Below are positions 1 through 64,000 of a stretch of 64,000 bases of DNA, piece after piece. The position numbers were made by a program, and so were the translations under genes. The notes beneath the pieces were generated by a model that was given only the letters and a program-made list of their open reading frames with translations, did no database searches and was not told where the DNA came from. Source of the DNA: Alphaproteobacteria bacterium (GTDB taxonomy: Bacteria > Pseudomonadota > Alphaproteobacteria > Caulobacterales > Aquidulcibacteraceae); NCBI GenBank assembly GCA_027485915.1, contig JAIXQA010000022.1, positions 62,001 through 126,000 on the forward strand, given 5' to 3'. Numbering within the stretch: the stretch's first letter is position 1; every line of letters starts with the position of its first letter.

Positions 1-1185
1 AGCTGGACATTAGTGACTGGAACGCCGAGCGAGGTCGTAGCTGGTCCTGGTCATGGTGATGAAGGACATGCCGACGTGGCAGGTGGTGTGCCGGATAATC
101 GAGCCATGCGTCTTGCAGATGGCGATATCGTCGCGCCGAAACCGATGCAGCGCTTGATCGGGCTTCGAACCATTCTGGCTGGAAATTCGGCAGAGGGTTC
201 TGCATTGCAATTAAACGGGGTGGTGATTGCAGACCCGAATGGCTCTGGTGTTGTGCAAGCGAGCAGTGTCGGCCGTGTCTCAGGCCAATTGCCAGCCCTT
301 GGCCAAAGAGTTGTGAAGGGACAAGTTCTTGCCCTTGTCAGCCCTGCATTGGATGCGGATGTCTCCTTGATTACGGCGCGCGGCGCGGCTGAAACAGCGC
401 TTGCTGAAGCAGAGCTCGCGGCAGGCCCAAGCGGGTTTGCGGCAGAAGCCGCCGAACTGGCCCAGGCGCGCAGTCGCTTGGACCGCTTAACCCGGCTTGA
501 AGGGGTTGTACCCAACCGCGAGATTGCGGGAGCCAGAACGGCAGTGGATGCCGCTGCGGCACGGCTAAATCTCGCAAAAGCCCAAGCCGCTGCGCGTCTG
601 CGCACGGCGCGTACTGAGGCGAGCCGCCTGCGCCAAGCGGGCTCAAATGCGGAAGTGCTTCGAGCGCCGGTCTCTGGCGTGATCAGCGCTGTCTCTGTCG
701 CGCAGGGCCAAGTGATCAATCCCGGCCAAACCGTCTTCACCATCACCAACCCAGACCAATTGCTCGTGGAGGCACGCGCTCCATCGGGCAAGTCAGTCCC
801 CTTAGCGGCAACAGGTTCTGCCCGCACCAGCGATGGTCGAAATCTCTTACTTATCCGCCAGGGCGAAGGCTTGGCGATGGTCGATGGCGCAGCACCGCTC
901 CGCTTCAAAATAGATGGGCCAAGCAGCATGCGGGTAGGAGAGCCTGTGATGGTCTTCATCACCGGGAGCGAACAAACCGCAGGTGTGGCTCTGCCGCGTG
1001 ATGCTGTGGTGAAGGGGATGAATGGCCAGACCATGGTCTTTTTGAAACAAGCCGCAGAGCAGTTTCAGCCCACCCCGGTTACAATAACCGATTTAGATGC
1101 AAACCGCGTCATCGCCACATCCGGCATAAAAGCTGGAACTCGGGTCGCGACCACTGGCGCACCACTTCTTGAGCAGGTGCGATGA
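1..1185 (+). CDS. CzcB-like RND efflux periplasmic adaptor (partial)
   Basis: Periplasmic adaptor (membrane fusion protein, HlyD family) linking an inner-membrane RND pump to an outer-membrane channel. The frame is open from base 1, so the 5' end with its signal peptide lies outside the window; a GTG at 13 is only an internal candidate start. A His/Asp/Glu-rich start (GHGDEGHADVAG) is typical of heavy-metal adaptors. A lipoyl-like half (GVVQASSVGRVSG), an Ala/Arg-rich coiled-coil hairpin and the second half-lipoyl segment (LRAPVSGVISAVSVAQGQVI) follow in order. The stop lies 3 bases before the RND pump start, so the two are likely translationally coupled. Which metal is moved cannot be read from the sequence; Co/Zn/Cd/Ni or Cu/Ag are the usual choices. 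Confidence 0.88.
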   Translation, partial: SWTLVTGTPSEVVAGPGHGDEGHADVAGGVPDNRAMRLADGDIVAPKPMQRLIGLRTILAGNSAEGSALQLNGVVIADPNGSGVVQASSVGRVSGQLPALGQRVVKGQVLALVSPALDADVSLITARGAAETALAEAELAAGPSGFAAEAAELAQARSRLDRLTRLEGVVPNREIAGARTAVDAAAARLNLAKAQAAARLRTARTEASRLRQAGSNAEVLRAPVSGVISAVSVAQGQVINPGQTVFTITNPDQLLVEARAPSGKSVPLAATGSARTSDGRNLLLIRQGEGLAMVDGAAPLRFKIDGPSSMRVGEPVMVFITGSEQTAGVALPRDAVVKGMNGQTMVFLKQAAEQFQPTPVTITDLDANRVIATSGIKAGTRVATTGAPLLEQVR

Positions 1186-1188
1186 GCC

Positions 1189-4100
1189 ATGTTTGACTTT
1201 CTTGTTGCTACCTCACTTCGAAATCGGGTGCTGGTGCTGTTTGCATCACTAGCACTTATCCTATTTGGCATCCTCGCCACCATGCGACTGCCGGTCGACG
1301 TCTTGCCCGATCTCAACAAGCCAACGGTTACGATCATGACCGAAGCAGGCGGGATGGCCCCGCCCGAAGTCGAAGCTCAAATCACCCAGCCACTTGAAAA
1401 CGCCATGAGCGGTATACCCGGCGTGTCGCGCGTGCGATCGGTAACCGGTGTAGGCCTGTCTATGGTCTATATTGAGTTTGGCTGGGATGCAGAGATTTTC
1501 CGGGCCCGCCAACAGGTGTCAGAGCGGCTCGCTTTGGCCAAAGAGTCGATGGCGGACCTCGATCATGCCCCGCAAATGGGCCCGGTTACCTCCATCATGG
1601 GCGAGATTTTGCTGGTAGCCATTCCTTATGGCGACGCTGACCCCATGGCTGCGCGTGAAGTGGCAGACTTCCAAATCCGACCACGCTTACTTACCATTCC
1701 AGGTGTCGCACAAGTGATCCCTATTGGCGGCCAAGTGCGACAATTCCGCATTTCGCCGAATGCGGCTCGCATGGGTCAATTGGGCGTCAGTTTGGAGGCC
1801 ATCGAACGCGCCGCGCAGGGTTTTGCCTCAAATGCGGGTGGCGGCTTTATTGATCAGGGTGGTCGAGAATTTGTCGTACGCGCTTTATCGCGCACGGCGC
1901 GGGTTGAGGACTTGGGCTCTATTTCGGTTACCACACGCACCGGCGGCATTGTCCGACTGGACCAAGTGGCTGAGGTTGAGTTTGCAGCGCGCTTCCGGCG
2001 CGGTGATGCAGGGTTTGCGGGTAAGCCTGCCGTGATCATTGGCATTCAAAAGCAACCTGGTGCCGATACCGTGGTCGTCACCAAGAGCGTCGAAGCGGCT
2101 CTGACAGAGTTGAACAAGACCTTGCCCAAGGGCGTAACTGCCAGCCAGGTGCAAATGCGACAAGCAGACTTTATCGAGGCCTCGCTAGGCACTTTGAAGA
2201 AAGTCATCATCGAAGCGGGCCTTGTGGTTGCAGTGATCTTGTTCCTTTTCCTACTTAATGTTCGCACGACAGCCATTAGTTTGGCAGCCTTGCCAATGTC
2301 GATCCTGATCACGGCACTCGTATTTTCTGCCTTCGGGCTGTCGATCAACACCATGACTTTGGGGGGCTTGGCTATTGCTGTCGGTGAATTGGTTGATGAT
2401 GCCGTCGTGGGGGTGGAAAATGTCTACCGACGCCTCAAGGAAAATCGCGCCCTGCCAGCGCCTTTGCCCGCGGTAACTGTCATCGCGCGCGCGACGGGCG
2501 AGGTCCGTTCGGGCATTGTCTATGCTACAATGATCATCATTCTGGTGTTTTTGCCCTTATTCTTCTTGTCGGGCATTGAAGGGCGGTTGTTCCAGCCTTT
2601 GGGCATGGCTTATGTGGTTTCGATTTTGGCAAGCTTGCTGGTGTCGATCACCCTGACACCTGTTTTGTGCTATTATCTTCTACCCACTATGAAAGCCTTG
2701 CCAGTCGAGCAAGATAGCTGGCTGGTCGCACGTCTTAAGCGTGCCAATCAAAGCCTGCTCGAATGGGGGTTCCAGCATGTAAGGCCTGTCCTGATTGGGG
2801 CGACATTGGCCGGGCTTGTTGCCATTGGCGGCGCATTGATGTTGCCACGCGCTTTCCTGCCAGCCTTTAATGAGAACACCCTTCTTGTTGGTTTGACCTT
2901 ACAGCCCGGCATTAGCCTCGCCGATAGTGCCCGCATGGGTGCGACGGCAGAACGACTGATCAAGGAAGTCGATGGGGTGAAAAGTGTTAGTCGCAGGACA
3001 GGCCGGGCCGAGTTGGATGAGCATACAGATGGCATTCATTCCAATGAAATTGACGTTCGCTTGAACCCTGGGCTGTCAGCCAAAGAACGTGATGAAGTTG
3101 CAGCGAAAATCCGCCAAGCGCTTGCGCCATTGCCGGGAAGCTTTGGCGTGGGTGGGCCCTTGGCGCATCGGATTGATCACATGCTGTCTGGCGTCAACGC
3201 GCCCGTCGCGGTTAAAGTCTATGGCGAAGATATGGATGCCGCCCGCAACGCCGCAGACGCCTTGCAGGCGCGGATGGTTGGCATTGAAGGCTTGGTTGAT
3301 GTGCGGGTCGAGAAGATCGTCCGTGTGCCGCAGCTTGAAGTGATCGTGGATTATCAACGCGCTGCCCTCTATGGGGCCAACCCCGCTGAAGTGACGCGCT
3401 CTGTTGAAGCTCTATCCGGCGGTCAAACGGTCTCTAGGATCATTGATGGGGTACGCCGTTTTGACGTAGTGATCCGCTTACCAGAAGGTGCTCGCACGAC
3501 CCAAGCCTTGTCAGAGCTTTTGATCGAGACACCGAGCGGGGTAATTCCGCTCTCCCAAATCGCGACGGTTCGCGAAACCGATGGGCCGAACCAGATCAAT
3601 CGGGAAAATGGCAAGCGGCGGATTGTCGTGCAAGCCAATCTGGCACCGGGTGCCAATCTTTCGGCAATCACTAAGGAGATCCGAGCAGCAATGGAGGCTG
3701 TGCCTGCGCCAACGGGTGGCTTTTACGCACTTGAAGGGCAGTTCGAGGCACAAGCTGAAGCCACGGCGACCATCGGGGGGCTGACACTGGTGTCCTTCAC
3801 CCTCATCTTCGCCTTGTTATACAGCCGATACCGGTCGATCGCGCTGGCCATGATTGTGATGGGGGGTGTGCCGATGGCGATGATCGGCTCGGTCATCGCG
3901 CTTTGGCTCTTTGGCCTACCGCTCTCTGTTGCAAGTCTCATCGGCTTTGTTGCGCTAACCGGGATTGCCGCGCGCAATGGCATCCTAAAGATTAGCCATT
4001 ATCTCAATCTGGTTGTCTATGAGGGCGAGACATTTGGTGATGCCATGATAATCCGCGGCACGTTAGAGCGCCTGACACCCGTTCTCATGACGGCCCTATC

Positions 4101-4314
4101 CGCAGGCCTCGCTCTCATCCCGCTTATAATTGAGGCAGGCGAACCCGGAAAAGAGATCCTGCATCCTGTAGCAGTAACCATCTTCGGGGGGCTTATTTCT
4201 GCAACCCTGCTGGATGCGCTTGTTACACCGATTTTGTTCAAATTGTTCGGGCAAAAACCACTCGAACAATTGGTCTTGGCCCAAAAAGATGGGCAATTAA
4301 AGGAGGCGTTCTAA
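1189..4314 (+). CDS. CzcA/CusA-family heavy-metal RND efflux permease
   Basis: Inner-membrane proton-driven pump, 1041 aa, the normal size for the family. Residues 1-35 hold the first membrane helix and the conserved PVDVLPDLNKPTVTI segment. Two porter regions alternate with two blocks of membrane helices (about 335-540 and 860-1020). The TM4 motif AVGELVDDAVVGVENVYRRL carries the acidic proton-relay residues and has the heavy-metal-efflux form rather than the drug-pump form. It follows the adaptor gene by 3 bases, and its TAA shares a base with the next ATG (TAATG), so adaptor, pump and lipoprotein form a coupled operon. An outer-membrane CzcC-like partner is not seen and would be expected upstream of the window. 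Ion specificity is undetermined. Confidence 0.92.
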   Translation: MFDFLVATSLRNRVLVLFASLALILFGILATMRLPVDVLPDLNKPTVTIMTEAGGMAPPEVEAQITQPLENAMSGIPGVSRVRSVTGVGLSMVYIEFGWDAEIFRARQQVSERLALAKESMADLDHAPQMGPVTSIMGEILLVAIPYGDADPMAAREVADFQIRPRLLTIPGVAQVIPIGGQVRQFRISPNAARMGQLGVSLEAIERAAQGFASNAGGGFIDQGGREFVVRALSRTARVEDLGSISVTTRTGGIVRLDQVAEVEFAARFRRGDAGFAGKPAVIIGIQKQPGADTVVVTKSVEAALTELNKTLPKGVTASQVQMRQADFIEASLGTLKKVIIEAGLVVAVILFLFLLNVRTTAISLAALPMSILITALVFSAFGLSINTMTLGGLAIAVGELVDDAVVGVENVYRRLKENRALPAPLPAVTVIARATGEVRSGIVYATMIIILVFLPLFFLSGIEGRLFQPLGMAYVVSILASLLVSITLTPVLCYYLLPTMKALPVEQDSWLVARLKRANQSLLEWGFQHVRPVLIGATLAGLVAIGGALMLPRAFLPAFNENTLLVGLTLQPGISLADSARMGATAERLIKEVDGVKSVSRRTGRAELDEHTDGIHSNEIDVRLNPGLSAKERDEVAAKIRQALAPLPGSFGVGGPLAHRIDHMLSGVNAPVAVKVYGEDMDAARNAADALQARMVGIEGLVDVRVEKIVRVPQLEVIVDYQRAALYGANPAEVTRSVEALSGGQTVSRIIDGVRRFDVVIRLPEGARTTQALSELLIETPSGVIPLSQIATVRETDGPNQINRENGKRRIVVQANLAPGANLSAITKEIRAAMEAVPAPTGGFYALEGQFEAQAEATATIGGLTLVSFTLIFALLYSRYRSIALAMIVMGGVPMAMIGSVIALWLFGLPLSVASLIGFVALTGIAARNGILKISHYLNLVVYEGETFGDAMIIRGTLERLTPVLMTALSAGLALIPLIIEAGEPGKEILHPVAVTIFGGLISATLLDALVTPILFKLFGQKPLEQLVLAQKDGQLKEAF

Positions 4315-5279
4315 TGAAACGGACAGTAAAACTAACCGCTGGAATCTGTGCTTTGGCCTTGCTGGCTGCTTGTGGCGGCGGCGGGGCAGACGAAGCAGAG
4401 CCCAAGTCTGAGGTCTCTGCGGCAGCGAGCTCTGTAAGTGAAACCAAGGATCAGCCAACCATGTCTGTTGCGGCGGCTGCGACCCCTGTACCGGGCCAGG
4501 CTGTTCGCCTAACTTTGACCCTAACAGGCGCGGATGGCAAACCCCTCGGCCCCGATGACATCGCAACCCAGCACGAGCACAAGGTCCATGTCATGATCGT
4601 GGATAGCGCGCTGGAAGATTACACCCATGTCCATGGTGAGCCAGGCGCGCAGCCCGGACAGTGGACGGTCAGCTTTACCCCGAAATATCCTCGTCAATAT
4701 CGCGTCTGGGCGGACTTTAAGCCCGCAGGCAAAGAGCAAGACGGGCACGCTCATGACCACGGCAAAAGTGACCATGGTGATGAAGGTCACAGTCATGACA
4801 AAGCAGGCCATGATCATGGTGAAGGAAGCCATGGCCATGAAGATGCAGATGCCCATAACCTTACGCCTTCAGTCACTCTAAACGTGGGCGCAGAAAAAGG
4901 TCCAGAGGTTTCAGCGACCCAAACACTTTCCACCAAGGTCGACGGCTATACCCTGACCCTGTCGCTTGGCGGCGCGCTCACGGCTGACGCACATACGCCA
5001 GCTACGCTGACAGTTGCCGATGGAACCGGGGCTCCGCTTGCCTCGTTAGAACCGCTTATGGGGGCCTATGCCCATTTGGTTGGCTTCTCGGCCGATGGCA
5101 CCACGATGGTGCATGGTCATCCTGAGGGTGCAGAACCAAAGGATGCGACGGCAGGCGGCGGGCCTGCATTAGCTTTTGAATTGCACCCAAGCGTTGCCGG
5201 ACCGCACCGAGTGTTCGTGCAAGTAAAGATCGGCGGCAAGGTAATCACTGCGCCGTTTACGCTGGTGGTGGCAGACTGA
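4314..5279 (+). CDS. His-rich lipoprotein of the metal-efflux operon
   Basis: Predicted lipoprotein of 321 aa: an N-terminal hydrophobic segment ends in the lipobox LLAAC, followed by a Gly-rich linker. A His/Asp/Gly-rich stretch (about residues 143-181) has many H-x-H and H-D-H clusters, for example HDHGKSDHGDEGHSHDKAGH, a clear candidate for metal binding. The flanking regions look like two beta-rich halves, each with DYTHVHGEP- or AYAHLVGFSADG-like elements, suggesting a duplicated fold. The start is chosen because AAAGGAGG at about 4299-4306 sits just upstream and the ATG overlaps the pump stop. Position between pump and CzcN/CzcD-like genes suggests a periplasmic metal buffer or donor. 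No firm family name can be given. Confidence 0.75.
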   Translation: MKRTVKLTAGICALALLAACGGGGADEAEPKSEVSAAASSVSETKDQPTMSVAAAATPVPGQAVRLTLTLTGADGKPLGPDDIATQHEHKVHVMIVDSALEDYTHVHGEPGAQPGQWTVSFTPKYPRQYRVWADFKPAGKEQDGHAHDHGKSDHGDEGHSHDKAGHDHGEGSHGHEDADAHNLTPSVTLNVGAEKGPEVSATQTLSTKVDGYTLTLSLGGALTADAHTPATLTVADGTGAPLASLEPLMGAYAHLVGFSADGTTMVHGHPEGAEPKDATAGGGPALAFELHPSVAGPHRVFVQVKIGGKVITAPFTLVVAD

Positions 5280-5280
5280 C

Positions 5281-5880
5281 ATGGATTTACCGACGACGAT
5301 AACAACAATCCTATTGTACGCCTATTTGGTTGGGTTTGTATTGCTAAGCAGACAAGCGAAAGAGTCCGCTGGACGCAATATTGACTCCTTCGCTAAGCCG
5401 GAGGGTACCCAAATTTGGACGGCACTCTTGTTCAAGATTGGATTTGTCGGCGCTGCCGCTTGGGGTCTATTCCGAGCAACTTTTCCGACTTGGGTGCCTC
5501 AATGGCCACCTATGTTCGATTGGCTTGTTTGGCCGGGATTCGTTGCTGTCTTCGTCGGGGTATGCGTGGCTCTCGGGGCGCAATCGCAAATGGCCGCATC
5601 TTGGCGGATTGGTGCAGTAGAGGGCACTCTTGGAACACTCGTGACGCGGGGCTTTTTCGCCTTTTCGCGAAATCCGGTTTTCGTTGGCCAGCTGGCCCTC
5701 TTTGCCGGGCTTGCCCTTGTCAAACCTGATATCGTCCAAGTGATCCTTTCGGCCTGTGTTTGGATTGCTGCTGTCTGGCAAGTCCACATTGAAGAACCGA
5801 TTTTGGCCAAAAGTCTTGGGCAAGGCTATCGCGACTATGCTGCCCGAACCCCGCGCTGGCTGGGCATTTCAAAGGAATAA
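5281..5880 (+). CDS. Isoprenylcysteine carboxyl methyltransferase-family membrane protein (CzcN-like)
   Basis: Integral membrane protein of 199 aa with about five hydrophobic segments. The C-terminal part holds the ICMT/PEMT-type signature: FSRNPVFVGQLALFAGL, then HIEEPILAKSLGQGYRDYAA and a final RTPRW. Known members of this fold methylate small or lipid substrates with S-adenosylmethionine. In Cupriavidus the czc locus contains czcN, a gene of this family, beside czcICBA and czcD, which matches the neighbours here. The ATG is 1 base after the lipoprotein stop, consistent with one operon. The true substrate is unknown for the metal-locus members, so the methyltransferase role is inferred from family only. 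Confidence 0.8.
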   Translation: MDLPTTITTILLYAYLVGFVLLSRQAKESAGRNIDSFAKPEGTQIWTALLFKIGFVGAAAWGLFRATFPTWVPQWPPMFDWLVWPGFVAVFVGVCVALGAQSQMAASWRIGAVEGTLGTLVTRGFFAFSRNPVFVGQLALFAGLALVKPDIVQVILSACVWIAAVWQVHIEEPILAKSLGQGYRDYAARTPRWLGISKE

Positions 5881-5884
5881 AATA

Positions 5885-6826
5885 GTGGGTCACGATCACA
5901 GCGACCATCAAGACACCGGCCACAATCATGGTGCCCATGGCCATGTGCACGGTCCTTCCAGCTATGATGGGGCTTTCGCGCTTGGAATTGGTCTCAATGT
6001 CAGCTTTGTTCTGGTTGAGCTTGGAGTGGGGTGGTCCATCAATTCCCTCGCGCTCATCGCAGATGCGGGCCATAATGCAACCGATGTGCTAGGTCTCTTG
6101 CTTGCTTGGGGCGCAACGGCACTCGGGCGACTTCAGCCCCGAGGGCGGTTTACATTTGGATTTGGCCAAGCTTCCATTCTGGCGTCTCTCGCCAACGCCT
6201 TACTCATCCTCTTGGCCGCCGGAGTTATCGGTTGGGAGGCGATCCGCCGCTTTGCAAACCCCAGCCCGCCGGATGGCGCTTTGGTTATGGCGGTTGCAAC
6301 CGTTGGGGTGGTCATAAATCTTGGTACGGCCTGGTTGTTCTCGCGCGGCCGAAAGTCGGACATCAATATTGAAGGTGCCTTCCTCCATATGCTGTGGGAT
6401 GGCCTTGTCTCTCTTTCAGTCATCTTGGCGGGTGCTGCCATCTTGCTGACCGGGCAGGCTTGGATTGATCCGGCGATCAGTCTTGTTGTCGTTGCCGTCA
6501 TGGTTGCAGGGACGTGGCACTTACTTTTGGCCTCATCCAGACTGTCGCTGGGTGCAAGTCCTGCGGGCGTTGACTTGCCTTCTGTAAAGGAGTGGCTTGC
6601 AGCGCGCCCAGGCGTGGCGTCGGTGCATGACCTTCACGTTTGGCCCCTATCCACCACACAAGCGGCTTTGTCTGCCCACCTAGTCATGCCCGAAGGTCAT
6701 CCCGGTGATGTAGTACTTACTACTTTCGCGCATGAACTCGACGAGAAATACGGCCTCAGCCATGTCACGCTCCAGATTGAAATAGGTGATGGAACAAATT
6801 GTCCTCAATCTGCTCATGTCCGATGA
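5885..6826 (+). CDS. Cation diffusion facilitator (CzcD-like) metal exporter
   Basis: CDF-family proton-coupled exporter, 313 aa. The N-terminus is His-rich (HDHSDHQDTGHNHGAHGH), a typical cytosolic metal-sensing tail. Six membrane helices follow, with the metal-site pattern of the family: ALIADAGHNATDVLG in TM2 (HxxxD) and FLHMLWDGLVSLSV in TM5 (HxxxD). The C-terminal cytosolic ferredoxin-like domain (SVHDLHVWPLSTTQAALSAH) ends the protein. A longer frame reaches back to 5756 inside the previous gene; GTG at 5885 is preferred because AAAGGA lies at its 5' side and the His-rich tail starts there. It would lower cytosolic Zn/Co/Cd before RND extrusion across the periplasm. Confidence 0.9.
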   Translation: MGHDHSDHQDTGHNHGAHGHVHGPSSYDGAFALGIGLNVSFVLVELGVGWSINSLALIADAGHNATDVLGLLLAWGATALGRLQPRGRFTFGFGQASILASLANALLILLAAGVIGWEAIRRFANPSPPDGALVMAVATVGVVINLGTAWLFSRGRKSDINIEGAFLHMLWDGLVSLSVILAGAAILLTGQAWIDPAISLVVVAVMVAGTWHLLLASSRLSLGASPAGVDLPSVKEWLAARPGVASVHDLHVWPLSTTQAALSAHLVMPEGHPGDVVLTTFAHELDEKYGLSHVTLQIEIGDGTNCPQSAHVR

Positions 6827-6978
6827 AAGGAAACAAGAACCCCACTTTTCAGGTGGTTTTGGGCTTCCGCCAACGATGTGGCTGGAACAAGCCATGTTCG
6901 GCCAAGCCCGATTTGGCTGTGCCAAATGCAAATAGCCTTTTGCTTTTATCTACTTTCACACAAATGAGGAAATTCAAT

Positions 6979-7431
6979 ATGTCAAAGATTCTCATGCACA
7001 GCGTTATTCTTTTGACGCTGTTTGGACCGCTTAATTCTTGGGCCAGCCAACCTGTTCCATCAAAGATAGATGACAGGACTTTGTCTTCGTCACAGTCCGC
7101 GGATCTCGCGATTCAATGTCGAAATGAGGCCCGACAAAATCACGATGTGGGCGTCTTCCCAAGAAAGCAATCACGGAACAGTGCAGCAGTCCGCGTTCAC
7201 TCACTAGCGCTTGATAAGTTTTGTGATGCCTTTGAAGGTAAAGCTAGCCAAGAATTTTGGGATCAAATCTCAGCATCTAAGAAGCCAAGTGAACGACAAG
7301 AAGCATTCTTAAGAGCTTGTCTATCGGAAGCAAATGGTGGGCGATCAACGGTGTTCAAGCCCGCTCGTCAACATATCGAACGCATGTCCTCAATTTGCCA
7401 GAAAATGGCAGATAATTTGCCGAGCGAATGA
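6979..7431 (+). CDS. Small secreted protein of unknown function
   Basis: 150-aa protein with a clear Sec signal peptide: KILMHSVILLTLFGPLNSWA then a likely cleavage after WAS or WA. The mature part is polar and has several Cys residues (IQCRNEARQ, KFCDAF, LRACLSEANGG, SSICQKM), suggesting disulfides in the periplasm. No family is recognised. The ATG at 6979 is chosen because GAGGA lies about 8 bases upstream; ATG 6964 and a frame open from 6799 are less likely. The base composition is visibly more AT-rich than the neighbouring housekeeping genes, and the gene sits at the end of the metal-efflux cluster, so horizontal acquisition is plausible. A metal-response role is a guess from position only. 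Confidence 0.6.
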   Translation: MSKILMHSVILLTLFGPLNSWASQPVPSKIDDRTLSSSQSADLAIQCRNEARQNHDVGVFPRKQSRNSAAVRVHSLALDKFCDAFEGKASQEFWDQISASKKPSERQEAFLRACLSEANGGRSTVFKPARQHIERMSSICQKMADNLPSE

Positions 7432-7549
7432 CTTGCGGCGATCATTGAAGTGCTTGAAGAAAGGTTGTCACTCAGAGAAGTCACGTAGGGACTGACTGTT
7501 GTGATATCGCTTCATGCTTAAGCATAACTACGTTCATAGGCGTTACCCA

Positions 7550-7894
7550 ATGACTGCTACTGGCCTTGCATTCCAGGTTCTAGTGTACGCCGCAGCCGCT
7601 GCGGCTGAGATTGGGGGCTGCTTTGCGATCTGGGCGGTTCTCCGCAATGGGGCACCAAAGCCTTGGCTTTTGGTCGGTGTTTGCCTGCTTGTGATTTTTG
7701 CTTGGCTATTGACGCTAATTCCTTCAGCCTCGGCAGGACGGGCATTTGCCGCCTATGGCGGCATTTATATTGTAGCCTCAATAGGGGCAATGTGGTTTCT
7801 CGAGCGCACAATGCCAGATGTTTGGGATATCAGCGGTGGTTTGGTTTGTTTAGCGGGGGCTGCCCTCATCCTTTTTGCGCCTCGGACAGCATAA
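7550..7894 (+). CDS. YnfA family (UPF0060) small membrane protein
   Basis: 114-aa protein with four hydrophobic helices and the YnfA signature: AAEIGGCFAIWAVLR near the N-terminus, then FAWLLTLIPSASAGRAFAAYGGIYI and a final helix. Members resemble small-multidrug-resistance transporters, and some Enterobacteriaceae copies have been linked to efflux of cationic compounds; the alphaproteobacterial role is unknown. The start at 7550 gives the normal family length; a longer frame from 7514 adds 12 residues not seen in the family. It closes the accessory block, about 120 bases after the secreted protein, and precedes a long gene-free stretch. Confidence 0.85.
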   Translation: MTATGLAFQVLVYAAAAAAEIGGCFAIWAVLRNGAPKPWLLVGVCLLVIFAWLLTLIPSASAGRAFAAYGGIYIVASIGAMWFLERTMPDVWDISGGLVCLAGAALILFAPRTA

Positions 7895-8081
7895 GGGCAA
7901 ATTAGATAGTCCTTCAGCGGGAATCTTGAATAACTCATGAATCCCAGAGGTTGTCGATGCTTCTTGAGTGAAGAGATGCTCAACTCTTGCCCTTACTAGC
8001 ATTGCAAGCAAATTTTAGGTTTTCGGACAACCCGGTCCTTAAAGAAAATGACCCGAGGCATATTTGATCCGCTTTGTGACA

Positions 8082-8108
8082 GGAGTACGCAAAAAAGTGG
8101 CGTACTCC
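8082..8108. repeat. Perfect inverted repeat with 9-bp arms
   Basis: GGAGTACGC at 8082-8090 and GCGTACTCC at 8100-8108 are exact reverse complements around a 9-base loop that is A-rich (AAAAAAGTG). On the minus strand the loop reads CACTTTTTT. It could be a hairpin in RNA or a protein-binding palindrome; no T-run follows on either side, so it is not a normal intrinsic terminator. Confidence 0.7.
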
Positions 8109-8155
8109 CTAGGTGTATTGCCACCAATAAAGGGAATTGACCTTTAGAATATACG

Positions 8156-8205
8156 TCCGCTTTGGCCGCCTACCCCCCAAAAAACCAGACCATCCGCTTT
8201 CGGCC
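8156..8205. repeat. Two short direct copies of a CCGCTTT-GGCC motif
   Basis: TCCGCTTTGGCC (8156-8167) and TCCGCTTTCGGCC (8193-8205) differ by one inserted base. Motifs of this kind recur in intergenic regions of many proteobacteria, so it may be a dispersed repeat remnant. Nothing else supports a function. Confidence 0.4.
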
Positions 8206-8320
8206 ACTTGAAGACATTATGATCGAATCATGTTGTCGTATTGATAGAAGTTCGCTGTGCTTATTACATCCAAAAACAAGTTCGACAGGTCAGAGCTGCG
8301 GACGTGACATCCAATAGTGA

Positions 8321-8355
8321 CGCGCTTTAACTGGCAAAAATGCGCGCTTTAACTG
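8321..8355. repeat. 13-bp direct repeat with 22-bp period near tRNA-Arg
   Basis: CGCGCTTTAACTG occurs at 8321-8333 and again at 8343-8355, a spacing of 22 bases, close to two helical turns. It lies 19 bases from the tRNA-Arg 3' end. Same-face protein binding (regulator or recombinase arm site) is a possible reading. Confidence 0.6.
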
Positions 8356-8374
8356 AGTCGCACAGGCACAGAGT

Positions 8375-8451
8375 TGGCGGTCCCGAAGGGACTTGAACCC
8401 CCGACCCATCGTTTAGGAAACGATTGCTCTATCCTGCTGAGCTACGGGACC
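8375..8451 (-). tRNA. tRNA-Arg (anticodon CCU)
   Basis: Reading the minus strand, the acceptor stem GGTCCCG pairs with CGGGACC, followed by discriminator G and an encoded CCA (8375-8377). The anticodon stem ATCGT/ACGAT encloses the loop TTCCTAA, giving anticodon CCU. The T-arm contains GGTTCAAGTCC. It decodes AGG. Its 3' end faces the gene-free stretch and metal-efflux cluster, a common integration geometry. Confidence 0.95.
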
Positions 8452-8530
8452 GCATGGCCCTTGCTTAGCGGGCGCGGGGCTGTTTGGGGAGGGGGGTGTT
8501 ACAGAATCTGGCCCGAAGATTGTTTGTGGC

Positions 8531-9499
8531 TTAGTCGGCTGCGGTCGCGACCACGCGCGGCAGTTTGAAGATGACGTCCTCGCGTGTGACTTCCACATCT
8601 TGCAGCGTGACTCCAAAGCGCGCCTGGCAAGCCGCAATGACCGCTTCCACTAAATCTTCCGGCGCACTGGCTCCGGCGGTCAGGCCTAACGTGGAGACGC
8701 CGTCAAACCACGACCAGTCGATGCCATGTGCATCATCGATTAAATGGGCAGCCTTTGCCCCGGCGCGCAGGCCGACTTCAACCAAGCGGATGGAGTTGGA
8801 CGAGGTTTTTGAGCCAATGACCAAGAGGAGGTCAGCTTGGGCACCCAACGCTTTGACGGCCTCTTGGCGATTCGTCGTCGCGTAACAAATGTCTTCTTTG
8901 TGGGGCGGCGAGATTTCCGGGAATTTCGCCTGCAAAGCGGCGACAATTTCGGCCGTGTCATCGACCGACAGCGTGGTTTGGGTAACAAAAGCCAGCTTTT
9001 TAGCATCTTTTGGTGCAAAATTGGCAACTTCGGACACATCTTGGATCAGGGTGACGACCCCATCGGGCAATTGGCCCATGGTGCCGATGACTTCAGGGTG
9101 GCCTGCATGGCCGATGAGAACAATTTCACGCTCTGCATCAAAATGCCGTTGGGCTTCGACATGGACTTTGGAGACCAAGGGGCAGGTTGCATCCACATAG
9201 ATCATATTGCGGCGGGAAGCTTCTTCCGGCACCGATTTGGGCACGCCATGGGCCGAGAAAACCACCGGGCGATCGGTAGGGCATTCCTCTAATTCTTCAA
9301 CAAAAACAGCACCTAAACGCTTTAGTCTTTCCACGACATGGACGTTATGAACGATCTCGTGACGAACATAGACAGGGGCACCCCATTTCTCAATCGCGCG
9401 CTCAACAATCTGGATGGCGCGGTCGACACCAGCACAAAAGCCGCGCGGTGCTGCGAGCAAAATCGTTAAAGGACGGGGAGGGGCTGTAACTTCCGACAT
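8531..9499 (-). CDS. ispH: 4-hydroxy-3-methylbut-2-enyl diphosphate reductase
   Basis: Last enzyme of the MEP isoprenoid pathway, an iron-sulfur reductase making IPP and DMAPP; 322 aa. Cluster cysteines are seen in [12 protein letters not shown] (about residue 22), [10 protein letters not shown] and ICYATTNRQ; substrate-binding motifs include the FSAHGVP and SKTSSNS segments. The ATG at 9499 is preferred because GGAG lies 6 bases upstream; the frame extends 24 codons further to 9571 without a ribosome site. It runs divergently from the lipoprotein gene at 9630. Conserved and expected in an alphaproteobacterium. Confidence 0.96.
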
Positions 9500-9629
9500 G
9501 ATTTCTCCGGTGGCATTGCCTTGTTGGCGCCGCATTGCGTTGCTTGAAACAACACTGACCTCTAAAGACATGGTCTATAATTGCGGCAGTGCCAAGATGG
9601 TCTGCTTCGCTTCTTCTGTGGAATGCAAC

Positions 9630-10376
9630 ATGCGCCCCCAAGCTATTGCCTTTGTGATCACTTCATCCATCCTTTTTGCCGCATGCTCGTCCTTGCCCTT
9701 TATGGGCAATCGCGACGGCCGAAATAAGGCCCCACCGCCGATGTCAGAGGCAGATGCGCCTGCTGCGGATGCGCCAAAGCCCACGGTTGAGGCCAAGGCA
9801 GGCGATGCAGAAACGCTGGAGGCCCCGGTCGGTCCAGCCCGCAAACGCGGCTTCTTCTCTGGGCTTGCAAAATCCTTGGGCAGTGATTCAGGCGTGGCCA
9901 ATGTGGGACCGTGCCCGGCAGTGCGGGTCTTGTATGACGCCCAGCGCTTTGTTGAGCTTGACGGGCCTGAGCGGTTTGAGAATGTCGGCTATACGGGCGA
10001 GATATTGAATGTGAATTCAGACTGCCGCTATGTTGGCGATGATCCGATCACCATCAATATGCAATTGGACATGGCGTTTGGCAAAGGCCCAAAGGCCAAA
10101 GGGGCCTTTAAAGATGCCAATTATTGGGTGACGGTGACGCGTAAGGATATCGCTGTCATCAGCCGCCAAGTTTATACCCAGCGTGTTGTGATCCCTGCGG
10201 GCGCTGACCGCGTTGCCTTAAAGTCCTTGCCCATTACCATCGAAATTCCACGCGCCAATAAGGATATCGCGGGGGCCAATTTCGAGGTCTTGGTCGGCTT
10301 TGAATTGACGCCAGACCAATTGGACTTCAACCGTAATGGTAAGCGCTTCCGCGTGGATGCAGGCGTTCCACGCTAA
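9630..10376 (+). CDS. Conserved lipoprotein of unknown function
   Basis: 248-aa predicted lipoprotein: MRPQAIAFVITSSILFAAC gives a lipobox (FAAC). A Pro/Ala-rich linker (about 40-75) precedes a folded region beginning NVGPCPAVRVLYDAQRFVEL with a second Cys in NSDCRYVGDDP, possibly disulfide-paired. The start at 9630 is chosen because upstream residues of the longer frame from 9414 overlap ispH and lack a signal. It lies 12 bases before argS and may be cotranscribed with it. No function is assignable; similar sequences occur in Caulobacterales as conserved envelope proteins (recollection, not checked). Confidence 0.75.
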   Translation: MRPQAIAFVITSSILFAACSSLPFMGNRDGRNKAPPPMSEADAPAADAPKPTVEAKAGDAETLEAPVGPARKRGFFSGLAKSLGSDSGVANVGPCPAVRVLYDAQRFVELDGPERFENVGYTGEILNVNSDCRYVGDDPITINMQLDMAFGKGPKAKGAFKDANYWVTVTRKDIAVISRQVYTQRVVIPAGADRVALKSLPITIEIPRANKDIAGANFEVLVGFELTPDQLDFNRNGKRFRVDAGVPR

Positions 10377-10388
10377 AGGCCCAAATCC

Positions 10389-12173
10389 ATGACCCATTTT
10401 GCGTTTCAATTAGCCCACAAACTGGGTGATGCCTTTATTGATCTGGGTTTGAGTCCGGATTTGGGGGCGGTGGTGCGCGCTCAAAAAGCAGAGTTCGGCC
10501 ACTTCCAGTGTAATGGGGCTATGGCTGGCGCGAAGCAGGCAGGTAAGAACCCGCGTGAGGTTGCAACCGCCGTTGCTGCAAGGCTTGCCAAAGACCCAGA
10601 TATCGCCCGGGTGGAAGTCGCGGGTCCCGGCTTTTTGAACATCACCTTGTCGGATGGGGCTTTAATCAGCCAGGCAGAAGCCATTGCCGCAGATCGTCGC
10701 GCGGGCGCTCAATTGGTGGCTACGCCGCGCCGCGTAATCGTCGATTATGCCGGGCCAAATGTGGCCAAGTCCATGCATGTCGGCCATTTGCGCGCAACCA
10801 TTATCGGTGACAGCATCAAGCGGCTCTATCGCTTCCGAGGCGATCACGTCTGGGGTGACGCGCATTTTGGTGATTGGGGCTTTCAGATGGGCCTATTGAT
10901 TGCCACTTTGGCCCAAGAAATGCCGGATCTTCCTTATTTTGATGGCGACTTTACCGGGCCTTATCCAGAGACCAGCCCCGTTCAATTGGGCGATCTGGAA
11001 CGGATTTATCCCGCTGCAGCTGCGCTGGCTAAAACCGATGTCGACGCCCGCGACCGTGCCCGCAAGGCCACGGCAGAGCTGCAAGCGGGCCGGCCCGGCT
11101 ATCGGGCGCTATGGCAGCATTTTGTAGCTGTCTCGCGCGGTGCTTTGGAGCGCGAATTTGCCGCCTTAGGCGTCACCTTTGATCTATGGCTAGGCGAGAG
11201 TGACGCCGATCCTTTGATCCCCGACATGATCACGGATTTAGAAGCCAAAGGTTTACTGCAAGATGATCAGGGTGCGCGGGTTGTGTTTGTGCACGACAAA
11301 ATGGTGCCAAAGAAAGATGGCGGCGAAGGCCCCAATGTCGCGCCCTTGCTTGTTGTCTCGTCGGAAGGCTCTGCCATGTATGGCACCACCGACCTCGCAA
11401 CCATTGTGGATCGCGTCAAGCGCTTTCAGACTGATCTGATCATCTATTGTGTCGATCAACGTCAGGCTGATCATTTCGAAACCGTGTTTCGGGCGGCGGC
11501 TAAGGCCGGCTATATGCCGCGTGAAGGCCTCGACCATATCGGTTTTGGCACCATGAATGGCCAAGATGGTAAGCCCTTTAAGACCCGCGAAGGTGGCGTC
11601 CTCAAGCTGCATGACCTCATCACGCAGGTACAGGAAAAAGCGCAAGCCAAGATTGATGAGGCCGGTGTCGGTACAGATTGGCCACAAGAGGAGCGCGCCG
11701 AGATCGCCCATAAGGTGGGCATTGCCGCCTTGAAATTTGCCGATCTGCAGAACTTCCGTGGAACGTCTTATATATTTGATCTTGATAGGTTTTTGAGTTT
11801 TGAGGGTAAGACTGGGCCCTATTTGCTCTATGCTGCTGTCCGGATCAAATCCATCCTGCGCAAGACTGATGAGGCAGGCTATGCAGCGGGGCCTGTGATA
11901 AACCTTGAAGGCGCTGAGCGCGACTTGATTCTGGTGTTGGATGGGTTTGAGCATGCGCTGCGCGGGGCCTATGACAAACGCGCACCTCATATTCTGGCCG
12001 ATCATGCCTATAGTTTGGCTGGGGCGTTTTCAGCCTTTTATGCGGCTTGTCCCATCATGAATGCTGCAGAGGCAGACGTGCGCGCATCCCGCTTGACCTT
12101 GGCTAAAGCAACCTTGGCACAATTGCTGATAGCTCTGGATCTTCTCGGCATCGAAGCTCCCGAGCGGATGTGA
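10389..12173 (+). CDS. argS: Arginyl-tRNA synthetase
   Basis: Charges tRNA-Arg in the cytosol; 594 aa, normal for the class I enzyme. The N-terminal Add-1-type domain (1-110) is followed by the HIGH-like motif [15 protein letters not shown] in the Rossmann fold, and the C-terminal DALR anticodon-binding domain begins near [15 protein letters not shown]. As in many ArgS proteins a canonical KMSKS is not conserved; the segment [11 protein letters not shown] occupies that place. It follows a lipoprotein gene by 12 bases and ends 3 bases from the convergent DUF1289 gene, with no visible terminator between. Confidence 0.97.
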
Positions 12174-12176
12174 TGG

Positions 12177-12377
12177 CTAGAGAGACTGAGTTTGATAAAT
12201 TGGGTCCAATCGGTCGCGACGGCTCGGCAATTCTTCCGTGATGGTCGCGCGCTGCTCTGGCGTAAATCGCATCCATTGCGCGATTTCAGGCAAGGTCCGG
12301 TAACAACCAAGGCAGAGGCCTGACCGGGGCTCTACGCAACAGACTTTGATGCAGGGCGTGGCAATGGGGTCTGCCAC
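12177..12377 (-). CDS. DUF1289 small Cys-rich protein
   Basis: 66-aa protein with the DUF1289 pattern: PCIKVCCVEPRSGLCLGCYR followed by TLPEIAQWMRF. Four or more cysteines suggest a metal- or cluster-binding site. The family is widespread in Proteobacteria without an established role. It starts 1 base after the cobS stop on the same strand, so it is probably the second gene of a cobS transcript. Confidence 0.88.
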   Translation of the reverse strand: MADPIATPCIKVCCVEPRSGLCLGCYRTLPEIAQWMRFTPEQRATITEELPSRRDRLDPIYQTQSL

Positions 12378-12378
12378 T

Positions 12379-13167
12379 TCACATTCCTAACGCAGGGATT
12401 AGGGTAACAATTCCGGCCAACGCGCCCAATTCGGCTGCAATGGCGGTCGCCCCTAGGGCGTCCCCTGTTTGACCCCCTAAATGCTTGCGGGCAGTCATCG
12501 CGATCGCGCCCGCACCCAAGATCGTGCCGATCACGGCACCGATGGCTGGGCCAATAAAGCTCAATTTGAAGGCGAGGATCACGCTCACGCCCGCGATCGC
12601 GGCACCAATCACGGTCGCAGTGGTTGCTTCGGTCGCCGTGGGTTGACCGGCAGAGGCCGAAATACCGTCATCAGTGGCAGGCTTTAGAAGTGTCATCACA
12701 TGCACCAAGGCCGTGCGCGCCAAAGCACCGCTGATGATCAAGCACAGGCCTGCCTGCCACTCTTGGGCAATTTCAGCCACCAAAAAGATTTTCAAAATGA
12801 TCGCCAACAACAGCGCCACCCCGCCAAAGGTGCCAATTCGTGAGTCGCGCATGATGGCGAGCCGTTCGCTGACCGTCTTGCCACCGCCCACGCCATCAAA
12901 GAAATCGGCAAAGCCATCCTCGTGGAAAGCACCTGTGGTGACCACTTGGGAGGCAACCGCCAAGGTCGCTGCGACATGGACACTGCCATTGAATAGCCAC
13001 ATCGCAAGGCCATAGGTCAAAGCCCCAATAATACCGACCACAAGGCCAGCTACCGGTGCAGCCTGAAAGGCGCGCGTAATCCGCTCGCGTGGCAGATCTT
13101 CCGGCCAAGTCACGGGTAAACGCGTAAAGAATATCAAACAAATTCTGGCGTCATCAATAATGCGCAT
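12379..13167 (-). CDS. cobS: Adenosylcobinamide-GDP ribazoletransferase (cobalamin synthase)
   Basis: Inner-membrane enzyme that joins alpha-ribazole to adenosylcobinamide-GDP, the last assembly step of coenzyme B12. 262 aa with several hydrophobic helices. The family signature HEDGFADFFDGVGGGKTVSE then MRDSRIGTFGG is present. The ATG at 13167 (MRIIDDARICLIFFTRLPV) fits family starts; the longer frame to 13332 adds a Cys-rich, non-family stretch. It is divergent from cobT, whose product supplies alpha-ribazole phosphate. No cobalamin riboswitch could be recognised in the roughly 210-base gap. Confidence 0.93.
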   Translation of the reverse strand: MRIIDDARICLIFFTRLPVTWPEDLPRERITRAFQAAPVAGLVVGIIGALTYGLAMWLFNGSVHVAATLAVASQVVTTGAFHEDGFADFFDGVGGGKTVSERLAIMRDSRIGTFGGVALLLAIILKIFLVAEIAQEWQAGLCLIISGALARTALVHVMTLLKPATDDGISASAGQPTATEATTATVIGAAIAGVSVILAFKLSFIGPAIGAVIGTILGAGAIAMTARKHLGGQTGDALGATAIAAELGALAGIVTLIPALGM

Positions 13168-13376
13168 GGCGCGACTCAACTTTGGCTTATCTTGAGGGAA
13201 CTGAGATTTCGACCTTTTAGCCGAACAGTCTGAAATTTCGAGATGATAATACTTAATGGCTGATCGAACCTGCCACACTGTGGCGCCGAAGTCGCACTGA
13301 CGTCGGGCGGGGCACGCTGTCTTTTCACGCATGCCTTGGCCTTTATCGCCATCTGATTGCGCGCTAGATCACATCC

Positions 13377-14414
13377 ATGCCCCATGATGCCAGCGCGCCT
13401 CTTAAACAGCCCTTTGACGACATCCGAGCTTTATTGCAGGACTTGCCCAACCGCGATGAGGAGTCGAGCGCTCGGACAGCTTGGCGCGAGAGCCAATTGA
13501 TCAAGCCACCCGGTGCTTTAGGGCGTTTGGAAGATATCACAAACTGGCTGTCGGCGTGGACTGGCAGAAGCCCGCCAACGATCACGCGGCCTATTATTGC
13601 GGTCTTTGCGGGCGACCATGGCGTCGCAGCGCGCGGTGTATCTGCCTATCCGCAAGAGGTTACGCGGCAGATGATTGATGCCATGGCCGCAGGCGGGGCG
13701 GCCATCTCGGTTCTGGCGCAGCAGGCCGGTGCTGGCTTGAAGGTCTATGACTTGGCCGTCGGCAAGCCTACACCCGATATTGTCGAAGTCGATGCCATGA
13801 GCGAGCAGGAATGTGTCGCGACCATGGCCTATGGCATGGAAGTGCTGGCGGAAGGGACAGATTTATTGGTTCTGGGCGAAGTTGGCATCGGCAACACGAC
13901 GGTTGCAGCCGCTTTGGCCTTGGCCTTGTTCGGCGGGGAAGCGACAGAATGGACGGGCCCAGGCACAGGCGTTGAAGGCAAGGCCTTAGCTGCCAAGCGT
14001 GAATTTGTAGAACGAGCGGTTGCGAGGTTAGGCGAAGATAGGGATGATCCCCTGAAAGTCCTCGCCCGTGTCGGGGGACGCGAATTTGCCGCCATTGCTG
14101 GGGCCATTCTCGCCGCCCGTCTGCAACGGGTCCCAGTGGTGCTCGACGGTTTCATGGTTGCAGCCGCGGCAGCAGTTTTGCATCGGATCAATCCAGAGGC
14201 GCTAGATCATTGCATTGTCGGCCATGTCTCGGCAGAGCCAGGCCATCGCGCGCTCTTGGCCCGTTTAGGCAAACAACCCATTTTGGACCTTGGCATGCGC
14301 TTGGGTGAAGGCACGGGGGCGGCTTTGGCCGTTCAAATCATCAAGTCGGCCGTTGCCTGCCATGCCGGCATGGCCACCTTTGCTGAGGCCGGTGTCGCAG
14401 GGCCCGCTAACTAA
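13377..14414 (+). CDS. cobT: Nicotinate-nucleotide--dimethylbenzimidazole phosphoribosyltransferase
   Basis: Makes alpha-ribazole 5'-phosphate from NaMN and DMB for the lower ligand of B12; 345 aa. Motifs seen: IKPPGALGRLEDI near the N-terminus, FAGDHGVAARGVSAYPQEVT, LGEVGIGNTTVAAALA, and the C-terminal HVSAEPGHRALLARLG followed by LRLGEGTGAALA. The last base of its TAA is the first base of the next ATG (TAATG), so the selO-like gene is translationally coupled. Together with divergent cobS this forms a lower-ligand assembly pair; other B12 genes are not in view. Confidence 0.95.
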   Translation: MPHDASAPLKQPFDDIRALLQDLPNRDEESSARTAWRESQLIKPPGALGRLEDITNWLSAWTGRSPPTITRPIIAVFAGDHGVAARGVSAYPQEVTRQMIDAMAAGGAAISVLAQQAGAGLKVYDLAVGKPTPDIVEVDAMSEQECVATMAYGMEVLAEGTDLLVLGEVGIGNTTVAAALALALFGGEATEWTGPGTGVEGKALAAKREFVERAVARLGEDRDDPLKVLARVGGREFAAIAGAILAARLQRVPVVLDGFMVAAAAAVLHRINPEALDHCIVGHVSAEPGHRALLARLGKQPILDLGMRLGEGTGAALAVQIIKSAVACHAGMATFAEAGVAGPAN

Positions 14415-15829
14415 TGCCCGTCTCGAGCGCTTATCAGCCCGATCCACATTTTTTTGGCTTGGGGCCAGAGTTTGGTGATCCGGTCGAAGCAGCAGAATTT
14501 CCGATGCATCGGCTTATCTGGCGCGATCAGCGTGCTGCGGCGCGTGTTGGCTTAGACACTTTAAGCGATGAAGAGTGGGTTGCCCATTTTGGCCGCTTTG
14601 AGACCTTGCCCGATATGGCCCAGCCGCCTGTAGCCATGCGCTATCACGGCCATCAGTTTCGCACCTATAATCCGCAATTAGGCGACGGGCGGGGCTTTTT
14701 GTTTGGCCAGCTTCGCGACCAAACGGGGCGACTGCTTGATCTTGGCACAAAGGGCTCTGGCCAAACGCCGTGGTCGCGCCAAGGCGATGGCCGCCTTACG
14801 TTAAAGGGCGGCGTACGCGAAGTCCTAGCCGCCCGCATGTTGGAAGCCCAAGGCGTCAACACCTCGAAGGCTTTGAGCCTGATTGAGACCGGCGAAAATC
14901 TGATCCGCTCGGACGAGCCATCGCCGACACGTTCTGCCGTCTTGGTGCGCCTCCAGCATAGCCATGTGCGCTTTGGCACATTCCAGCGACACGCCTTTCT
15001 CGATGCGCCCGAGCGCCTGACCGCTTTGGTCAATCATTGTGTGGCGCTTTATTACCCGCACCTGCAGGACTTAGAGGGCCCAGCCCGCGCCGCAGGCCTT
15101 GTGCGAGAGGTGGCTTTGGCCACGGCAGAAATGGTAGCAGGCTGGATGGCTGCGGGCTTTGTGCATGGGGTTCTCAACACTGACAATATGAATGTGACGG
15201 GCGAGAGCTTCGATTATGGCCCGTGGCGCTTTTTGCCGGTTGCAGACGGCAATTTCACCGCCGCTTATTTCGATCAGACCGGTCTTTATGCCTATGGTCG
15301 CCAACCCGAAGCAGGGCTTTGGAACCTCAAGCAGTTTGCCGGCGCATTGACGCCCATCGGCGAGCTTGAAAGCCTCACGGAGGCCGTTCGTGCCTATCCC
15401 CCTGCTTTTGCGCAGGCCCAACAGGCAGCGTTGCTGCGACGGCTAGGACTTCGTCCCGTCGGTGCAGCAGACGATACACGCACCATGCTGGACGCCATGT
15501 TTGCCTTCATGGCGCGATCTGGCGTGTCGTGGGACGGGTTCTTTCATGATTGGTTCGCTGGCTTAGCAAGTGAGGCGCGCGCGATGGCAGGCCCACGCGG
15601 AGCTTTTTATCAAGGTGAAGACTTCCAAGCTTGGTCCAACTGGCTGGATCGTTTTGCCCCTGAGCGGCCTGAGCGGCTGCACCATGCCTATTTCCAAGCA
15701 CCTGAGCCTGCCAGCCTGGTGATTGAAGAAGTCGAAGCCCTGTGGACCAAAATCGCTGAGCAGGATGACTGGTCTGGCTTTCTTCAAAAGTTGGCCGACC
15801 TCGAAACCTTGGGCCAGGCGCTGGCTTAA
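14414..15829 (+). CDS. selO: SelO-family protein AMPylase (YdiU, UPF0061)
   Basis: Pseudokinase-fold protein that transfers AMP to Ser/Thr/Tyr of targets, linked in model bacteria and yeast to redox stress. 471 aa, close to the usual 480. Motifs: YHGHQFRTYNPQLGDGRGFL near the N-terminus, KGSGQTPWSRQGDGRLTLKG with the nucleotide loop, TGENLIRSDEPSPTRSAVLV, and the active-site stretch FVHGVLNTDNMNVTGESFDY holding the Asn and Asp metal ligands. The C-terminal selenocysteine of animal SelO is absent, as usual in bacteria. Start shares a base with the cobT stop, an unusual coupling. Confidence 0.92.
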   Translation: MPVSSAYQPDPHFFGLGPEFGDPVEAAEFPMHRLIWRDQRAAARVGLDTLSDEEWVAHFGRFETLPDMAQPPVAMRYHGHQFRTYNPQLGDGRGFLFGQLRDQTGRLLDLGTKGSGQTPWSRQGDGRLTLKGGVREVLAARMLEAQGVNTSKALSLIETGENLIRSDEPSPTRSAVLVRLQHSHVRFGTFQRHAFLDAPERLTALVNHCVALYYPHLQDLEGPARAAGLVREVALATAEMVAGWMAAGFVHGVLNTDNMNVTGESFDYGPWRFLPVADGNFTAAYFDQTGLYAYGRQPEAGLWNLKQFAGALTPIGELESLTEAVRAYPPAFAQAQQAALLRRLGLRPVGAADDTRTMLDAMFAFMARSGVSWDGFFHDWFAGLASEARAMAGPRGAFYQGEDFQAWSNWLDRFAPERPERLHHAYFQAPEPASLVIEEVEALWTKIAEQDDWSGFLQKLADLETLGQALA

Positions 15830-16029
15830 GATCGATCGATCTGCATGCGACTCCAGAAATTCTGGGTTTCCGATGGTTTAGATGGCATTTTACATCAGCC
15901 TTTAGGACCTTTGTAAGCGCGCAACGCGATGATGATAGCTGGTTGGGATGACGACCGGGGCTTAAGTCATCATCCAACCCACTTCGCAAAGGAACCGTTT
16001 GGTTCTCGGTGCATGTGGGAGCCATTGAA

Positions 16030-16926
16030 ATGCATGAACGTTTTGTCGCCTTGTTGCCACTGACCCATAGCGTTGACTTTGCCCATGATCAGATCTTGGC
16101 GCGGTTGAGTGGCTTGTTTCCGTCGCTGACCTCCAAATTGGGCGTTGTGCGGGCGGGGGGGTTTGCGGCAGGTAGTGAGGGCGGGCCTTGCTTTTTGTCT
16201 GTTGGCCCAAATGTGGTCTCGGTCCATCTCCATCCGGGGACACCCAAATTGAGCGCAGACGAAGCGCTGGATTTACGCTGCCCCGCTTGGTTTGGTGCGC
16301 GCGAGGACCATCCTAGAATCCATTTCCATGTGGTTGTGCGCTCAGAGCAAGACACCCATCACCCTGCCGCTGCTTTGGCTGTGGCTGCTGCCGTCAGTAT
16401 GGTGGCTTCCGCCTTGATCTCCATTGTGCCAGTTGAAGAAGTGATCTGGAAGACGGGTCATGTAAGCATCGAGCCGCAAGCCTTCCAGCGCACGGCGCTG
16501 CGCCTGACTATTCCTGAAATCAAAGTCGGCCATTGGCTAACTTGGCGCATCGCTGAAGGCCCGATCAGTCCGCAGGGCAAACCGAGCCTGATTTTTCACT
16601 CCAAGGGCCTCGCGCCGTTTTTCGGGCGGGAATTGGAAACCGTGCCGTCGGTTCTACCGAGGGCGGAAATCGAAAAGCGCGCCTTGGCGGTAACCGATTT
16701 TTTGATCCTACACGGTCCCCCTATTCGCGATGACATGCCACTTTATGTCCCCGATCATGATTATGTCAGCGTTCGTCTGCGCGATCGCGGCATGCTTGAT
16801 CCAAGTCCGGTGCTATTGTTGCGGATTGAACCCGGAGCTGCGTCCGAGGCGGGGCGGGCACATGGGCTGCGTTATGGTCAAGCTGTGCCTGCAGCAGGGG
16901 GGTTTGGCAGGCGCGCTGTGACCTAG
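16030..16926 (+). CDS. DUF4261-like protein of unknown function
   Basis: 298-aa protein without signal peptide. Its layout resembles DUF4261: an opening VALLPLTHSVDFAHDQI, a middle with DHPRIHFHVVVRSEQD and an Ala-rich helix, then FHSKGLAPFFGRELETV and VTDFLILHGPPIRDDM near the C-terminus. This match is from memory of the pattern and is moderate. ATG 16030 is preferred (GGGAG about 9 bases upstream); a GTG at 16009 adds 7 residues. It stands alone between selO and the aspartic protease gene. Function unknown. Confidence 0.6.
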   Translation: MHERFVALLPLTHSVDFAHDQILARLSGLFPSLTSKLGVVRAGGFAAGSEGGPCFLSVGPNVVSVHLHPGTPKLSADEALDLRCPAWFGAREDHPRIHFHVVVRSEQDTHHPAAALAVAAAVSMVASALISIVPVEEVIWKTGHVSIEPQAFQRTALRLTIPEIKVGHWLTWRIAEGPISPQGKPSLIFHSKGLAPFFGRELETVPSVLPRAEIEKRALAVTDFLILHGPPIRDDMPLYVPDHDYVSVRLRDRGMLDPSPVLLLRIEPGAASEAGRAHGLRYGQAVPAAGGFGRRAVT

Positions 16927-17021
16927 TCATCGTCGGGGGCAAGGAAATTCAGGCTTTCCTTTTTGCGAAACTGGGCCATGATCTTGATTGTGTCCTTTAT
17001 GGCGAACCAAAGGGGTAAGGC

Positions 17022-17999
17022 ATGGCACTTCAGCGTCGAGATCTAGTCACTGGTCTTATCGGTTTGGGTCTTGCAAGTCCGGCTTGGGCACAAAAGGCCG
17101 CCCCGGTTACGAGCAATACTGTCACCGTGACCGGCCAAACGCCCATCGTGACATTACAGACTTGGATCGATCTTTACGGTCGCCCCACTGCCGAAGTGAA
17201 ACTGAACGGAAGGGGTCCCTTCAAGTTTGTCGTGGATACCGGTTCGAACACGTCTGTTTTGAGCCCTCGGATTGCCAAAGCTTTGGAGCTTCCTGAACTG
17301 CCGATGCGCACGGTACATGGGGTGACGGGTTCGAGTCAGGCCCATTTTGCCAAGATTGGCCAGATTGAAACCGGGCGCAGCATCTCCAATGACCTCACAG
17401 TTGCCATCATTGACGCGCCTGCCTTGGACAAGCTTGATGGCATCCTCGGCATGGACATGTTCGCCAATCGCCGCGTGCGGTTCAACTTCAGCCGCAAAAC
17501 GGTTGATCTAGAACCAGCTTCCTCGCGGCGGCCACGCAAACTACCGATTACTGTCGGGGTTAAGCTGCGCCACGGCCTGTTAATTGAAGCAGAGGGGCGC
17601 GTGGGCAATTTGCGGTCCAAGTGTATTTTAGACACAGGCGGAGACACCACCATCATCAATATGGCCATGCTGAACGCACTAAATGCGAGGGCAAGACGCC
17701 GCACTCGGCCGGAGGAAGCCCCCATCATCTTGGGCGTCACAAACCAGCAGCTGAATGGGGTTTGGACAAATCTCCCCGAATTCAATCTCATAGGCCTCAA
17801 TATCCGCCGCTTAACAGTCGTTGCCGCCGATGCGCCGGTGTTTAAGCTTTGGGGCCTTGAGAGCACACCTGCCATGTTGGTGGGGATGGACATATTAAGC
17901 CAAGTCGAGACATTGGTGGTTGATTACCGCCGTCGGGAGGTGGAGCTCCAATTGTTGTCCAACCTTGTGCGTCACCAAACAAATATTCATCAAGGCTAA
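17022..17999 (+). CDS. Exported retropepsin-like aspartic protease with two catalytic motifs
   Basis: 325-aa protein. The N-terminus LQRRDLVTGLIGLGLASPAW has a twin arginine before a hydrophobic stretch and AxA-type cleavage, so Tat or Sec export is likely. Two aspartyl protease motifs occur in one chain: FVVDTGSNTSVLS (Asp72) followed by GILGMDMF, and CILDTGGDTTIIN (Asp204) followed by LVGMDIL. This two-lobed layout parallels pepsins, whereas viral retropepsins dimerise. Caulobacter PerP, a periplasmic aspartyl protease that clips the polarity factor PodJ, is a possible relative. The SGNH hydrolase gene starts 22 bases downstream and may share the transcript. Confidence 0.85.
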   Translation: MALQRRDLVTGLIGLGLASPAWAQKAAPVTSNTVTVTGQTPIVTLQTWIDLYGRPTAEVKLNGRGPFKFVVDTGSNTSVLSPRIAKALELPELPMRTVHGVTGSSQAHFAKIGQIETGRSISNDLTVAIIDAPALDKLDGILGMDMFANRRVRFNFSRKTVDLEPASSRRPRKLPITVGVKLRHGLLIEAEGRVGNLRSKCILDTGGDTTIINMAMLNALNARARRRTRPEEAPIILGVTNQQLNGVWTNLPEFNLIGLNIRRLTVVAADAPVFKLWGLESTPAMLVGMDILSQVETLVVDYRRREVELQLLSNLVRHQTNIHQG

Positions 18000-18021
18000 G
18001 GCCGTTAGAAGGGAAACAATC

Positions 18022-18858
18022 TTGACAGGCAATTCAGGCTCGCGCCGCCCATTTCGTTTAGCCTGTCTCTTCGCTATATTCGTTATCCCTATGCTTTTAA
18101 TGGCTATTCCCCAAAGTGGATGGGCCCAATTCAAATCCACTAAACCTGAAGCGCGGGTTGAATATTGGCAAAATCGTTTGGCGACCATGGAAAGCCAATT
18201 GGCCGACAAGGAAGGCCTTTCTCATTATCGCCTCGTATTTTTGGGCGATTCCATCACAGACTTTTTCCTAATGGGCGAGAATTTGTGGTTTCCGGGCGTG
18301 AAAAATGGCCGGGCCGTGTGGGATTCGACGTTTGCTGGCAGTGACCCTGCCTTAAAGGCCATCAATCTGGGCATTTCCGGCGATCGGATTGAGCATATGC
18401 TCTATCGTATCCAGCCGAAGCGCCAAGGCGGCCTCGGCCAATTGGACCATCGGGATTTAAAGCCAGATTATGTGGTCATTCTAGCCGGGATCAATAATTC
18501 TTGGGCGAGTGAAATTCCAGCCGATGCCAGTATCGTGGCGGGCGTCAAGGCGCTGGTGGCCAGTGTGCATGCCCGTCAACCCAAGGCCCGCATCATCCTG
18601 CAATCCCTGATGCCAACCCAAGAGGAAGCCCGGACGCGTGATGTCGTAATCCCGGTGAATCGCGAGCTCAAGGCTTTTGCCGAACACGATGCCCAAAAGG
18701 CTTATGTGGCATTCGTCGACCTTTATCCCCATTTCCTCAATGCCGAGGGGCGGCAGGATGGCGCGCTATTCTATGACGGGCTCCATCCCTCCGAAGCAGG
18801 ATACAAAGTATGGCGCGATGTTTTGGTCGCCGCCATTGCCGCAGACCGCGCCCGCTAA
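18022..18858 (+). CDS. Exported SGNH/GDSL-family hydrolase
   Basis: Predicted periplasmic esterase or lipase-like hydrolase, 278 aa. A signal segment (RLACLFAIFVIPMLLMAIP then SGWAQ) precedes block I FLGDSITDFF (nucleophile Ser77), block II INLGISGDRIE, block III LAGINNSW, and block V FYDGLHPSEAGY with the catalytic Asp/His. This arrangement matches the GDSL family that includes acetylhydrolases. TTG at 18022 is chosen because an AAGGGAA site sits upstream and gives a full signal peptide; no ATG lies between the previous stop and the hydrophobic stretch. Substrate unknown; acetyl removal from envelope glycans is possible. Confidence 0.85.
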   Translation: MTGNSGSRRPFRLACLFAIFVIPMLLMAIPQSGWAQFKSTKPEARVEYWQNRLATMESQLADKEGLSHYRLVFLGDSITDFFLMGENLWFPGVKNGRAVWDSTFAGSDPALKAINLGISGDRIEHMLYRIQPKRQGGLGQLDHRDLKPDYVVILAGINNSWASEIPADASIVAGVKALVASVHARQPKARIILQSLMPTQEEARTRDVVIPVNRELKAFAEHDAQKAYVAFVDLYPHFLNAEGRQDGALFYDGLHPSEAGYKVWRDVLVAAIAADRAR

Positions 18859-18873
18859 GAGCCAAGGGTTGAA

Positions 18874-19971
18874 TTAAGAAGTGAAGCGGAAATGCATCAC
18901 ATCTCCGTCCTTCACGACATATTCTTTGCCTTCAAGGCGCATCTTGCCGGCTTCCTTTGCCCCGGTTTCGCCCTTGAACGCGACATAGTCGTCATAGGCG
19001 ATGGTCTCGGCGCGGATGAAGCCCTTTTCAAAGTCACCATGGATCACGCCAGCAGACTTCGGTGCAGTCCAGCCGCGATGGATCGTCCAAGCCCGCGCTT
19101 CTTTTGGGCCGACCGTGAAATAGGTTTGCAGGCCCAACAGGCTATAGCCTGAGCGGATCAGCTTATTGAGGCCTGGCTCATCAAGGCCAGCTGCTTCGAG
19201 ATATTCGGCAGCTTCTTCATCGTCTAGGGCCGCAAGCTCTGCTTCCATTTGGGCGCAAATGACAACTGCAGTCGCCTTGTGCGCTTGGGCATAAGCTTCA
19301 ACTTTTGCGGAATATTCATTGCCAGTCGCGGCCGAACTTTCATCCACATTGCACACATAAAGGACGGGTTTTGCCGTCAGCAATTGCAACATGTCATAGG
19401 GTTTTTGGTCTTCCTTGGCGGGCACGAAGAGCCGGGCGGGCTTGCCTTCATCAAGCAGCTTTTTCGCCTCAAGGCACAATTCCAAGGTTAGCTTTGCGTC
19501 CTTGTCGCTCTGCTTGGCCTTTTTTTCGAGATTTGGGATGCGTTTTTCAAGGCTTTCTAGATCCGCCAACATAAGTTCGGTTTCGACTGTTTCCAGATCG
19601 GCCAGCGGGTCGATGCGGCCTTCGACATGAGTAATGTCCTCGTCGACAAAGCAACGTGTAACATAGGTGATGGCATCGCACTCGCGAATATTGGCCAGAA
19701 ACTGATTGCCTAAACCTTCGCCCTTAGAGGCACCGCGCACGAGGCCCGCGATATCCACAAAATTCATCCGCGCCGGGATGATCTCTTTTGAGCCGGCAAT
19801 AGCCGCCAACGCGTTCAAGCGGGGTTCCGGCACAGCCACTTCGCCCACATTGGGTTCTATCGTGCAAAAGGGATAGTTCGCAGCCTGAGCGGCCGCGGTT
19901 TTTGTGAGCGCATTAAACAGAGTGGACTTACCGACATTGGGCAGGCCCACGATGCCACATTTGAATCCCAT
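18874..19971 (-). CDS. ychF: Redox-regulated ATPase YchF
   Basis: Obg-family P-loop protein that binds ATP rather than GTP and associates with ribosomes; negative regulator of the oxidative stress response in E. coli. 365 aa. Walker [18 protein letters not shown] at residues 9-25, G3 [14 protein letters not shown], a non-canonical G4 NVDE that explains ATP preference, and a C-terminal TGS domain beginning [15 protein letters not shown]. Separate from neighbours in both directions; convergent with the SGNH gene, with only 15 bases between the stops. Confidence 0.96.
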
Positions 19972-20077
19972 AATGGAGGTCTTTCGTAACTAAGGTGGCG
20001 CGCCGACTGATCGCGCGAGAAAAGCGTGCCGTGTCTTAGACAGTTTGCCGCCCAAAAGCACCCATCAATGGCAGGGC

Positions 20078-20797
20078 TTAAGCAACCGCGAAGGTCCGCC
20101 ATTTGCGCGCGTCTGACTGAAAATGGCGCGGAACGCGCGATAAGCGTATGTCAAACTCCTGCAACTCGCGTGTGGCCTCCACATCCTTACCGACATGGCG
20201 CAGGAAACGTATATAGCGAGCTTGGGCTTCCATGGTCGGAATGCGCGGTGCAGCAAAAGCATAGGCCTCCTCCGCCTCCTGATTTTGCTCCAAAGCTTCA
20301 GCCGCACGTGCGAAGACCAGGGCCTCGGCGGCACCCTCGCGGCCCAAAACACGCAATTGGTTGATGCGTTCAATTGCCTGTTGATTGCGACCCAACTCGA
20401 CCAGTGCGCGCGCATGGCCCAGAAGGGCGGCGTGGTCATCCACAAATTGGCCTTCTAGGCAATCCCGATAGAGCATTTCCGCATTCGCAAAATCCCCCAT
20501 CTCGACGCTAGCATGGGCCAACCGAAGGCGATTTCCCATGGTTGGGGTCAAGTCAAAGGCATCTTGCGCGGCGCGCAATTCCCGCGTGGGGTCTAGGGCT
20601 TTAACTATTTTTTGTTCGGCTTTGCGCACAGTTGAAAAAATGCCGGATGTCGGCAGGATTTCAAGCACAACATAAACGGCCGAGCCGATACCGGGCGCGA
20701 AAAGAATGAAGATAATCCACCAAAAAGGTCGTCCGGTCCGCAGGACGTGAATGATCAATGTGACCTGAATAATGAAAGAAAGGATCAGAATGGGCAT
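20078..20797 (-). CDS. Membrane-anchored TPR-like protein
   Basis: 239 aa. Two N-terminal hydrophobic segments (LILSFIIQVTLIIHVLRTG and WWIIFILFAPGIGSAVYVV) recall the PLDc_N-type membrane hairpin. The rest is helical and TPR-like, with repeat-like elements such as RLAHASVEMGDFANAEMLYR, GHARALVELGRNQQAIERI and ARAAEALEQNQEAEEAYAF. It is probably an inner-membrane scaffold facing the cytoplasm. Comparable proteins are annotated in Alphaproteobacteria without a role. It lies upstream of ychF on the same strand, about 100 bases away. Confidence 0.75.
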   Translation of the reverse strand: MPILILSFIIQVTLIIHVLRTGRPFWWIIFILFAPGIGSAVYVVLEILPTSGIFSTVRKAEQKIVKALDPTRELRAAQDAFDLTPTMGNRLRLAHASVEMGDFANAEMLYRDCLEGQFVDDHAALLGHARALVELGRNQQAIERINQLRVLGREGAAEALVFARAAEALEQNQEAEEAYAFAAPRIPTMEAQARYIRFLRHVGKDVEATRELQEFDIRLSRVPRHFQSDARKWRTFAVA

Positions 20798-20887
20798 AGG
20801 GATCTATATCCTCAAGTATGGGAAGGGAGACTCATACAACCTAGGTTTTATCCTGCAAGACACTGTTTTGGGGCAAGGAGCGCTCGC

Positions 20888-21511
20888 CTAGTTCCCGTCA
20901 CCCGAGCCGCCGCGCAGCCAAGCTGGGATTGGTGGGGCAGGGGAGAGTTTAGAGACTTCTGTTTGGAAGTGGTCGTGCTTGGCTTCCAACAAGAGAGGGG
21001 TCATGCGGGCAATGGCATCGCATAAGCTATCCACCCAAGTCATTTCGGCGCTTGAGAAATCATCGAGCACATGGCTTAACATTTTTTCCCGTCCGGGATG
21101 GCCAACCCCTAAACGGACACGTTTGAAGTCTGAGCCAGATTGGGCAACGATAGACCGTAAGCCATTATGGCCCGCCGTGCCCCCACCAATCTTGATGCGG
21201 CACTTGCCGGGCGCAAGCTCCACCTCATCATAAAACACAATGACTTTGGCAATCGGGATCTTGTGAAAGGTCATAAAACCACCAACACAGCGGCCGCTTT
21301 CATTCATAAAGGTCTGGGGTTTGACAATGATGGCTTTCTGCGGGCCTGCCTCAGTTTCAATCATGCCTTCGCGCGCAAGACCCTGCAGGCGGCTGCGTTC
21401 AGCGCCAAAATGATAGCGCCGCGCAATCTCGTCCACGGCCATAAAGCCGATATTGTGTCGGTTTTTGGCATATTTGGCACCGGGATTGCCAAGCCCAACC
21501 AAAAGAAACAT
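20888..21511 (-). CDS. pth: Peptidyl-tRNA hydrolase
   Basis: Recycles peptidyl-tRNA dropped by ribosomes; 207 aa. Motifs: FLLVGLGNPGAKYAKNRHNI with the catalytic His, IVKPQTFMNESGRCVGG, and KIGGGTAGHNGLRSIV. ATG 21511 begins the family-standard MFLLVGLGNPG; the frame extends 8 residues further. It lies directly downstream of rplY, as in many bacteria, but a strong intrinsic terminator separates the two, so pth probably depends on readthrough or its own promoter in the 50-base gap. Confidence 0.96.
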   Translation of the reverse strand: MFLLVGLGNPGAKYAKNRHNIGFMAVDEIARRYHFGAERSRLQGLAREGMIETEAGPQKAIIVKPQTFMNESGRCVGGFMTFHKIPIAKVIVFYDEVELAPGKCRIKIGGGTAGHNGLRSIVAQSGSDFKRVRLGVGHPGREKMLSHVLDDFSSAEMTWVDSLCDAIARMTPLLLEAKHDHFQTEVSKLSPAPPIPAWLRGGSGDGN

Positions 21512-21538
21512 CTGATCACCCCAAGCTCGAAACAAAAA

Positions 21539-21560
21539 AGCCCCGGACCACGCCGGGGCT
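21539..21560 (-). terminator. Intrinsic terminator after rplY
   Basis: AGCCCCGG (21539-21546) pairs with CCGGGGCT (21553-21560) around a 6-base loop. On the minus strand it is followed by TTTTTTG, the expected U-tract, so it ends the rplY transcript. The plus strand side also has TTTT, so it may work in both directions. Confidence 0.88.
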
Positions 21561-21585
21561 TTTAAAAACAGGCATCCAAAGCGGC

Positions 21586-22179
21586 TTATGCTTCTTCGGT
21601 TGCGTCTTCTTGCTTGCCACCGCGGCCAATGATGGTCGCAACCGTGAAGTCGCGGTCGCGGATGGTGGGGCGTGCGCCGTCTGGCATGCGAACGGCGGAG
21701 ATGTGGATCACATCGCCAATATCGCGGCCAGCCAAGTCGATGACCAATTCTTCTGGGATTTTGCCCGCTGGCACGTCCAACGCCACCGTATGGCGAACGA
21801 CGTTCAGCGTGCCGCCCTTTTTGATGCCGGGGCAGGTTTCTTGGTTCAAGAAGTGCACAGGCACATCCACCGAGATCACAGAACCTTCTTCAACCCGATA
21901 CAGGTCAAAATGGACAGGCATGTCGGTGATGGGGTCCCATTGCACATCGCGTGGGATCACAGGCTGGCTTTCGCCGCTGTGGTGCAGGTCAACCATGTGG
22001 GCCAAGAACTTGCCCGAGCGGATCGCTTTCAGCAATTCCTTGCTCGACGCTGCAATCGCAACAGGCTCTTTGTTGCCGCCATAAAGGATGCCAGGCACGA
22101 AGCCTTCACGGCGGGTCTGGCGAGCGCCACCGGTACCAGTGCGTTCCCGCACTTCAACATTGATCACGATGCCGGTCAT
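21586..22179 (-). CDS. rplY: 50S ribosomal protein L25/general stress protein Ctc
   Basis: 5S rRNA-binding protein of the large subunit, 197 aa, long Ctc-type with N-terminal L25 domain (TRREGFVPGILYGG) and C-terminal TL5-type beta domain (VPVHFLNQETCPGIKKGGTL), ending in an acidic tail. The ATG at 22179 is preceded by GGAG. Pth follows downstream, the usual neighbour. A terminator-like hairpin sits in the leader (22204-22239), suggesting attenuation or an RNA control element. Confidence 0.96.
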   Translation of the reverse strand: MTGIVINVEVRERTGTGGARQTRREGFVPGILYGGNKEPVAIAASSKELLKAIRSGKFLAHMVDLHHSGESQPVIPRDVQWDPITDMPVHFDLYRVEEGSVISVDVPVHFLNQETCPGIKKGGTLNVVRHTVALDVPAGKIPEELVIDLAGRDIGDVIHISAVRMPDGARPTIRDRDFTVATIIGRGGKQEDATEEA

Positions 22180-22203
22180 CCCCGGTCTCCGTTCGTTGGT
22201 GTG

Positions 22204-22239
22204 TAAAAACTGCGCCGCCTACATGATGCAGGCGGCGCA
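22204..22239 (-). promoter_or_regulatory. Terminator-like hairpin in the rplY leader
   Basis: On the minus strand TGCGCCGCCT pairs perfectly with AGGCGGCGCA (22211-22220 with 22230-22239) across a 9-base loop, followed at once by GTTTTT. That is the form of an intrinsic terminator, yet it lies about 25-60 bases upstream of the rplY ATG with no room for a promoter in between. It is a candidate attenuator; alternatively it ends antisense readthrough from the genes beyond 22694. Confidence 0.65.
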
Positions 22240-22329
22240 TGAGATTTCATGAAGGCGGGGCTATAGGGGAAAGATGAAAAGAACTCAACAGTGGGTGGCA
22301 GCTTTAGACCAGCATGCTACTGAATAAAT

Positions 22330-22731
22330 ATGTTCCTCTCCCACATTACCCTGCTTGTGAGCGATATTCCAAGGACAAAGGCCTTTTATGAGACGCTTGG
22401 CTTAGAGCTCGTCGTCGATGCCGATCATTATTGCCGATTTTATGCCAATCTCGATGGCGAGGGTGGCCAAACCCTATCGATCTCCCATACGGCTCAGCCT
22501 ATTGGCGCTTCTTGTCATGTCGGTTTTGAGTTTAAGACGCCTCAGGCATTGGACGCTTATGCTGCTTTGTTGCAGAGCAGGGGCCTCGTGCTATCAGAGC
22601 CACCACAAGATCGCACTTGGCTGTGGCGCGATGTGATTCTGCATGATCCAGACGGTCATGAAATCCTGTTGTTTTATGCCGGTGAGAATAAGCTTAACCC
22701 GCCTTGGCGGGTGGGGCGGTCACAAGATTAG
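22330..22731 (+). CDS. VOC (glyoxalase/dioxygenase superfamily) protein
   Basis: 133-aa single VOC unit pair: HITLLVSDIPRTKAFYETLG at the start, YCRFYANLDGEGGQTLSIS in the middle, and LHDPDGHEILLFYAG at the end. His, and Glu in the last motif, fit metal ligands. Reaction cannot be told from sequence; the family covers glyoxalase, dioxygenase and antibiotic-binding proteins. No strong ribosome site precedes the ATG. Its 3' end overlaps the convergent lipoprotein gene by 38 bases. Confidence 0.85.
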   Translation: MFLSHITLLVSDIPRTKAFYETLGLELVVDADHYCRFYANLDGEGGQTLSISHTAQPIGASCHVGFEFKTPQALDAYAALLQSRGLVLSEPPQDRTWLWRDVILHDPDGHEILLFYAGENKLNPPWRVGRSQD

Positions 22732-23539
22732 GCGGGTTTAAGGGGCGTAGTGCGATGCCTTGCTGCCCCACAAGCGTAGGCTGCGGCGCACTGGGCTTAC
22801 CTGCACAATCCTTGCCAAACCCGGTCTCGACGCCATGATCATTCAAGGCAATCTTTTGCAGGAAAGTACGCCGGGCCAAGATTTTCGCTGGTCGGCGCGG
22901 GTCATCCTCGGCTTGTTCTAAGGTTTCGATCATGCGCGTGACATGTGCATTTGGGAGGGTGAGGAGATCGACTTTCCGACTGTAAACAACCGCTTCAGGG
23001 TCGCGGCCTGTAAGTTTCGCCACACACCAATTTCGTCCACCCAAGGACGCAGTCGGTAGGCGACGGTCGGTATAAAAGCGCATCGGGTCGCCTGTACTTT
23101 GTGGGCTGCGTTGGGCATCAATCTCGCGCTCAAACCCAGCACATGCCGGTGTACCATACGGGGCCAAAACGAAGGTCACCGGGCCAGGCTGATCGCTTAA
23201 GGGCATCAGGGCCCAGCGTCTGCTGTCTTGCGCTGGCAAAGCCGCTCCCTCTGCTATAGCCTCTGGCGTGGTCTCGAAACTAACTTGACCAAATCCAGCG
23301 CGCAAAGCTTCGGTAACTTCATTGCCGCTGCCACGGCCATCAGCGAACAAGATGGATGTGGTCAAGATCGGGCTATTGGGCAGGACATTGGGGAGGGCTG
23401 CCTTGCACAAGGCCCGCCACGACGGCAAAGAAGCGGTTTGAACCGTTTCGGAGGATGTGGCGGCGCAACTGCCTAGCCACACAATGCTTCCCAAGGCAAA
23501 AGATCGCGTAAGGCGGGTGAGGGACTTTGCTGCCATCAC
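22694..23539 (-). CDS. Putative lipoprotein downstream of the P450 gene
   Basis: 281-aa protein with an N-terminal signal ending in IVWLGSC, a probable lipobox. Four further Cys residues (WRALCKAA, TPACAGFE, RNWCVAKL, FGKDCAGK) may pair as disulfides. No domain is recognised. It follows the CYP153-type gene by 12 bases on the same strand and is probably cotranscribed. A role in hydrophobic-substrate handling is only inferred from that link. Its last 38 bases overlap the convergent VOC gene. Confidence 0.7.
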   Translation of the reverse strand: MMAAKSLTRLTRSFALGSIVWLGSCAATSSETVQTASLPSWRALCKAALPNVLPNSPILTTSILFADGRGSGNEVTEALRAGFGQVSFETTPEAIAEGAALPAQDSRRWALMPLSDQPGPVTFVLAPYGTPACAGFEREIDAQRSPQSTGDPMRFYTDRRLPTASLGGRNWCVAKLTGRDPEAVVYSRKVDLLTLPNAHVTRMIETLEQAEDDPRRPAKILARRTFLQKIALNDHGVETGFGKDCAGKPSAPQPTLVGQQGIALRPLNPPNLVTAPPAKAG

Positions 23540-23551
23540 CCCGCTCCCCTG

Positions 23552-24835
23552 CTACTTCCGCAAGATCACACGCATCGATTCATAACCTTTCACAAAGGCT
23601 GAGCGAATGCGGGTAGGTTCTGAGACGACTTGGATGTCGGAATAGCGCTTCAAAGCCTCTTCCCAGACAATCCGCAATTGCATTTCGGCCAAGCGATTGC
23701 CGACGCAGCGGTGAATACCAAAACCGAAGGACAAATGATTGCGGGCACGGGGCCGGTCGATCCAGAAATCATTCGGCCGTTCAATCATTTCTTCATCGCG
23801 ATTGCCTGAGACGTACCACATCACGACTTTGTCGCCCTTTTTGATCAGTTTACCGCCCAGCTCGACGTCTTCCAAGGCAGTGCGGCGCATGTGGGCAAGC
23901 GGGGTTTGCCAGCGGATGATTTCAGACACCATGTTCGGGATGATGGAAGGATCGGCACGTAGTTTCTTGAATTCATCAGGATTTTTAGAAAGCGCATAGA
24001 GCCCACCGGTCAAGGAATTGCGTGTGGTGTCATTACCGCCCACGATCAGAAGGATCAAATTGCCGAGATATTCCAACGGCTCCATATTGCGGGTCGCTTC
24101 GCCATGAGCGAGCATAGAAATCAGGTCATTACCGCCGCTATTATTGACCCGCTCGTTCCACAAATTGGTGAAATAGGCAAGGCACTCAAACAATTCAGCA
24201 CGGCGTTGATCTTCGGTTTCAATGATGCCACCTGGGATTGGTTGTGCCGTAGCGACATCCGACCAGCGGGTCAGCTTACGGCGGTCCTCCCAAGGAAAGT
24301 CAAACAAAGTGGCCAACATTTGGGTGGTCAGCTCAACCGAGACTTTATCGACCCAGTCGAATTCCTGATCGATGGGCAGTTCGTCAAAGATTAGATTGAC
24401 CCGTTCGCGGATCGTACCTTCCATTTTGGCCAAATTGTCTGGCCCGACGATGGGCTGGACGACCTTGCGCTGTGCGTCGTGCTTGGGGGGGTCCATGGCA
24501 ATGAACATCGGCAGGATGAAGTCTTCATCAAAACCAACAATGGTGATGCCGCCCAAAAAGGCGTCAGACGAGAATTGTTGGTGGTTGGTATCGACCGCCA
24601 TAATGTCCTTGTAGCGGGTGACCGACCAATAGCCGCCGACCTTTTCTTCTTGGCTGTCACACCAATGGATGGGGTCTTCTTTGCGCAGACGCTCAAAATA
24701 GGGCCAATGGCAATCATGGGTCCAAAGTTCCGGCAAGGCGACGTCAATCTCTTCAAGGGGGATGGACCAAGCCCGTTTGGCATGATGCTCTTGAACAGAT
24801 TTGAATTCTGCAGGGTTAAAGTTGCCGTCGGCCAT
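23552..24835 (-). CDS. Cytochrome P450, CYP153-like alkane hydroxylase
   Basis: Soluble class I P450, 427 aa. The CYP153-type pattern is strong: HWPYFERLRKEDPIHWCDS, YWSVTRYKDIMAVDTNHQQF, FLGGITIVGFDEDF and FIAMDPPKHDAQRK. The I-helix oxygen site is GGNDTTRNSL, the ExxR motif lies in VSEIIRWQTPL, and the heme loop is FGFGIHRCVGNRLAEMQ with the axial Cys. CYP153 enzymes oxidise terminal carbons of alkanes, fatty acids or terpenes and need a ferredoxin and reductase, which are not adjacent here. ATG 24835 has GGGAG upstream. Confidence 0.9.
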   Translation of the reverse strand: MADGNFNPAEFKSVQEHHAKRAWSIPLEEIDVALPELWTHDCHWPYFERLRKEDPIHWCDSQEEKVGGYWSVTRYKDIMAVDTNHQQFSSDAFLGGITIVGFDEDFILPMFIAMDPPKHDAQRKVVQPIVGPDNLAKMEGTIRERVNLIFDELPIDQEFDWVDKVSVELTTQMLATLFDFPWEDRRKLTRWSDVATAQPIPGGIIETEDQRRAELFECLAYFTNLWNERVNNSGGNDLISMLAHGEATRNMEPLEYLGNLILLIVGGNDTTRNSLTGGLYALSKNPDEFKKLRADPSIIPNMVSEIIRWQTPLAHMRRTALEDVELGGKLIKKGDKVVMWYVSGNRDEEMIERPNDFWIDRPRARNHLSFGFGIHRCVGNRLAEMQLRIVWEEALKRYSDIQVVSEPTRIRSAFVKGYESMRVILRK

Positions 24836-25069
24836 AGAAATTCTCCCAATGTCGAGACCATTTGTGCGATGCTCGTTAGGTGCATGGGGCCACATTTTGA
24901 GGCTTTTGTCACCCCCTGACGCATGCGTCATGTTTGAAAAAATTCTGGCCGCGAAGACTTTCCACAGCCCGTGGCCGTTTTGGCCCTATTTCCAAAATTC
25001 CGACAAGCCTTTAGCTTGCTACGCCGTTCGTTACCACTTGTGACATTACCTCAAAAAGGACTCCCGCAC

Positions 25070-25837
25070 ATGGATCTCAATATGGCCTTGATGCGGGCGA
25101 CCTTTAAGCTGGACCAGCGCCAAGATGATGGCGCGACAACAGTTGGTACTGGTTGGCTGGTCCGGCTGCCGGGGCCTGATGGTCAGGGCGGTTCTTCGCG
25201 CCTCGCCTTGGTGACCGCAAGCCATGTGTTAGACCGAATGAAGCTTGAGCACGCGTCTATTCATTGGCGACGCATGGATGCTGACGGCCGTTGGCACCGG
25301 GAACCCGCCCCTGTGCGCATCCGAGACGGCGGAGGCACCCCCTTATGGCATCGCCATGTGGATCGCGATATCGCAGCTTTAGCCCTAGACCCCCCACCCC
25401 ATGCTCATGACTGGGCGATTGGCTTTGACCAATTGGCCGATGACGCGGCGCTTGAAGCTTTTGACGTCCAACCAGGCGATGAAATGCTGGCACTTGGCTA
25501 TCCGCGCGGCTTGTCTGCCAACGAAATCGGGTTTCCGATTCTGAGGGCCGGCAGGGTTGCTTCTTACCCACTATGGCCGAGTGCAGATTTCCCCACCTTT
25601 TTGATGGATTTTGCCGTCTTTGCCGGCAATTCTGGCGGCCCAGTCTATATGTCCGATCGGGCACGCAAGCGGGTTGGCGCACGTGATTTTCACGAAGCGC
25701 AATTCGTTGCAGGGCTTTTGGCCCAACAAGTCGTCTTGACCGATGAGCGGCTAGAAATTGGGATTGTGCTCCACGCCGCTTTCATCCGCCAATGTTTGTT
25801 AGGCCTTGAAGCGAGGCTACGCACTCCGCCTTCTTAA
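25070..25837 (+). CDS. Trypsin-like serine protease without signal peptide
   Basis: 255-aa chymotrypsin-fold protein. Catalytic triad candidates: His52 in LVTASHVLDR, Asp98 or Asp100 in HVDRDIAALAL, and Ser188 in FAGNSGGPVYM. ATG 25070 has an AAAAAGGA site just upstream and begins MDLNMALMRATFKLD; from that start no signal peptide is seen, so the protein may be cytosolic. A longer frame from 24971 adds a Leu/Arg-rich stretch that is a weak signal candidate. It has no PDZ domain, unlike DegP. Convergent with msrB, overlapping by 4 bases. Confidence 0.85.
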   Translation: MDLNMALMRATFKLDQRQDDGATTVGTGWLVRLPGPDGQGGSSRLALVTASHVLDRMKLEHASIHWRRMDADGRWHREPAPVRIRDGGGTPLWHRHVDRDIAALALDPPPHAHDWAIGFDQLADDAALEAFDVQPGDEMLALGYPRGLSANEIGFPILRAGRVASYPLWPSADFPTFLMDFAVFAGNSGGPVYMSDRARKRVGARDFHEAQFVAGLLAQQVVLTDERLEIGIVLHAAFIRQCLLGLEARLRTPPS

Positions 25838-26247
25838 TCTTCCTTGGCTTTAAACACTAAAACAACGCCATTGATGCACCAACGCTGACCAGTCGGTGCG
25901 GGCCCGTCTGGGAAGACATGGCCTTGGTGTGCACCACAGGTGGCGCAATGGCATTCGGTACGCGGATAGAGCAGCTTCCAATCGGTCTTGGTGGCAACAG
26001 CTTCAGCTGAGATCGGCTTGGTAAAGCTGGGCCAGCCAGTGCCCGAATCAAACTTATCCTCGGCTGCCCACAAGGCACTGCCGCAGCCGACGCAATGGAA
26101 GGTGCCATCGCGGTGTTCATTATTGAGCGGCGAGGTAAAAGCGCGCTCGGTGCCTTCTTGTCTGGCGACTTGATATTGGGCCGGTGTCAGGATCATTTTC
26201 CATTCGGCATCGGTTTTTTCGACAGTGAAGCGGGCGGACTTGGCCAT
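25834..26247 (-). CDS. msrB: Peptide-methionine (R)-S-oxide reductase MsrB
   Basis: Repairs oxidised methionine (R isomer) with thioredoxin; 137 aa, single domain without signal peptide. Zinc-site CxxC pairs are seen in FHCVGCGSAL and CHCATCGAHQGHVF. The catalytic Cys lies in QRWCINGVVLVF (usually RYCINS). SGTGWPSFTKPI is the conserved substrate loop. The gene has ATG 26247 with a ribosome site AGGAG on the minus strand. It overlaps the convergent protease gene by 4 bases. Confidence 0.96.
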   Translation of the reverse strand: MAKSARFTVEKTDAEWKMILTPAQYQVARQEGTERAFTSPLNNEHRDGTFHCVGCGSALWAAEDKFDSGTGWPSFTKPISAEAVATKTDWKLLYPRTECHCATCGAHQGHVFPDGPAPTGQRWCINGVVLVFKAKED

Positions 26248-26307
26248 GATGTTCTCCTATGAGCCTCTTTACGCAAGGCCGGCGCGATTGGTTGCAGTCT
26301 GGATGCG

Positions 26308-27579
26308 TCATATGCCGGTTTTGACGACACCCTTACCATAGCGGGCATGCACTGAATCGAGAGCGCGCTCTAGGGCGGCCCGTTTGGGCGCTTGGGTATT
26401 TAATAGATCGCCCTGATCCGCACCTTCCAGTGCGCTAAGGTCAGACAAACCCACCCCAATCAAACGGAATGGGCCTTTGCCAATCTCTGCGCTAAGCAAG
26501 GGCCGCGCGGCATCAAACACGACGCGCCCAGTCGCGGTGGGCTCTGGTAACGTTAGCCGCCTTGTAACTTGTTTGAAGCCCGATGTCTTGAGCTTGAGGG
26601 TCACAACCCGGCCGGCATGGCCCTTTGCGCGGCTTATTTCGCCGACCTTGGCGCACAAGCGCTGTAGGATCGGTTCTAACTCTTCCAAGCTTTTCAAGTC
26701 ATAATGGAAGGTGGTCTCTGAAGAGATGGACTTGCGCTCACTATCGGGTTCCACGTGGCGATGGTCGATGCCGCGCGCCATATTGGCCAGCCGTGTGCCA
26801 CCATCGCCGTAGCGGCGCGTCAGGTCGTCCGATTTTGCTGCGGCAAGGTCACCAATTAGCTGGTAGCCATCGCGGTTGAGGGCTTTGGCAAAAGCCGGCC
26901 CGACGCCATGCAGAAAGCCCACAGGTTTTGGCCATAAAATTTCTGGCACATCTTCCGGCCCCAGTATCGCTAAGCCACGCGGTTTATCGAGGTCGCTCGC
27001 CGTCTTCGCCAAAAATTTGTTACAAGACAGACCAATAGAGACTGTAAGGCCCATCTCGGTTTCAATCTTGTGCTGAAACCGGGCCAAAGTCAGGACTGGG
27101 GCACCGTGGTGCATCTGGCTGGTGCCTGAAAGATCAAGATAGGCCTCATCAATCGAGACCGGCTCGACTAAGGGCGTCAGCGCCTGCATGGCTTGGCGAA
27201 TGGCTTTGCCCTCGCGGGCATAGAGGCTCATGTTCGGTGGGATCACCGTTGCATCTGGGCAGAGCTTTAAAGCTTTAAACATCGGCATGGCCGAACGCAC
27301 ACCCGAGGCGCGCGCAATATAGCAACAGGTCGCCACCACACCGCGCCGCCCACCGCCCACAATGACGGGCTTATCGCGCAATTCGGGCTGATCGCGCTTG
27401 TGGATCGCTGCATAAAAGGCGTCACAATCAATATGGGCGATAGAGAAGCTCAGAAGGTTGTTATGGCTGATTTGTCGCCTCGAGCCGCATTTTGGGCAGC
27501 GCAATGCCTGTTCGCTACCCTGAGATACGTCCTGATAAAAACAATCGCGGCATAGACTTGGCAAGGCTCGATTAACTCC
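26308..27579 (-). CDS. dinB: DNA polymerase IV with N-terminal zinc-finger
   Basis: Y-family translesion polymerase, 423 aa. Before the polymerase core lies a small zinc-finger: LCRDCFYQD and [10 protein letters not shown], four Cys in two pairs, a form known from Alphaproteobacteria. The catalytic region contains [16 protein letters not shown] and [14 protein letters not shown] with the metal-binding Asp and Asp-Glu. No LexA-type box (GAAC/GTTC repeats) is seen upstream. The start is uncertain: ATG 27579 is chosen, ATG 27597 is possible; neither has a good ribosome site. Divergent from divK with about 60 bases between. Confidence 0.92.
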
Positions 27580-27602
27580 CATGCGATACAAGCACATTTC
27601 AA

Positions 27603-27621
27603 GCTTGGGGTCACTCCAAGC
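27603..27621. promoter_or_regulatory. Inverted repeat between dinB and divK
   Basis: GCTTGG (27603-27608) and CCAAGC (27616-27621) are exact reverse complements around GGTCACT. It lies in the short gap between divergent dinB and divK starts, where an operator could affect both genes. Not a recognised LexA or CtrA site. Confidence 0.4.
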
Positions 27622-27640
27622 AAAAAGATTGGAGCGGAGT

Positions 27641-28060
27641 ATGGCGGCGTCGGTCGCAACTCATGAAACGGAACAGCCTTTGGGCGAGCCAAAGGCGCAA
27701 AAAACCGTGATGATTGTTGAGGATAATGAACTCAACATGCGGCTGTTCCGTGACCTGTTGGCAGCCTTTGGCTATCGGACGGTTGAGACGCGCGATGGCT
27801 TGATGGCGCTTGACCTAGCGCGCGCTGAAAAGCCCGATCTAATTTTGATGGATATTCAATTGCCAGAAGTCTCGGGCCTCGACATCACACGCTGGATGAA
27901 AGCCGATGATGAATTGGCCAGCATCCCCATCATCGCCGTAACCGCTTTTGCCATGCGCGGTGATGAAGAGCGTTTCCGCGAAGGTGGCTGCCAAGACTAT
28001 CTCTCGAAACCCATTTCCGTGGCCACCTTTATTGGCGCTGTGCGTAAGTTCATAGGATAG
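27641..28060 (+). CDS. divK: Single-domain response regulator DivK
   Basis: Receiver domain only, 139 aa. Acidic pocket [10 protein letters not shown], phospho-acceptor Asp71 in [15 protein letters not shown], Thr in IIAVTAFAM and Lys in YLSKPIS are all intact. In Caulobacter DivK is phosphorylated by DivJ, dephosphorylated by PleC, and controls CtrA through DivL-CckA. It has an N-terminal extension of about 20 residues compared with the usual protein. Start 27641 has GGAG upstream. pleD follows after 4 bases, the classic divK-pleD order that identifies it. Confidence 0.93.
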
Positions 28061-28064
28061 ACCG

Positions 28065-29429
28065 ATGACCGCACGCGTACTTGTTGTTGATGATGTGGAA
28101 CCCAATGTTCGCTTGCTAGAAGCCAAGCTTCAGCACGAATATTATACGGTAATCACGTCTAATTCGGGCGAAGATGCTATCGTCAAAGCCAATCGCGAAA
28201 ATCCCGATGTCATTTTGCTCGACGTCATGATGCCGGGCCTGGATGGCTTTGAGACCTGCAAGCGGCTGAAAGAAGACCCCGCCACCCGCCACATTCCCGT
28301 GGTGATGGTCACCGCACTCGACCAGCGCGAAGATCGTGTGAAGGGTCTCGCTGTCGGGGCCGATGATTTTCTCTCCAAGCCGATTGACGACATTACCTTG
28401 TTTGCGCGGGTAAAGTCGCTCGCGCGCTTTAAGGCTGTCGCCGACGAGTTGCGTTTGCGAGAGGCTGCTGGCCGCCGCATGGGCGTGATTGAAGGTGGGG
28501 CAAACCGCGAATTGGGTCTCAATGCCCGTATTCTGATCGTGGAAGATGATCCTCGCCGCGCGGCACGTCTGAAGCGCACTTTGGAAGTCGAACAGCGACC
28601 CATGCTGATGCAGGATTCCAATGAATTGGGCCCAATGGGGCAATCGACTGTGGAATTGATGATTATCTCGGCTTCGGGCACTTCATTCGACGGACTGCGC
28701 CTTGCTGCCCATGTTCGCGGCCAAGAAAGCACCCGCAGCTTGCCGATCTTGGCGATCTGCGAACCGGAAGAAAAAGTCAAAGCGCTGCGTGCACTTGAGG
28801 TGGGCGTCAATGACTTCATCTATCGCCCGATTGATGATGAAGAATTGCTGGCCCGCACCCGCACTTTGATCAAGCGTAAGCGCCATATTGATCAGCTGCG
28901 CTTGACAGTGGATTCAAGCATGGAATTGGCTGTGACGGACCAGCTGACCGGCCTTCATAATCGCCGCTACATGGAAAGCCAGTTGAAGTCTTTGCTCGCC
29001 CGCGCCTCTCGCGGTGGCGCGCCAGTCTCGGTTTTGATTGCCGATATCGACCATTTTAAGCGTGTCAACGACCTGTTCGGCCATGATGCCGGGGACAATG
29101 TGATCCGTGAATTTGCGGCGCGCCTTGCCTCTAACTTCCGGCCGCGCGATTTGGCTTGCCGCTATGGCGGGGAAGAATTCGTGGTCATCATGCCCGAAAC
29201 CAATGCTAATGACGCCAATATGATCGCCGAGCGCCTGCGCTCTTCGATCGAAGAGGCGGCCTTCTTCATCGGGTCTGCCCGCGATACATTGGATGTGACC
29301 TGCTCGGTTGGCGTCGCCGTCGCAAAAAACAGCGAACTCGACTATGAATCCGTGCTCAAACGCGCCGACGAAGCCCTCTATGTGGCCAAACGCAGTGGAC
29401 GGAATAAGGTTGTTTCGCAGGCGGCTTGA
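28065..29429 (+). CDS. pleD: Diguanylate cyclase response regulator PleD
   Basis: 454 aa with the architecture REC-REC-GGDEF. First receiver: acidic VVDDVEPN, phospho-acceptor Asp53 in LLDVMMPGLDG, Lys105 in LSKPIDD. The second receiver is degenerate, with IISAS where the acceptor Asp would be, as in Caulobacter PleD where it serves as a dimerisation adaptor. The cyclase has the active motif YGGEEFVVIMPE and, five residues before it, RPRD, which fits the RxxD inhibitory site for c-di-GMP feedback. PleD drives the swarmer-to-stalked change in model organisms. Four bases separate it from divK. Confidence 0.95.
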   Translation: MTARVLVVDDVEPNVRLLEAKLQHEYYTVITSNSGEDAIVKANRENPDVILLDVMMPGLDGFETCKRLKEDPATRHIPVVMVTALDQREDRVKGLAVGADDFLSKPIDDITLFARVKSLARFKAVADELRLREAAGRRMGVIEGGANRELGLNARILIVEDDPRRAARLKRTLEVEQRPMLMQDSNELGPMGQSTVELMIISASGTSFDGLRLAAHVRGQESTRSLPILAICEPEEKVKALRALEVGVNDFIYRPIDDEELLARTRTLIKRKRHIDQLRLTVDSSMELAVTDQLTGLHNRRYMESQLKSLLARASRGGAPVSVLIADIDHFKRVNDLFGHDAGDNVIREFAARLASNFRPRDLACRYGGEEFVVIMPETNANDANMIAERLRSSIEEAAFFIGSARDTLDVTCSVGVAVAKNSELDYESVLKRADEALYVAKRSGRNKVVSQAA

Positions 29430-29465
29430 GGGGCGAGGCCAAGCTGCACTTAGAGAATGTCACCT

Positions 29466-29652
29466 TTAGAGCCATTCCACCCAGACCGCCTTTGCCGCAG
29501 GCTCTGCCTCGTCAAAGGCGATGCCCGAGTTTTGGCGCGCCCCTTGACCCCACAATTTGCGCAGAAACAATTCCCACCCGGCTTCAAGCAAAGCAGAGCG
29601 ATGCTCGAAGGCGTTCTAGGTGTTTAGGTCCAGACCATAGACCCCAGACCAT
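29466..29652 (-). pseudogene. Possible frame-disrupted small gene downstream of bamE
   Basis: On the minus strand an ATG at 29652 opens MVWGLWSGPKHLERLRASL before a TGA; shifting forward one base at that stop continues with EAGWELFLRKLWGQGARQNS and ends AKAVWVEWL at a TAA (29466-29468). Both halves look protein-like (Trp, Glu and Arg-rich, amphipathic) and together would give about 61 codons. A one-base insertion, a sequencing error or a +1 frameshift could explain it. No family is recognised, and chance cannot be excluded. Confidence 0.3.
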
Positions 29653-29675
29653 CTATGCCCTCAGAGCCCGAGGCC

Positions 29676-30167
29676 CTAATTCCGTCTAGGACCACCCGCA
29701 GAGGTCGGCAGATTGGGGTCAGAGCCGGGCAACTGGACGGGCGCGCGGCCGATGGAGCCGAAGATTTGCTCGAGGAAGGTGACTTCGCGGCCGCGGGTTG
29801 GGGTGCGGCGGGTGTCATAGTCAATCACCCGGCCATCGGCGAGGCCATACTTGCGGACACTTGCCACTTTGTCTGCATCATCGAACGAGATGGCGACAAT
29901 GGTGCGCTCCATCGTGCGGGGACGATAAAAGGCGGTCTGCTTTTGGATTGAGGAAATATAATACCAGGTCTGCTCGTCAAACGTGCCGGTCTGGGAAGGG
30001 TTACCCATGCGGGTCAACACGGTTTCTTTGGTATCCACGCCATCTTGAAAGGCAGCAGTTTGACTCTCGTCTGCGAGGAAGCCGCGCCGGTCTACAACCC
30101 CTGTGCAAGCCCCCAGAATAGAGATGCTACAGAGCAAACCAACAGCAACCAAATTTCTTCCGCGCAT
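29676..30167 (-). CDS. bamE: Outer-membrane assembly lipoprotein BamE
   Basis: SmpA/OmlA-family lipoprotein of the BAM complex that folds outer-membrane proteins; 163 aa. The signal ends in the lipobox ILGAC. The BamE fold is seen in VDTKETVLTRMGNPSQTGTF and TWYYISSIQKQTAFYRPR, followed by a beta segment and a proline-rich tail. It is divergent from the bc1-chaperone gene, an arrangement common in Alphaproteobacteria. bamB occurs elsewhere in the window (48275). Confidence 0.93.
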   Translation of the reverse strand: MRGRNLVAVGLLCSISILGACTGVVDRRGFLADESQTAAFQDGVDTKETVLTRMGNPSQTGTFDEQTWYYISSIQKQTAFYRPRTMERTIVAISFDDADKVASVRKYGLADGRVIDYDTRRTPTRGREVTFLEQIFGSIGRAPVQLPGSDPNLPTSAGGPRRN

Positions 30168-30470
30168 CGTGTTTTTCCCATTAAAGCCACCCTGACTGGG
30201 GTGCTTGCTTCGTGCCTTGCCTGCCCATAACGCGCAACTGGCAACAAATTAAGGCAAAAATGCCAAAGAATTGATGCCGGACGTGTCACCGCGCTGTAGA
30301 TGTCGCTGCACGTTGAGCCAAAAATATGGCAAAGCCCGCAGTGCTTGCCTTGACCTAGCCCGCCGGAATGTAAGGTTCAAGCCTAAGGTTCACGTTTCAG
30401 CTTCATCTTGAAGTGTTTAGAACCGACCCACATGTGTGTGGGCGGTCGTTTCTCCCCTGACAGGTCCCCC
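30168..30470. other. Intergenic region between bamE and the bc1-chaperone gene
   Basis: About 300 bases of divergent promoter space. No coding frame of note is seen. It contains the imperfect hairpin at 30422-30446 close to the chaperone start. Promoters for both genes must lie here, but no -35/-10 pair stands out clearly. Confidence 0.5.
30422..30446 (+). promoter_or_regulatory. Hairpin in the leader of the bc1-chaperone gene
   Basis: ACCG-A-CCCACA (30422-30432) pairs with TGTGGG-CGGT (30437-30446), with one bulged A and a TGTG loop. A weak T-rich tail (CGTTTCT) follows. It lies 24 bases upstream of the ATG at 30471 and might be a leader attenuator or a terminator of readthrough; evidence is structural only. 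Confidence 0.4.
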
Positions 30471-31019
30471 ATGCCCACAAATTTGATCTCTCGCCTGTTT
30501 CGCAAAAAGCCTATCAAACAGGCGGCCCGCGCGCTTTATGATCAATTGAGCCTCGCGGCGCGCGACCCCGCCCTTTATGGCGAAGGCCGAGTGCCAGATA
30601 GTCCCGATGGCCGATTTGAACTTTTGGCCTTACATGCTTCCGTGCTGTTTTCCCGCTTGTCCAAGCGCGGCGATCAGGCCGAAGAAACGTCCCAAGAGGT
30701 CTTCAACATCATGTTTTCAGCCCTCGACCATGCGTTGCGGGAATTGGGTGTGGGCGATTTGTCGGTCGGCAAGCGAATCAGGAAGCTGGCGGAAAGCTTT
30801 TATGGCCGCATGGCGATCTATACGGGCGCGCTGCAATTGCCAGAGGGCGAGGGATTGGGCGTTTTGGCCGAAGCCATTCGCGTGCATGTGTTGGAAAAAG
30901 ACCCTGCTGCAGAAGGCTTTGCCACTGAATTGGCCTCACGCATCCGTGATTGGACGCTTGACCTGCAAGGGGTTGCAGACGACACTCTCCTACGCGGCGA
31001 ACTGCCTCTGCCACGCTGA
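30471..31019 (+). CDS. Ubiquinol-cytochrome c chaperone family protein
   Basis: 182-aa CBP3-like protein (PF03981 type) that in mitochondria and alphaproteobacteria helps assemble the bc1 complex, chiefly cytochrome b. Seen: an N-terminal LISRLFRKKPIKQAARALYD, then ALYGEGRVPDSPDGRFELLA, FSRLSKRGDQAEETSQEVFN and VGKRIRKLAESFYGRMAIYT. ATG 30471 begins MPTNLISRLF; an upstream frame from 30408 lacks family similarity. In relatives a DUF177 gene often sits between this gene and plsX; it is absent here. Confidence 0.9.
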   Translation: MPTNLISRLFRKKPIKQAARALYDQLSLAARDPALYGEGRVPDSPDGRFELLALHASVLFSRLSKRGDQAEETSQEVFNIMFSALDHALRELGVGDLSVGKRIRKLAESFYGRMAIYTGALQLPEGEGLGVLAEAIRVHVLEKDPAAEGFATELASRIRDWTLDLQGVADDTLLRGELPLPR

Positions 31020-31162
31020 AAAGCCATGGAAACTGCAGCGATTTGACCAGAATCGTCTGAATAATGTCATGGAGTTTCGCCAAGTGTGTGGGTAATGCCG
31101 CCTCGCAGTGCTGACTGGTTCGGTTGGCTAAAGGCGCAGGGGCAAACGCCCAAGGAGACGGG

Positions 31163-32248
31163 ATGACAAGTGGCCTAAGCCTATCGATCGACGCCATGGG
31201 CGGGGATCATGCACCAGACGCAATCCTTGCCGGCGTGGATCAGTTTGCGCAAGAAAATCCAGGTGCGCACTTTATTCTGCATGGCGATCAGGCTGCACTT
31301 GACCCGCTGCTCGCCGCTCTACCCGCCGCTAAAGCCGCCAGCGAGATACGCCACACGGTCGATATCGTTCCCATGGATGCGAAGCCCAGCCAAGCGATGC
31401 GCAAAAAAGGCACCAGCATGTGGAATGCGATTGCCTCGGTAAAGGCGGGCGAAGCTGCTGCAGTGGTTTCCGCCGGCAATACGGGCGCCTTAATGGCGGT
31501 TGCCCATCTGCAATTGCGCACAATGGAGGGCCTTCATCGCCCCGCCATCACCGCGTCTTGGCCGACCCCAAAGGGCCATTGTGTGGTGTTAGACGTGGGC
31601 GCAAATGTCGATTCAGACCCCAATCAATTGGTGGACTTTGCCATCATGGGCGAGGCTTTCGCCAAGGCGCTTTATGGGCTGGACCGGCCAAAGATTGGCC
31701 TGTTGAATGTCGGCTCGGAGGATGTGAAAGGCCACGAAGATATTCGCGAGGCCATGCGTCTGTTGCGTCTTTATGGCGCGAGCCTAAATCTCGATGTTCA
31801 TGGCTTTGTCGAGGGTAATGATATTTCGATGGGCAAGACCGATGTGGTCGTCACCGATGGCTTCACTGGCAATATTGCATTGAAGACCGCTGAAGGGGCT
31901 GCACGTCTGGTTGGCGCGTTTTTGAAAGAAGCGTTGACGTCAAGTCCGCTGGCGATGGCAGGGGCACTTTTGGCATCTTCTGGCCTAAAAAAGCTGAAGA
32001 ATCGGATGGACCCGAGTAATTCGAATGGCGGGGTATTTTTGGGCCTCAACGGTCTTGTTATCAAATCCCATGGCGGTACCGATGCGCGCGGATTTGCCAA
32101 TGCCATGGCCGTCGGCGCGCGTTTAGCGTCGAGTTCGTATATGACCCAAGTGGCCGATAATTTGTTGCGGCTCTCAGCGGCCCGGGCTGCGGCACAAGCC
32201 AATGCTGCGGTCGAGCCAGCGCCAATCGCAACCGCTGAAGAGGCATAA
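31163..32248 (+). CDS. plsX: Phosphate acyltransferase PlsX
   Basis: Converts acyl-ACP to acyl-phosphate for phospholipid synthesis; 361 aa. Motifs: [19 protein letters not shown] at the N-terminus, [49 protein letters not shown] and [20 protein letters not shown] 31163 has AAGGAG about 7 bases upstream; a frame from 31124 adds 13 residues. fabH follows after 5 bases, then ihfA and a merR gene, a conserved order. Confidence 0.96.
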
Positions 32249-32253
32249 CGGTC

Positions 32254-33240
32254 ATGGCACCTGCTTCGGGCCTGATGCGGTCGGTATTTTTGGGCAGTGG
32301 TGCGATGACCCCAAGCCGCATCGTAACCAATGCCGAGCTTGAGACCATGATCGAAACCAGTGACGCTTGGATCAAGGAGCGTACCGGCATTGCCCAGCGC
32401 GCGGTGGCGGGGCCTTTGGAGACAACCGCGACTTTGGGGACAGAAGCAGCGCGTCGTGCCATGGCTGATGCTAAATTGACCCCCGATGACATTGATTTGA
32501 TCGTTTGCGCGACTTCGACTCCCGATCGAACTTTTCCGGCGACCGCCACCTTGATTCAAGCCGAACTCGGTATCCCGGTGGCGATTGCGTTTGATGTGCA
32601 AGCAGTCTGTTCGGGATTCGTATATGCGCTGTCGGTTGCCGATGCCCTGGTCCAGACTGGGCAAGCAAAAACGGCCTTAGTTATTGGTGCAGAAACATTT
32701 TCCCGTATCTTGGACTGGTCTGACCGCACAACGGCCGTTTTGTTTGGTGACGGTGCCGGCGCCATGATTCTGGGCGCTTTACCCGCCGAGGAAGCGGGCG
32801 GTCGCGGTGTGCTGGCCCATGCGCTGCGGGCAGACGGGCGTCATGCGGATTTACTGTATGTTGATGGCGGTGCCTCGCAAGGTGGGCGCATTGGCAAACT
32901 GAAAATGCAAGGCCAGGCGGTGTTTCGCCACGCCGTTGGCAATATTTCTGAAGCAATTGCAGCATGTTGCGATAAAGCTGGCGTTCAAGTTGCCGATATC
33001 GACTGGTTTGTGCCCCATCAAGCAAACCGCAGAATTCTTGAAGGGGTTGCCCGTCGGATGGGGTTGGACGAGCACAAAGTGATTACGACGGTAACCCAGC
33101 ACGGGAACACTTCTGCGGCATCGGTGCCGCTGGCGTTTGAGGTGGCGCGGCAGGATGGTCGCATCAAAAAGGGTGATTTGGTGCTTTTGGAGGCCATGGG
33201 CGGCGGATTTACGTGGGGTGCGTCCCTAATCCGGCTGTAA
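32254..33240 (+). CDS. fabH: 3-oxoacyl-ACP synthase III (KAS III)
   Basis: Starts fatty acid synthesis by condensing acetyl-CoA with malonyl-ACP; 328 aa. Catalytic triad: Cys in [14 protein letters not shown], His in [16 protein letters not shown], Asn in [28 protein letters not shown] is the typical N-terminal motif. It lies between plsX and ihfA on the same strand. fabD is found at the end of the window, so initiation and malonyl-loading genes are not adjacent. Confidence 0.96.
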
Positions 33241-33355
33241 GGGGACTGGACGTATTGTAAAATAGGGGTTTAATGGGATTGTCGTGAAAGTTGAGGTCGG
33301 TTGGACGCACCGCAAAGTGGGCGTCGTTCCGGAAAGCCAATGAGGGGGGCAAGAC

Positions 33356-33646
33356 GTGGGTAAAACACTAACTCGCGCAGATTTGATTGACGCTTTGGGG
33401 CGTGAAGTAGGTTTGTCGCGGAATGATTGTTCAGATTTGTTGGAATCTATGTTGGAGCATTTGGCCAAAACGCTTGAGCGCGGCCAATTGGTAAAACTCG
33501 CGCGGTTCGGAAATTTTAGTGTTAGAGCCAAGCGCCCCCGAATCGGGCGAAACCCCAAGACGGGCGTTGAAGCAACCATCTCAGCGCGTCGCGTGGTAAG
33601 TTTCAAAGCTTCCCAAATTATGCGGGAGCGAGTCGAAAAAGGCTGA
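33356..33646 (+). CDS. ihfA: Integration host factor alpha subunit
   Basis: DNA-bending HU/IHF-family protein, 96 aa. The conserved DNA-binding arm is [20 protein letters not shown], holding the intercalating Pro, and the N-terminal helix region is [20 protein letters not shown]. Position between fabH and a merR-family gene fits the alpha subunit of other Alphaproteobacteria. The GTG start at 33356 fits family length. Confidence 0.95.
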
Positions 33647-33654
33647 GTATAGAC

Positions 33655-34185
33655 GTGGCAGGCATCGAAAAAGGGGAACAGGCCTTTCGGACCATCACCG
33701 AGGCTGCTGAGCTCTTGGATGTGCCTGCCCATGTCCTGCGCTTCTGGGAAGGTAAATTCCCACAATTGCGTCCGCTGAAACGGGCAGGGGGGCGCAGGCA
33801 TTATCGGCCGGAAGATATGGCCTTATTGCGCGGTATCCGCGCGCTTCTGCAAGAAGATGGCTATCAGCTCAAAGGCGTTCAAAAAGTTTTGAAAGAGCAG
33901 GGCGTCGCCTTTGTGCGTACCCGGGGGGCCGGTACGCAGCCAGATGTGCTTCCGCCCGTGACCGCTGACCCAGAAATACTGGCATTGGGCGCAGCCGCGC
34001 GTGGGCCTGTGTATCCACTGTCACCTCAAAGCGTCCAAGAGGGACCTACGCCCGTTGAGGCAATGACGGCGGCAGAAAACTTGCCTGCGGCCAATCAGGA
34101 CCTCTTGTTAGCCGCCCTCGAAAAGCTGGAACGGGCGGATGCTATTTTGACGGCGGTGGCCGCTTTCCAGCGTCGATCCTACTAA
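33655..34185 (+). CDS. MerR-family transcriptional regulator
   Basis: 176 aa with an N-terminal Mer[44 protein letters not shown] and [20 protein letters not shown]. The C-terminal half is Pro/Ala-rich with a short helix, lacking Cys metal sites, so the signal is not a thiol-bound metal. GTG 33655 follows ihfA by 8 bases; this pair after fabH is conserved in Alphaproteobacteria. Target genes are unknown. Confidence 0.9.
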
Positions 34186-34207
34186 TCAAACTTCAAAGGC
34201 CACTTGT

Positions 34208-34753
34208 ATGTCTGCGCTGACCATTCGACTTGCCATGCCCACTGATCGCGACGCGATCGTCAGCTTGATGCAGCGCGCCTATCGCGGTGAAGAGAGCAGA
34301 CAGGGTTGGACGTCTGAGGCTGACCTTATCGACGGCGAACGGATCACGCCCGAAGCTGTCGATGGTGTGCTGCAAAGCCCCCATCACCGCCTTTTGATTG
34401 CGAAAAATGGCGAAGGGCAATTGATTGGCTGTGCAGATATTGAGCATGTGCGAGGCACCGTCGACACCTGTATCTTCGGCAAATTTGCCGTGGAGCCAAC
34501 CTTGCAGGGCGGCGGCGTTGGTAAACTCCTGTTGCAGGCCGCAGAAGGTGAGGCGCGCCGCTCTTTCTCAGCCACCCGCATGACGATGACGGTTATCCAA
34601 GGTCGCCAAGCGCTTATCGCGTTCTACGAGCGACGGGGCTATGTCGCGACCGGCAGAAGCATCTCTATGGCCGAAATTCATACAGATCCCACCATGACGC
34701 GTGGTCACGATCTGATTTTGCTGGAATTCGCTAAGGATTTAGCAGACGCCTGA
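34208..34753 (+). CDS. GNAT-family N-acetyltransferase
   Basis: 181-aa single GNAT domain. Coenzyme A binding motif A is seen in FGKFAVEPTLQGGGVGKLLL, followed by a helix and motif B FYERRGYVATGRSI. The N-terminus LTIRLAMPTDRDAIVSLMQR is typical of the family. The acceptor substrate cannot be told. It starts 22 bases after the MerR gene and could share its transcript. Confidence 0.88.
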   Translation: MSALTIRLAMPTDRDAIVSLMQRAYRGEESRQGWTSEADLIDGERITPEAVDGVLQSPHHRLLIAKNGEGQLIGCADIEHVRGTVDTCIFGKFAVEPTLQGGGVGKLLLQAAEGEARRSFSATRMTMTVIQGRQALIAFYERRGYVATGRSISMAEIHTDPTMTRGHDLILLEFAKDLADA

Positions 34754-34872
34754 CTGGGGCGTTCGAGCGGTGTCACCTTGTGTGAGAAATCTCTGACAAC
34801 AGCGATTGCCGCCAACCCTCTGGCCGTTTATAGCCGCTGCCTCGCAGCAGTCACCTGTTTGCGTGTAAAGGT

Positions 34873-34949
34873 CGGAGCGTAGCGCAGCTTGGTAGCGCAC
34901 TTGTCTGGGGGACAAGGGGTCGTGGGTTCGAATCCCGCCGCTCCGACCA
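34873..34949 (+). tRNA. tRNA-Pro (anticodon GGG)
   Basis: The acceptor stem CGGAGCG pairs with CGCTCCG, followed by A and CCA (34947-34949). The anticodon stem CTTGT/ACAAG encloses the loop CTGGGGG, giving anticodon GGG, and the T-arm has GGTTCGAATCC. It reads CCC and CCU proline codons. Confidence 0.95.
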
Positions 34950-34977
34950 TTTCACCCCAAATTGGAAATTGGAGCCT

Positions 34978-35235
34978 TTAGCTCCGCTTGCGAACGGCAG
35001 CCGCTTCAGGTGGCTTCTCAGCGGCAGCTTCATCAGGATCAGGTTTGCGCATCCAGATGTAGACCGGATAGAGCGGAAATACCCAAGCGAGGCCTGCAAT
35101 CGCGAAATAGGCGATCTGGGCATACCAAGGTTTGTCTGCAAACAAAGCACCGACCGAGGCTGCAAAGAACGAATAAACCACCAAGACAACTAATGTCAGG
35201 CTGATTCCGATGGCGCGCCGATGTGTCGCTTTCAC
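34978..35235 (-). CDS. DUF2842 small membrane protein
   Basis: 85-aa protein with two membrane helices (GISLTLVVLVVYSFFAASVG and AYFAIAGLAWVFPLYPVYIW) and the pattern KPWYAQIAYFAIAGLAWVFP then WMRKPD of DUF2842. A charged Ala/Glu/Pro tail follows. The family is alphaproteobacterial with no proven function; gene neighbours of heme and respiratory genes are common, and heme A synthase lies divergent 150 bases away here. Confidence 0.85.
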   Translation of the reverse strand: MKATHRRAIGISLTLVVLVVYSFFAASVGALFADKPWYAQIAYFAIAGLAWVFPLYPVYIWMRKPDPDEAAAEKPPEAAAVRKRS

Positions 35236-35385
35236 ATGCTTCTCCCTTGATCCTAGGTCTCTTTAACCTGTAAGCAGGCCCTGCCGCAAACCACGTCGCT
35301 GTGACCAGTCGCTTGGGTCACTGGCGGCCCTTGCCTTGGGGTGCTGGCCAACTAACTGTACCGCTACTTAGGACGCCAAGCTGTC

Positions 35386-36513
35386 ATGACCAATGTATTG
35401 CCTGTTTCCAATTTGCGTAGCCAGATGACTCTGCCGGATCAGCGGCAGCGTACCTATGACCTGCGCGTGGGTAGTTGGTTGTTGTTCATCTCCTTTTTGG
35501 TTCTGTGCATGGTTATTGTCGGTGGCGCGACGCGCCTGACGGATTCGGGCTTGTCGATCACACATTGGTCGCCCATCCATGGTGCAATCCCACCCTTAAA
35601 TGCCGAGCAATGGGCACAAGAATTTGAGCTTTACCGCCAAATTCCAGAGTATCAGTTGCAGAATAAAGGCATGAGCCTGAGTGAGTTTCAGTTCATTTTC
35701 TGGTGGGAGTGGGCCCATCGTCTTTTGGGCCGCGTGGTAGGTCTGGCTTTTGCTTTGCCTTTGATTGTCTTTGCCCTCATGCGGCATTTGCGGCCGGCCA
35801 TGACGCCATGGCTGATTGCCATGTTTGCTTTGGGCGGCCTGCAAGGCTTTATCGGCTGGTGGATGGTCAGTTCCGGCCTGAGCGGGGAGCGATTGGATGT
35901 GGCGGCCTATCGTTTGGCCACCCACCTTTCCATGGCGATTTTGCTCATGGGCTTGGCCCTGTGGACCGCGCTTGATTTACTAATGCCCAAACAGGCCCAC
36001 CAAGGCGATGCAAAAGTGGTACCTTGGGCAATTGGCTTTGTCATCTTCTTGGCGATTCAAATTGTCTTGGGGGCCTTTGTGGCGGGAACCGATGCGGGCC
36101 TAGTCAATAATGATTGGCCAACCTTCGCCGGCGGGCTTTATCCCAAGGACTATGCGGCTTTAAGCCCGATCTGGCGCAATTTTGTAGAGAATACCTCCAC
36201 CATCCAATTCAACCACCGCCTAGGGGCGTACGCTATTGGCATCGCGATGATCTTGGTCTGGCTGCAAACGCGTAAGTCGAGCCAGCGCGATATTGTCGTC
36301 TGGGGTCATGTTGTTGCAATTTTAGTCGTCTGCCAAATACTGCTGGGCATTTCGACATTGATCGGATTTGGCTATTGGGCACCGCCACAAATCGAAGGCG
36401 TCCTGTTGGGCATTGCCCACCAAGGCTTGGGGGCCATTTTGTTTGCCAGCGCCATGATGTTGATGCGCGCCAGCTTGAAGCCCAAGGTTCACCCCCTCAA
36501 GCTTGCAGTCTAG
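35386..36513 (+). CDS. ctaA: Heme A synthase
   Basis: Oxidises the C8 methyl of heme O to give heme A for aa3-type oxidases; 375 aa with eight hydrophobic helices. The COX15/CtaA type 2 signature appears: GGATRLTDSGLSITHWSPIH, FWWEWAHRLLGRVVGLAFA, VAGTDAGLVNNDWPTF and NFVENTSTIQFNHRLGAYA, with His ligands in four helices (also ATHLSMA and AHQGLGA). The start is ATG 35386. It indicates an aerobic chain with an aa3 oxidase. Confidence 0.96.
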   Translation: MTNVLPVSNLRSQMTLPDQRQRTYDLRVGSWLLFISFLVLCMVIVGGATRLTDSGLSITHWSPIHGAIPPLNAEQWAQEFELYRQIPEYQLQNKGMSLSEFQFIFWWEWAHRLLGRVVGLAFALPLIVFALMRHLRPAMTPWLIAMFALGGLQGFIGWWMVSSGLSGERLDVAAYRLATHLSMAILLMGLALWTALDLLMPKQAHQGDAKVVPWAIGFVIFLAIQIVLGAFVAGTDAGLVNNDWPTFAGGLYPKDYAALSPIWRNFVENTSTIQFNHRLGAYAIGIAMILVWLQTRKSSQRDIVVWGHVVAILVVCQILLGISTLIGFGYWAPPQIEGVLLGIAHQGLGAILFASAMMLMRASLKPKVHPLKLAV

Positions 36514-36614
36514 CATAGGCAGAATGCGTCTTTAGCCTAGCTTTGCGCGCGCGGTCGCGCTAACCCGCTTGACTGTAAGCAGGTGATGGATTGCCTCACG
36601 CTGCAGCCAGTTAG

Positions 36615-37913
<1,299 letters not shown>

Positions 37914-37994
37914 TTTGCTAACACTTGGTTTACCTAGTTTAGGCACAAGATGGCGTGGGCTTAGCAACCAGCGGCCACGCCATCAAAAGGCATT

Positions 37995-38345
37995 GTGGGT
38001 ATGGCATTCTTAAAAGGCATACGTATCTCAACCTTCCTGTTTTCAGGGGTGTTGGTATATTTCGCTGTGCACTTTTTTGTAGGTCAGCAAGGCGTGCTAT
38101 CTTGGCATTCTTATGTGCAACGGGCCGACCGTTTGATGGCAGAGCGCGACGACCTGGTAAAGCAACGGGCAGAGCTAGAGCGCAAATTGGCCCGCTATCG
38201 CGCTGGCCAAGTTGATTCGGATTATGTGGAAGAACGCGCCATGTCTCAATTAGGCTTGGCGGGAGCCGAAGATATTGCCTTAGCCCTGCCTAAAACTGCA
38301 GCCGTAACGGCATCTTCTGCATCTTCGCAGACCCCCAATCCGTGA
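37995..38345 (+). CDS. ftsB: Septum formation initiator FtsB/DivIC family
   Basis: Small bitopic cell-division protein, 116 aa. One membrane helix (ISTFLFSGVLVYFAVHFFV) is followed by a coiled coil (RADRLMAERDDLVKQRAELE) and a short region ending VEERAMSQLGLAGAED. Its partners FtsL and FtsQ are elsewhere. GTG 37995 is used; ATG 38001 is equally possible. The location between eno and pdhA is the usual one in Alphaproteobacteria. Confidence 0.9.
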   Translation: MGMAFLKGIRISTFLFSGVLVYFAVHFFVGQQGVLSWHSYVQRADRLMAERDDLVKQRAELERKLARYRAGQVDSDYVEERAMSQLGLAGAEDIALALPKTAAVTASSASSQTPNP

Positions 38346-38412
38346 ACGCAACTGGACGTATCGTCCGCTTCTGCCTATGGATATCGTGTTCTGAGAAGGG
38401 TTGTACGCATCG

Positions 38413-39426
38413 ATGGCTGCCAAGAAATCATCCGGGTCCGCTGCTGTTTCTCCATCTAACTTAGTCAATCGCGACGAGGCGCTCGCCTATTATCGCGATA
38501 TGCTGCTGATCCGCCGCTTTGAAGAGCGCGCAGGCCAGCTTTATGGCATGGGTTTGATTGCGGGCTTCTGTCACCTCTATATTGGCCAAGAAGCTGTTGT
38601 GGTCGGCATGCAAGCCGCTCAAAAGCCCGGTGATCAAGTCATTACGGGGTATCGCGATCACGGGCATATGCTGGCCTGCGGGATGAGCCCACGTGAAATC
38701 ATGGCGGAATTGACCGGGCGTATTGGTGGCTCGTCGCGCGGCAAGGGCGGCTCGATGCACATGTTCTCGAAAGAAGCTCATTTCTATGGTGGGCATGGCA
38801 TTGTAGGTGCCCAAGTTGCATTGGGTACCGGTCTAGCGCTCGCCAACCGCTATCGTGGTAATGACTCCGTTTCGGTGGCTTATTTCGGTGATGGCGCGGC
38901 CAATCAGGGCCAAGTCTATGAGAGCTTTAACATGGCGAGCCTCTGGAAGTTGCCGGTCGTCTATGTGATCGAAAATAACCAATATGCCATGGGCACCAGC
39001 GTAGCACGCGCCTCTGCGGAGACTGAGTTGTTCAAGCGCGGTATCAGCTTTGAAATCGTTGGCGAAGAAGTTGATGGCATGGATGTTTTGGCGGTGCGTA
39101 AAGCAGCTGAGCGCGCGTTAGACCATGCCCGTTCCGGCAAGGGGCCGTTCTTGCTGGAAATGAAGACTTACCGCTATCGTGGCCATTCCATGTCAGACCC
39201 GGCTAAATATCGCCCCAAAGATGAGCCAAAACAGGTACGCGATACGCGCGACCCCATTGAGCACATGCGCCACTATGGCTTGGAAAATGGGCTATTTACG
39301 GAAGAAGACCTGAAAGCGATCGACCGGGACGTGAAAGAAATTGTAGCCGATGCGGCTGATTTCGCTCAAACAAGCCCAGAGCCAGACCCGTCGGAGTTGA
39401 TGCGTCACATTTATGTTGAGGCCTAA
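38413..39426 (+). CDS. pdhA: Pyruvate dehydrogenase E1 alpha subunit
   Basis: Thiamin diphosphate enzyme component decarboxylating pyruvate; 337 aa. The cofactor site is seen in YFGDGAANQGQVYESFNMAS and VYVIENNQYAMGTS, and the phosphorylation-loop region in KTYRYRGHSMSDPAKY. ATG 38413 begins MAAKKSSGS; a TTG at 38401 is less likely. Unlike most relatives, pdhB is not next: an exported protein gene (39461) lies between them. Confidence 0.96.
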   Translation: MAAKKSSGSAAVSPSNLVNRDEALAYYRDMLLIRRFEERAGQLYGMGLIAGFCHLYIGQEAVVVGMQAAQKPGDQVITGYRDHGHMLACGMSPREIMAELTGRIGGSSRGKGGSMHMFSKEAHFYGGHGIVGAQVALGTGLALANRYRGNDSVSVAYFGDGAANQGQVYESFNMASLWKLPVVYVIENNQYAMGTSVARASAETELFKRGISFEIVGEEVDGMDVLAVRKAAERALDHARSGKGPFLLEMKTYRYRGHSMSDPAKYRPKDEPKQVRDTRDPIEHMRHYGLENGLFTEEDLKAIDRDVKEIVADAADFAQTSPEPDPSELMRHIYVEA

Positions 39427-39460
39427 GCCCAAAGGCAGGCCCTCTATGGGAGAAAACAAA

Positions 39461-40438
39461 ATGAAAGCCATGAAGACTACGCTCATCGCCACTGCAGCGC
39501 TTGGCCTCGTTTCAGCGATTGGTACCCAATTCCTTGGCGCGCAAGCCTTTGCGCAACCAGCTGCCCCTGCAACGGTCCCTGCACCCGCGACGAGCAATAT
39601 TCCTGAACATACCGGTTCGTTCAGCGGCGATAAGGTTGATACTTTGACCTATGTGCCAAGTTGCCCGGCCTTTAAATTCGACATGGATGCCGCGGCAATC
39701 CAGGAAAGCACCAGCCGGTCTTATGTTGAAGGCGAGAAGCGTCGCTTTGAAGCGGTCCGTGATAAGTGGGACGCGTATGAGGATTGCCTGATCGAAAATG
39801 CACGCCGTGATATCGACGATATTCGCGATTATTTGGGCGCGTATTTGGCCAAGACCGCAGACGAGGAACGGGAAATTTTCGGTGCCATGAATAATGCGGC
39901 TGCGGCCAATGTCGACCGGATTAGCAAATTGCCAATGCCAAAAGCTCCGAAGAAAAAAGGTGAAGCAGCAGCCGTTGAAGCCCCTCAAGCGGCATTGTCG
40001 GTTTGGTCTGAACCAAAGGGCCGTTTTGTTGGCACGCTATCGGGCACTGGTGCCGCGCCCAAATATGCAACTGCTTGCCCAGACGCTTTGGGTGCGCTAA
40101 AACCAGAAGCCTTTGCAACCTCCAATTCTCGCAATGAATTTAATGGGTTGTTGGACGAATTGCGTGCACTGCCTGACCGTATCAACCAAGTAAGGGCCTG
40201 CCGCCAGGAAAATGGCCAAGATGATTTTGAAGCCATCCAAAAGGCGGTCCAAGATGGCGTTAATGCGGTGTTCCAGCCCAGTAAAACCGCTTTCGAAAAA
40301 GAATATGCTGCGGTTCGCTTCCAATTGAATGAACATCAAAAGCCAGGTGGTCTGTTGGCTCCCCCAGAGATGGGTCGTGCGCCAGCCAAGAAAGCCCCAC
40401 CAGCAAAAGGACCTGCTGGCAAAGCTAAGAAGAAGTAA
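39461..40438 (+). CDS. Exported protein with a tandem Cys-Pro/Cys-x-x-Glu-Asn module, inside the pdh operon
   Basis: 325 aa, not recognised. A signal peptide (TTLIATAALGLVSAIGTQF, then AQAFA before Gln) predicts export. The mature protein shows two copies of one module: SCPAFKFD...SR...DKWDAYEDCLIENARRD (Cys68, Cys109) and ACPDALGA...SR...RINQVRACRQENGQDD (Cys206, Cys247). In both copies the Cys-Cys spacing is 41, Ser-Arg falls at positions 18-19 of the module, Asp at 34, Glu-Asn at 45-46 and Asp at 50. The tail is Lys/Pro/Ala-rich. Start 39461 has GGGAGAA upstream. It lies 34 bases after pdhA and about 100 before pdhB, so it may share their transcript, though its product is periplasmic. Confidence 0.75.
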   Translation: MKAMKTTLIATAALGLVSAIGTQFLGAQAFAQPAAPATVPAPATSNIPEHTGSFSGDKVDTLTYVPSCPAFKFDMDAAAIQESTSRSYVEGEKRRFEAVRDKWDAYEDCLIENARRDIDDIRDYLGAYLAKTADEEREIFGAMNNAAAANVDRISKLPMPKAPKKKGEAAAVEAPQAALSVWSEPKGRFVGTLSGTGAAPKYATACPDALGALKPEAFATSNSRNEFNGLLDELRALPDRINQVRACRQENGQDDFEAIQKAVQDGVNAVFQPSKTAFEKEYAAVRFQLNEHQKPGGLLAPPEMGRAPAKKAPPAKGPAGKAKKK

Positions 40439-40543
40439 GCGACCCGTTTTGGGTTTTTAAGACCAGCGGAAGTTTATGGCCGCTGTGACACACGATGAAG
40501 AGGAAGGGCCTGCCGCTGGTGGGCCCAACCTGATCCAACCAAT

Positions 40544-41908
40544 ATGGAGCCTGCCTTGTCGATTGAAATCCTCATGCCCGCACTCTCTCCAACCATGGAG
40601 GAAGGCACTTTAGCCAAATGGCTGGTGCAAGTCGGTGACACGGTCAAATCAGGTGACATTATTGCCGAGATCGAAACCGATAAGGCTACGATGGAAGTTG
40701 AAACCATTGATGAGGGCGTGGTGGAAGCCCTGTTGGTTGCTGCTGGTAGCCAAGGCGTGAAGGTCAATACGCCTATCGCGCGGATTTCTGGCGATGAGGT
40801 TGTGTCTGCGCCCGCACCCGCACCGACACCAGTGGCCGCAACACTTGCGCCTGTCGTGGCTCCCGCACCGGTTGCTGCGCCTGCATCTGTTGTGTTGGCT
40901 GATCCTGAAGTCCCAGCCGGCACGCCGATGGTCAAAGTAACGCTGCGTGATGCGCTTCGCGATGCAATGGCTGAAGAAATGCGCCGGGATCCGGACGTCT
41001 TTCTCATGGGCGAAGAAGTTGGCCAATATCAAGGTGCATATAAGGTCAGCCGGGGCCTCCTAGAAGAGTTTGGCGACCGCCGCGTGATTGATACGCCGAT
41101 TACCGAGCATGGTTTTGCGGGTATGGGTGTGGGCGCGGCTATGGCTGGCCTGAAACCAATTGTGGAGTTCATGACCATGAACTTTGCGATGCAAGCAATT
41201 GATCATATTATCAATTCTGCCGCCAAAGTGCATTATATGTCTGGCGGGCAAATCAGCGCGCCGATTGTATTTCGTGGTCCGAACGGGGCGGCTTCGCGCG
41301 TTGGTGCTCAACATAGTCATGACTATTCAAGCTGGTATGGCAATGTTCCAGGTCTAAAAGTCATCGCGCCATATGATGCCGCTGATGCCAAAGGTCTTTT
41401 GAAAGCCGCCATTCGCGATCCAAACCCAGTTGTTTTTCTAGAGCATGAGCTTCTCTATGGCATTGAGTTTGACGTGCCCGAGGGTGATGATTGGGTCGTT
41501 CCCATCGGCAAAGCCAAAGTCCGCCGTGAAGGCACGGACCTGACCATTACCGCCCATTCGCGTATGGTAGGTTTTGCCCTGCAGGCCGCAGAAGAGCTGG
41601 CGACATTGGGAATCTCGGCTGAAGTGATTGACCTACGCACTTTGCGCCCGCTCGATACAGATACCATCATCGCTTCAGTCAAGAAGACCAATCGCTTGGT
41701 TACGGCTGAAGAAGGTTGGGGGCCGATGGGCGTTGGTGCCGAGGTGATTGCTTGCGTCATTGACGGGGCATTTGATTGGCTGGATGCACCACCTGTGCGC
41801 GTCCACCAAAAAGATACGCCGCTGCCCTATGCCGCCAATCTTGAGAAATTATCCTTGCCGAATGCGGCAGATATCGTCGCGGCCGCCCGGGCCGTCACCA
41901 ATCGTTGA
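40544..41908 (+). CDS. pdhB: Pyruvate dehydrogenase E1 beta subunit with lipoyl domain
   Basis: 454 aa. An N-terminal lipoyl domain (residues 1-80, lipoyl Lys47 in [12 protein letters not shown]) and an Ala/Pro-rich linker (about 88-122) precede the E1 beta fold: [38 protein letters not shown], and [20 protein letters not shown]. Lipoyl-bearing E1 beta is characteristic of Alphaproteobacteria and some relatives. It ends with TGA at 41906-41908, and pdhC starts at 41920. Confidence 0.95.
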
Positions 41909-41919
41909 GGAATTTGCCT

Positions 41920-43212
41920 ATGGCTATCGACATTTTGATGCCCGCTTTGTCCCCGACGATGGAAGAGGGCGTTTTGGCGAAATGGCATGTGAAAGTGGGT
42001 GACGTGCTGAAGTCTGGCGACGTGATGTGCGAAATCGAAACCGACAAGGCGACGATGGAAGTCGAGGCTGTGGATGAAGGCAAAGTGCTGGAAATCTTGG
42101 TCGCTGAAGGTACCCAAGGCGTAAAGGTCAATGCGGTGATTGCGCGCATTGAAGGCGAGGGGGATGCCCCGTCTGCTGCACCAGCCGCACCAACCCCGGC
42201 CGCTCGTGCGCCAGCCCCAACGCCGGCACCTGTCGCTGCACCTGTCGCGGCCGCGCCAGCCCCTGCTATCAGGGACGGCAGCCGCATTATGGCCTCACCC
42301 TTGGCCAAACGAATTGCCGAAGCCGCCGGAATTAACCTTGCCCAAATCACAGGAAGCGGGCCCAATGGCCGCATTGTGAAGGCAGACGTAGAAGCCGCTC
42401 GTGGGCAGGCACCTCAGCCGGTTGAAAATGCGGCACCGGTCGCTTCTGCAGCGCCTGCGCCGGTTGCCGCTCCATTACCTGCCACACCGCCACGCGCGCC
42501 AAGCCCCTTGCCCTATGCCGAAGGTACCTACGATCTTGTGCCTTTGGATGGCATGCGCCGTACGATCGCGCGCCGCATGACTGAAAGCTTCCGCGACGTG
42601 CCGCATTTCCCGCTCAATATTGATTTGGAAATCGACAAATTGTTGGAATTGCGCAAGCAACTCAATCAAGTGGGTGCCGCGCAAAATGCCAAAGTGTCCG
42701 TCAATGATCTGGTGATCAAGGCGGCAGCGCTTGCCTGCAAACGCGTTCCAGCGGCCAATGCGTCCTATACGCCAGATGGCATTTTGATCCATCATAACGC
42801 CGATATTGCAGTCGCGGTGGCGATCGACGGCGGCTTGATCACGCCTGTGATCCGCAAAGCCGAAACCAAGGGCCTAGCTGCGATCTCCGATGAGATGAAG
42901 GGCTTGGCCGATAAGGCGCGTAATCGCAAGCTCATGCCGGAAGATTACGCCGGCGGCACCTTCTCTATCTCAAATCTGGGCATGATGGGGATTAAGAGCT
43001 TCATGAGCATCATCAATGAACCTCAAGGCTGCATCTTGTCGGTTGGGGCAGGGGAGCAGCGCCCAGTTGTCAAAAATGGTGCGCTAGCAATCGCTACCGT
43101 GATGAGCGTGACGCTGACCTGTGATCACCGCGTGGTGGATGGGGCGATTGGATCGGCATGGCTTGCCGCTTTCAAAAGCCTGATTGAAGAGCCCATCGGC
43201 TTGATGCTGTAA
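41920..43212 (+). CDS. pdhC: Dihydrolipoyl acetyltransferase (pyruvate dehydrogenase E2)
   Basis: 430-aa core component. One lipoyl domain (Lys43 in [12 protein letters not shown]), an Ala/Pro linker, the peripheral subunit-binding domain [20 protein letters not shown] followed by [13 protein letters not shown], a second Ala/Pro linker, then the catalytic domain ending with [20 protein letters not shown] that contains the active His and Asp. The start ATG 41920 follows pdhB with an 11-base gap. Its stop lies inside a hairpin. lpdA (E3) is separate at 44713. Confidence 0.96.
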
Positions 43213-43232
43213 GGCAGGCAAAGCCTGCCTTA
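43210..43232. terminator. Hairpin overlapping the pdhC stop
   Basis: TAAGGCAGGC (43210-43219) pairs with GCCTGCCTTA (43223-43232) around AAA. There is no T-run on either side. It lies between convergent pdhC and the DUF1508 gene and could end transcription weakly or protect the 3' end of the pdh mRNA. Confidence 0.5.
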
Positions 43233-43246
43233 CGCCCTATGATCTC

Positions 43247-43567
43247 CTATTCGACTTCCACGACAGGCGCGTCTGGAGCTTGGCGTTGGAAGGATTCCAT
43301 GCCCTTTTCGCAGCTGGCCTTGGCGGAATAACCTTCATTGCCATCTGCAATGATATTGCCATTCTTTGACTTGGCGCGCCAATAATATTGGCCCTTGGAT
43401 TCAAAGACCTCATACTTCAGCTCACCTTTGCGGCACAATTCAATGCCATTGTCGCGCGAAGCTTTAGATGAATAGCCCTCGCTGGAGTCAGCTAAAATAT
43501 TCCCGTTGGTAGCTTTAAAGCGCCAGCGAAAACCGTCTTTGGCTTCATAAGTCTCGAATTTCGACAT
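43247..43567 (-). CDS. YegP-family (DUF1508) tandem-repeat protein
   Basis: 106 aa with two DUF1508 repeats: FETYEAKDGFRWRFKATNGN then ILADSSEGYSSKASRDNGIE, and YEVFESKGQYYWRAKSKNGN then IIADGNEGYSAKASCEKGME. The family forms small beta-rich dimers of unknown role. The start at 43567 has GGAG upstream on the minus strand; the longer frame to 43591 adds eight residues. Convergent with pdhC, divergent from the 59-aa ORF at 43758. Confidence 0.9.
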   Translation of the reverse strand: MSKFETYEAKDGFRWRFKATNGNILADSSEGYSSKASRDNGIELCRKGELKYEVFESKGQYYWRAKSKNGNIIADGNEGYSAKASCEKGMESFQRQAPDAPVVEVE

Positions 43568-43757
43568 ATTACAAACTCCTCCCAAAGGCATGAATACTTG
43601 GAACGTTTCTCTGTATTCTTGGATGATATGACACTGAGATCAGGAGGTGGGTCAAGTGTTGTTTTGCAACATTTATTTAACCACGATCTCTGGGGTCGAA
43701 TTAACCAATTTCGACTAAGCTAGTCCCACAAAAATAATCGGAGCGGAGATTCCGGAT

Positions 43758-43937
43758 ATGGGTTGGTTTGGGTTTGGGGGGCCGCGAGGCCGCGGGCAAA
43801 AAAGGCCTGCGGCCCGCTTTTTGGGCCAGGAGCGCGACAGCTATGTACGCGCGATTTTGGTCGATCGGCGTGGGCCGGTTTCGCCCTTGCCAGAAGTGCG
43901 ACCACGTCGCCGCGACTTTGACGACCCACGGCGCTAA
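43758..43937 (+). CDS. Small basic protein (59 aa), hypothetical
   Basis: ATG 43758 opens a 59-codon frame ending at TAA 43935-43937. GGAG at 43745-43748 gives a fair ribosome site. The product starts MGWFGFGGPRGRG and continues RPAARFLGQERDSYVRAILV, then a Pro/Arg/Asp-rich tail ending FDDPRR; it is strongly basic and has no signal or membrane helix. No family is known. It precedes marC by 65 bases. An overlapping 61-codon frame starting at 43768 looks less protein-like. Confidence 0.45.
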   Translation: MGWFGFGGPRGRGQKRPAARFLGQERDSYVRAILVDRRGPVSPLPEVRPRRRDFDDPRR

Positions 43938-44002
43938 AACACAGATGAAGTAACTGTTCGCCAGAGGATGACCCCAAACCCAAAGCGGGGTAGAGGTCGG
44001 TC

Positions 44003-44644
44003 ATGCTCGAACTGTTTCTCGCCGCCTTCGTGACCTTTTTTGTGGTGATCGATCCACCGGGGGTCGCACCCATGTTCGCCACTTTGACCCAGCATACAAC
44101 ACGGGCGTGGCAGAACAAGATGGCTTTCAAGTCTGTCGGCGTGGCAACTTTGGTGTTGGTGGGCTTTGCCTTTGGCGGCCAATGGCTGCTTGGCAAATTG
44201 CATGTCTCGCTTGATGCCTTCCGCTTGGCTGGGGGCGTGCTGTTGTTCCTGATCGCCGTCGACATGCTGTTTGAAAAGCGGACGGAGCGGCGCGAAGAGC
44301 GTAACGAAAAGGTCCTCGCCGAAGCGCAAAAACACCCAGAGCGCTTTGAAGATGTATCGGTATTTCCGTTGGCTATCCCGCTGATTTCTGGTCCGGGCGC
44401 GATCGCCTCGATCATGTTGTTGTTCGCTCAATCTAAGAATTTAGCAGAGCAAGGCATGGTTCTGGCCGGGGCTGGGGCGAACTTGCTCTTATGTTTGATT
44501 GGCTTCCTTTTGGCAGGACCATTGACCAAAATCATGGGCGCGACGGTTGCTGCTATGATCACGCGTATCTTTGGCATCATTCTGGCGGCTTTGGCTGCAC
44601 AGTTCATCGTCGATGGCGTAAAGGGGGCATTCGGTATCGGGTAG
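44003..44644 (+). CDS. MarC-family integral membrane protein
   Basis: 213 aa with about six hydrophobic helices. The pattern VTFFVVIDPPGVAPMFATLT near the N-terminus and VFPLAIPLISGPGAIASIML in the middle define the MarC/NAAT family. The name reflects the E. coli mar locus, but a drug-export role was not confirmed for MarC, and function is unsettled. Between the 59-aa ORF and lpdA on the same strand. Confidence 0.9.
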   Translation: MLELFLAAFVTFFVVIDPPGVAPMFATLTQHTTRAWQNKMAFKSVGVATLVLVGFAFGGQWLLGKLHVSLDAFRLAGGVLLFLIAVDMLFEKRTERREERNEKVLAEAQKHPERFEDVSVFPLAIPLISGPGAIASIMLLFAQSKNLAEQGMVLAGAGANLLLCLIGFLLAGPLTKIMGATVAAMITRIFGIILAALAAQFIVDGVKGAFGIG

Positions 44645-44712
44645 CTCAAGGCCTTCCAAGTGGGACCAAAAGCAGGCTAAAGACAGAAGCGCTCTAAGAT
44701 TGGGAGTTTTGG

Positions 44713-46125
44713 ATGGCCGTTGATACCGTGGATGTCGTCGTAATTGGATCTGGCCCTGGGGGCTATGTCGCCGCGATACGGGCTACCCAATTGGGCTTTA
44801 AGACTGCCATTGTTGAACGCGAGAATTTGGGCGGCATCTGCCTGAATTGGGGCTGTATCCCAACCAAAGCACTTTTGCGCTCTGCCGATGTCTATGAAAA
44901 CATCAAACACGCCGAAGCCTATGGCTTGTCGGTGACAGGCGCGAGCTTTGATTTATCCAAAATCGTGGATCGGTCGCGCAAGGTTGCCAAGCAATTGTCC
45001 GGTGGCGTCACCTATCTGATGAAAAAGAATAAGATTGAGGTGATTTCTGGGACCGCCCGCCTGACCAAGGGCACAGAAGCGCCCGGCGTGACGGTCGACC
45101 TTGCGGCAGGCGGCACCCGCACCCTTCAAGCTAAACATGTTATTTTGGCGACGGGCGCGCGGGCGCGTACCATTCCTGCGGCTGGTCTCGTCCCGGATGG
45201 CAAATTGATCTGGACCTACCGCGAGGCTTTAGTGCCGGACACCATGCCCAAGCGCTTGCTGGTGATTGGCTCTGGTGCCATCGGGATTGAGTTTGCCAGC
45301 TTCTTCCGCTCACTCGGCTCAGAAGTCACTGTTGTTGAGGCGCTCGACCGCATTTTGCCGGTTGAGGATGCCGAGATTTCAGGCTTTGCCGCCAAGGCCT
45401 TTCAAAAGCGCGGTATTCGCCTGATCACCAGTGCCTCGGTGAAAGGGCTCAAAGCTGGAGCAACCACCGTCACCGCCACGATTGAGAGCGGCGGCAAGCT
45501 TGAGACCATTGAGGCCGATCGCGCCATTCTGGCCGTCGGCATTGTTGGCAATGTCGAAAACTTGGGTCTGGAAGAATTAGGCGTCTCCATTGACCGTACC
45601 CATGTCGTGACCGATGCGATGGGACGCACGAATGTGAAGGGCCTTTATGCGATTGGCGACCTAACTGGTGCACCTTGGCTTGCCCATAAGGCGAGCCATG
45701 AAGGCGTTTCCTGCGTGGAGGCCATTGCGGGCCGTCACCCCCATGCCCTCAATGTCGCACGGATTCCAGGCTGTACCTATTCCAACCCCCAAGTCGCCAG
45801 CATTGGCCTAACCGAAGAAAAGGCCAAGGCTGCGGGATATGACGTGCGCGTTGGCAAATTCCCCTTCAGCGGCAATGGCAAGGCGATTGCCCTAGGTGAG
45901 CCGGAAGGCCTGGTCAAAACCGTGTTTGATAAAAAGACGGGCGAGCTTTTGGGTGCCCATATGGTCGGCACTGAAGTGACCGAACTGATCCAAGGCTATG
46001 GCATCGCGATGACCTTAGAGACGACCGAAGCCCAATTGATGGAAACCGTCTTCCCGCATCCAACCCTTTCAGAAATGATGCATGAGGCGGTGTTGGACGC
46101 ATACGGGCGCGTGATCCACATCTAG
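44713..46125 (+). CDS. lpdA: Dihydrolipoyl dehydrogenase (E3)
   Basis: FAD flavoenzyme reoxidising dihydrolipoamide; 470 aa. FAD site VVVIGSGPGGYVAAIRATQL, redox disulfide Cys43/Cys48 in GGICLNWGCIPTKAL, NAD site LLVIGSGAIGIEFASFFRSL and the dimer-interface His in VFPHPTLSEMMHEAVLDAYG are present. It lies 1.5 kb after pdhC, so it may serve pyruvate and 2-oxoglutarate dehydrogenases together. The start is ATG 44713. Confidence 0.96.
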   Translation: MAVDTVDVVVIGSGPGGYVAAIRATQLGFKTAIVERENLGGICLNWGCIPTKALLRSADVYENIKHAEAYGLSVTGASFDLSKIVDRSRKVAKQLSGGVTYLMKKNKIEVISGTARLTKGTEAPGVTVDLAAGGTRTLQAKHVILATGARARTIPAAGLVPDGKLIWTYREALVPDTMPKRLLVIGSGAIGIEFASFFRSLGSEVTVVEALDRILPVEDAEISGFAAKAFQKRGIRLITSASVKGLKAGATTVTATIESGGKLETIEADRAILAVGIVGNVENLGLEELGVSIDRTHVVTDAMGRTNVKGLYAIGDLTGAPWLAHKASHEGVSCVEAIAGRHPHALNVARIPGCTYSNPQVASIGLTEEKAKAAGYDVRVGKFPFSGNGKAIALGEPEGLVKTVFDKKTGELLGAHMVGTEVTELIQGYGIAMTLETTEAQLMETVFPHPTLSEMMHEAVLDAYGRVIHI

Positions 46126-46222
46126 TTTTCTGACAGGCCACGCCCTTCGGCTTTCATGACAAATGCAGCAGAATAGGCGTGGGGCCTTTAGCCTGCGCGC
46201 GCCTCGGTGTAGAGACGCAGCC

Positions 46223-47050
46223 ATGAGTGCTCAAACCGAAACCACCAAACGCAAAACTGTGCGCGACATCGCCAGCAGCAAGGGTAAAGCGCCCGTTGTT
46301 TGTTTGACGGCCTATACAGCGCCTATGGCGCGCTTGCTCGACCCCCATGCGGATGTACTGTTGGTTGGTGATAGTCTTGGGATGGTCATCCACGGGCTAT
46401 CTTCGACGGTTGGGGTTACCCTAGATATGATGATCCTGCATGGCCGTGCGGTGATGCGGGGTTCCAATCAGGCCTTGGTCGTTGTCGATTTGCCGTTTGG
46501 TTCTTATGAGGAAAGTCATGAAGTAGCGTGGCGTTCGGCCAGCCGCGTGATGATGGAAACCGGCTGCCAAGCGGTGAAAGTTGAAAGCGGTGAGGGTGTT
46601 GCCGACACGATTGCCTTCTTGGTAGATCGCGGCATTCCTGTGATGGGCCATGTCGGTCTTCGCCCGCAAGCGATGAATGTCGATGGTGGTTTTCGCGCCA
46701 AAGGCCGCACCAAGGCAGAGCGTGACCGTGTGTTGCGCGAAGCACTCGCGGCAGACCGGGCTGGGGCCTTTGCCATTGTGGTGGAAGGGGTTGCCGAAGA
46801 TATTGCCGCTGAGGTGAGCTCGCTGGTGCGCGCACCGACAATCGGAATTGGCGCGTCTGCCAAATGCGATGGGCAGATCCTTGTGACCGACGATATGCTC
46901 GGCATGTTCCCGTGGACCCCAAAATTTGTGCGCCGTTATGCCGACATCGGAAATGTCATAGATCAGGCAGCAGCTCATTATGCGCAAGATGTTCGCGAGA
47001 GGACATTTCCTGCCGAAGCGGAGACCTATGTGCTAAAACGCACGCCTTAA
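46223..47050 (+). CDS. panB: 3-methyl-2-oxobutanoate hydroxymethyltransferase
   Basis: First committed step of pantothenate (CoA precursor) synthesis; 275 aa. Mg and substrate motifs: VLLVGDSLGMVIHGLSSTVG, VKVESGEG and GHVGLRPQAMNVDGGFRAKG. ATG 46223 starts MSAQTETTKRKTV; the longer frame to 46163 is not family-like. panC is not in view. A link to CoA supply for the preceding dehydrogenase genes is suggestive only. Confidence 0.96.
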   Translation: MSAQTETTKRKTVRDIASSKGKAPVVCLTAYTAPMARLLDPHADVLLVGDSLGMVIHGLSSTVGVTLDMMILHGRAVMRGSNQALVVVDLPFGSYEESHEVAWRSASRVMMETGCQAVKVESGEGVADTIAFLVDRGIPVMGHVGLRPQAMNVDGGFRAKGRTKAERDRVLREALAADRAGAFAIVVEGVAEDIAAEVSSLVRAPTIGIGASAKCDGQILVTDDMLGMFPWTPKFVRRYADIGNVIDQAAAHYAQDVRERTFPAEAETYVLKRTP

Positions 47051-47180
47051 GTGCTTTTGCCCTCAAATCGTCGCAGTTTCGCGCGAGCCCAAACCTTGCC
47101 CTGTGTGACCACCACCTTTAGCGTCAACAGGTTATCTTACGAAGTCTCAACCATGAGACGCCTTTAGAATCGATGGAGAA

Positions 47181-48278
47181 GTGAGCGTGTCTGATTTATT
47201 TCGCGAAGCCGAAGAAGAGCTGCGCAAAGAGACCGCAGAAAATCTCGCGAAGCGGGCAGCCCCATTTGTCATTGGTGCCATCGTTTTGGGCTTGGCTGGC
47301 AGTGCCGGCTGGCAGTTCTGGCAGAGCGAACAGGCCAAAGCGGTCGAAAAGGCCGCTGTTGCCTATGATGCCGCCATGGCCAAATTGCAGGCTGGCGATT
47401 TGACTGGTGGTGCGGCCAGCTTGGGCGAAATCGCAAAGACAGGGCCAGCGGGCTATGCCGCTCAAGCCATGTTACAGCGCGCGGCCGTGTTGCAAGAACA
47501 ATCCAAATCTGCCGAAGCGCGCGTCGCCTATGAAGAAGCCGCTAAGAAAATCAAGGATGTGGATCTAGCTGATTTGGCCCGTCTGCGCGCTGCCTATATT
47601 GCTGCTGATAGCGAAACCAAAGATCAAGTGAATGCGCGCCTAAAGCCCATTATTGACCGAAAGGGCGCCTTTGCCCCATTGGCCCGTGAACTGGCTGCCG
47701 CCATTGCTTGGTCGTCCGGTGATGCCGTTGCTGCACGTTCTGCCTATTCGCTTTTGCAACTCGATCCACTAGCCCCCCAAGGCGTGCGCGCCCGCGCAGG
47801 GCAAGCTTTGGCTGTGATTGATGCGGCTGCCACCGCTTCGAAAATTCCCATGGTGATCCCTGAACAAGAGGGCCAAGGCCAGGGTGGCATGACTCCAGAG
47901 CAAATGGCGCAATTACAAGCCGCCCAAGCTCAAGCTGCCCAAGGCCAAACACAAGGCGAAGGCACCCCGGAAAATCCGCGTATCGTGCGCTTGCCACCCG
48001 GCGTTAAACTGCCCCCTGGCACCAAGATTCCGCCAAATGTGCGCGTGATCGAAACGCCTTTGCCAGCCGGCCAAGAAGCAGGCGGCGCGGTTTCACCGGA
48101 AGTTTTGGCTCAGATTGAGCGGGAGCGTCAAGCCAGTATGGCGCGCCAAAAGGCGATCACCGAAGCCCAACAGCGCCAGATCAAAGAAATCGAAAAGAAC
48201 CGTACCGCACCAGCAGCTGAACCTGCCGCTCCAGCTCCTGCACCTGCTGAACAGCCAAAATCTGGAGATGGTCAATGA
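47181..48278 (+). CDS. YfgM-like TPR protein
   Basis: 365 aa. An N-terminal charged stretch (VSDLFREAEEELRKETAENL) precedes one membrane helix (PFVIGAIVLGLAGSAGWQFW) and a TPR-like region (LQAGDLTGGAASLGEIAKTG, AARSAYSLLQLDPLAPQGVR). The C-terminal third is Gln/Pro-rich with a helical RQASMARQKAITEAQQRQIK stretch. E. coli YfgM associates with the Sec translocon and periplasmic chaperones. It overlaps bamB by 4 bases (ATGA), the standard yfgM-bamB-der order. GTG 47181 or 47187. Confidence 0.85.
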   Translation: MSVSDLFREAEEELRKETAENLAKRAAPFVIGAIVLGLAGSAGWQFWQSEQAKAVEKAAVAYDAAMAKLQAGDLTGGAASLGEIAKTGPAGYAAQAMLQRAAVLQEQSKSAEARVAYEEAAKKIKDVDLADLARLRAAYIAADSETKDQVNARLKPIIDRKGAFAPLARELAAAIAWSSGDAVAARSAYSLLQLDPLAPQGVRARAGQALAVIDAAATASKIPMVIPEQEGQGQGGMTPEQMAQLQAAQAQAAQGQTQGEGTPENPRIVRLPPGVKLPPGTKIPPNVRVIETPLPAGQEAGGAVSPEVLAQIERERQASMARQKAITEAQQRQIKEIEKNRTAPAAEPAAPAPAPAEQPKSGDGQ

Positions 48279-49675
48279 TCTTCATGTCGCGCCGTCTACG
48301 CTCGCTTGGCCTTGCCACAACCAGCGCGCTGGTCTTGGTCTCTGGCTGTGCGTCCTTGCAAGATCGGGCAGCAAACCTATGGCCCTTTGGCTCAGATAAG
48401 CCCAAGACAGCCATTGCTGAAGACAAAGAGCGCATTTCGGTACTCGGTCTTGAAGAACAACTGACCAAGGACCCCGCGCTTGATAGCGTTGCCGTCACCG
48501 TGCCCGAGGCACAGGACTTAGCAACTTGGCCAAATGCCGGTGGTGTGGCCAGCAATGCCCCACAAAATGTCGCAGGATCTGGCCCCTTAGCGATTGTTTG
48601 GCGCAAGAAGATTGGTCAGGGAGCGGGCGCGCGCGGTGCCATCACCGCGACCCCGATTGTGGCCGATGGCAAGCTCTTTGTGTTTGATTCCAAAAGCACA
48701 GTTCATGCAGTCGATCAAACCAATGGCCGCGAGATTTGGCGCAAGTCCTTGGTGCCAGCGGGAAAGGCACGTGGCAGATTTTTCAATCGCGATGAAAGTA
48801 CTGCCATTGGCGGCGGCATCGCCTTTGGTGATGGTCGTATTTTTGCCGCAACCGGCTTTGGCAATCTTGTCGCGCTTAATGCCGATAATGGCCAAGAGGC
48901 TTGGCGCATTGATGCGGGTTCCCCGATTCATGCGTCACCTTTAGCGGGGGGAGGCCGTGTTTTCGTCACCAGCAATGACAGCGAATTATTTGCCGTGGAA
49001 TCGGCTACGGGTCGTGTCCAGTGGACCCAGTCGGCTATTGCAGAACCGGCGCGCATGCTGTCCAGCCCAAGCCCAGCTTTGGTTGGGGAAACTTTGGTTG
49101 CGCCGTTTGCGTCAGGTGAAGTGATTGCATATCTGTCCGCCAATGGTCGAAGGTTGTGGTCGGAAGCTTTAACGCGCGCGGGCTCGGCCAACTCTTTGTC
49201 CACCATCAACGACATCGCCGGCCGTCCGGTTGTTGCCGGTGGGATCGTGTTCGCGGCCAGCCAATCAGGCACTTTTGCCGCCATCGAATTGCGCACCGGC
49301 ACACGCGTTTGGGAAAAACCAATCGCGTCCATCCAGACGCCTTGGGTGGCAGGGGACTTTGTCTATGTGGTCTCCACCACGGGTGAATTGGTCGCCATGG
49401 ACGTTAAGACCGGGGGCATCAAATGGACGCGACAATTACCAAGCTATCGCAATGAAAAGAAGAAAAAGAACCTAATTTCTTGGACTGGCCCCGTCATGGT
49501 TGGTGGACGTTTGGTTCTGGCTTCGTCTATGGGCAAGATCGAAGTGGTGAAGCCTGAGGATGGTTCAACCTTATTCACCCGCGATGCGAAGGCTCCAATC
49601 TTTGTTCCCCCAGCCATCGCCAATGGGACGATTTATTTCTATACCCATGACGGCACTATTGTGGCTGTACGATAG
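48275..49675 (+). CDS. bamB: Outer-membrane assembly lipoprotein BamB
   Basis: Beta-propeller (PQQ-like repeats) lipoprotein of the BAM complex; 466 aa. The lipobox is LVLVSGC. Propeller blades show the usual repeated pattern: LFVFDSKSTVHAVDQTNGRE, IFAATGFGNLVALNADNGQE, VFVTSNDSELFAVESATGRV and VYVVSTTGELVAMDVKTGG. It overlaps the YfgM-like gene by 4 bases and precedes der by 3, so translation is coupled. Confidence 0.93.
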   Translation: MIFMSRRLRSLGLATTSALVLVSGCASLQDRAANLWPFGSDKPKTAIAEDKERISVLGLEEQLTKDPALDSVAVTVPEAQDLATWPNAGGVASNAPQNVAGSGPLAIVWRKKIGQGAGARGAITATPIVADGKLFVFDSKSTVHAVDQTNGREIWRKSLVPAGKARGRFFNRDESTAIGGGIAFGDGRIFAATGFGNLVALNADNGQEAWRIDAGSPIHASPLAGGGRVFVTSNDSELFAVESATGRVQWTQSAIAEPARMLSSPSPALVGETLVAPFASGEVIAYLSANGRRLWSEALTRAGSANSLSTINDIAGRPVVAGGIVFAASQSGTFAAIELRTGTRVWEKPIASIQTPWVAGDFVYVVSTTGELVAMDVKTGGIKWTRQLPSYRNEKKKKNLISWTGPVMVGGRLVLASSMGKIEVVKPEDGSTLFTRDAKAPIFVPPAIANGTIYFYTHDGTIVAVR

Positions 49676-49678
49676 GCC

Positions 49679-51334
49679 GTGGCCCCACCTCTCAAAATCG
49701 CGGTCGTTGGACGGCCCAATGTTGGCAAGTCCACCCTGTTCAATCGCTTGGCAGGGCGTAAGCTCGCTATTGTTGATGATACGCCCGGCGTCACGCGCGA
49801 TCGTCGGGAAGCCAGCGGGCGATTGGGGGATTTAGACCTGACCCTCATTGACACCGCGGGCTTTGAGACTGCCGCCGATGAAAGCCTTGAAGCACGTATG
49901 CGGCTTCAAACTGAAGCCGGCATACAGGAATCCGACTTGTGTCTGTTCCTGATCGATGCGCGCGCTGGCATTACCCCGATTGATGAAGTCTTTGCTGATA
50001 TTCTACGTCGCTCTGGCAAGCCCGTGATCCTTGCCGCCAATAAGGCTGAAGGTAAATTGGCCGATGCTGGTGTGCTGGAAGCCTATGGCTTGGGCCTAGG
50101 CGAGCCTATCCCCATTTCGGGTGAACATGGCGAGGGGATGTCTGACTTGTATTCGGCCATCCTTACATTAATGGGCGACCGGGCTGCAGCCCCCGTGGTT
50201 GCCGATGAATTCGCTGAAGAGGATGAGGCCGAAGATGAGGCCCCGCAGCCGGGTGAATTTGTCGAAGACGATGATGACTTTGCAGAATTAGGCTTTACCG
50301 ATGTAGCAGAGAGCGAAAGCAATCTGCCGTTGCGCATCGCTGTTATTGGTCGACCCAATGCGGGCAAGTCAACATTGGTCAACGCCCTGATCGGGGAAGA
50401 GCGCTTGCTGACAGGGCCGGAAGCTGGGATTACGCGAGATTCAATCGGTGTGGATTGGGTGTGGGACGGCCGGCCCGTGCGCCTAGTCGATACGGCGGGC
50501 ATGCGGCGCAAGGCGAAAGTCCAGGAAAAACTTGAGACGCTGTCGGTAGCCGACACGTTGCGCGCCATTCGCTTTGCCGAAATCTGCCTCTTGGTGATGG
50601 ATTCCGATGAGGCCTTTGAAAAGCAGGATTTGCAGATTGCCGATTTGGTTGCTCGCGAAGGCCGTGGCCTTGTCTATGTACTCGCCAAATGGGACCGCGT
50701 GGAAGATACCCAAGCCCGCTTGGCGACCTTGCAGGAACGCGCCGATAAAGTTCTGCCACAAACACGGGGCGCACCCTTGGTGCCGATCTCTTCCTTGTCC
50801 GGTCGTGGCCTTGAAAAACTCATGCCAGCTGTCCTTGATGTGCATGAAGACTGGAATGCACGGGTCAAGACCCGTGATCTCAACGATTGGTTGAAGGAAG
50901 TCGTCACAAAACAGCCCCCACCATCGGTGGATGGGCGGCGGGTAAAGCCGCGCTATATTGCGCAGATCAAGGCCCGTCCGCCTACCTTTGTTTTGCTCGC
51001 AAGCCGGGCGGCACAATTGCCAGACACCTATGTGCGCTATTTGGTCAATGGTATTCGTAAAGCCTTTGATATGCCGGCGGTGCCGATCCGCTTCATGGTG
51101 CGCGCGCCGAAAAACCCCTATGCGGGCGATGAAAGCGGGCGGCCGAATTTGTCGCGCAAGAATCGCGAAGCTGCCACCAAGCATGCGCAATCCTCGGACC
51201 GTGCGCCTAAGGCGTCTGAAAAGCCAAAACCCGCGAAGCCCAAAAGCGCGACTTTTGCCCCGAAGGCACGCATCCCGACTGGCGGTAAGAAACTGGGTAA
51301 GAATGCGTCCCGTGCCAACAAAAAGACGCGTTAG
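49679..51334 (+). CDS. der: Ribosome biogenesis GTPase Der (EngA)
   Basis: Double-GTPase needed for 50S assembly; 551 aa. First G domain [14 protein letters not shown], second [14 protein letters not shown], then a KH-like domain (about 400-480). Between the G domains there is an acidic linker ([20 protein letters not shown]). After the KH part a Lys/Arg/Pro-rich tail of about 70 residues ([18 protein letters not shown]) is longer than in E. coli. The GTG start lies 3 bases after bamB. Confidence 0.96.
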
Positions 51335-51415
51335 TCCTTTAATTCAGTCTGAAATCAAGCTCTAATCGGGTCTCGGAAACGGGATTTTCACCATGGCCTT
51401 GCCCACATCGAAACT

Positions 51416-52282
51416 ATGCGCGCCATGAGTCCGGCCAGCGTCACAGCGATTATCGTGACCTATAACAGCCAGGCCGTCATCGGCCCGTGCGTGGAGGCCC
51501 TACAGGCGCAAGGTGTGGCCACTTTAGTTGTCGATAATGCGAGCCGCGACCAAACCATAGCAATCGCGCGCGAAAAGGGGGCAACAGTCCTTGCGTGCGA
51601 GACCAATCTTGGATTTGGTGTTGCCAATAATCATGGGGCAGCAGCAGCGGAAACAGATTGGCTGCTCTTCATCAATCCCGATGCGGTGGTCCAGCCAGAA
51701 GCGGTTGAGCGCTTTTTAGAGGCGGTGGCGCGTTATCCTGAGGCCGGTCTTTTTGGTCCCAGAATTTATGAAGCGGACGGCTCCTACTTTTTCCAGCCTC
51801 GGTCTATTCTTTCCACCTATCTGAAGGGCAATGCTGGCGGTAAGATTGTGCCAAGTGGCGATTGTTGTGTGCCCGCTTTGTCCGGTGCCTGCATGCTGAT
51901 CCGGCGGGACTTGTTTCAGTCCTTAGGCGGGTTTGACCCAGGTATTTTTTTGTTTTTTGAAGATGATGATTTGTGCCGCCGCGTTGTCGATCAGGGCAAT
52001 CCAATCCTCTATGTGCATGAAGCCGTCGTCTCGCATTTGCGTGGCCAGTCCAGCACACCCAATTTGAAGACCGCCTTTTTAATGCGCGCCTGCCAAGCTT
52101 GGTCACGCGCCTATATCTCGCGCAAATATGGCGTGGCTTATAATCCCGCTTCAATCCTTCTGATCAATGGCTTGAAATATCTGGTGGCACTTGTGACGTT
52201 CAACGCCAAGCGACAGGCGCGCTATGGCGGCACGTGCGCTGGGACTTGGCGGGGGATGTTGGGCCAACCTAGCCCGCGCTAG
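51416..52282 (+). CDS. Family 2 glycosyltransferase
   Basis: 288 aa, GT-A fold. Nucleotide-sugar binding start VTAIIVTYNSQAVIGPCVEA, metal-binding-like INPDAVVQPEAVERF, and LSGACMLIRRDLFQSLGGFD followed by FLFFEDDDLCRRV. This is the rhamnosyl- or hexosyltransferase type that adds sugars to polysaccharides. ATG 51416 is used; ATG 51425 is possible. Monocistronic, convergent with the SDR gene 8 bases away. Confidence 0.9.
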   Translation: MRAMSPASVTAIIVTYNSQAVIGPCVEALQAQGVATLVVDNASRDQTIAIAREKGATVLACETNLGFGVANNHGAAAAETDWLLFINPDAVVQPEAVERFLEAVARYPEAGLFGPRIYEADGSYFFQPRSILSTYLKGNAGGKIVPSGDCCVPALSGACMLIRRDLFQSLGGFDPGIFLFFEDDDLCRRVVDQGNPILYVHEAVVSHLRGQSSTPNLKTAFLMRACQAWSRAYISRKYGVAYNPASILLINGLKYLVALVTFNAKRQARYGGTCAGTWRGMLGQPSPR

Positions 52283-52283
52283 G
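52268..52283. terminator. Short hairpin at the GT2 stop
   Basis: CCTAGC (52268-52273) pairs with GCTAGG (52278-52283) with loop CCGC, overlapping the GT2 stop and lying just before the convergent SDR gene. No T-run, so only weak evidence for transcription end in either direction. Confidence 0.35.
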
Positions 52284-52290
52284 CTTGGGC

Positions 52291-53034
52291 CTATTGTGGG
52301 CGGGCCGCCTGCCAAGCTTTAAAGTGCTCGGTCTCGCGGAAGTGCACCGTGGTCCCGGTCTTGGTATGGCTTTCGCTCATTAATTCCATAATCATGCTGG
52401 AAAGATGTTCGGGCTGGGGCAGGGTGGCCTGATCCTCGCCGGGGAAAGCATTCTTGCGCATCATGGTTGCCACGCCACCAGGATTGAGCACCGTGACCAC
52501 GACTTTCTTAAACTCAATCTCATCGGCCCAGCATTTCGCCATGGCTTCCACACCGGCTTTCGTGGCTGCATAGAGACCCCAATGGGCGCGCGGGTGATGG
52601 GCGACCCCTGAAGTGAAGAAGATTACGCGGGCCGCGGGAGATTGGATCAACAAGGGCTCCATCGAGCGGATCAAGCGCCAGCTTGCCGTCAAATTAGTAG
52701 CGATCATTTGCTCCCCCATGCGGGGGGTGGCGTGGGCGACAGGGGTTAGCTCGCCCAAATGCGCTGCGGCATGGATCAACCCGTCCAAGCGGCCATAGCG
52801 TTGGAACAAGGCCCCGCCCAAGCGATCAATCGCATCAAAATCTGTTAGGTCCATCGGCACGATGGTTGCCGGTAAGCCACCGGCTTTGCGGATATCATCG
52901 TCCAAATCTTCCAGCGCTTTTTGAGCGCGGCCGGTCGCAATAACCTGCATGCCAGCACGGGCGCATGCGATGGCTGCAGCACGGCCTATGCCCCGGCTTG
53001 CCCCGGTTACAAGGACGACTTTCGTATCGGTCAT
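52291..53034 (-). CDS. Short-chain dehydrogenase/reductase (SDR)
   Basis: 247-aa Rossmann-fold oxidoreductase. Cofactor motif VLVTGASRGIGRAAAIACAR, NAG-like motif within LIHAAAHLG, and active Tyr/Lys in LYAATKAGVEAM (YxxxK). Such genes downstream of purF are conserved in Alphaproteobacteria. Substrate unknown. It starts 21 bases after the purF stop on the same strand, in the purF operon. Confidence 0.9.
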   Translation of the reverse strand: MTDTKVVLVTGASRGIGRAAAIACARAGMQVIATGRAQKALEDLDDDIRKAGGLPATIVPMDLTDFDAIDRLGGALFQRYGRLDGLIHAAAHLGELTPVAHATPRMGEQMIATNLTASWRLIRSMEPLLIQSPAARVIFFTSGVAHHPRAHWGLYAATKAGVEAMAKCWADEIEFKKVVVTVLNPGGVATMMRKNAFPGEDQATLPQPEHLSSMIMELMSESHTKTGTTVHFRETEHFKAWQAARPQ

Positions 53035-53055
53035 GAATTTACTCGCTGTGGGGGC

Positions 53056-54573
53056 TTAGGCTTCAACCAAAAAGGACAGTTGATGGTCCTTATCCGATTG
53101 TGAGCGATCGAAATCAACCAATCGCGTTGGATAGTCGCCGGTGAAACAATGATCTGAATAGCGGGGTGCGTGTGGATTGCGGGTGGCTTCGCCGAGCGCC
53201 CAATAAAGGCCATCCACCGACAAGAAGCCAAGGGAATCAACGCCCAGCATCTCTGCCATTTCTGCTACACTCTTGTGCCCCGCGATCAATTGGTCCCGGT
53301 CGGGCATATCAATGCCGTAAAAGTCTGGCCATTGAATAGCCGGGGAGGCCGAGCGCAGGTGGACTTCCTTCGCTCCGGCATCGCGCACCATTTGAACGAT
53401 CTTGCGCGACGTGGTGCCACGCACGATGGAATCATCCACGAGCACGACGCGCTTGCCCTCGAGGACACCCCGGTTTGCTGAATGCTTGCGTCGCACGCCC
53501 AGCGTCCGGATTTGTTGGGTCGGTTCAATGAAGGTGCGGCCGACATAATGATTTCGAATAATGCCAAGTTCATAAGGAATACCGGAGGCTTCCGAATAGC
53601 CCAAAGCAGCCGGCACGCCTGAATCAGGAACCGGCACAACCACATCGGCCTCAACCTTGGTCTCTTGTGCCAAGCGCATGCCCATCCGCTTGCGGATGTC
53701 ATAGACAGACTTGCCGTCTACGACTGAATCTGGCCGCGAGAAATAGACAAATTCAAACACGCAGGGCCGCGGCGCACGCTGCCCAAATGGCTTGATGCTC
53801 TCCACGCCGCTTTCAGAGCAGACGACCACTTCGCCATTTTCGATTTCGCGCACAAAGGTCGCCCCAATCATGTCGAGCGCACAAGTTTCAGAGGCGAGTA
53901 CGGGCGAGCCATTAAGGTCTCCCAAAACCAAAGGACGTATGCCCAAGGGGTCCCGTGCCCCGATCAACTTCTTATTGGTCAAAGCCACCAACGCATAAGC
54001 GCCTTCAATCTGATGCAAGGCATCGACAAAACGCTCAATCATACGCGGGGCGCGTGAGCGGGCAATCAGTTGCAGGATAACTTCGGTGTCTGAGGTCGAT
54101 TGGAAAATAGCACCGTTTTCCACCAATTGCTCGCGCAATTTGCGCGCATTGGTCAGATTACCATTATGGGCGACGCCAATGCCACCACCGGAAAGGTCGG
54201 CAAACAGAGGCTGGATATTGCGCAGGATCGTCCCGCCCTGGGTGGCATAGCGCACATGGCCGATGGCATTTTGGCCGGGCAGGCGCTTCATCAAATCATT
54301 GCCGGTAAAGTGGTCGCCAACGAGGCCCATGTGGCGCTCGTTATGAAAGAGCGCCCCGTCAAAGGTTACGATGCCGCAGCCTTCCTGGCCACGATGTTGC
54401 AGGGCATGCAGGCCAAGAGCGGTCAAGACTGCCGCCTCGGCATTATGGGCGATCCCAAAGACGCCGCATTCTTCGCGCAGCCGATCTTCATGTGGGTCTA
54501 GCCAAACCTCAATGTCACCCGTGACGCCGGTTGCACCGGCTTGCGCGTCTTGCCCATTGCACTGAGGGTTCAT
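53056..54573 (-). CDS. purF: Amidophosphoribosyltransferase
   Basis: First committed step of purine synthesis (PRPP plus glutamine); 505 aa. The Ntn nucleophile Cys36 in REECGVFGIAHN follows a 35-residue leader likely removed on maturation. The PRPP-binding motif is VVLVDDSIVRGTTSRKIVQM, and IRNHYVGRTFIEPTQQIR is conserved. The start overlaps the cvpA stop by 4 bases, so they are coupled. Confidence 0.96.
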   Translation of the reverse strand: MNPQCNGQDAQAGATGVTGDIEVWLDPHEDRLREECGVFGIAHNAEAAVLTALGLHALQHRGQEGCGIVTFDGALFHNERHMGLVGDHFTGNDLMKRLPGQNAIGHVRYATQGGTILRNIQPLFADLSGGGIGVAHNGNLTNARKLREQLVENGAIFQSTSDTEVILQLIARSRAPRMIERFVDALHQIEGAYALVALTNKKLIGARDPLGIRPLVLGDLNGSPVLASETCALDMIGATFVREIENGEVVVCSESGVESIKPFGQRAPRPCVFEFVYFSRPDSVVDGKSVYDIRKRMGMRLAQETKVEADVVVPVPDSGVPAALGYSEASGIPYELGIIRNHYVGRTFIEPTQQIRTLGVRRKHSANRGVLEGKRVVLVDDSIVRGTTSRKIVQMVRDAGAKEVHLRSASPAIQWPDFYGIDMPDRDQLIAGHKSVAEMAEMLGVDSLGFLSVDGLYWALGEATRNPHAPRYSDHCFTGDYPTRLVDFDRSQSDKDHQLSFLVEA

Positions 54574-55235
54574 TTTTCGCTCTCCGGGTCAGGGGTCACT
54601 GAGTTAGTTGGACGCAATGTCCAAGTGGGGGCCTTTTGAGCCTTTACGGGCTCGCCGTCTACGGATGAATCCAGCTCATTTGCTGTATCACCTTTGCGGG
54701 AATGAGCTAGGTCCTCACCCGCGGCTGCGGCACCCCGGGCCATATTGGTTGCAGCTTGTCCGGCCTGTGGTGCCAAATGCTTCAATGCGTCGGCGGTCAA
54801 CATGACCATTGGGTAAAACTTCGCTTCTTGGAACGATTTGGGCAGCATGCTTGGCGGTGCGATAGAGGTTACAACCAAGCAGGCAACGCCGACGAGGGCG
54901 AAGCCGCGCGCCACACCAAATAACAGGCCAGCGGTGCGGTCTAAAATCCCTAATGGCTCTGAATCATGGATCCACTCATGGATACGGCCCGTCATGACAC
55001 GCACAGCAATATAGACCAGAATGAAGATTCCCCCGACGGTGGCCGCGTCTGCCAGCCAACCGGTGTCAATAATCCCGCGCATCGGTTCGCGGAAAACCGG
55101 AAATCCCCATAGGACGGCCAATATTGCGATGAACATGGCCGCCATAGACAAGGCTTCGCGGACGAACCCGCGCGCAAAAGCCAAAAGAGCTGAAATCGCC
55201 ACAATCCCCAGAATGACGATATCAAATCCGTTCAT
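54570..55235 (-). CDS. cvpA: CvpA family membrane protein
   Basis: 221 aa with four hydrophobic helices in the N-terminal 170 residues and a polar Ala-rich C-tail. FDIVILGIVAISALLAFARG followed by FVREALSMAAMF is the CvpA opening; named for colicin V production in E. coli, its role is unclear, perhaps envelope integrity. ATG 55235 has GGAG upstream (GTG 55241 is too close to it). Overlaps purF by 4 bases, the usual pair. Confidence 0.9.
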   Translation of the reverse strand: MNGFDIVILGIVAISALLAFARGFVREALSMAAMFIAILAVLWGFPVFREPMRGIIDTGWLADAATVGGIFILVYIAVRVMTGRIHEWIHDSEPLGILDRTAGLLFGVARGFALVGVACLVVTSIAPPSMLPKSFQEAKFYPMVMLTADALKHLAPQAGQAATNMARGAAAAGEDLAHSRKGDTANELDSSVDGEPVKAQKAPTWTLRPTNSVTPDPESEK

Positions 55236-55255
55236 ACACACTGCTCCAAAAGAGA

Positions 55256-56683
55256 CTAAGGCGTCTCGGGAAATTCCTGACCTGTGATGGTTGCCACAAG
55301 GTCGGCGGCGGTGGCTATCACACGATGCTTCACGCCTGACTGCCCTGCCACGAGTCGGCGGGCTTGGCTTGAAGTGGTTGCGGTGGTGTTAGACGAAGCG
55401 GCGCGCGGAAGGAAGGCCTGAGCAAAGCCTAACTTCTCGGCTTCTTTGAGGCGAGCATCGGCACGGCTGACAGGGCGCACGTCGCCTGAAAGCGCAATTT
55501 CACCAAAGACCACGCAATCTTCCGGCAACGCTTGATCAAAGAGGGCTGAGACCAGTGCCGCTGCCACGGCAAGGTCGGCAGCGGGCTCACCAATCTTGAG
55601 GCCTCCTGCCACATTCAGATAGACATCGCGACCACCAAACGCCAATCCACATCGCGTCTCTAGAACTGCAAGGATCATGGCGAGGCGGGTCGTGTCCCAA
55701 CCAACAACAGCGCGTCTCGGTGCACCAAAGGCTGTGGGGGAGGCGAGAGCTTGGATTTCTACCAGAACAGGGCGGGTGCCTTCGATCCCGGCGAAGACCA
55801 CACTGCCGGGGCGGGCATGACCGCGATTGTCGAGAAAAAGCTGACTGGGATTGGTAACTTCCCGCAGACCCGCATCGCCCATCTCGAACACACCGATTTC
55901 GTCGGTCGGGCCAAAGCGGTTCTTGAGCCCGCGCAAGATCCGGAAATGATGGCCACGTTCGCCCTCAAATTGTAGGACGGCATCGACCAGATGTTCGACC
56001 ACGCGTGGCCCTGCAATCTGACCATCCTTGGTCACATGACCAACAAGGATAATGGCTGTGCCCGCCTTCTTGGCATAACGCACCAATTCATGGGCACAGG
56101 CGCGCACTTGGGCAACAGTGCCGGGGGCTGCGGTCAGTGTTTCTGTCCACACGGTTTGGATGGAGTCGATGATGGCGAGCTGTGGCTTTTCGTGTTTCAA
56201 AGCCTCGATTATGGTTTCAAGGCGGGTTTCAGCGGCCAATTGCACAGGGGCTTTCTCGATGCCCATGCGGCGCGCCCGATCTTGGATTTGCGCGATGGCT
56301 TCTTCGCCGGAGACATAGACCGATTTGATGCCGCGCGCGGCAGCATTTGCTACGGCCTGCAACAGCAAGGTCGATTTCCCGATGCCGGGGTCGCCCCCGA
56401 CCAGAATGGCGGATGCTTCAACCAACCCACCACCACAAACACGGTCGAACTCATCGATGCCGGTCGCAAGCCGGGGCGGGGCTTGGGCAACGCCATCCAA
56501 AGCTTGAAACGCCAGGCCCGGGCCTTTGCCGCGGGCGCGTGCTGACGGGCTAAGCGCTTGCGGGCTCTCTCGGGCTTCCTCTACAATGGTGTTCCAGGCA
56601 CCGCACGCCTCACAACGCCCTTGCCAGCGGGCATGAACGGCCCCGCAAGACTGGCAGACGAATACAGATTGCGCCTTTGCCAT
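55256..56683 (-). CDS. radA: DNA repair protein RadA
   Basis: RecA-like DNA branch-migration ATPase with a Lon-like C-terminal domain; 475 aa. N-terminal zinc-finger FVCQSCGAVHARWQGRCEAC, Walker A GGDPGIGKSTLLLQAV, the family motif KNRFGPTDEIGVFEM, and a C-terminal Lon-protease-like fold with GEIALSGDVRPVSRADARLK. It sits between cvpA and alr; the gap to cvpA is 20 bases. Confidence 0.96.
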   Translation of the reverse strand: MAKAQSVFVCQSCGAVHARWQGRCEACGAWNTIVEEARESPQALSPSARARGKGPGLAFQALDGVAQAPPRLATGIDEFDRVCGGGLVEASAILVGGDPGIGKSTLLLQAVANAAARGIKSVYVSGEEAIAQIQDRARRMGIEKAPVQLAAETRLETIIEALKHEKPQLAIIDSIQTVWTETLTAAPGTVAQVRACAHELVRYAKKAGTAIILVGHVTKDGQIAGPRVVEHLVDAVLQFEGERGHHFRILRGLKNRFGPTDEIGVFEMGDAGLREVTNPSQLFLDNRGHARPGSVVFAGIEGTRPVLVEIQALASPTAFGAPRRAVVGWDTTRLAMILAVLETRCGLAFGGRDVYLNVAGGLKIGEPAADLAVAAALVSALFDQALPEDCVVFGEIALSGDVRPVSRADARLKEAEKLGFAQAFLPRAASSNTTATTSSQARRLVAGQSGVKHRVIATAADLVATITGQEFPETP

Positions 56684-56689
56684 GCCTAA

Positions 56690-57778
56690 TCAGCCTTCCA
56701 GATAGGAGCGCTCAAAGCGCTCTCCCAACCGGGTAAGGATTTCATAGGGAATCGTGTCGAGCGCTTGGGCTTGGGCGTCGAGTGGTGCCGCCCGACCTAG
56801 GAATTGTGCCATCGCGCCAACCTTGGCCGCTGCACCTGCACCGGAGACATCCAAGGTGATCAAATCCATCGAGACCCGTCCGACAATCGGGCAAACTGCC
56901 CCGCCTAAAATGGCAAAACCCCGATTGGAACCAGACCGCAAAAAGCCATCCGCATAACCCAAAGCAACCGTTGCAATCATGCGGCGACGATCGGCTTGCC
57001 ACGTTGCGCCATAGCCAATCGTATCGCCGGGTCCAACACTGCGCAGTTGGATAATAGGGGCCTCCAAAGTGGCAACAGGCTCTAAGGGCACGGGCTCTTG
57101 GTCAAAGGGGCCACCGCCATAGAGGCCAATGCCGGGGCGAACCAGATCAAAGCAATAATCACCCTCTAACAAAATACCCGCCGACGCAGCCAAGGAAAGT
57201 GGGGCAGGGGGCAAACGGGCGGCCAGCGATACAAAGGCGTGACGCTGCATTTCATTTTTTGGGTGTTGGGGATCAGAAGCACAAGCTAAGTGGCTCATGA
57301 TCAAAGTGAGGTTCAGGGTAACAACCATTTCCTCAACCCGGTCGACATCGTCTTCGCTCAAGCCCAAACGGTTCATACCCGTGTCAATGTGCAGGGCTGC
57401 AGGCTGTCCGAGGCCTGCTTCTGCCCAAAGATTGACTTGGGCGATATCATTGAGAACGGGCCGTAAGTCCGTCGCCAAGAAGTCCGCGACTTCGTCGGCC
57501 ATCACCCCATTGAGCACATAGATAATGGGATCTGGGCCGAGAGCTTGGCGAGCTTTTTGGCCTTCAAAGGCATGAGCCACGAAAAAAGTCTTGCAACCCG
57601 CATCGGCAAGGCTTTGGGCCACCTCGGAGAGTCCCAAACCATAGCCATTGGCTTTTATGACGGCCGCACACTCGGCCCCTTGTGCATTCTCAGCAAAGAA
57701 AGCCCAATTGCGAGCCAGAGCCCCCAAATCAATTTTCAACTGGCTATGACGTGGGAGTCCTTGGACTGAATCACTCAT
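56690..57778 (-). CDS. alr: Alanine racemase
   Basis: PLP enzyme supplying D-alanine for peptidoglycan; 362 aa. PLP Lys42 in AVIKANGYGLG, catalytic Tyr in TIGYGATWQADRRR, and the substrate region LIMSHLACASDPQHPKNEMQ. ATG 57778 lies 8 bases inside the dnaB 3' end, so translation is likely coupled; ATG 57790 is also possible. The dnaB-alr-radA order is typical of Alphaproteobacteria. Confidence 0.95.
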   Translation of the reverse strand: MSDSVQGLPRHSQLKIDLGALARNWAFFAENAQGAECAAVIKANGYGLGLSEVAQSLADAGCKTFFVAHAFEGQKARQALGPDPIIYVLNGVMADEVADFLATDLRPVLNDIAQVNLWAEAGLGQPAALHIDTGMNRLGLSEDDVDRVEEMVVTLNLTLIMSHLACASDPQHPKNEMQRHAFVSLAARLPPAPLSLAASAGILLEGDYCFDLVRPGIGLYGGGPFDQEPVPLEPVATLEAPIIQLRSVGPGDTIGYGATWQADRRRMIATVALGYADGFLRSGSNRGFAILGGAVCPIVGRVSMDLITLDVSGAGAAAKVGAMAQFLGRAAPLDAQAQALDTIPYEILTRLGERFERSYLEG

Positions 57779-59261
57779 CCAAGCTCTCATATCGTCCGCT
57801 GGATTCCAAATTGGTAAACTTGGTCAGTTCGGCTTGGAAGCCAACACGAACCTTGCCAATTGGACCATGGCGTTGCTTGCCTATAATAACTTCTGCGATA
57901 TTGCGCATCTCGCTGACTTCTTCCTGCCATTGGAAATGCTCGGTTGTGCCGGGCTTGGGCTCTTGACGCTCGAGATAATAAGCATGGCGATACACGAACA
58001 TGACGACGTCGGCGTCTTGTTCGATCGAGCCTGATTCCCGCAAGTCGGCCAATTGAGGTCGCTTATCTTCGCGGTTTTCCACTTGGCGCGACAACTGTGA
58101 GAGGGCAATGACCGGCACCTGTAACTCTTTGGCGAGGGCCTTGAGACCTTGGGTGATTTCACTAACTTCCTGAACCCGATTGTCCGAGCGCTTGGAGCCG
58201 CTGGTCGTCACAAGCTGGAGATAATCCACCACGATGAGATCCAGGCCATGTTGACGTTGGAGGCGTCGGGCACGGGCTGCAAGCGCGGAAATCGAGAGGC
58301 CGCCTGTATCATCAATATAAAGCGGTAGGCTTTGCAGATCGATCGCTGCTTCACGCAGCTTAGCATATTCTTCTTTATCGAGATCGCCACGCCGCATGCG
58401 GTCAGAGCCAATGCCTGTGTAATCGGCGAGCAAGCGCATTGTCAGCTGTTCGGCTGACATTTCGAGCGAATAAAAGGCGACAACTCCGCCATCAATCGTT
58501 TGGAAGGAGCCATCCGGCTTAGCTTCACGCTTATAACGCTTGGCCGCGTTAAAGGCGATATTGGTGGCAAGGGCTGTTTTCCCCATTGACGGACGGCCTG
58601 CAAGGATCAACAAGTCAGACTTGTGCAGGCCCCCCAGCATCCGGTCGATTTCATTCAGGCCCGTTGGAACCCCAATCAACTGGCCATCGCGCTTGAAGGC
58701 TGCTGCGGTAATATCAATTGTTGCCGCGAGCGAAGCCGCAAAGCTTTTGAAGCCTTGGTTGAGCTGGCCAGTTTCTGCCAGCGTGTAGAGCTTTTTTTCT
58801 GCCGTCTCAATCAGACGTGCGCCGCCTTCCATGCCATCTTCATGGTCGGTCGCGTCTGCCATCATTTCCGAGCCAATGCGAATGAGATCGCGGCGCACGG
58901 CCAAATCAAAGATCAGCTTGCCATAATCAGCAGCTGCGGCGGGATCAGCGGCTGCATCAACCAAGGTCGCCAAATAGGCAGCCCCGCCAATGTCTTTCAG
59001 CGCACCATCTTGGCTAAATTTAGCATGTAAAGTGATCCCATCAGCCAGCGAACCCTTTTGGATCATGCGAGTAATGGTATCGTAGATGCGGCCATGCACG
59101 GGATCATAAAAGTGCGACGGCTTCAGCATGTCTCCAATACGGCTGGTCACTTGGTTGTCGACAAGGATCGCCCCTATGAGTGCTTGTTCAGCATCCAAAT
59201 TGTGTGGGGCCGTGCGCAACACACGGGCGGGATCGAGCGGGGTAAGGTTTCCATCAGCCAT
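57771..59261 (-). CDS. dnaB: Replicative DNA helicase DnaB
   Basis: Hexameric helicase; 496 aa. N-terminal primase-interacting domain (APHNLDAEQALIGAILVDNQ), then RecA-like motor with Walker A LAGRPSMGKTALATNIA, H1a FYSLEMSAEQLTMRLLA, Walker B LDLIVVDYLQLV and the ALSQLSRQVENR sensor segment. No intein is seen. A hybrid kinase gene separates it from rplI, which relatives usually have next. Confidence 0.97.
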   Translation of the reverse strand: MADGNLTPLDPARVLRTAPHNLDAEQALIGAILVDNQVTSRIGDMLKPSHFYDPVHGRIYDTITRMIQKGSLADGITLHAKFSQDGALKDIGGAAYLATLVDAAADPAAAADYGKLIFDLAVRRDLIRIGSEMMADATDHEDGMEGGARLIETAEKKLYTLAETGQLNQGFKSFAASLAATIDITAAAFKRDGQLIGVPTGLNEIDRMLGGLHKSDLLILAGRPSMGKTALATNIAFNAAKRYKREAKPDGSFQTIDGGVVAFYSLEMSAEQLTMRLLADYTGIGSDRMRRGDLDKEEYAKLREAAIDLQSLPLYIDDTGGLSISALAARARRLQRQHGLDLIVVDYLQLVTTSGSKRSDNRVQEVSEITQGLKALAKELQVPVIALSQLSRQVENREDKRPQLADLRESGSIEQDADVVMFVYRHAYYLERQEPKPGTTEHFQWQEEVSEMRNIAEVIIGKQRHGPIGKVRVGFQAELTKFTNLESSGRYESLDE

Positions 59262-59315
59262 GTCGCACTCTTTCAGGTGTCGCGCAGCGAATCACCTGTG
59301 CGACGCAGAACGAGG

Positions 59316-61178
59316 CTAGAACATCCCCAGCATTTTTTCATCTGTGGATAGTTGTGCGGTCGCCGCTGCTCCGTCCGATTTTGACGTAAGATTGTCTTGG
59401 CTGTCCTGGGTAGAGGTTTCGCCGAGGGCTGCTTCAATCGCGTTCATCAGTGAGACCGGCGTAAAAGGCTTGGCCAGATGGCTATTGGCACCAGCTTCAA
59501 TCGCCTGATCGCGATGCTGGCGCATCGCATTGGCTGTTACCATCACAATCGGTGTTGAAGGCAGATTATGCGCCTTTTCATGCTCGCGAATGGCTTGGGT
59601 TGCCGAAAGGCCATCCATGACAGGCATTTGCATGTCCATCAAAATTACGTCGAAATGGTTTGCTTGATAGGCCTTCAGCGCAGCCATGCCATCGTCGCAC
59701 ACGGTGAGATCCACCCCTAAGGGCTCAAGGATCAAGCGCAGGACTTTTTGGTTTGTGGGATGATCTTCTGCAGCCAAAATCCGCAAAGGTGCCTCTTGAC
59801 CAGTGGTATCGGTTTCAGGGCTTTGGTCAGCGGTGGCGACAAGGGCAGGTGCCTCTTCGCGTTCAAGCGGGATGCGCACGATGAAGGTTGAGCCTTCGCC
59901 GGGCTCTGACTCCCAATTCATGCCCCCGCCCATGGCCTCAATCAAACCACGGCAAATGGCAAGGCCAAGTCCCGTGCCGCCAAAGCGCCGGGTGATGGAG
60001 GTATCGGCTTGGATGAAGCGCTGGAATAATCGCCGCCCGGTTTCTTTATCAAAGCCGATTCCAGTATCAACGACTTTGATTTCGAGGATCTCAGAGGCTT
60101 CCGACCAATTGATGAAAACATGAACTTCACCTTGGTCTGTAAATTTGACGGCGTTGGAGACCAGATTGGCCACAATTTGTTTGATCCGCGTGGCATCGCC
60201 ATAAAACCAACCGCGCGCATGCTCGCCGTACGTCACATCAAACTGCAACTTCTTATCGGCGGCATAGGTCTGAAGGAGAAGGGCGGACGCATCCAGCTCA
60301 GCGCGCAGATCAAAGGGCGCGCGTTCAATTTCGACTTTGCCCGCTTCAATCTTGGAAAAGTCGAGAATGTCTGACAGCAAACGCGCCAACGTACGCCCTG
60401 ACGCGTCAATTAAATCAACCATTTCCTTTTGTTGCGTATCAAGCTTGGTGGTTGCCAAAGTATTGGCAATCCCAACGACGCCATTGAGAGGCGTCCGCAA
60501 TTCGTGGCTCATATTGGCCAAAAAGTCGGTCTTGGCGCGATTGGCGAAGTCAGCTTCATCGGCCATGGTTTGGGCGCGCATGCGCTCCCGCTCGACAATT
60601 TCCAACAAGTCCTGCGATTGGACGCGGAAATCGACTTGGCTACGGACAGTGCGATGAAGGAAAACGGCAGCAGAAAAGCTACCAACGACGGCCGTGACAC
60701 CCGTGAAAGCCTTATTCACCATCATGGCTTCCGTTCCGGTAAAGGTTAGGTAGCCGGCACCTAAAGCAACCATGGCAAGAGTTGCACCTACCACGCCAAG
60801 TGTTGGGCCCAAAATAGCTGCCGCAAAGGCCACCATCAGCAAATAGACATATTGCAACTCATCGCCAGCATAGCTGGCATGGGTCACCACATTCGTGATG
60901 GCGATCAGATTGACGAAAAACGCGCTGAGACCAACATATTCGAGTTTCTTAACCGCGCGCAGCAAAGTATAGCGCAAAGTCAAGATTAAGAGGCCCGAGG
61001 TGGCGGCCATACACGCCATGACAATCGCCAAACTGCCCTGTAAAATCAGAAGATGCCCGGCGGTTAGCAACACGTAATAAACGCCCAAGATCATCGCATA
61101 CGCGCGCGCCATCGGGGCGTAGATCGCTACCAGTTCGGCAGATTCCATCTTTTCAGCGGTTGCACGCGAGTTGCTCAT
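59316..61178 (-). CDS. Hybrid histidine kinase/response regulator, membrane-bound
   Basis: 620 aa. The N-terminal half has about six hydrophobic helices (residues 20-175) and no recognised ligand domain. The HisKA phosphorylation site is His225 in ANMSHELRTPLNGVVG, followed by HATPase_c with N box ANLVSNAVKFTDQG, DTGIGFD and GGTGLGLAICRGL. A receiver follows with Asp515 in ILMDMQMPVMDGL. A polar Ser/Thr-rich tail ends the protein. It stands between rplI and dnaB, and may be cotranscribed; signal and output partner are unknown. Confidence 0.93.
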   Translation of the reverse strand: MSNSRATAEKMESAELVAIYAPMARAYAMILGVYYVLLTAGHLLILQGSLAIVMACMAATSGLLILTLRYTLLRAVKKLEYVGLSAFFVNLIAITNVVTHASYAGDELQYVYLLMVAFAAAILGPTLGVVGATLAMVALGAGYLTFTGTEAMMVNKAFTGVTAVVGSFSAAVFLHRTVRSQVDFRVQSQDLLEIVERERMRAQTMADEADFANRAKTDFLANMSHELRTPLNGVVGIANTLATTKLDTQQKEMVDLIDASGRTLARLLSDILDFSKIEAGKVEIERAPFDLRAELDASALLLQTYAADKKLQFDVTYGEHARGWFYGDATRIKQIVANLVSNAVKFTDQGEVHVFINWSEASEILEIKVVDTGIGFDKETGRRLFQRFIQADTSITRRFGGTGLGLAICRGLIEAMGGGMNWESEPGEGSTFIVRIPLEREEAPALVATADQSPETDTTGQEAPLRILAAEDHPTNQKVLRLILEPLGVDLTVCDDGMAALKAYQANHFDVILMDMQMPVMDGLSATQAIREHEKAHNLPSTPIVMVTANAMRQHRDQAIEAGANSHLAKPFTPVSLMNAIEAALGETSTQDSQDNLTSKSDGAAATAQLSTDEKMLGMF

Positions 61179-61270
61179 GCAACAAACCTACACGAATTGT
61201 CTTAAATTCTCCTTATGCGTCCTCAGCGATCGTAATGACGGCCTAGAATGGACAAGCATAGACAAAGTAA

Positions 61271-61298
61271 AAACCCCGCAGCTTGACCTGCGGGGTTT
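61271..61298 (-). terminator. Intrinsic terminator after rplI
   Basis: AAACCCCGCAG (61271-61281) pairs with CTGCGGGGTTT (61288-61298) across CTTGAC. On the minus strand a T-run (TTTTTAC) follows, so it ends the rpsF-rpsR-rplI transcript before the kinase gene. Confidence 0.88.
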
Positions 61299-61331
61299 CT
61301 AATTTCAGTTTGTTGCCTGATCGGCAAAAGC

Positions 61332-61907
61332 CTAGGCTTCGTAGCCGTCCAATTGCACGGCGTTCTCGGCGATCTCAGCGGCTTGTTCGGCTGCTGCGAC
61401 GCGATCTTCGTCAAATTGCGAATTGATGACGTTTTCGCCCTTTGCTTGACGCTCTGCCTCATCTGGCGTGCGCGCCACGTTGATGAAGACTTCAACTTCG
61501 ACTTCAGGGTGAAGACGGATCTTCACAGTCTGATAGCCGATGGCCTTGATTGGCGTGTCGAGCTGGACTTGGTTGCGGGCGACGTGGAAGCCAGCAGCAT
61601 TGGCTGCTTCGGCAATGTCGCGAGCTGCAACTGAACCGTACAATTGGCCGCTTTCGCCAGCCGCACGGATCAGCACGAAGGCCTGACCTGCCAAGCCTTC
61701 AGAAGCAGCTTCCGCTGCGGCACGGGCTTCGGCGTTACGGGTCTCAAGAGCCGTACGTTGCAGTTCAAACAATTTCTTGTTGGATTCAGTAGCGCGCAGG
61801 GCTTTCTTTTGCGGCAACAAATAGTTGCGCGCATAGCCAGGCTTTACCGATACGATATCGCCAATACCGCCAAGGCGGCCGACGCGTTCGAGCAGGATGA
61901 TGTCCAT
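61332..61907 (-). CDS. rplI: 50S ribosomal protein L9
   Basis: 191 aa, slightly longer than E. coli L9 (149) because of an acidic C-tail. MDIILLERVGRLGGIGDIVS then VKPGYARNYLLPQKKALRA is the L9 N-terminal signature; the C-terminal domain includes AIGYQTVKIRLHPEVEVEV. Last gene of the rpsF-rpsR-rplI operon, followed by an intrinsic terminator. Confidence 0.97.
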   Translation of the reverse strand: MDIILLERVGRLGGIGDIVSVKPGYARNYLLPQKKALRATESNKKLFELQRTALETRNAEARAAAEAASEGLAGQAFVLIRAAGESGQLYGSVAARDIAEAANAAGFHVARNQVQLDTPIKAIGYQTVKIRLHPEVEVEVFINVARTPDEAERQAKGENVINSQFDEDRVAAAEQAAEIAENAVQLDGYEA

Positions 61908-61919
61908 GTCGGCGTCTCC

Positions 61920-62177
61920 TTAAACGACGTGATAGGGAAGAAGAGCCAAAACGCGGGCTCGCTTGATCGCCTTAGCGAGTTCGCGTTGCTTCTTTTGGCT
62001 AACGGCCGTGATGCGCGATGGCACGATCTTGCCCTTTTCGGACAAGTAACGCTGTAACAGCTTCACGTCTTTGAAGTCGATCTTTGGCGCTTGATCGCCA
62101 GAGAATGGGCAAACCTTACGGCGACGTGCAAACGGACGACGCGATGGCAGGTTGGAGATGGTGAACTTGGAAGTCAT
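61920..62177 (-). CDS. rpsR: 30S ribosomal protein S18
   Basis: 85 aa. [20 protein letters not shown] and [20 protein letters not shown] then [11 protein letters not shown] match S18. It binds S6 to form a dimer on the 30S platform. It starts 2 bases after the rpsF stop on the same strand. Confidence 0.97.
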
Positions 62178-62179
62178 GA

Positions 62180-62557
62180 TCAGTAATCCATCCCATTGGT
62201 TTCAGTACGTGCGCGCTGTTTCTTTTCGTCGCGTTCACGACGGGCCAAAATAGGCGAAGGACCTTCTTCGAGCTCTTCAACGGCAATGGTCATATAGCGC
62301 ATGACATTTTCATTGATGCGCTGCAGGCGCTCCATTTCATGGACGGCTGCGGCTGGAGCATCGATATTGATCAACGAATAATGGCCCTTGCGGGTCTTGT
62401 TGATCCGGTAAGCCAAGTTGCGCAGGCCCCAATATTCGACCTTACCAACTTTGCCACCCTTTTCGGTGATCAATGTGGTGATGCCTTCAACCAGCTCGTC
62501 AACTTGCTGCGGCGAGATATCTGGCCGCGAAATAATGATATGTTCGTAGAACGGCAT
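62180..62557 (-). CDS. rpsF: 30S ribosomal protein S6
   Basis: 125 aa. [20 protein letters not shown] at the start and [20 protein letters not shown] in the middle are the S6 pattern; a charged tail ([18 protein letters not shown]) ends it. It leads the rpsF-rpsR-rplI operon, divergent from the LysE gene. A perfect hairpin (62602-62623) lies in its leader and may be a ribosomal-protein control site. Confidence 0.97.
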
Positions 62558-62601
62558 GAGAATCCATTTCCGTTAGATGCGCCCCAGGCGATTGCGGCAA
62601 A

Positions 62602-62623
62602 TGGTTTAGCGGGGACTAAACCA
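62602..62623 (-). promoter_or_regulatory. Hairpin in the rpsF leader (possible S6:S18 control element)
   Basis: On the minus strand TGGTTTAG and CTAAACCA (62602-62609 and 62616-62623) form a perfect 8-bp stem with loop TCCCCG. It lies 45-66 bases upstream of the rpsF ATG. In many bacteria the S6:S18 dimer binds an rpsF leader hairpin with a conserved CCG; this loop contains CCG, but the full bulged structure was not confirmed by eye. Confidence 0.4.
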
Positions 62624-62842
62624 CCTGATGGTTCCGCTTCGCAGCTTCTCTGTGCTCAAAGGCTTATTAGGCACACAAAGTCGCTCATGCGGGCGGACCG
62701 CAATCAGTGAAGCGGGGCGTAAAGCACTTATCTGTGGAAAAGGGAAGGGGTGGCGCGCAGTAAGTCCGCTTTATCCGGCCTTGCGCAAAGGATTTAGGAC
62801 AGCTTAGGTGTTCGCCATGCACTTAGAAAGGCGGCAGGACAC

Positions 62843-63487
62843 GTGACACTCATTTGGTTGGAGTTTTTGCTTGTCGTCGCCCTGTTAGAACTGACTCCCG
62901 GGCCCAATATGGCGTGGCTGGCGACTTTGACGCTGGACAAGGGCCGAGCAGCGGGGATGCAGGCGGTCTTGGGGATCGCACTGGGCTTATGCCTCTATCT
63001 GGTCGCGGCCATTGCGGGTCTTGGTGCCCTCATGGCGGCCCAACCTCAGCTTTTGGCGGGCTTGCGCTGGCTGGGTGTACTCTATCTGGTCTATCTGGCC
63101 TTTGAGCCGTGGATCGAACAGGCCAGACAAGATCGGAAGGGGGCACTTCCGGGTGAAGAAGACCACTCAGGCTATGCCGGGCAACATTTTATGCGCGGCC
63201 TGACCCTCAATATTCTAAACCCCAAGGCTGCGCTGTTTTACGTCACGCTGCTGCCGCGTTTTGTCGAGGAGAGCGGCGAGCACGTCTGGCTGCCAAGCTT
63301 CTGGTTGGGCCTTACCCATATTGGGGTGGCAACCAGCGTCCATCTGGCCATCGTTTTGGCCGCCGGTGGCCTGCGTCCGTGGCTAAGTGCTGGCAAACGC
63401 CGCACCTATCTCAACATCTTTTTCACCGCAGCGCTTTTGGGCATTGCTGTTTGGCTGGCTTGGGATGGGATCGCCCATCCGGTTTAA
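62843..63487 (+). CDS. LysE/RhtB family amino-acid exporter
   Basis: 214 aa with about six helices. FLLVVALLELTPGPNMAWLA is the family start with the TPGPN motif, and FMRGLTLNILNPKAALFYVT carries the NPKA motif. Exports amino acids or derivatives; substrate unknown. GTG 62843 is the family-length start. Divergent from rpsF with about 285 bases between, which hold the rpsF leader. Confidence 0.9.
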   Translation: MTLIWLEFLLVVALLELTPGPNMAWLATLTLDKGRAAGMQAVLGIALGLCLYLVAAIAGLGALMAAQPQLLAGLRWLGVLYLVYLAFEPWIEQARQDRKGALPGEEDHSGYAGQHFMRGLTLNILNPKAALFYVTLLPRFVEESGEHVWLPSFWLGLTHIGVATSVHLAIVLAAGGLRPWLSAGKRRTYLNIFFTAALLGIAVWLAWDGIAHPV

Positions 63488-63541
63488 CCGCATTTGGCCC
63501 ACCCACTTGCCTAATCGGGCCTGCAAGGCTAACGCCAAATC

Positions 63542-64000
63542 ATGCTGATTTTCCAATTTCCCGGCCAAGGTAGCCAAAGCGTCGGTATGGGTGTTGCCCT
63601 TGCCGAAGCATTCCCCGCCGCAAAGCAGGTCTTTGCAGAGATCGATGATGCGCTTGGGCAGAAACTCTCAAGCCTGATGGCAGAAGGTCCGATTGAGACC
63701 CTGACGCTGACCGAAAATGCGCAACCCGCTTTGATGGCGGTCAGCATGGCCGTGGTGGCCGTCCTGCGCACAGAGTTTGGCATTGGCGTCGACAACGCGG
63801 CTTTTGTGGCCGGTCATTCGCTGGGCGAATATTCAGCGCTAACCGCAGCAGGGGCCTTTTCCATAGCCGATGCAGCCCGTCTGTTGCGCTTGCGCGGTCA
63901 AGCCATGCAACGCGCGGTGGCGCCTGGCCTTGGCGCGATGGCGAGCTTGATTGGCCCGAAAGTCGACTTGGCTTTGGCAGAAGCCGCTGCTGCTGCTGGC
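63542..64000 (+). CDS. fabD: Malonyl-CoA:ACP transacylase (5' part)
   Basis: 153 codons seen, the rest beyond the window. FQFPGQGSQSVGMGVALAEA at the N-terminus and the active Ser93 in GHSLGEYSALTAAGAFS are clear; QAMQRAVAPGLGAMASLIG follows. It loads malonyl groups on ACP for elongation. Divergent fabD next to rpsF is the usual alphaproteobacterial order, with fabG expected downstream. Confidence 0.95.
   Translation, partial: MLIFQFPGQGSQSVGMGVALAEAFPAAKQVFAEIDDALGQKLSSLMAEGPIETLTLTENAQPALMAVSMAVVAVLRTEFGIGVDNAAFVAGHSLGEYSALTAAGAFSIADAARLLRLRGQAMQRAVAPGLGAMASLIGPKVDLALAEAAAAAG

Follow-up and report, generated by a model that had tools for sequence, protein, structure and literature searches.

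In the window (the whole 64,000-nucleotide stretch of alphaproteobacterial DNA that was analysed), the gene between pdhA and pdhB encodes a probably exported protein made of two copies of one cysteine-pair module. Its identity as a member of an alphaproteobacterial family of exported proteins without a name is well supported, and its two modules derive from one old duplication that took place before three genera of the window's family diverged. Taken jointly, we hold the existence of the family, the duplication and the linkage to pdhB with high confidence. Judging from the genus, the window's family would be the one called Aquidulcibacteraceae in PMC12700997. The features of the gene and its surroundings are given in Table 1.

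Table 1. Positions in the window of the two-module gene, its parts and its neighbours.
Feature	Position	Strand	Basis
pdhA (E1_dh), upstream neighbour	38413..39426	+	Pfam
Complete two-module gene; product of 325 aa (stop codon follows), probably exported	39461..40438	+	ORF call, homologues
Putative Sec signal peptide, residues 1–31 (ending AFA before Q), without Cys at +1	39461..39553	+	Sequence, by eye
Module 1, residues 48–155: predicted strands 53–55 and 63–65, helix 86–155	39602..39925	+	Alignments and AlphaFold model
Cys68 codon, module 1 first cysteine	39662..39664	+	Sequence, homologue spacing
Cys109 codon, module 1 second cysteine, helix residue 24	39785..39787	+	Sequence, homologue spacing, model
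Inter-module linker, Lys/Pro/Ala-rich; residues 168–178 pLDDT < 50	39926..40012	+	Alignment, model
Module 2, residues 185–291: predicted strands 192–196 and 200–203, helix 224–291	40013..40333	+	Alignments and AlphaFold model
Cys206 codon, module 2 first cysteine	40076..40078	+	Sequence, homologue spacing
Cys247 codon, module 2 second cysteine, helix residue 24	40199..40201	+	Sequence, homologue spacing, model
C-terminal tail, Pro/Ala/Lys-rich, KKK at end; residues 305–325 pLDDT < 50	40334..40435	+	Alignment, model
Gap before pdhB: weak terminator-like ACCC-GTTTT-GGGTTTTT, second hairpin, GC-rich hairpin	40439..40543	+	Alignments
pdhB (lipoyl and transketolase domains), downstream neighbour	40544..41908	+	Pfam

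The gene starts 34 bases after the pdhA stop codon, with GGAG 8 bases 5′ of its ATG, and the neighbourhood order confirmed by Pfam is enolase, DivIC, E1_dh, the two-module gene, lipoyl-transketolase and 2-oxoacid_dh acyltransferase. The protein is probably exported, judging the putative signal peptide by eye; the alanine that ends this peptide (A31) is invariant in all 15 two-module proteins described below. There are only four cysteines among the 325 residues, with spacings of 41, 97 and 41.

The preliminary description had read the protein as an internal duplication, with both halves in one register, a 41-residue Cys-Cys spacing and a list of shared residues, all of which are present at the module positions it gave. 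When the halves were compared from the first cysteine, 14 of 60 positions were identical; shuffling one half 20,000 times while keeping its cysteines in place gave 6.3 ± 1.9 (p about 6.5e-4). An ungapped scan of offsets gave the best result at 138 (15/60), with offset 135 reaching 14. The match is therefore moderately above chance, and from this single sequence the case for duplication is fair, not decisive.

Homologues settled the matter. A search of 61 genomes (the window's own and 60 relatives) gave some match at E up to 1 in 29 and strong matches (E 2.7e-28 or better) in 15, namely nine from the window's genus and six from two other genera. In the search of 60 genomes of the family, 19 matched at E up to 1 and 15 had two strong modules; genus g13 contributed all five of its genomes to these carriers, and g6 its only one. 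Family matches at E 0.1–0.7 in G031, G171 and G022 were taken as chance. When 398 order genomes were searched with a profile, the same 15 two-module carriers came back together with one weak match, in G292, which is a single-module relative. In every one of the 15 two-module proteins the two cysteines of each module lie exactly 41 residues apart, so the pairs are retained; three of these proteins have one additional cysteine, located within the signal peptide. Profiles of module 1 and module 2 aligned with an hhalign score of 84.5 (probability 98.4), far above the 200 column-shuffled control profiles (at most 22.0) and the reversed profile (14.1). Thus, in homologues from three genera the two halves match in register better than chance would give and, together with the constant spacing, this establishes the duplication that had been proposed.

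A maximum-likelihood tree was built from alignment A2, which holds 24 of the 30 modules, from 12 of the 15 proteins (the near-identical genomes L005, L006 and L008 were left out). The tree separated module 1 from module 2 with a support of 100, which places a single duplication before the divergence of the three genera. In these 24 modules the core reads G-x10-11-Y-x3-C-x40-C-x3-N-x3-D, where G, Y, both cysteines and D are invariant and N is nearly so. Several of the shared residues listed earlier (Cys-Pro, Ser-Arg, Asp34, Glu45 and Ile54) do not hold for the module in general.

The two-module gene is found in all nine genomes searched from the window's genus, though it diverges faster than its neighbour: identity to the five nearest genomes with a whole PdhB is 77% for the two-module protein versus 95–96% for PdhB. 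Against the six closest relatives dN/dS was 0.09–0.11, a rough value since dS was 1.26–1.70; the gene is, roughly, under purifying selection.

Library searches returned no family for these proteins. The window protein has none in Pfam, NCBIfam or PHROGs. No match above the curated cut-off was among those listed for the 15 two-module proteins against Pfam, or for 15 single-module proteins against Pfam and NCBIfam, and one single-module protein searched against PHROGs had no family there. The earlier reading of an undescribed domain family holds to this extent. Neither the window protein nor the two-module set has a lipoyl, E1, E2 or E3 domain in Pfam. Among individual candidates, LPD39 (E 0.37), the sole weak family match of the window protein, was rejected as chance, as were five unrelated PDB chains found by sequence (E 0.15–0.64). 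Literature searches, most of them on pdh genes and their surroundings, listed no paper describing the gene or an insertion between pdhA and pdhB.

The relatives of the two-module protein extend beyond these genera. The module profile A2 gave weak matches in G012, from the same family, and, across the class, in four genomes besides the window's own. In G012, G292, G476, G590 and G543 the matched protein is short, starts with what looks by eye like a signal peptide and carries a cysteine pair, to which the G543 protein adds two further cysteines. The fourth match in the class (G489) lies inside a frame that we take to be amidase-like and was treated as chance. When the G012 protein was searched against the window's genome, the two-module gene was the only match at E ≤ 10, a weak one (E 0.04).

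Profiles built from the single-module proteins reached further genomes. A profile of five seeds (A3) matched 12 of 200 order genomes; ten of these were newly reached (setting aside G012 and the two-module G005) and six of the ten have pdhB downstream, although a pdh neighbourhood was seen for just one of the five seeds themselves. The larger profile A4, made from 15 single-module proteins, matched (E up to 0.001) 22 of 398 genomes of the order and 22 of 385 of the class, the latter figure (25 loci) including weak matches counted as the searches returned them. Six of the 25 class loci (L170, L171, L173, L174, L176 and L177), as well as L195 and L203, yielded no frame bearing the cysteine pattern, and the frames obtained for other weak matches include out-of-frame noise (such as L167, L179 and L180).

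A4 contains no two-module sequence, and yet in both G005 and G006 its only match at E ≤ 0.001 is the two-module gene (3.8e-4 and 4.1e-4). Aligned with each other by hhalign, A4 and A2 gave a probability of 91.9 for a stretch of 57 columns confined to the surroundings of the second cysteine; the score of this core was 38.9, versus at most 17.8 in 200 shuffles and 13.6 for the reversed profile, and the N-terminal parts of the two profiles align poorly. The single-module pattern is C-x29-42-C-x3-E-x3-D, with E and D invariant in 30 rows. Common to both groups is therefore x3-[E/N]-x3-D after the second cysteine, where the first residue is E in the 30 single-module rows and nearly always N in the 24 modules. 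Four class-level relatives carry an extra cysteine pair soon after the signal peptide, spaced as C-x4-C in L158, L159 and L162 and as C-x3-C in L164.

All 15 two-module loci have the order pdhA, two-module gene, pdhB. Of the 22 genomes that A4 reached in the order, 16 carry pdhB downstream in the same orientation, comprising the two-module genomes G005 and G006 and 14 with a single-module gene (G012, G047, G080, G087, G145, G155, G173, G231, G244, G249, G287, G315, G356 and G371). These 14, out of 20 order genomes with a single-module match, come from three families and include one genome of the window's family, G012, where the gene sits between pdhA and pdhB. For 13 of the 14 the distance to pdhB is within about 0.5 kb; in G231 it is 1.3 kb. 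In total, a member of the family is found beside pdhB in 29 order genomes from three families, out of about 35 carriers among 398 when two genome draws are taken as one set. The great majority of the 398 have no family member at the thresholds used. These single-module exported relatives, which precede pdhB in the same orientation in 14 additional genomes from three families, are new, and they make the finding broader than first reported: a real but unnamed family, not a new kind of system.

The six matched order genomes without pdhB linkage all belong to genus g24 (family f4). Three loci from these six genomes were looked at (L210, L211 and L212), and in each the single-module gene and gyrB meet tail to tail. 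In family f5, the single-module gene is upstream of pdhB at all six loci; two of these have pdhA at a distance of 3.4 and about 5 kb, and in the other four it is absent from the DNA fetched. Outside the order, neither pdhA nor pdhB was present in flanks of up to 1.5 kb in any of the 22 matched genomes (25 loci). The linkage to pdhB is either older than the duplication or recurrent.

We also surveyed what occupies the space between pdhA and pdhB where the two-module gene is missing. The preliminary description had taken the two pdh genes to be normally adjacent. This does not hold for the window's family: in 31 other genomes lacking the two-module gene (14 of the 60 family genomes fell outside the survey), the space is empty in only two; MAPEG-like genes occupy it in 23, and the rest have a DUF3291-like gene (one), a single-module relative (one) or other genes (four, one of them glyoxalase-like). 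In 24 genomes of four other families we found a MAPEG-like gene in three, a DUF3291-like gene in two, a single-module gene in one, other genes in three and adjacent pdh genes in nine, two of these (L119 and L133) assigned by hand from frames that show pdhB directly after pdhA; in the remaining six, pdhA lies outside the fetched DNA. In both surveys MAPEG-like and DUF3291-like denote tblastn similarity (E ≤ 1e-3) to one query each, with Pfam run on one representative each, which confirmed the MAPEG assignment for the gene tested. An inserted gene between pdhA and pdhB is therefore ordinary for the window's family, and the question is which gene it is. The gap in Caulobacterales behaves as a swappable gene site, holding MAPEG-like, DUF3291-like, glyoxalase-like and other genes (L081–L100, L105–L115 and L118–L141).

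Two further observations concern the surrounding DNA. The hairpins in the gap before pdhB are shared by the window with its six closest relatives but not with the two other members of the genus that were aligned; of 28 predicted pairs in these seven rows, only two are changed on both sides. These hairpins could set different amounts of the two-module protein and PdhB. Just past pdhC, on the opposite strand (window 43250–43591, −), there is a protein with two DUF1508 stretches by Pfam.

These surveys bear on the possibility that the gene is a hitch-hiker, with the pdhA/pdhB site serving as a tolerant and well transcribed landing place for an exported protein that is unrelated to pyruvate metabolism or growth-linked dosage. 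We regard this as a serious possibility, short of probable. The varied contents of the slot in the same-family genomes, with MAPEG-like genes predominating, are as it would predict, and so is the absence of pdhB near any matched member in the 22 genomes outside the order. However, relatives as little as 17–21% identical to the G012 protein precede pdhB in 14 other genomes from three families, and in family f5 the gene keeps its place ahead of pdhB even where pdhA is distant or was not found. That the linkage persists across so much divergence suggests selection, unless it has arisen recurrently. Were the linkage mere hitch-hiking, the pdhA/pdhB slot would be a neat swappable gene site inside a core operon.

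Structure prediction gave one helix of about 70 residues per module. For the window protein (AlphaFold2, 15 rows) the mean pLDDT was 79.5 and the pTM 0.70, with most of both modules at about 87–98. For the G047 single-module protein (30 rows) the pLDDT was 84.5 and the pTM 0.56, with a helix at 57–129 and no strands, in contrast to the strand pairs of the two-module model. In all three modelled modules, from the two models, the second cysteine is helix residue 24. This position is compatible with one geometry, where the segment preceding the helix would run back along it and be fixed by the cysteine pair. Of the small, probably disulfide-bonded periplasmic domain envisaged earlier, the cysteine pair is borne out, but the small domain itself is predicted to be a long helix with a preceding N-terminal segment. 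Neither model had a PDB fold match at E ≤ 0.001. The VIA-align matches of the two-module model (V-ATPase chains, pore-forming toxins and flagellins; Z at most 6.5, rmsd 7.9) were set aside as long-helix background.

Column hydrophobicity was most strongly periodic at 3.67 residues in each of the three helices taken whole (p from shuffles 0.0056, 0.0020 and 0 of 5,000), in a scan where eleven periods were tried and the helices are mutually related. The N-terminal halves alone were weak in this respect (helix 1, p 0.21; helix 2, p 0.06). Such a period is compatible with a right-handed coiled coil and also with a helix that lies on a surface.

The best explanation overall, which we favour tentatively, is that this two-module member of the exported family is co-expressed with the pdh genes. 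A possible, still doubtful, mechanism is that of an elongated, disulfide-stapled helical spacer or scaffold in the envelope. The protein would be exported by Sec to the periplasm, where the two cysteines of each module may form a disulfide, stapling the pre-helix segment to helix residue 24 as the models suggest. The long amphipathic helices could then pair as a coiled coil or rest on a surface, giving an elongated periplasmic spacer or scaffold, and the Lys/Pro-rich linker and tail might contact an anionic component of the envelope. Through transcripts shared with pdhA and pdhB, the amount of protein would track the growth-linked expression of the pdh genes. Contact with the cytosolic pdh enzyme would be unnecessary; the relation to pdh would be one of dosage.

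A stronger form of this proposal is improbable, namely that the family is an ancient Caulobacterales envelope factor tied to the pdhB end, tuning envelope assembly or spacing to pyruvate flux, with the duplicated module doubling the spacer length in one lineage. Cross-talk between metabolism and envelope is known in Caulobacter in general terms (PMC5578688), from a paper on the TCA cycle and peptidoglycan that does not deal with the gene described here. The mixed contents of the slot weaken the case for a direct link between pdh and the envelope.

The same helices could instead belong to a lipid-surface protein that coats a membrane or carries periplasmic lipid, a reading we consider unlikely. 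The 3.67-residue period is that of apolipoprotein-like amphipathic helices, and one single-module member very weakly matched an apolipoprotein profile (E 0.017), with equally unconvincing matches obtained to apolipoprotein A-IV chains (E 0.2 and 0.35); all of these are, however, at chance level, and the 11/3 periodicity fits right-handed coiled coils equally well. It is likewise improbable that the protein is a Skp-like chaperone or holdase of the periplasm, whose long helical arms would cradle unfolded outer-membrane proteins: the probable export, the long helices and a mature pI of 8.3–8.9 in 13 of 15 members would suit it, but Pfam listed no OmpH row among the matches of the 15 two-module and 15 single-module proteins, the fold search described above gave no match, and the pI is 7.0 for the window protein and 5.1 for that of G013. 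Skp was not among the fold-search matches listed either, an absence that excludes nothing.

An exported family that is absent from the searched libraries is reduced to a simple, testable unit of two cysteines and one long helix; one internal duplication is placed on a tree; and an unexpected location next to pdhB is kept in several families. This raises the testable question of whether central carbon operons carry envelope proteins for reasons of dosage.

Among known proteins, the nearest to the two-module protein are its single-module relatives (A4 and A5), which share the signal peptide (by eye), one Cys-pair unit, a predicted helix of about 70 residues and a second cysteine at residue 24. 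They differ in having one module rather than two, Glu in place of Asn after the second cysteine, a variable cysteine spacing and other tails. The basic tail is not a family-wide property, since it is acidic in G155 and the G013 protein has the low mature pI given above; the pdhB-linked G155 relative (L150:1297–2370) has a long, acidic, Pro/Glu-rich C-terminal extension instead of a basic one. The MAPEG-type gene (PF01124) of sister genera occupies the same genomic position as the two-module gene, but is unrelated in sequence; its product is an integral membrane protein. Skp/OmpH chaperones are exported and often basic, with long helical arms, as here, whereas the module proteins have a conserved cysteine pair in each module. 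Proteins of the LprI/DUF1311 type are likewise small, exported and helical with conserved cysteines, but no such profile was among the Pfam matches of the 30 members.
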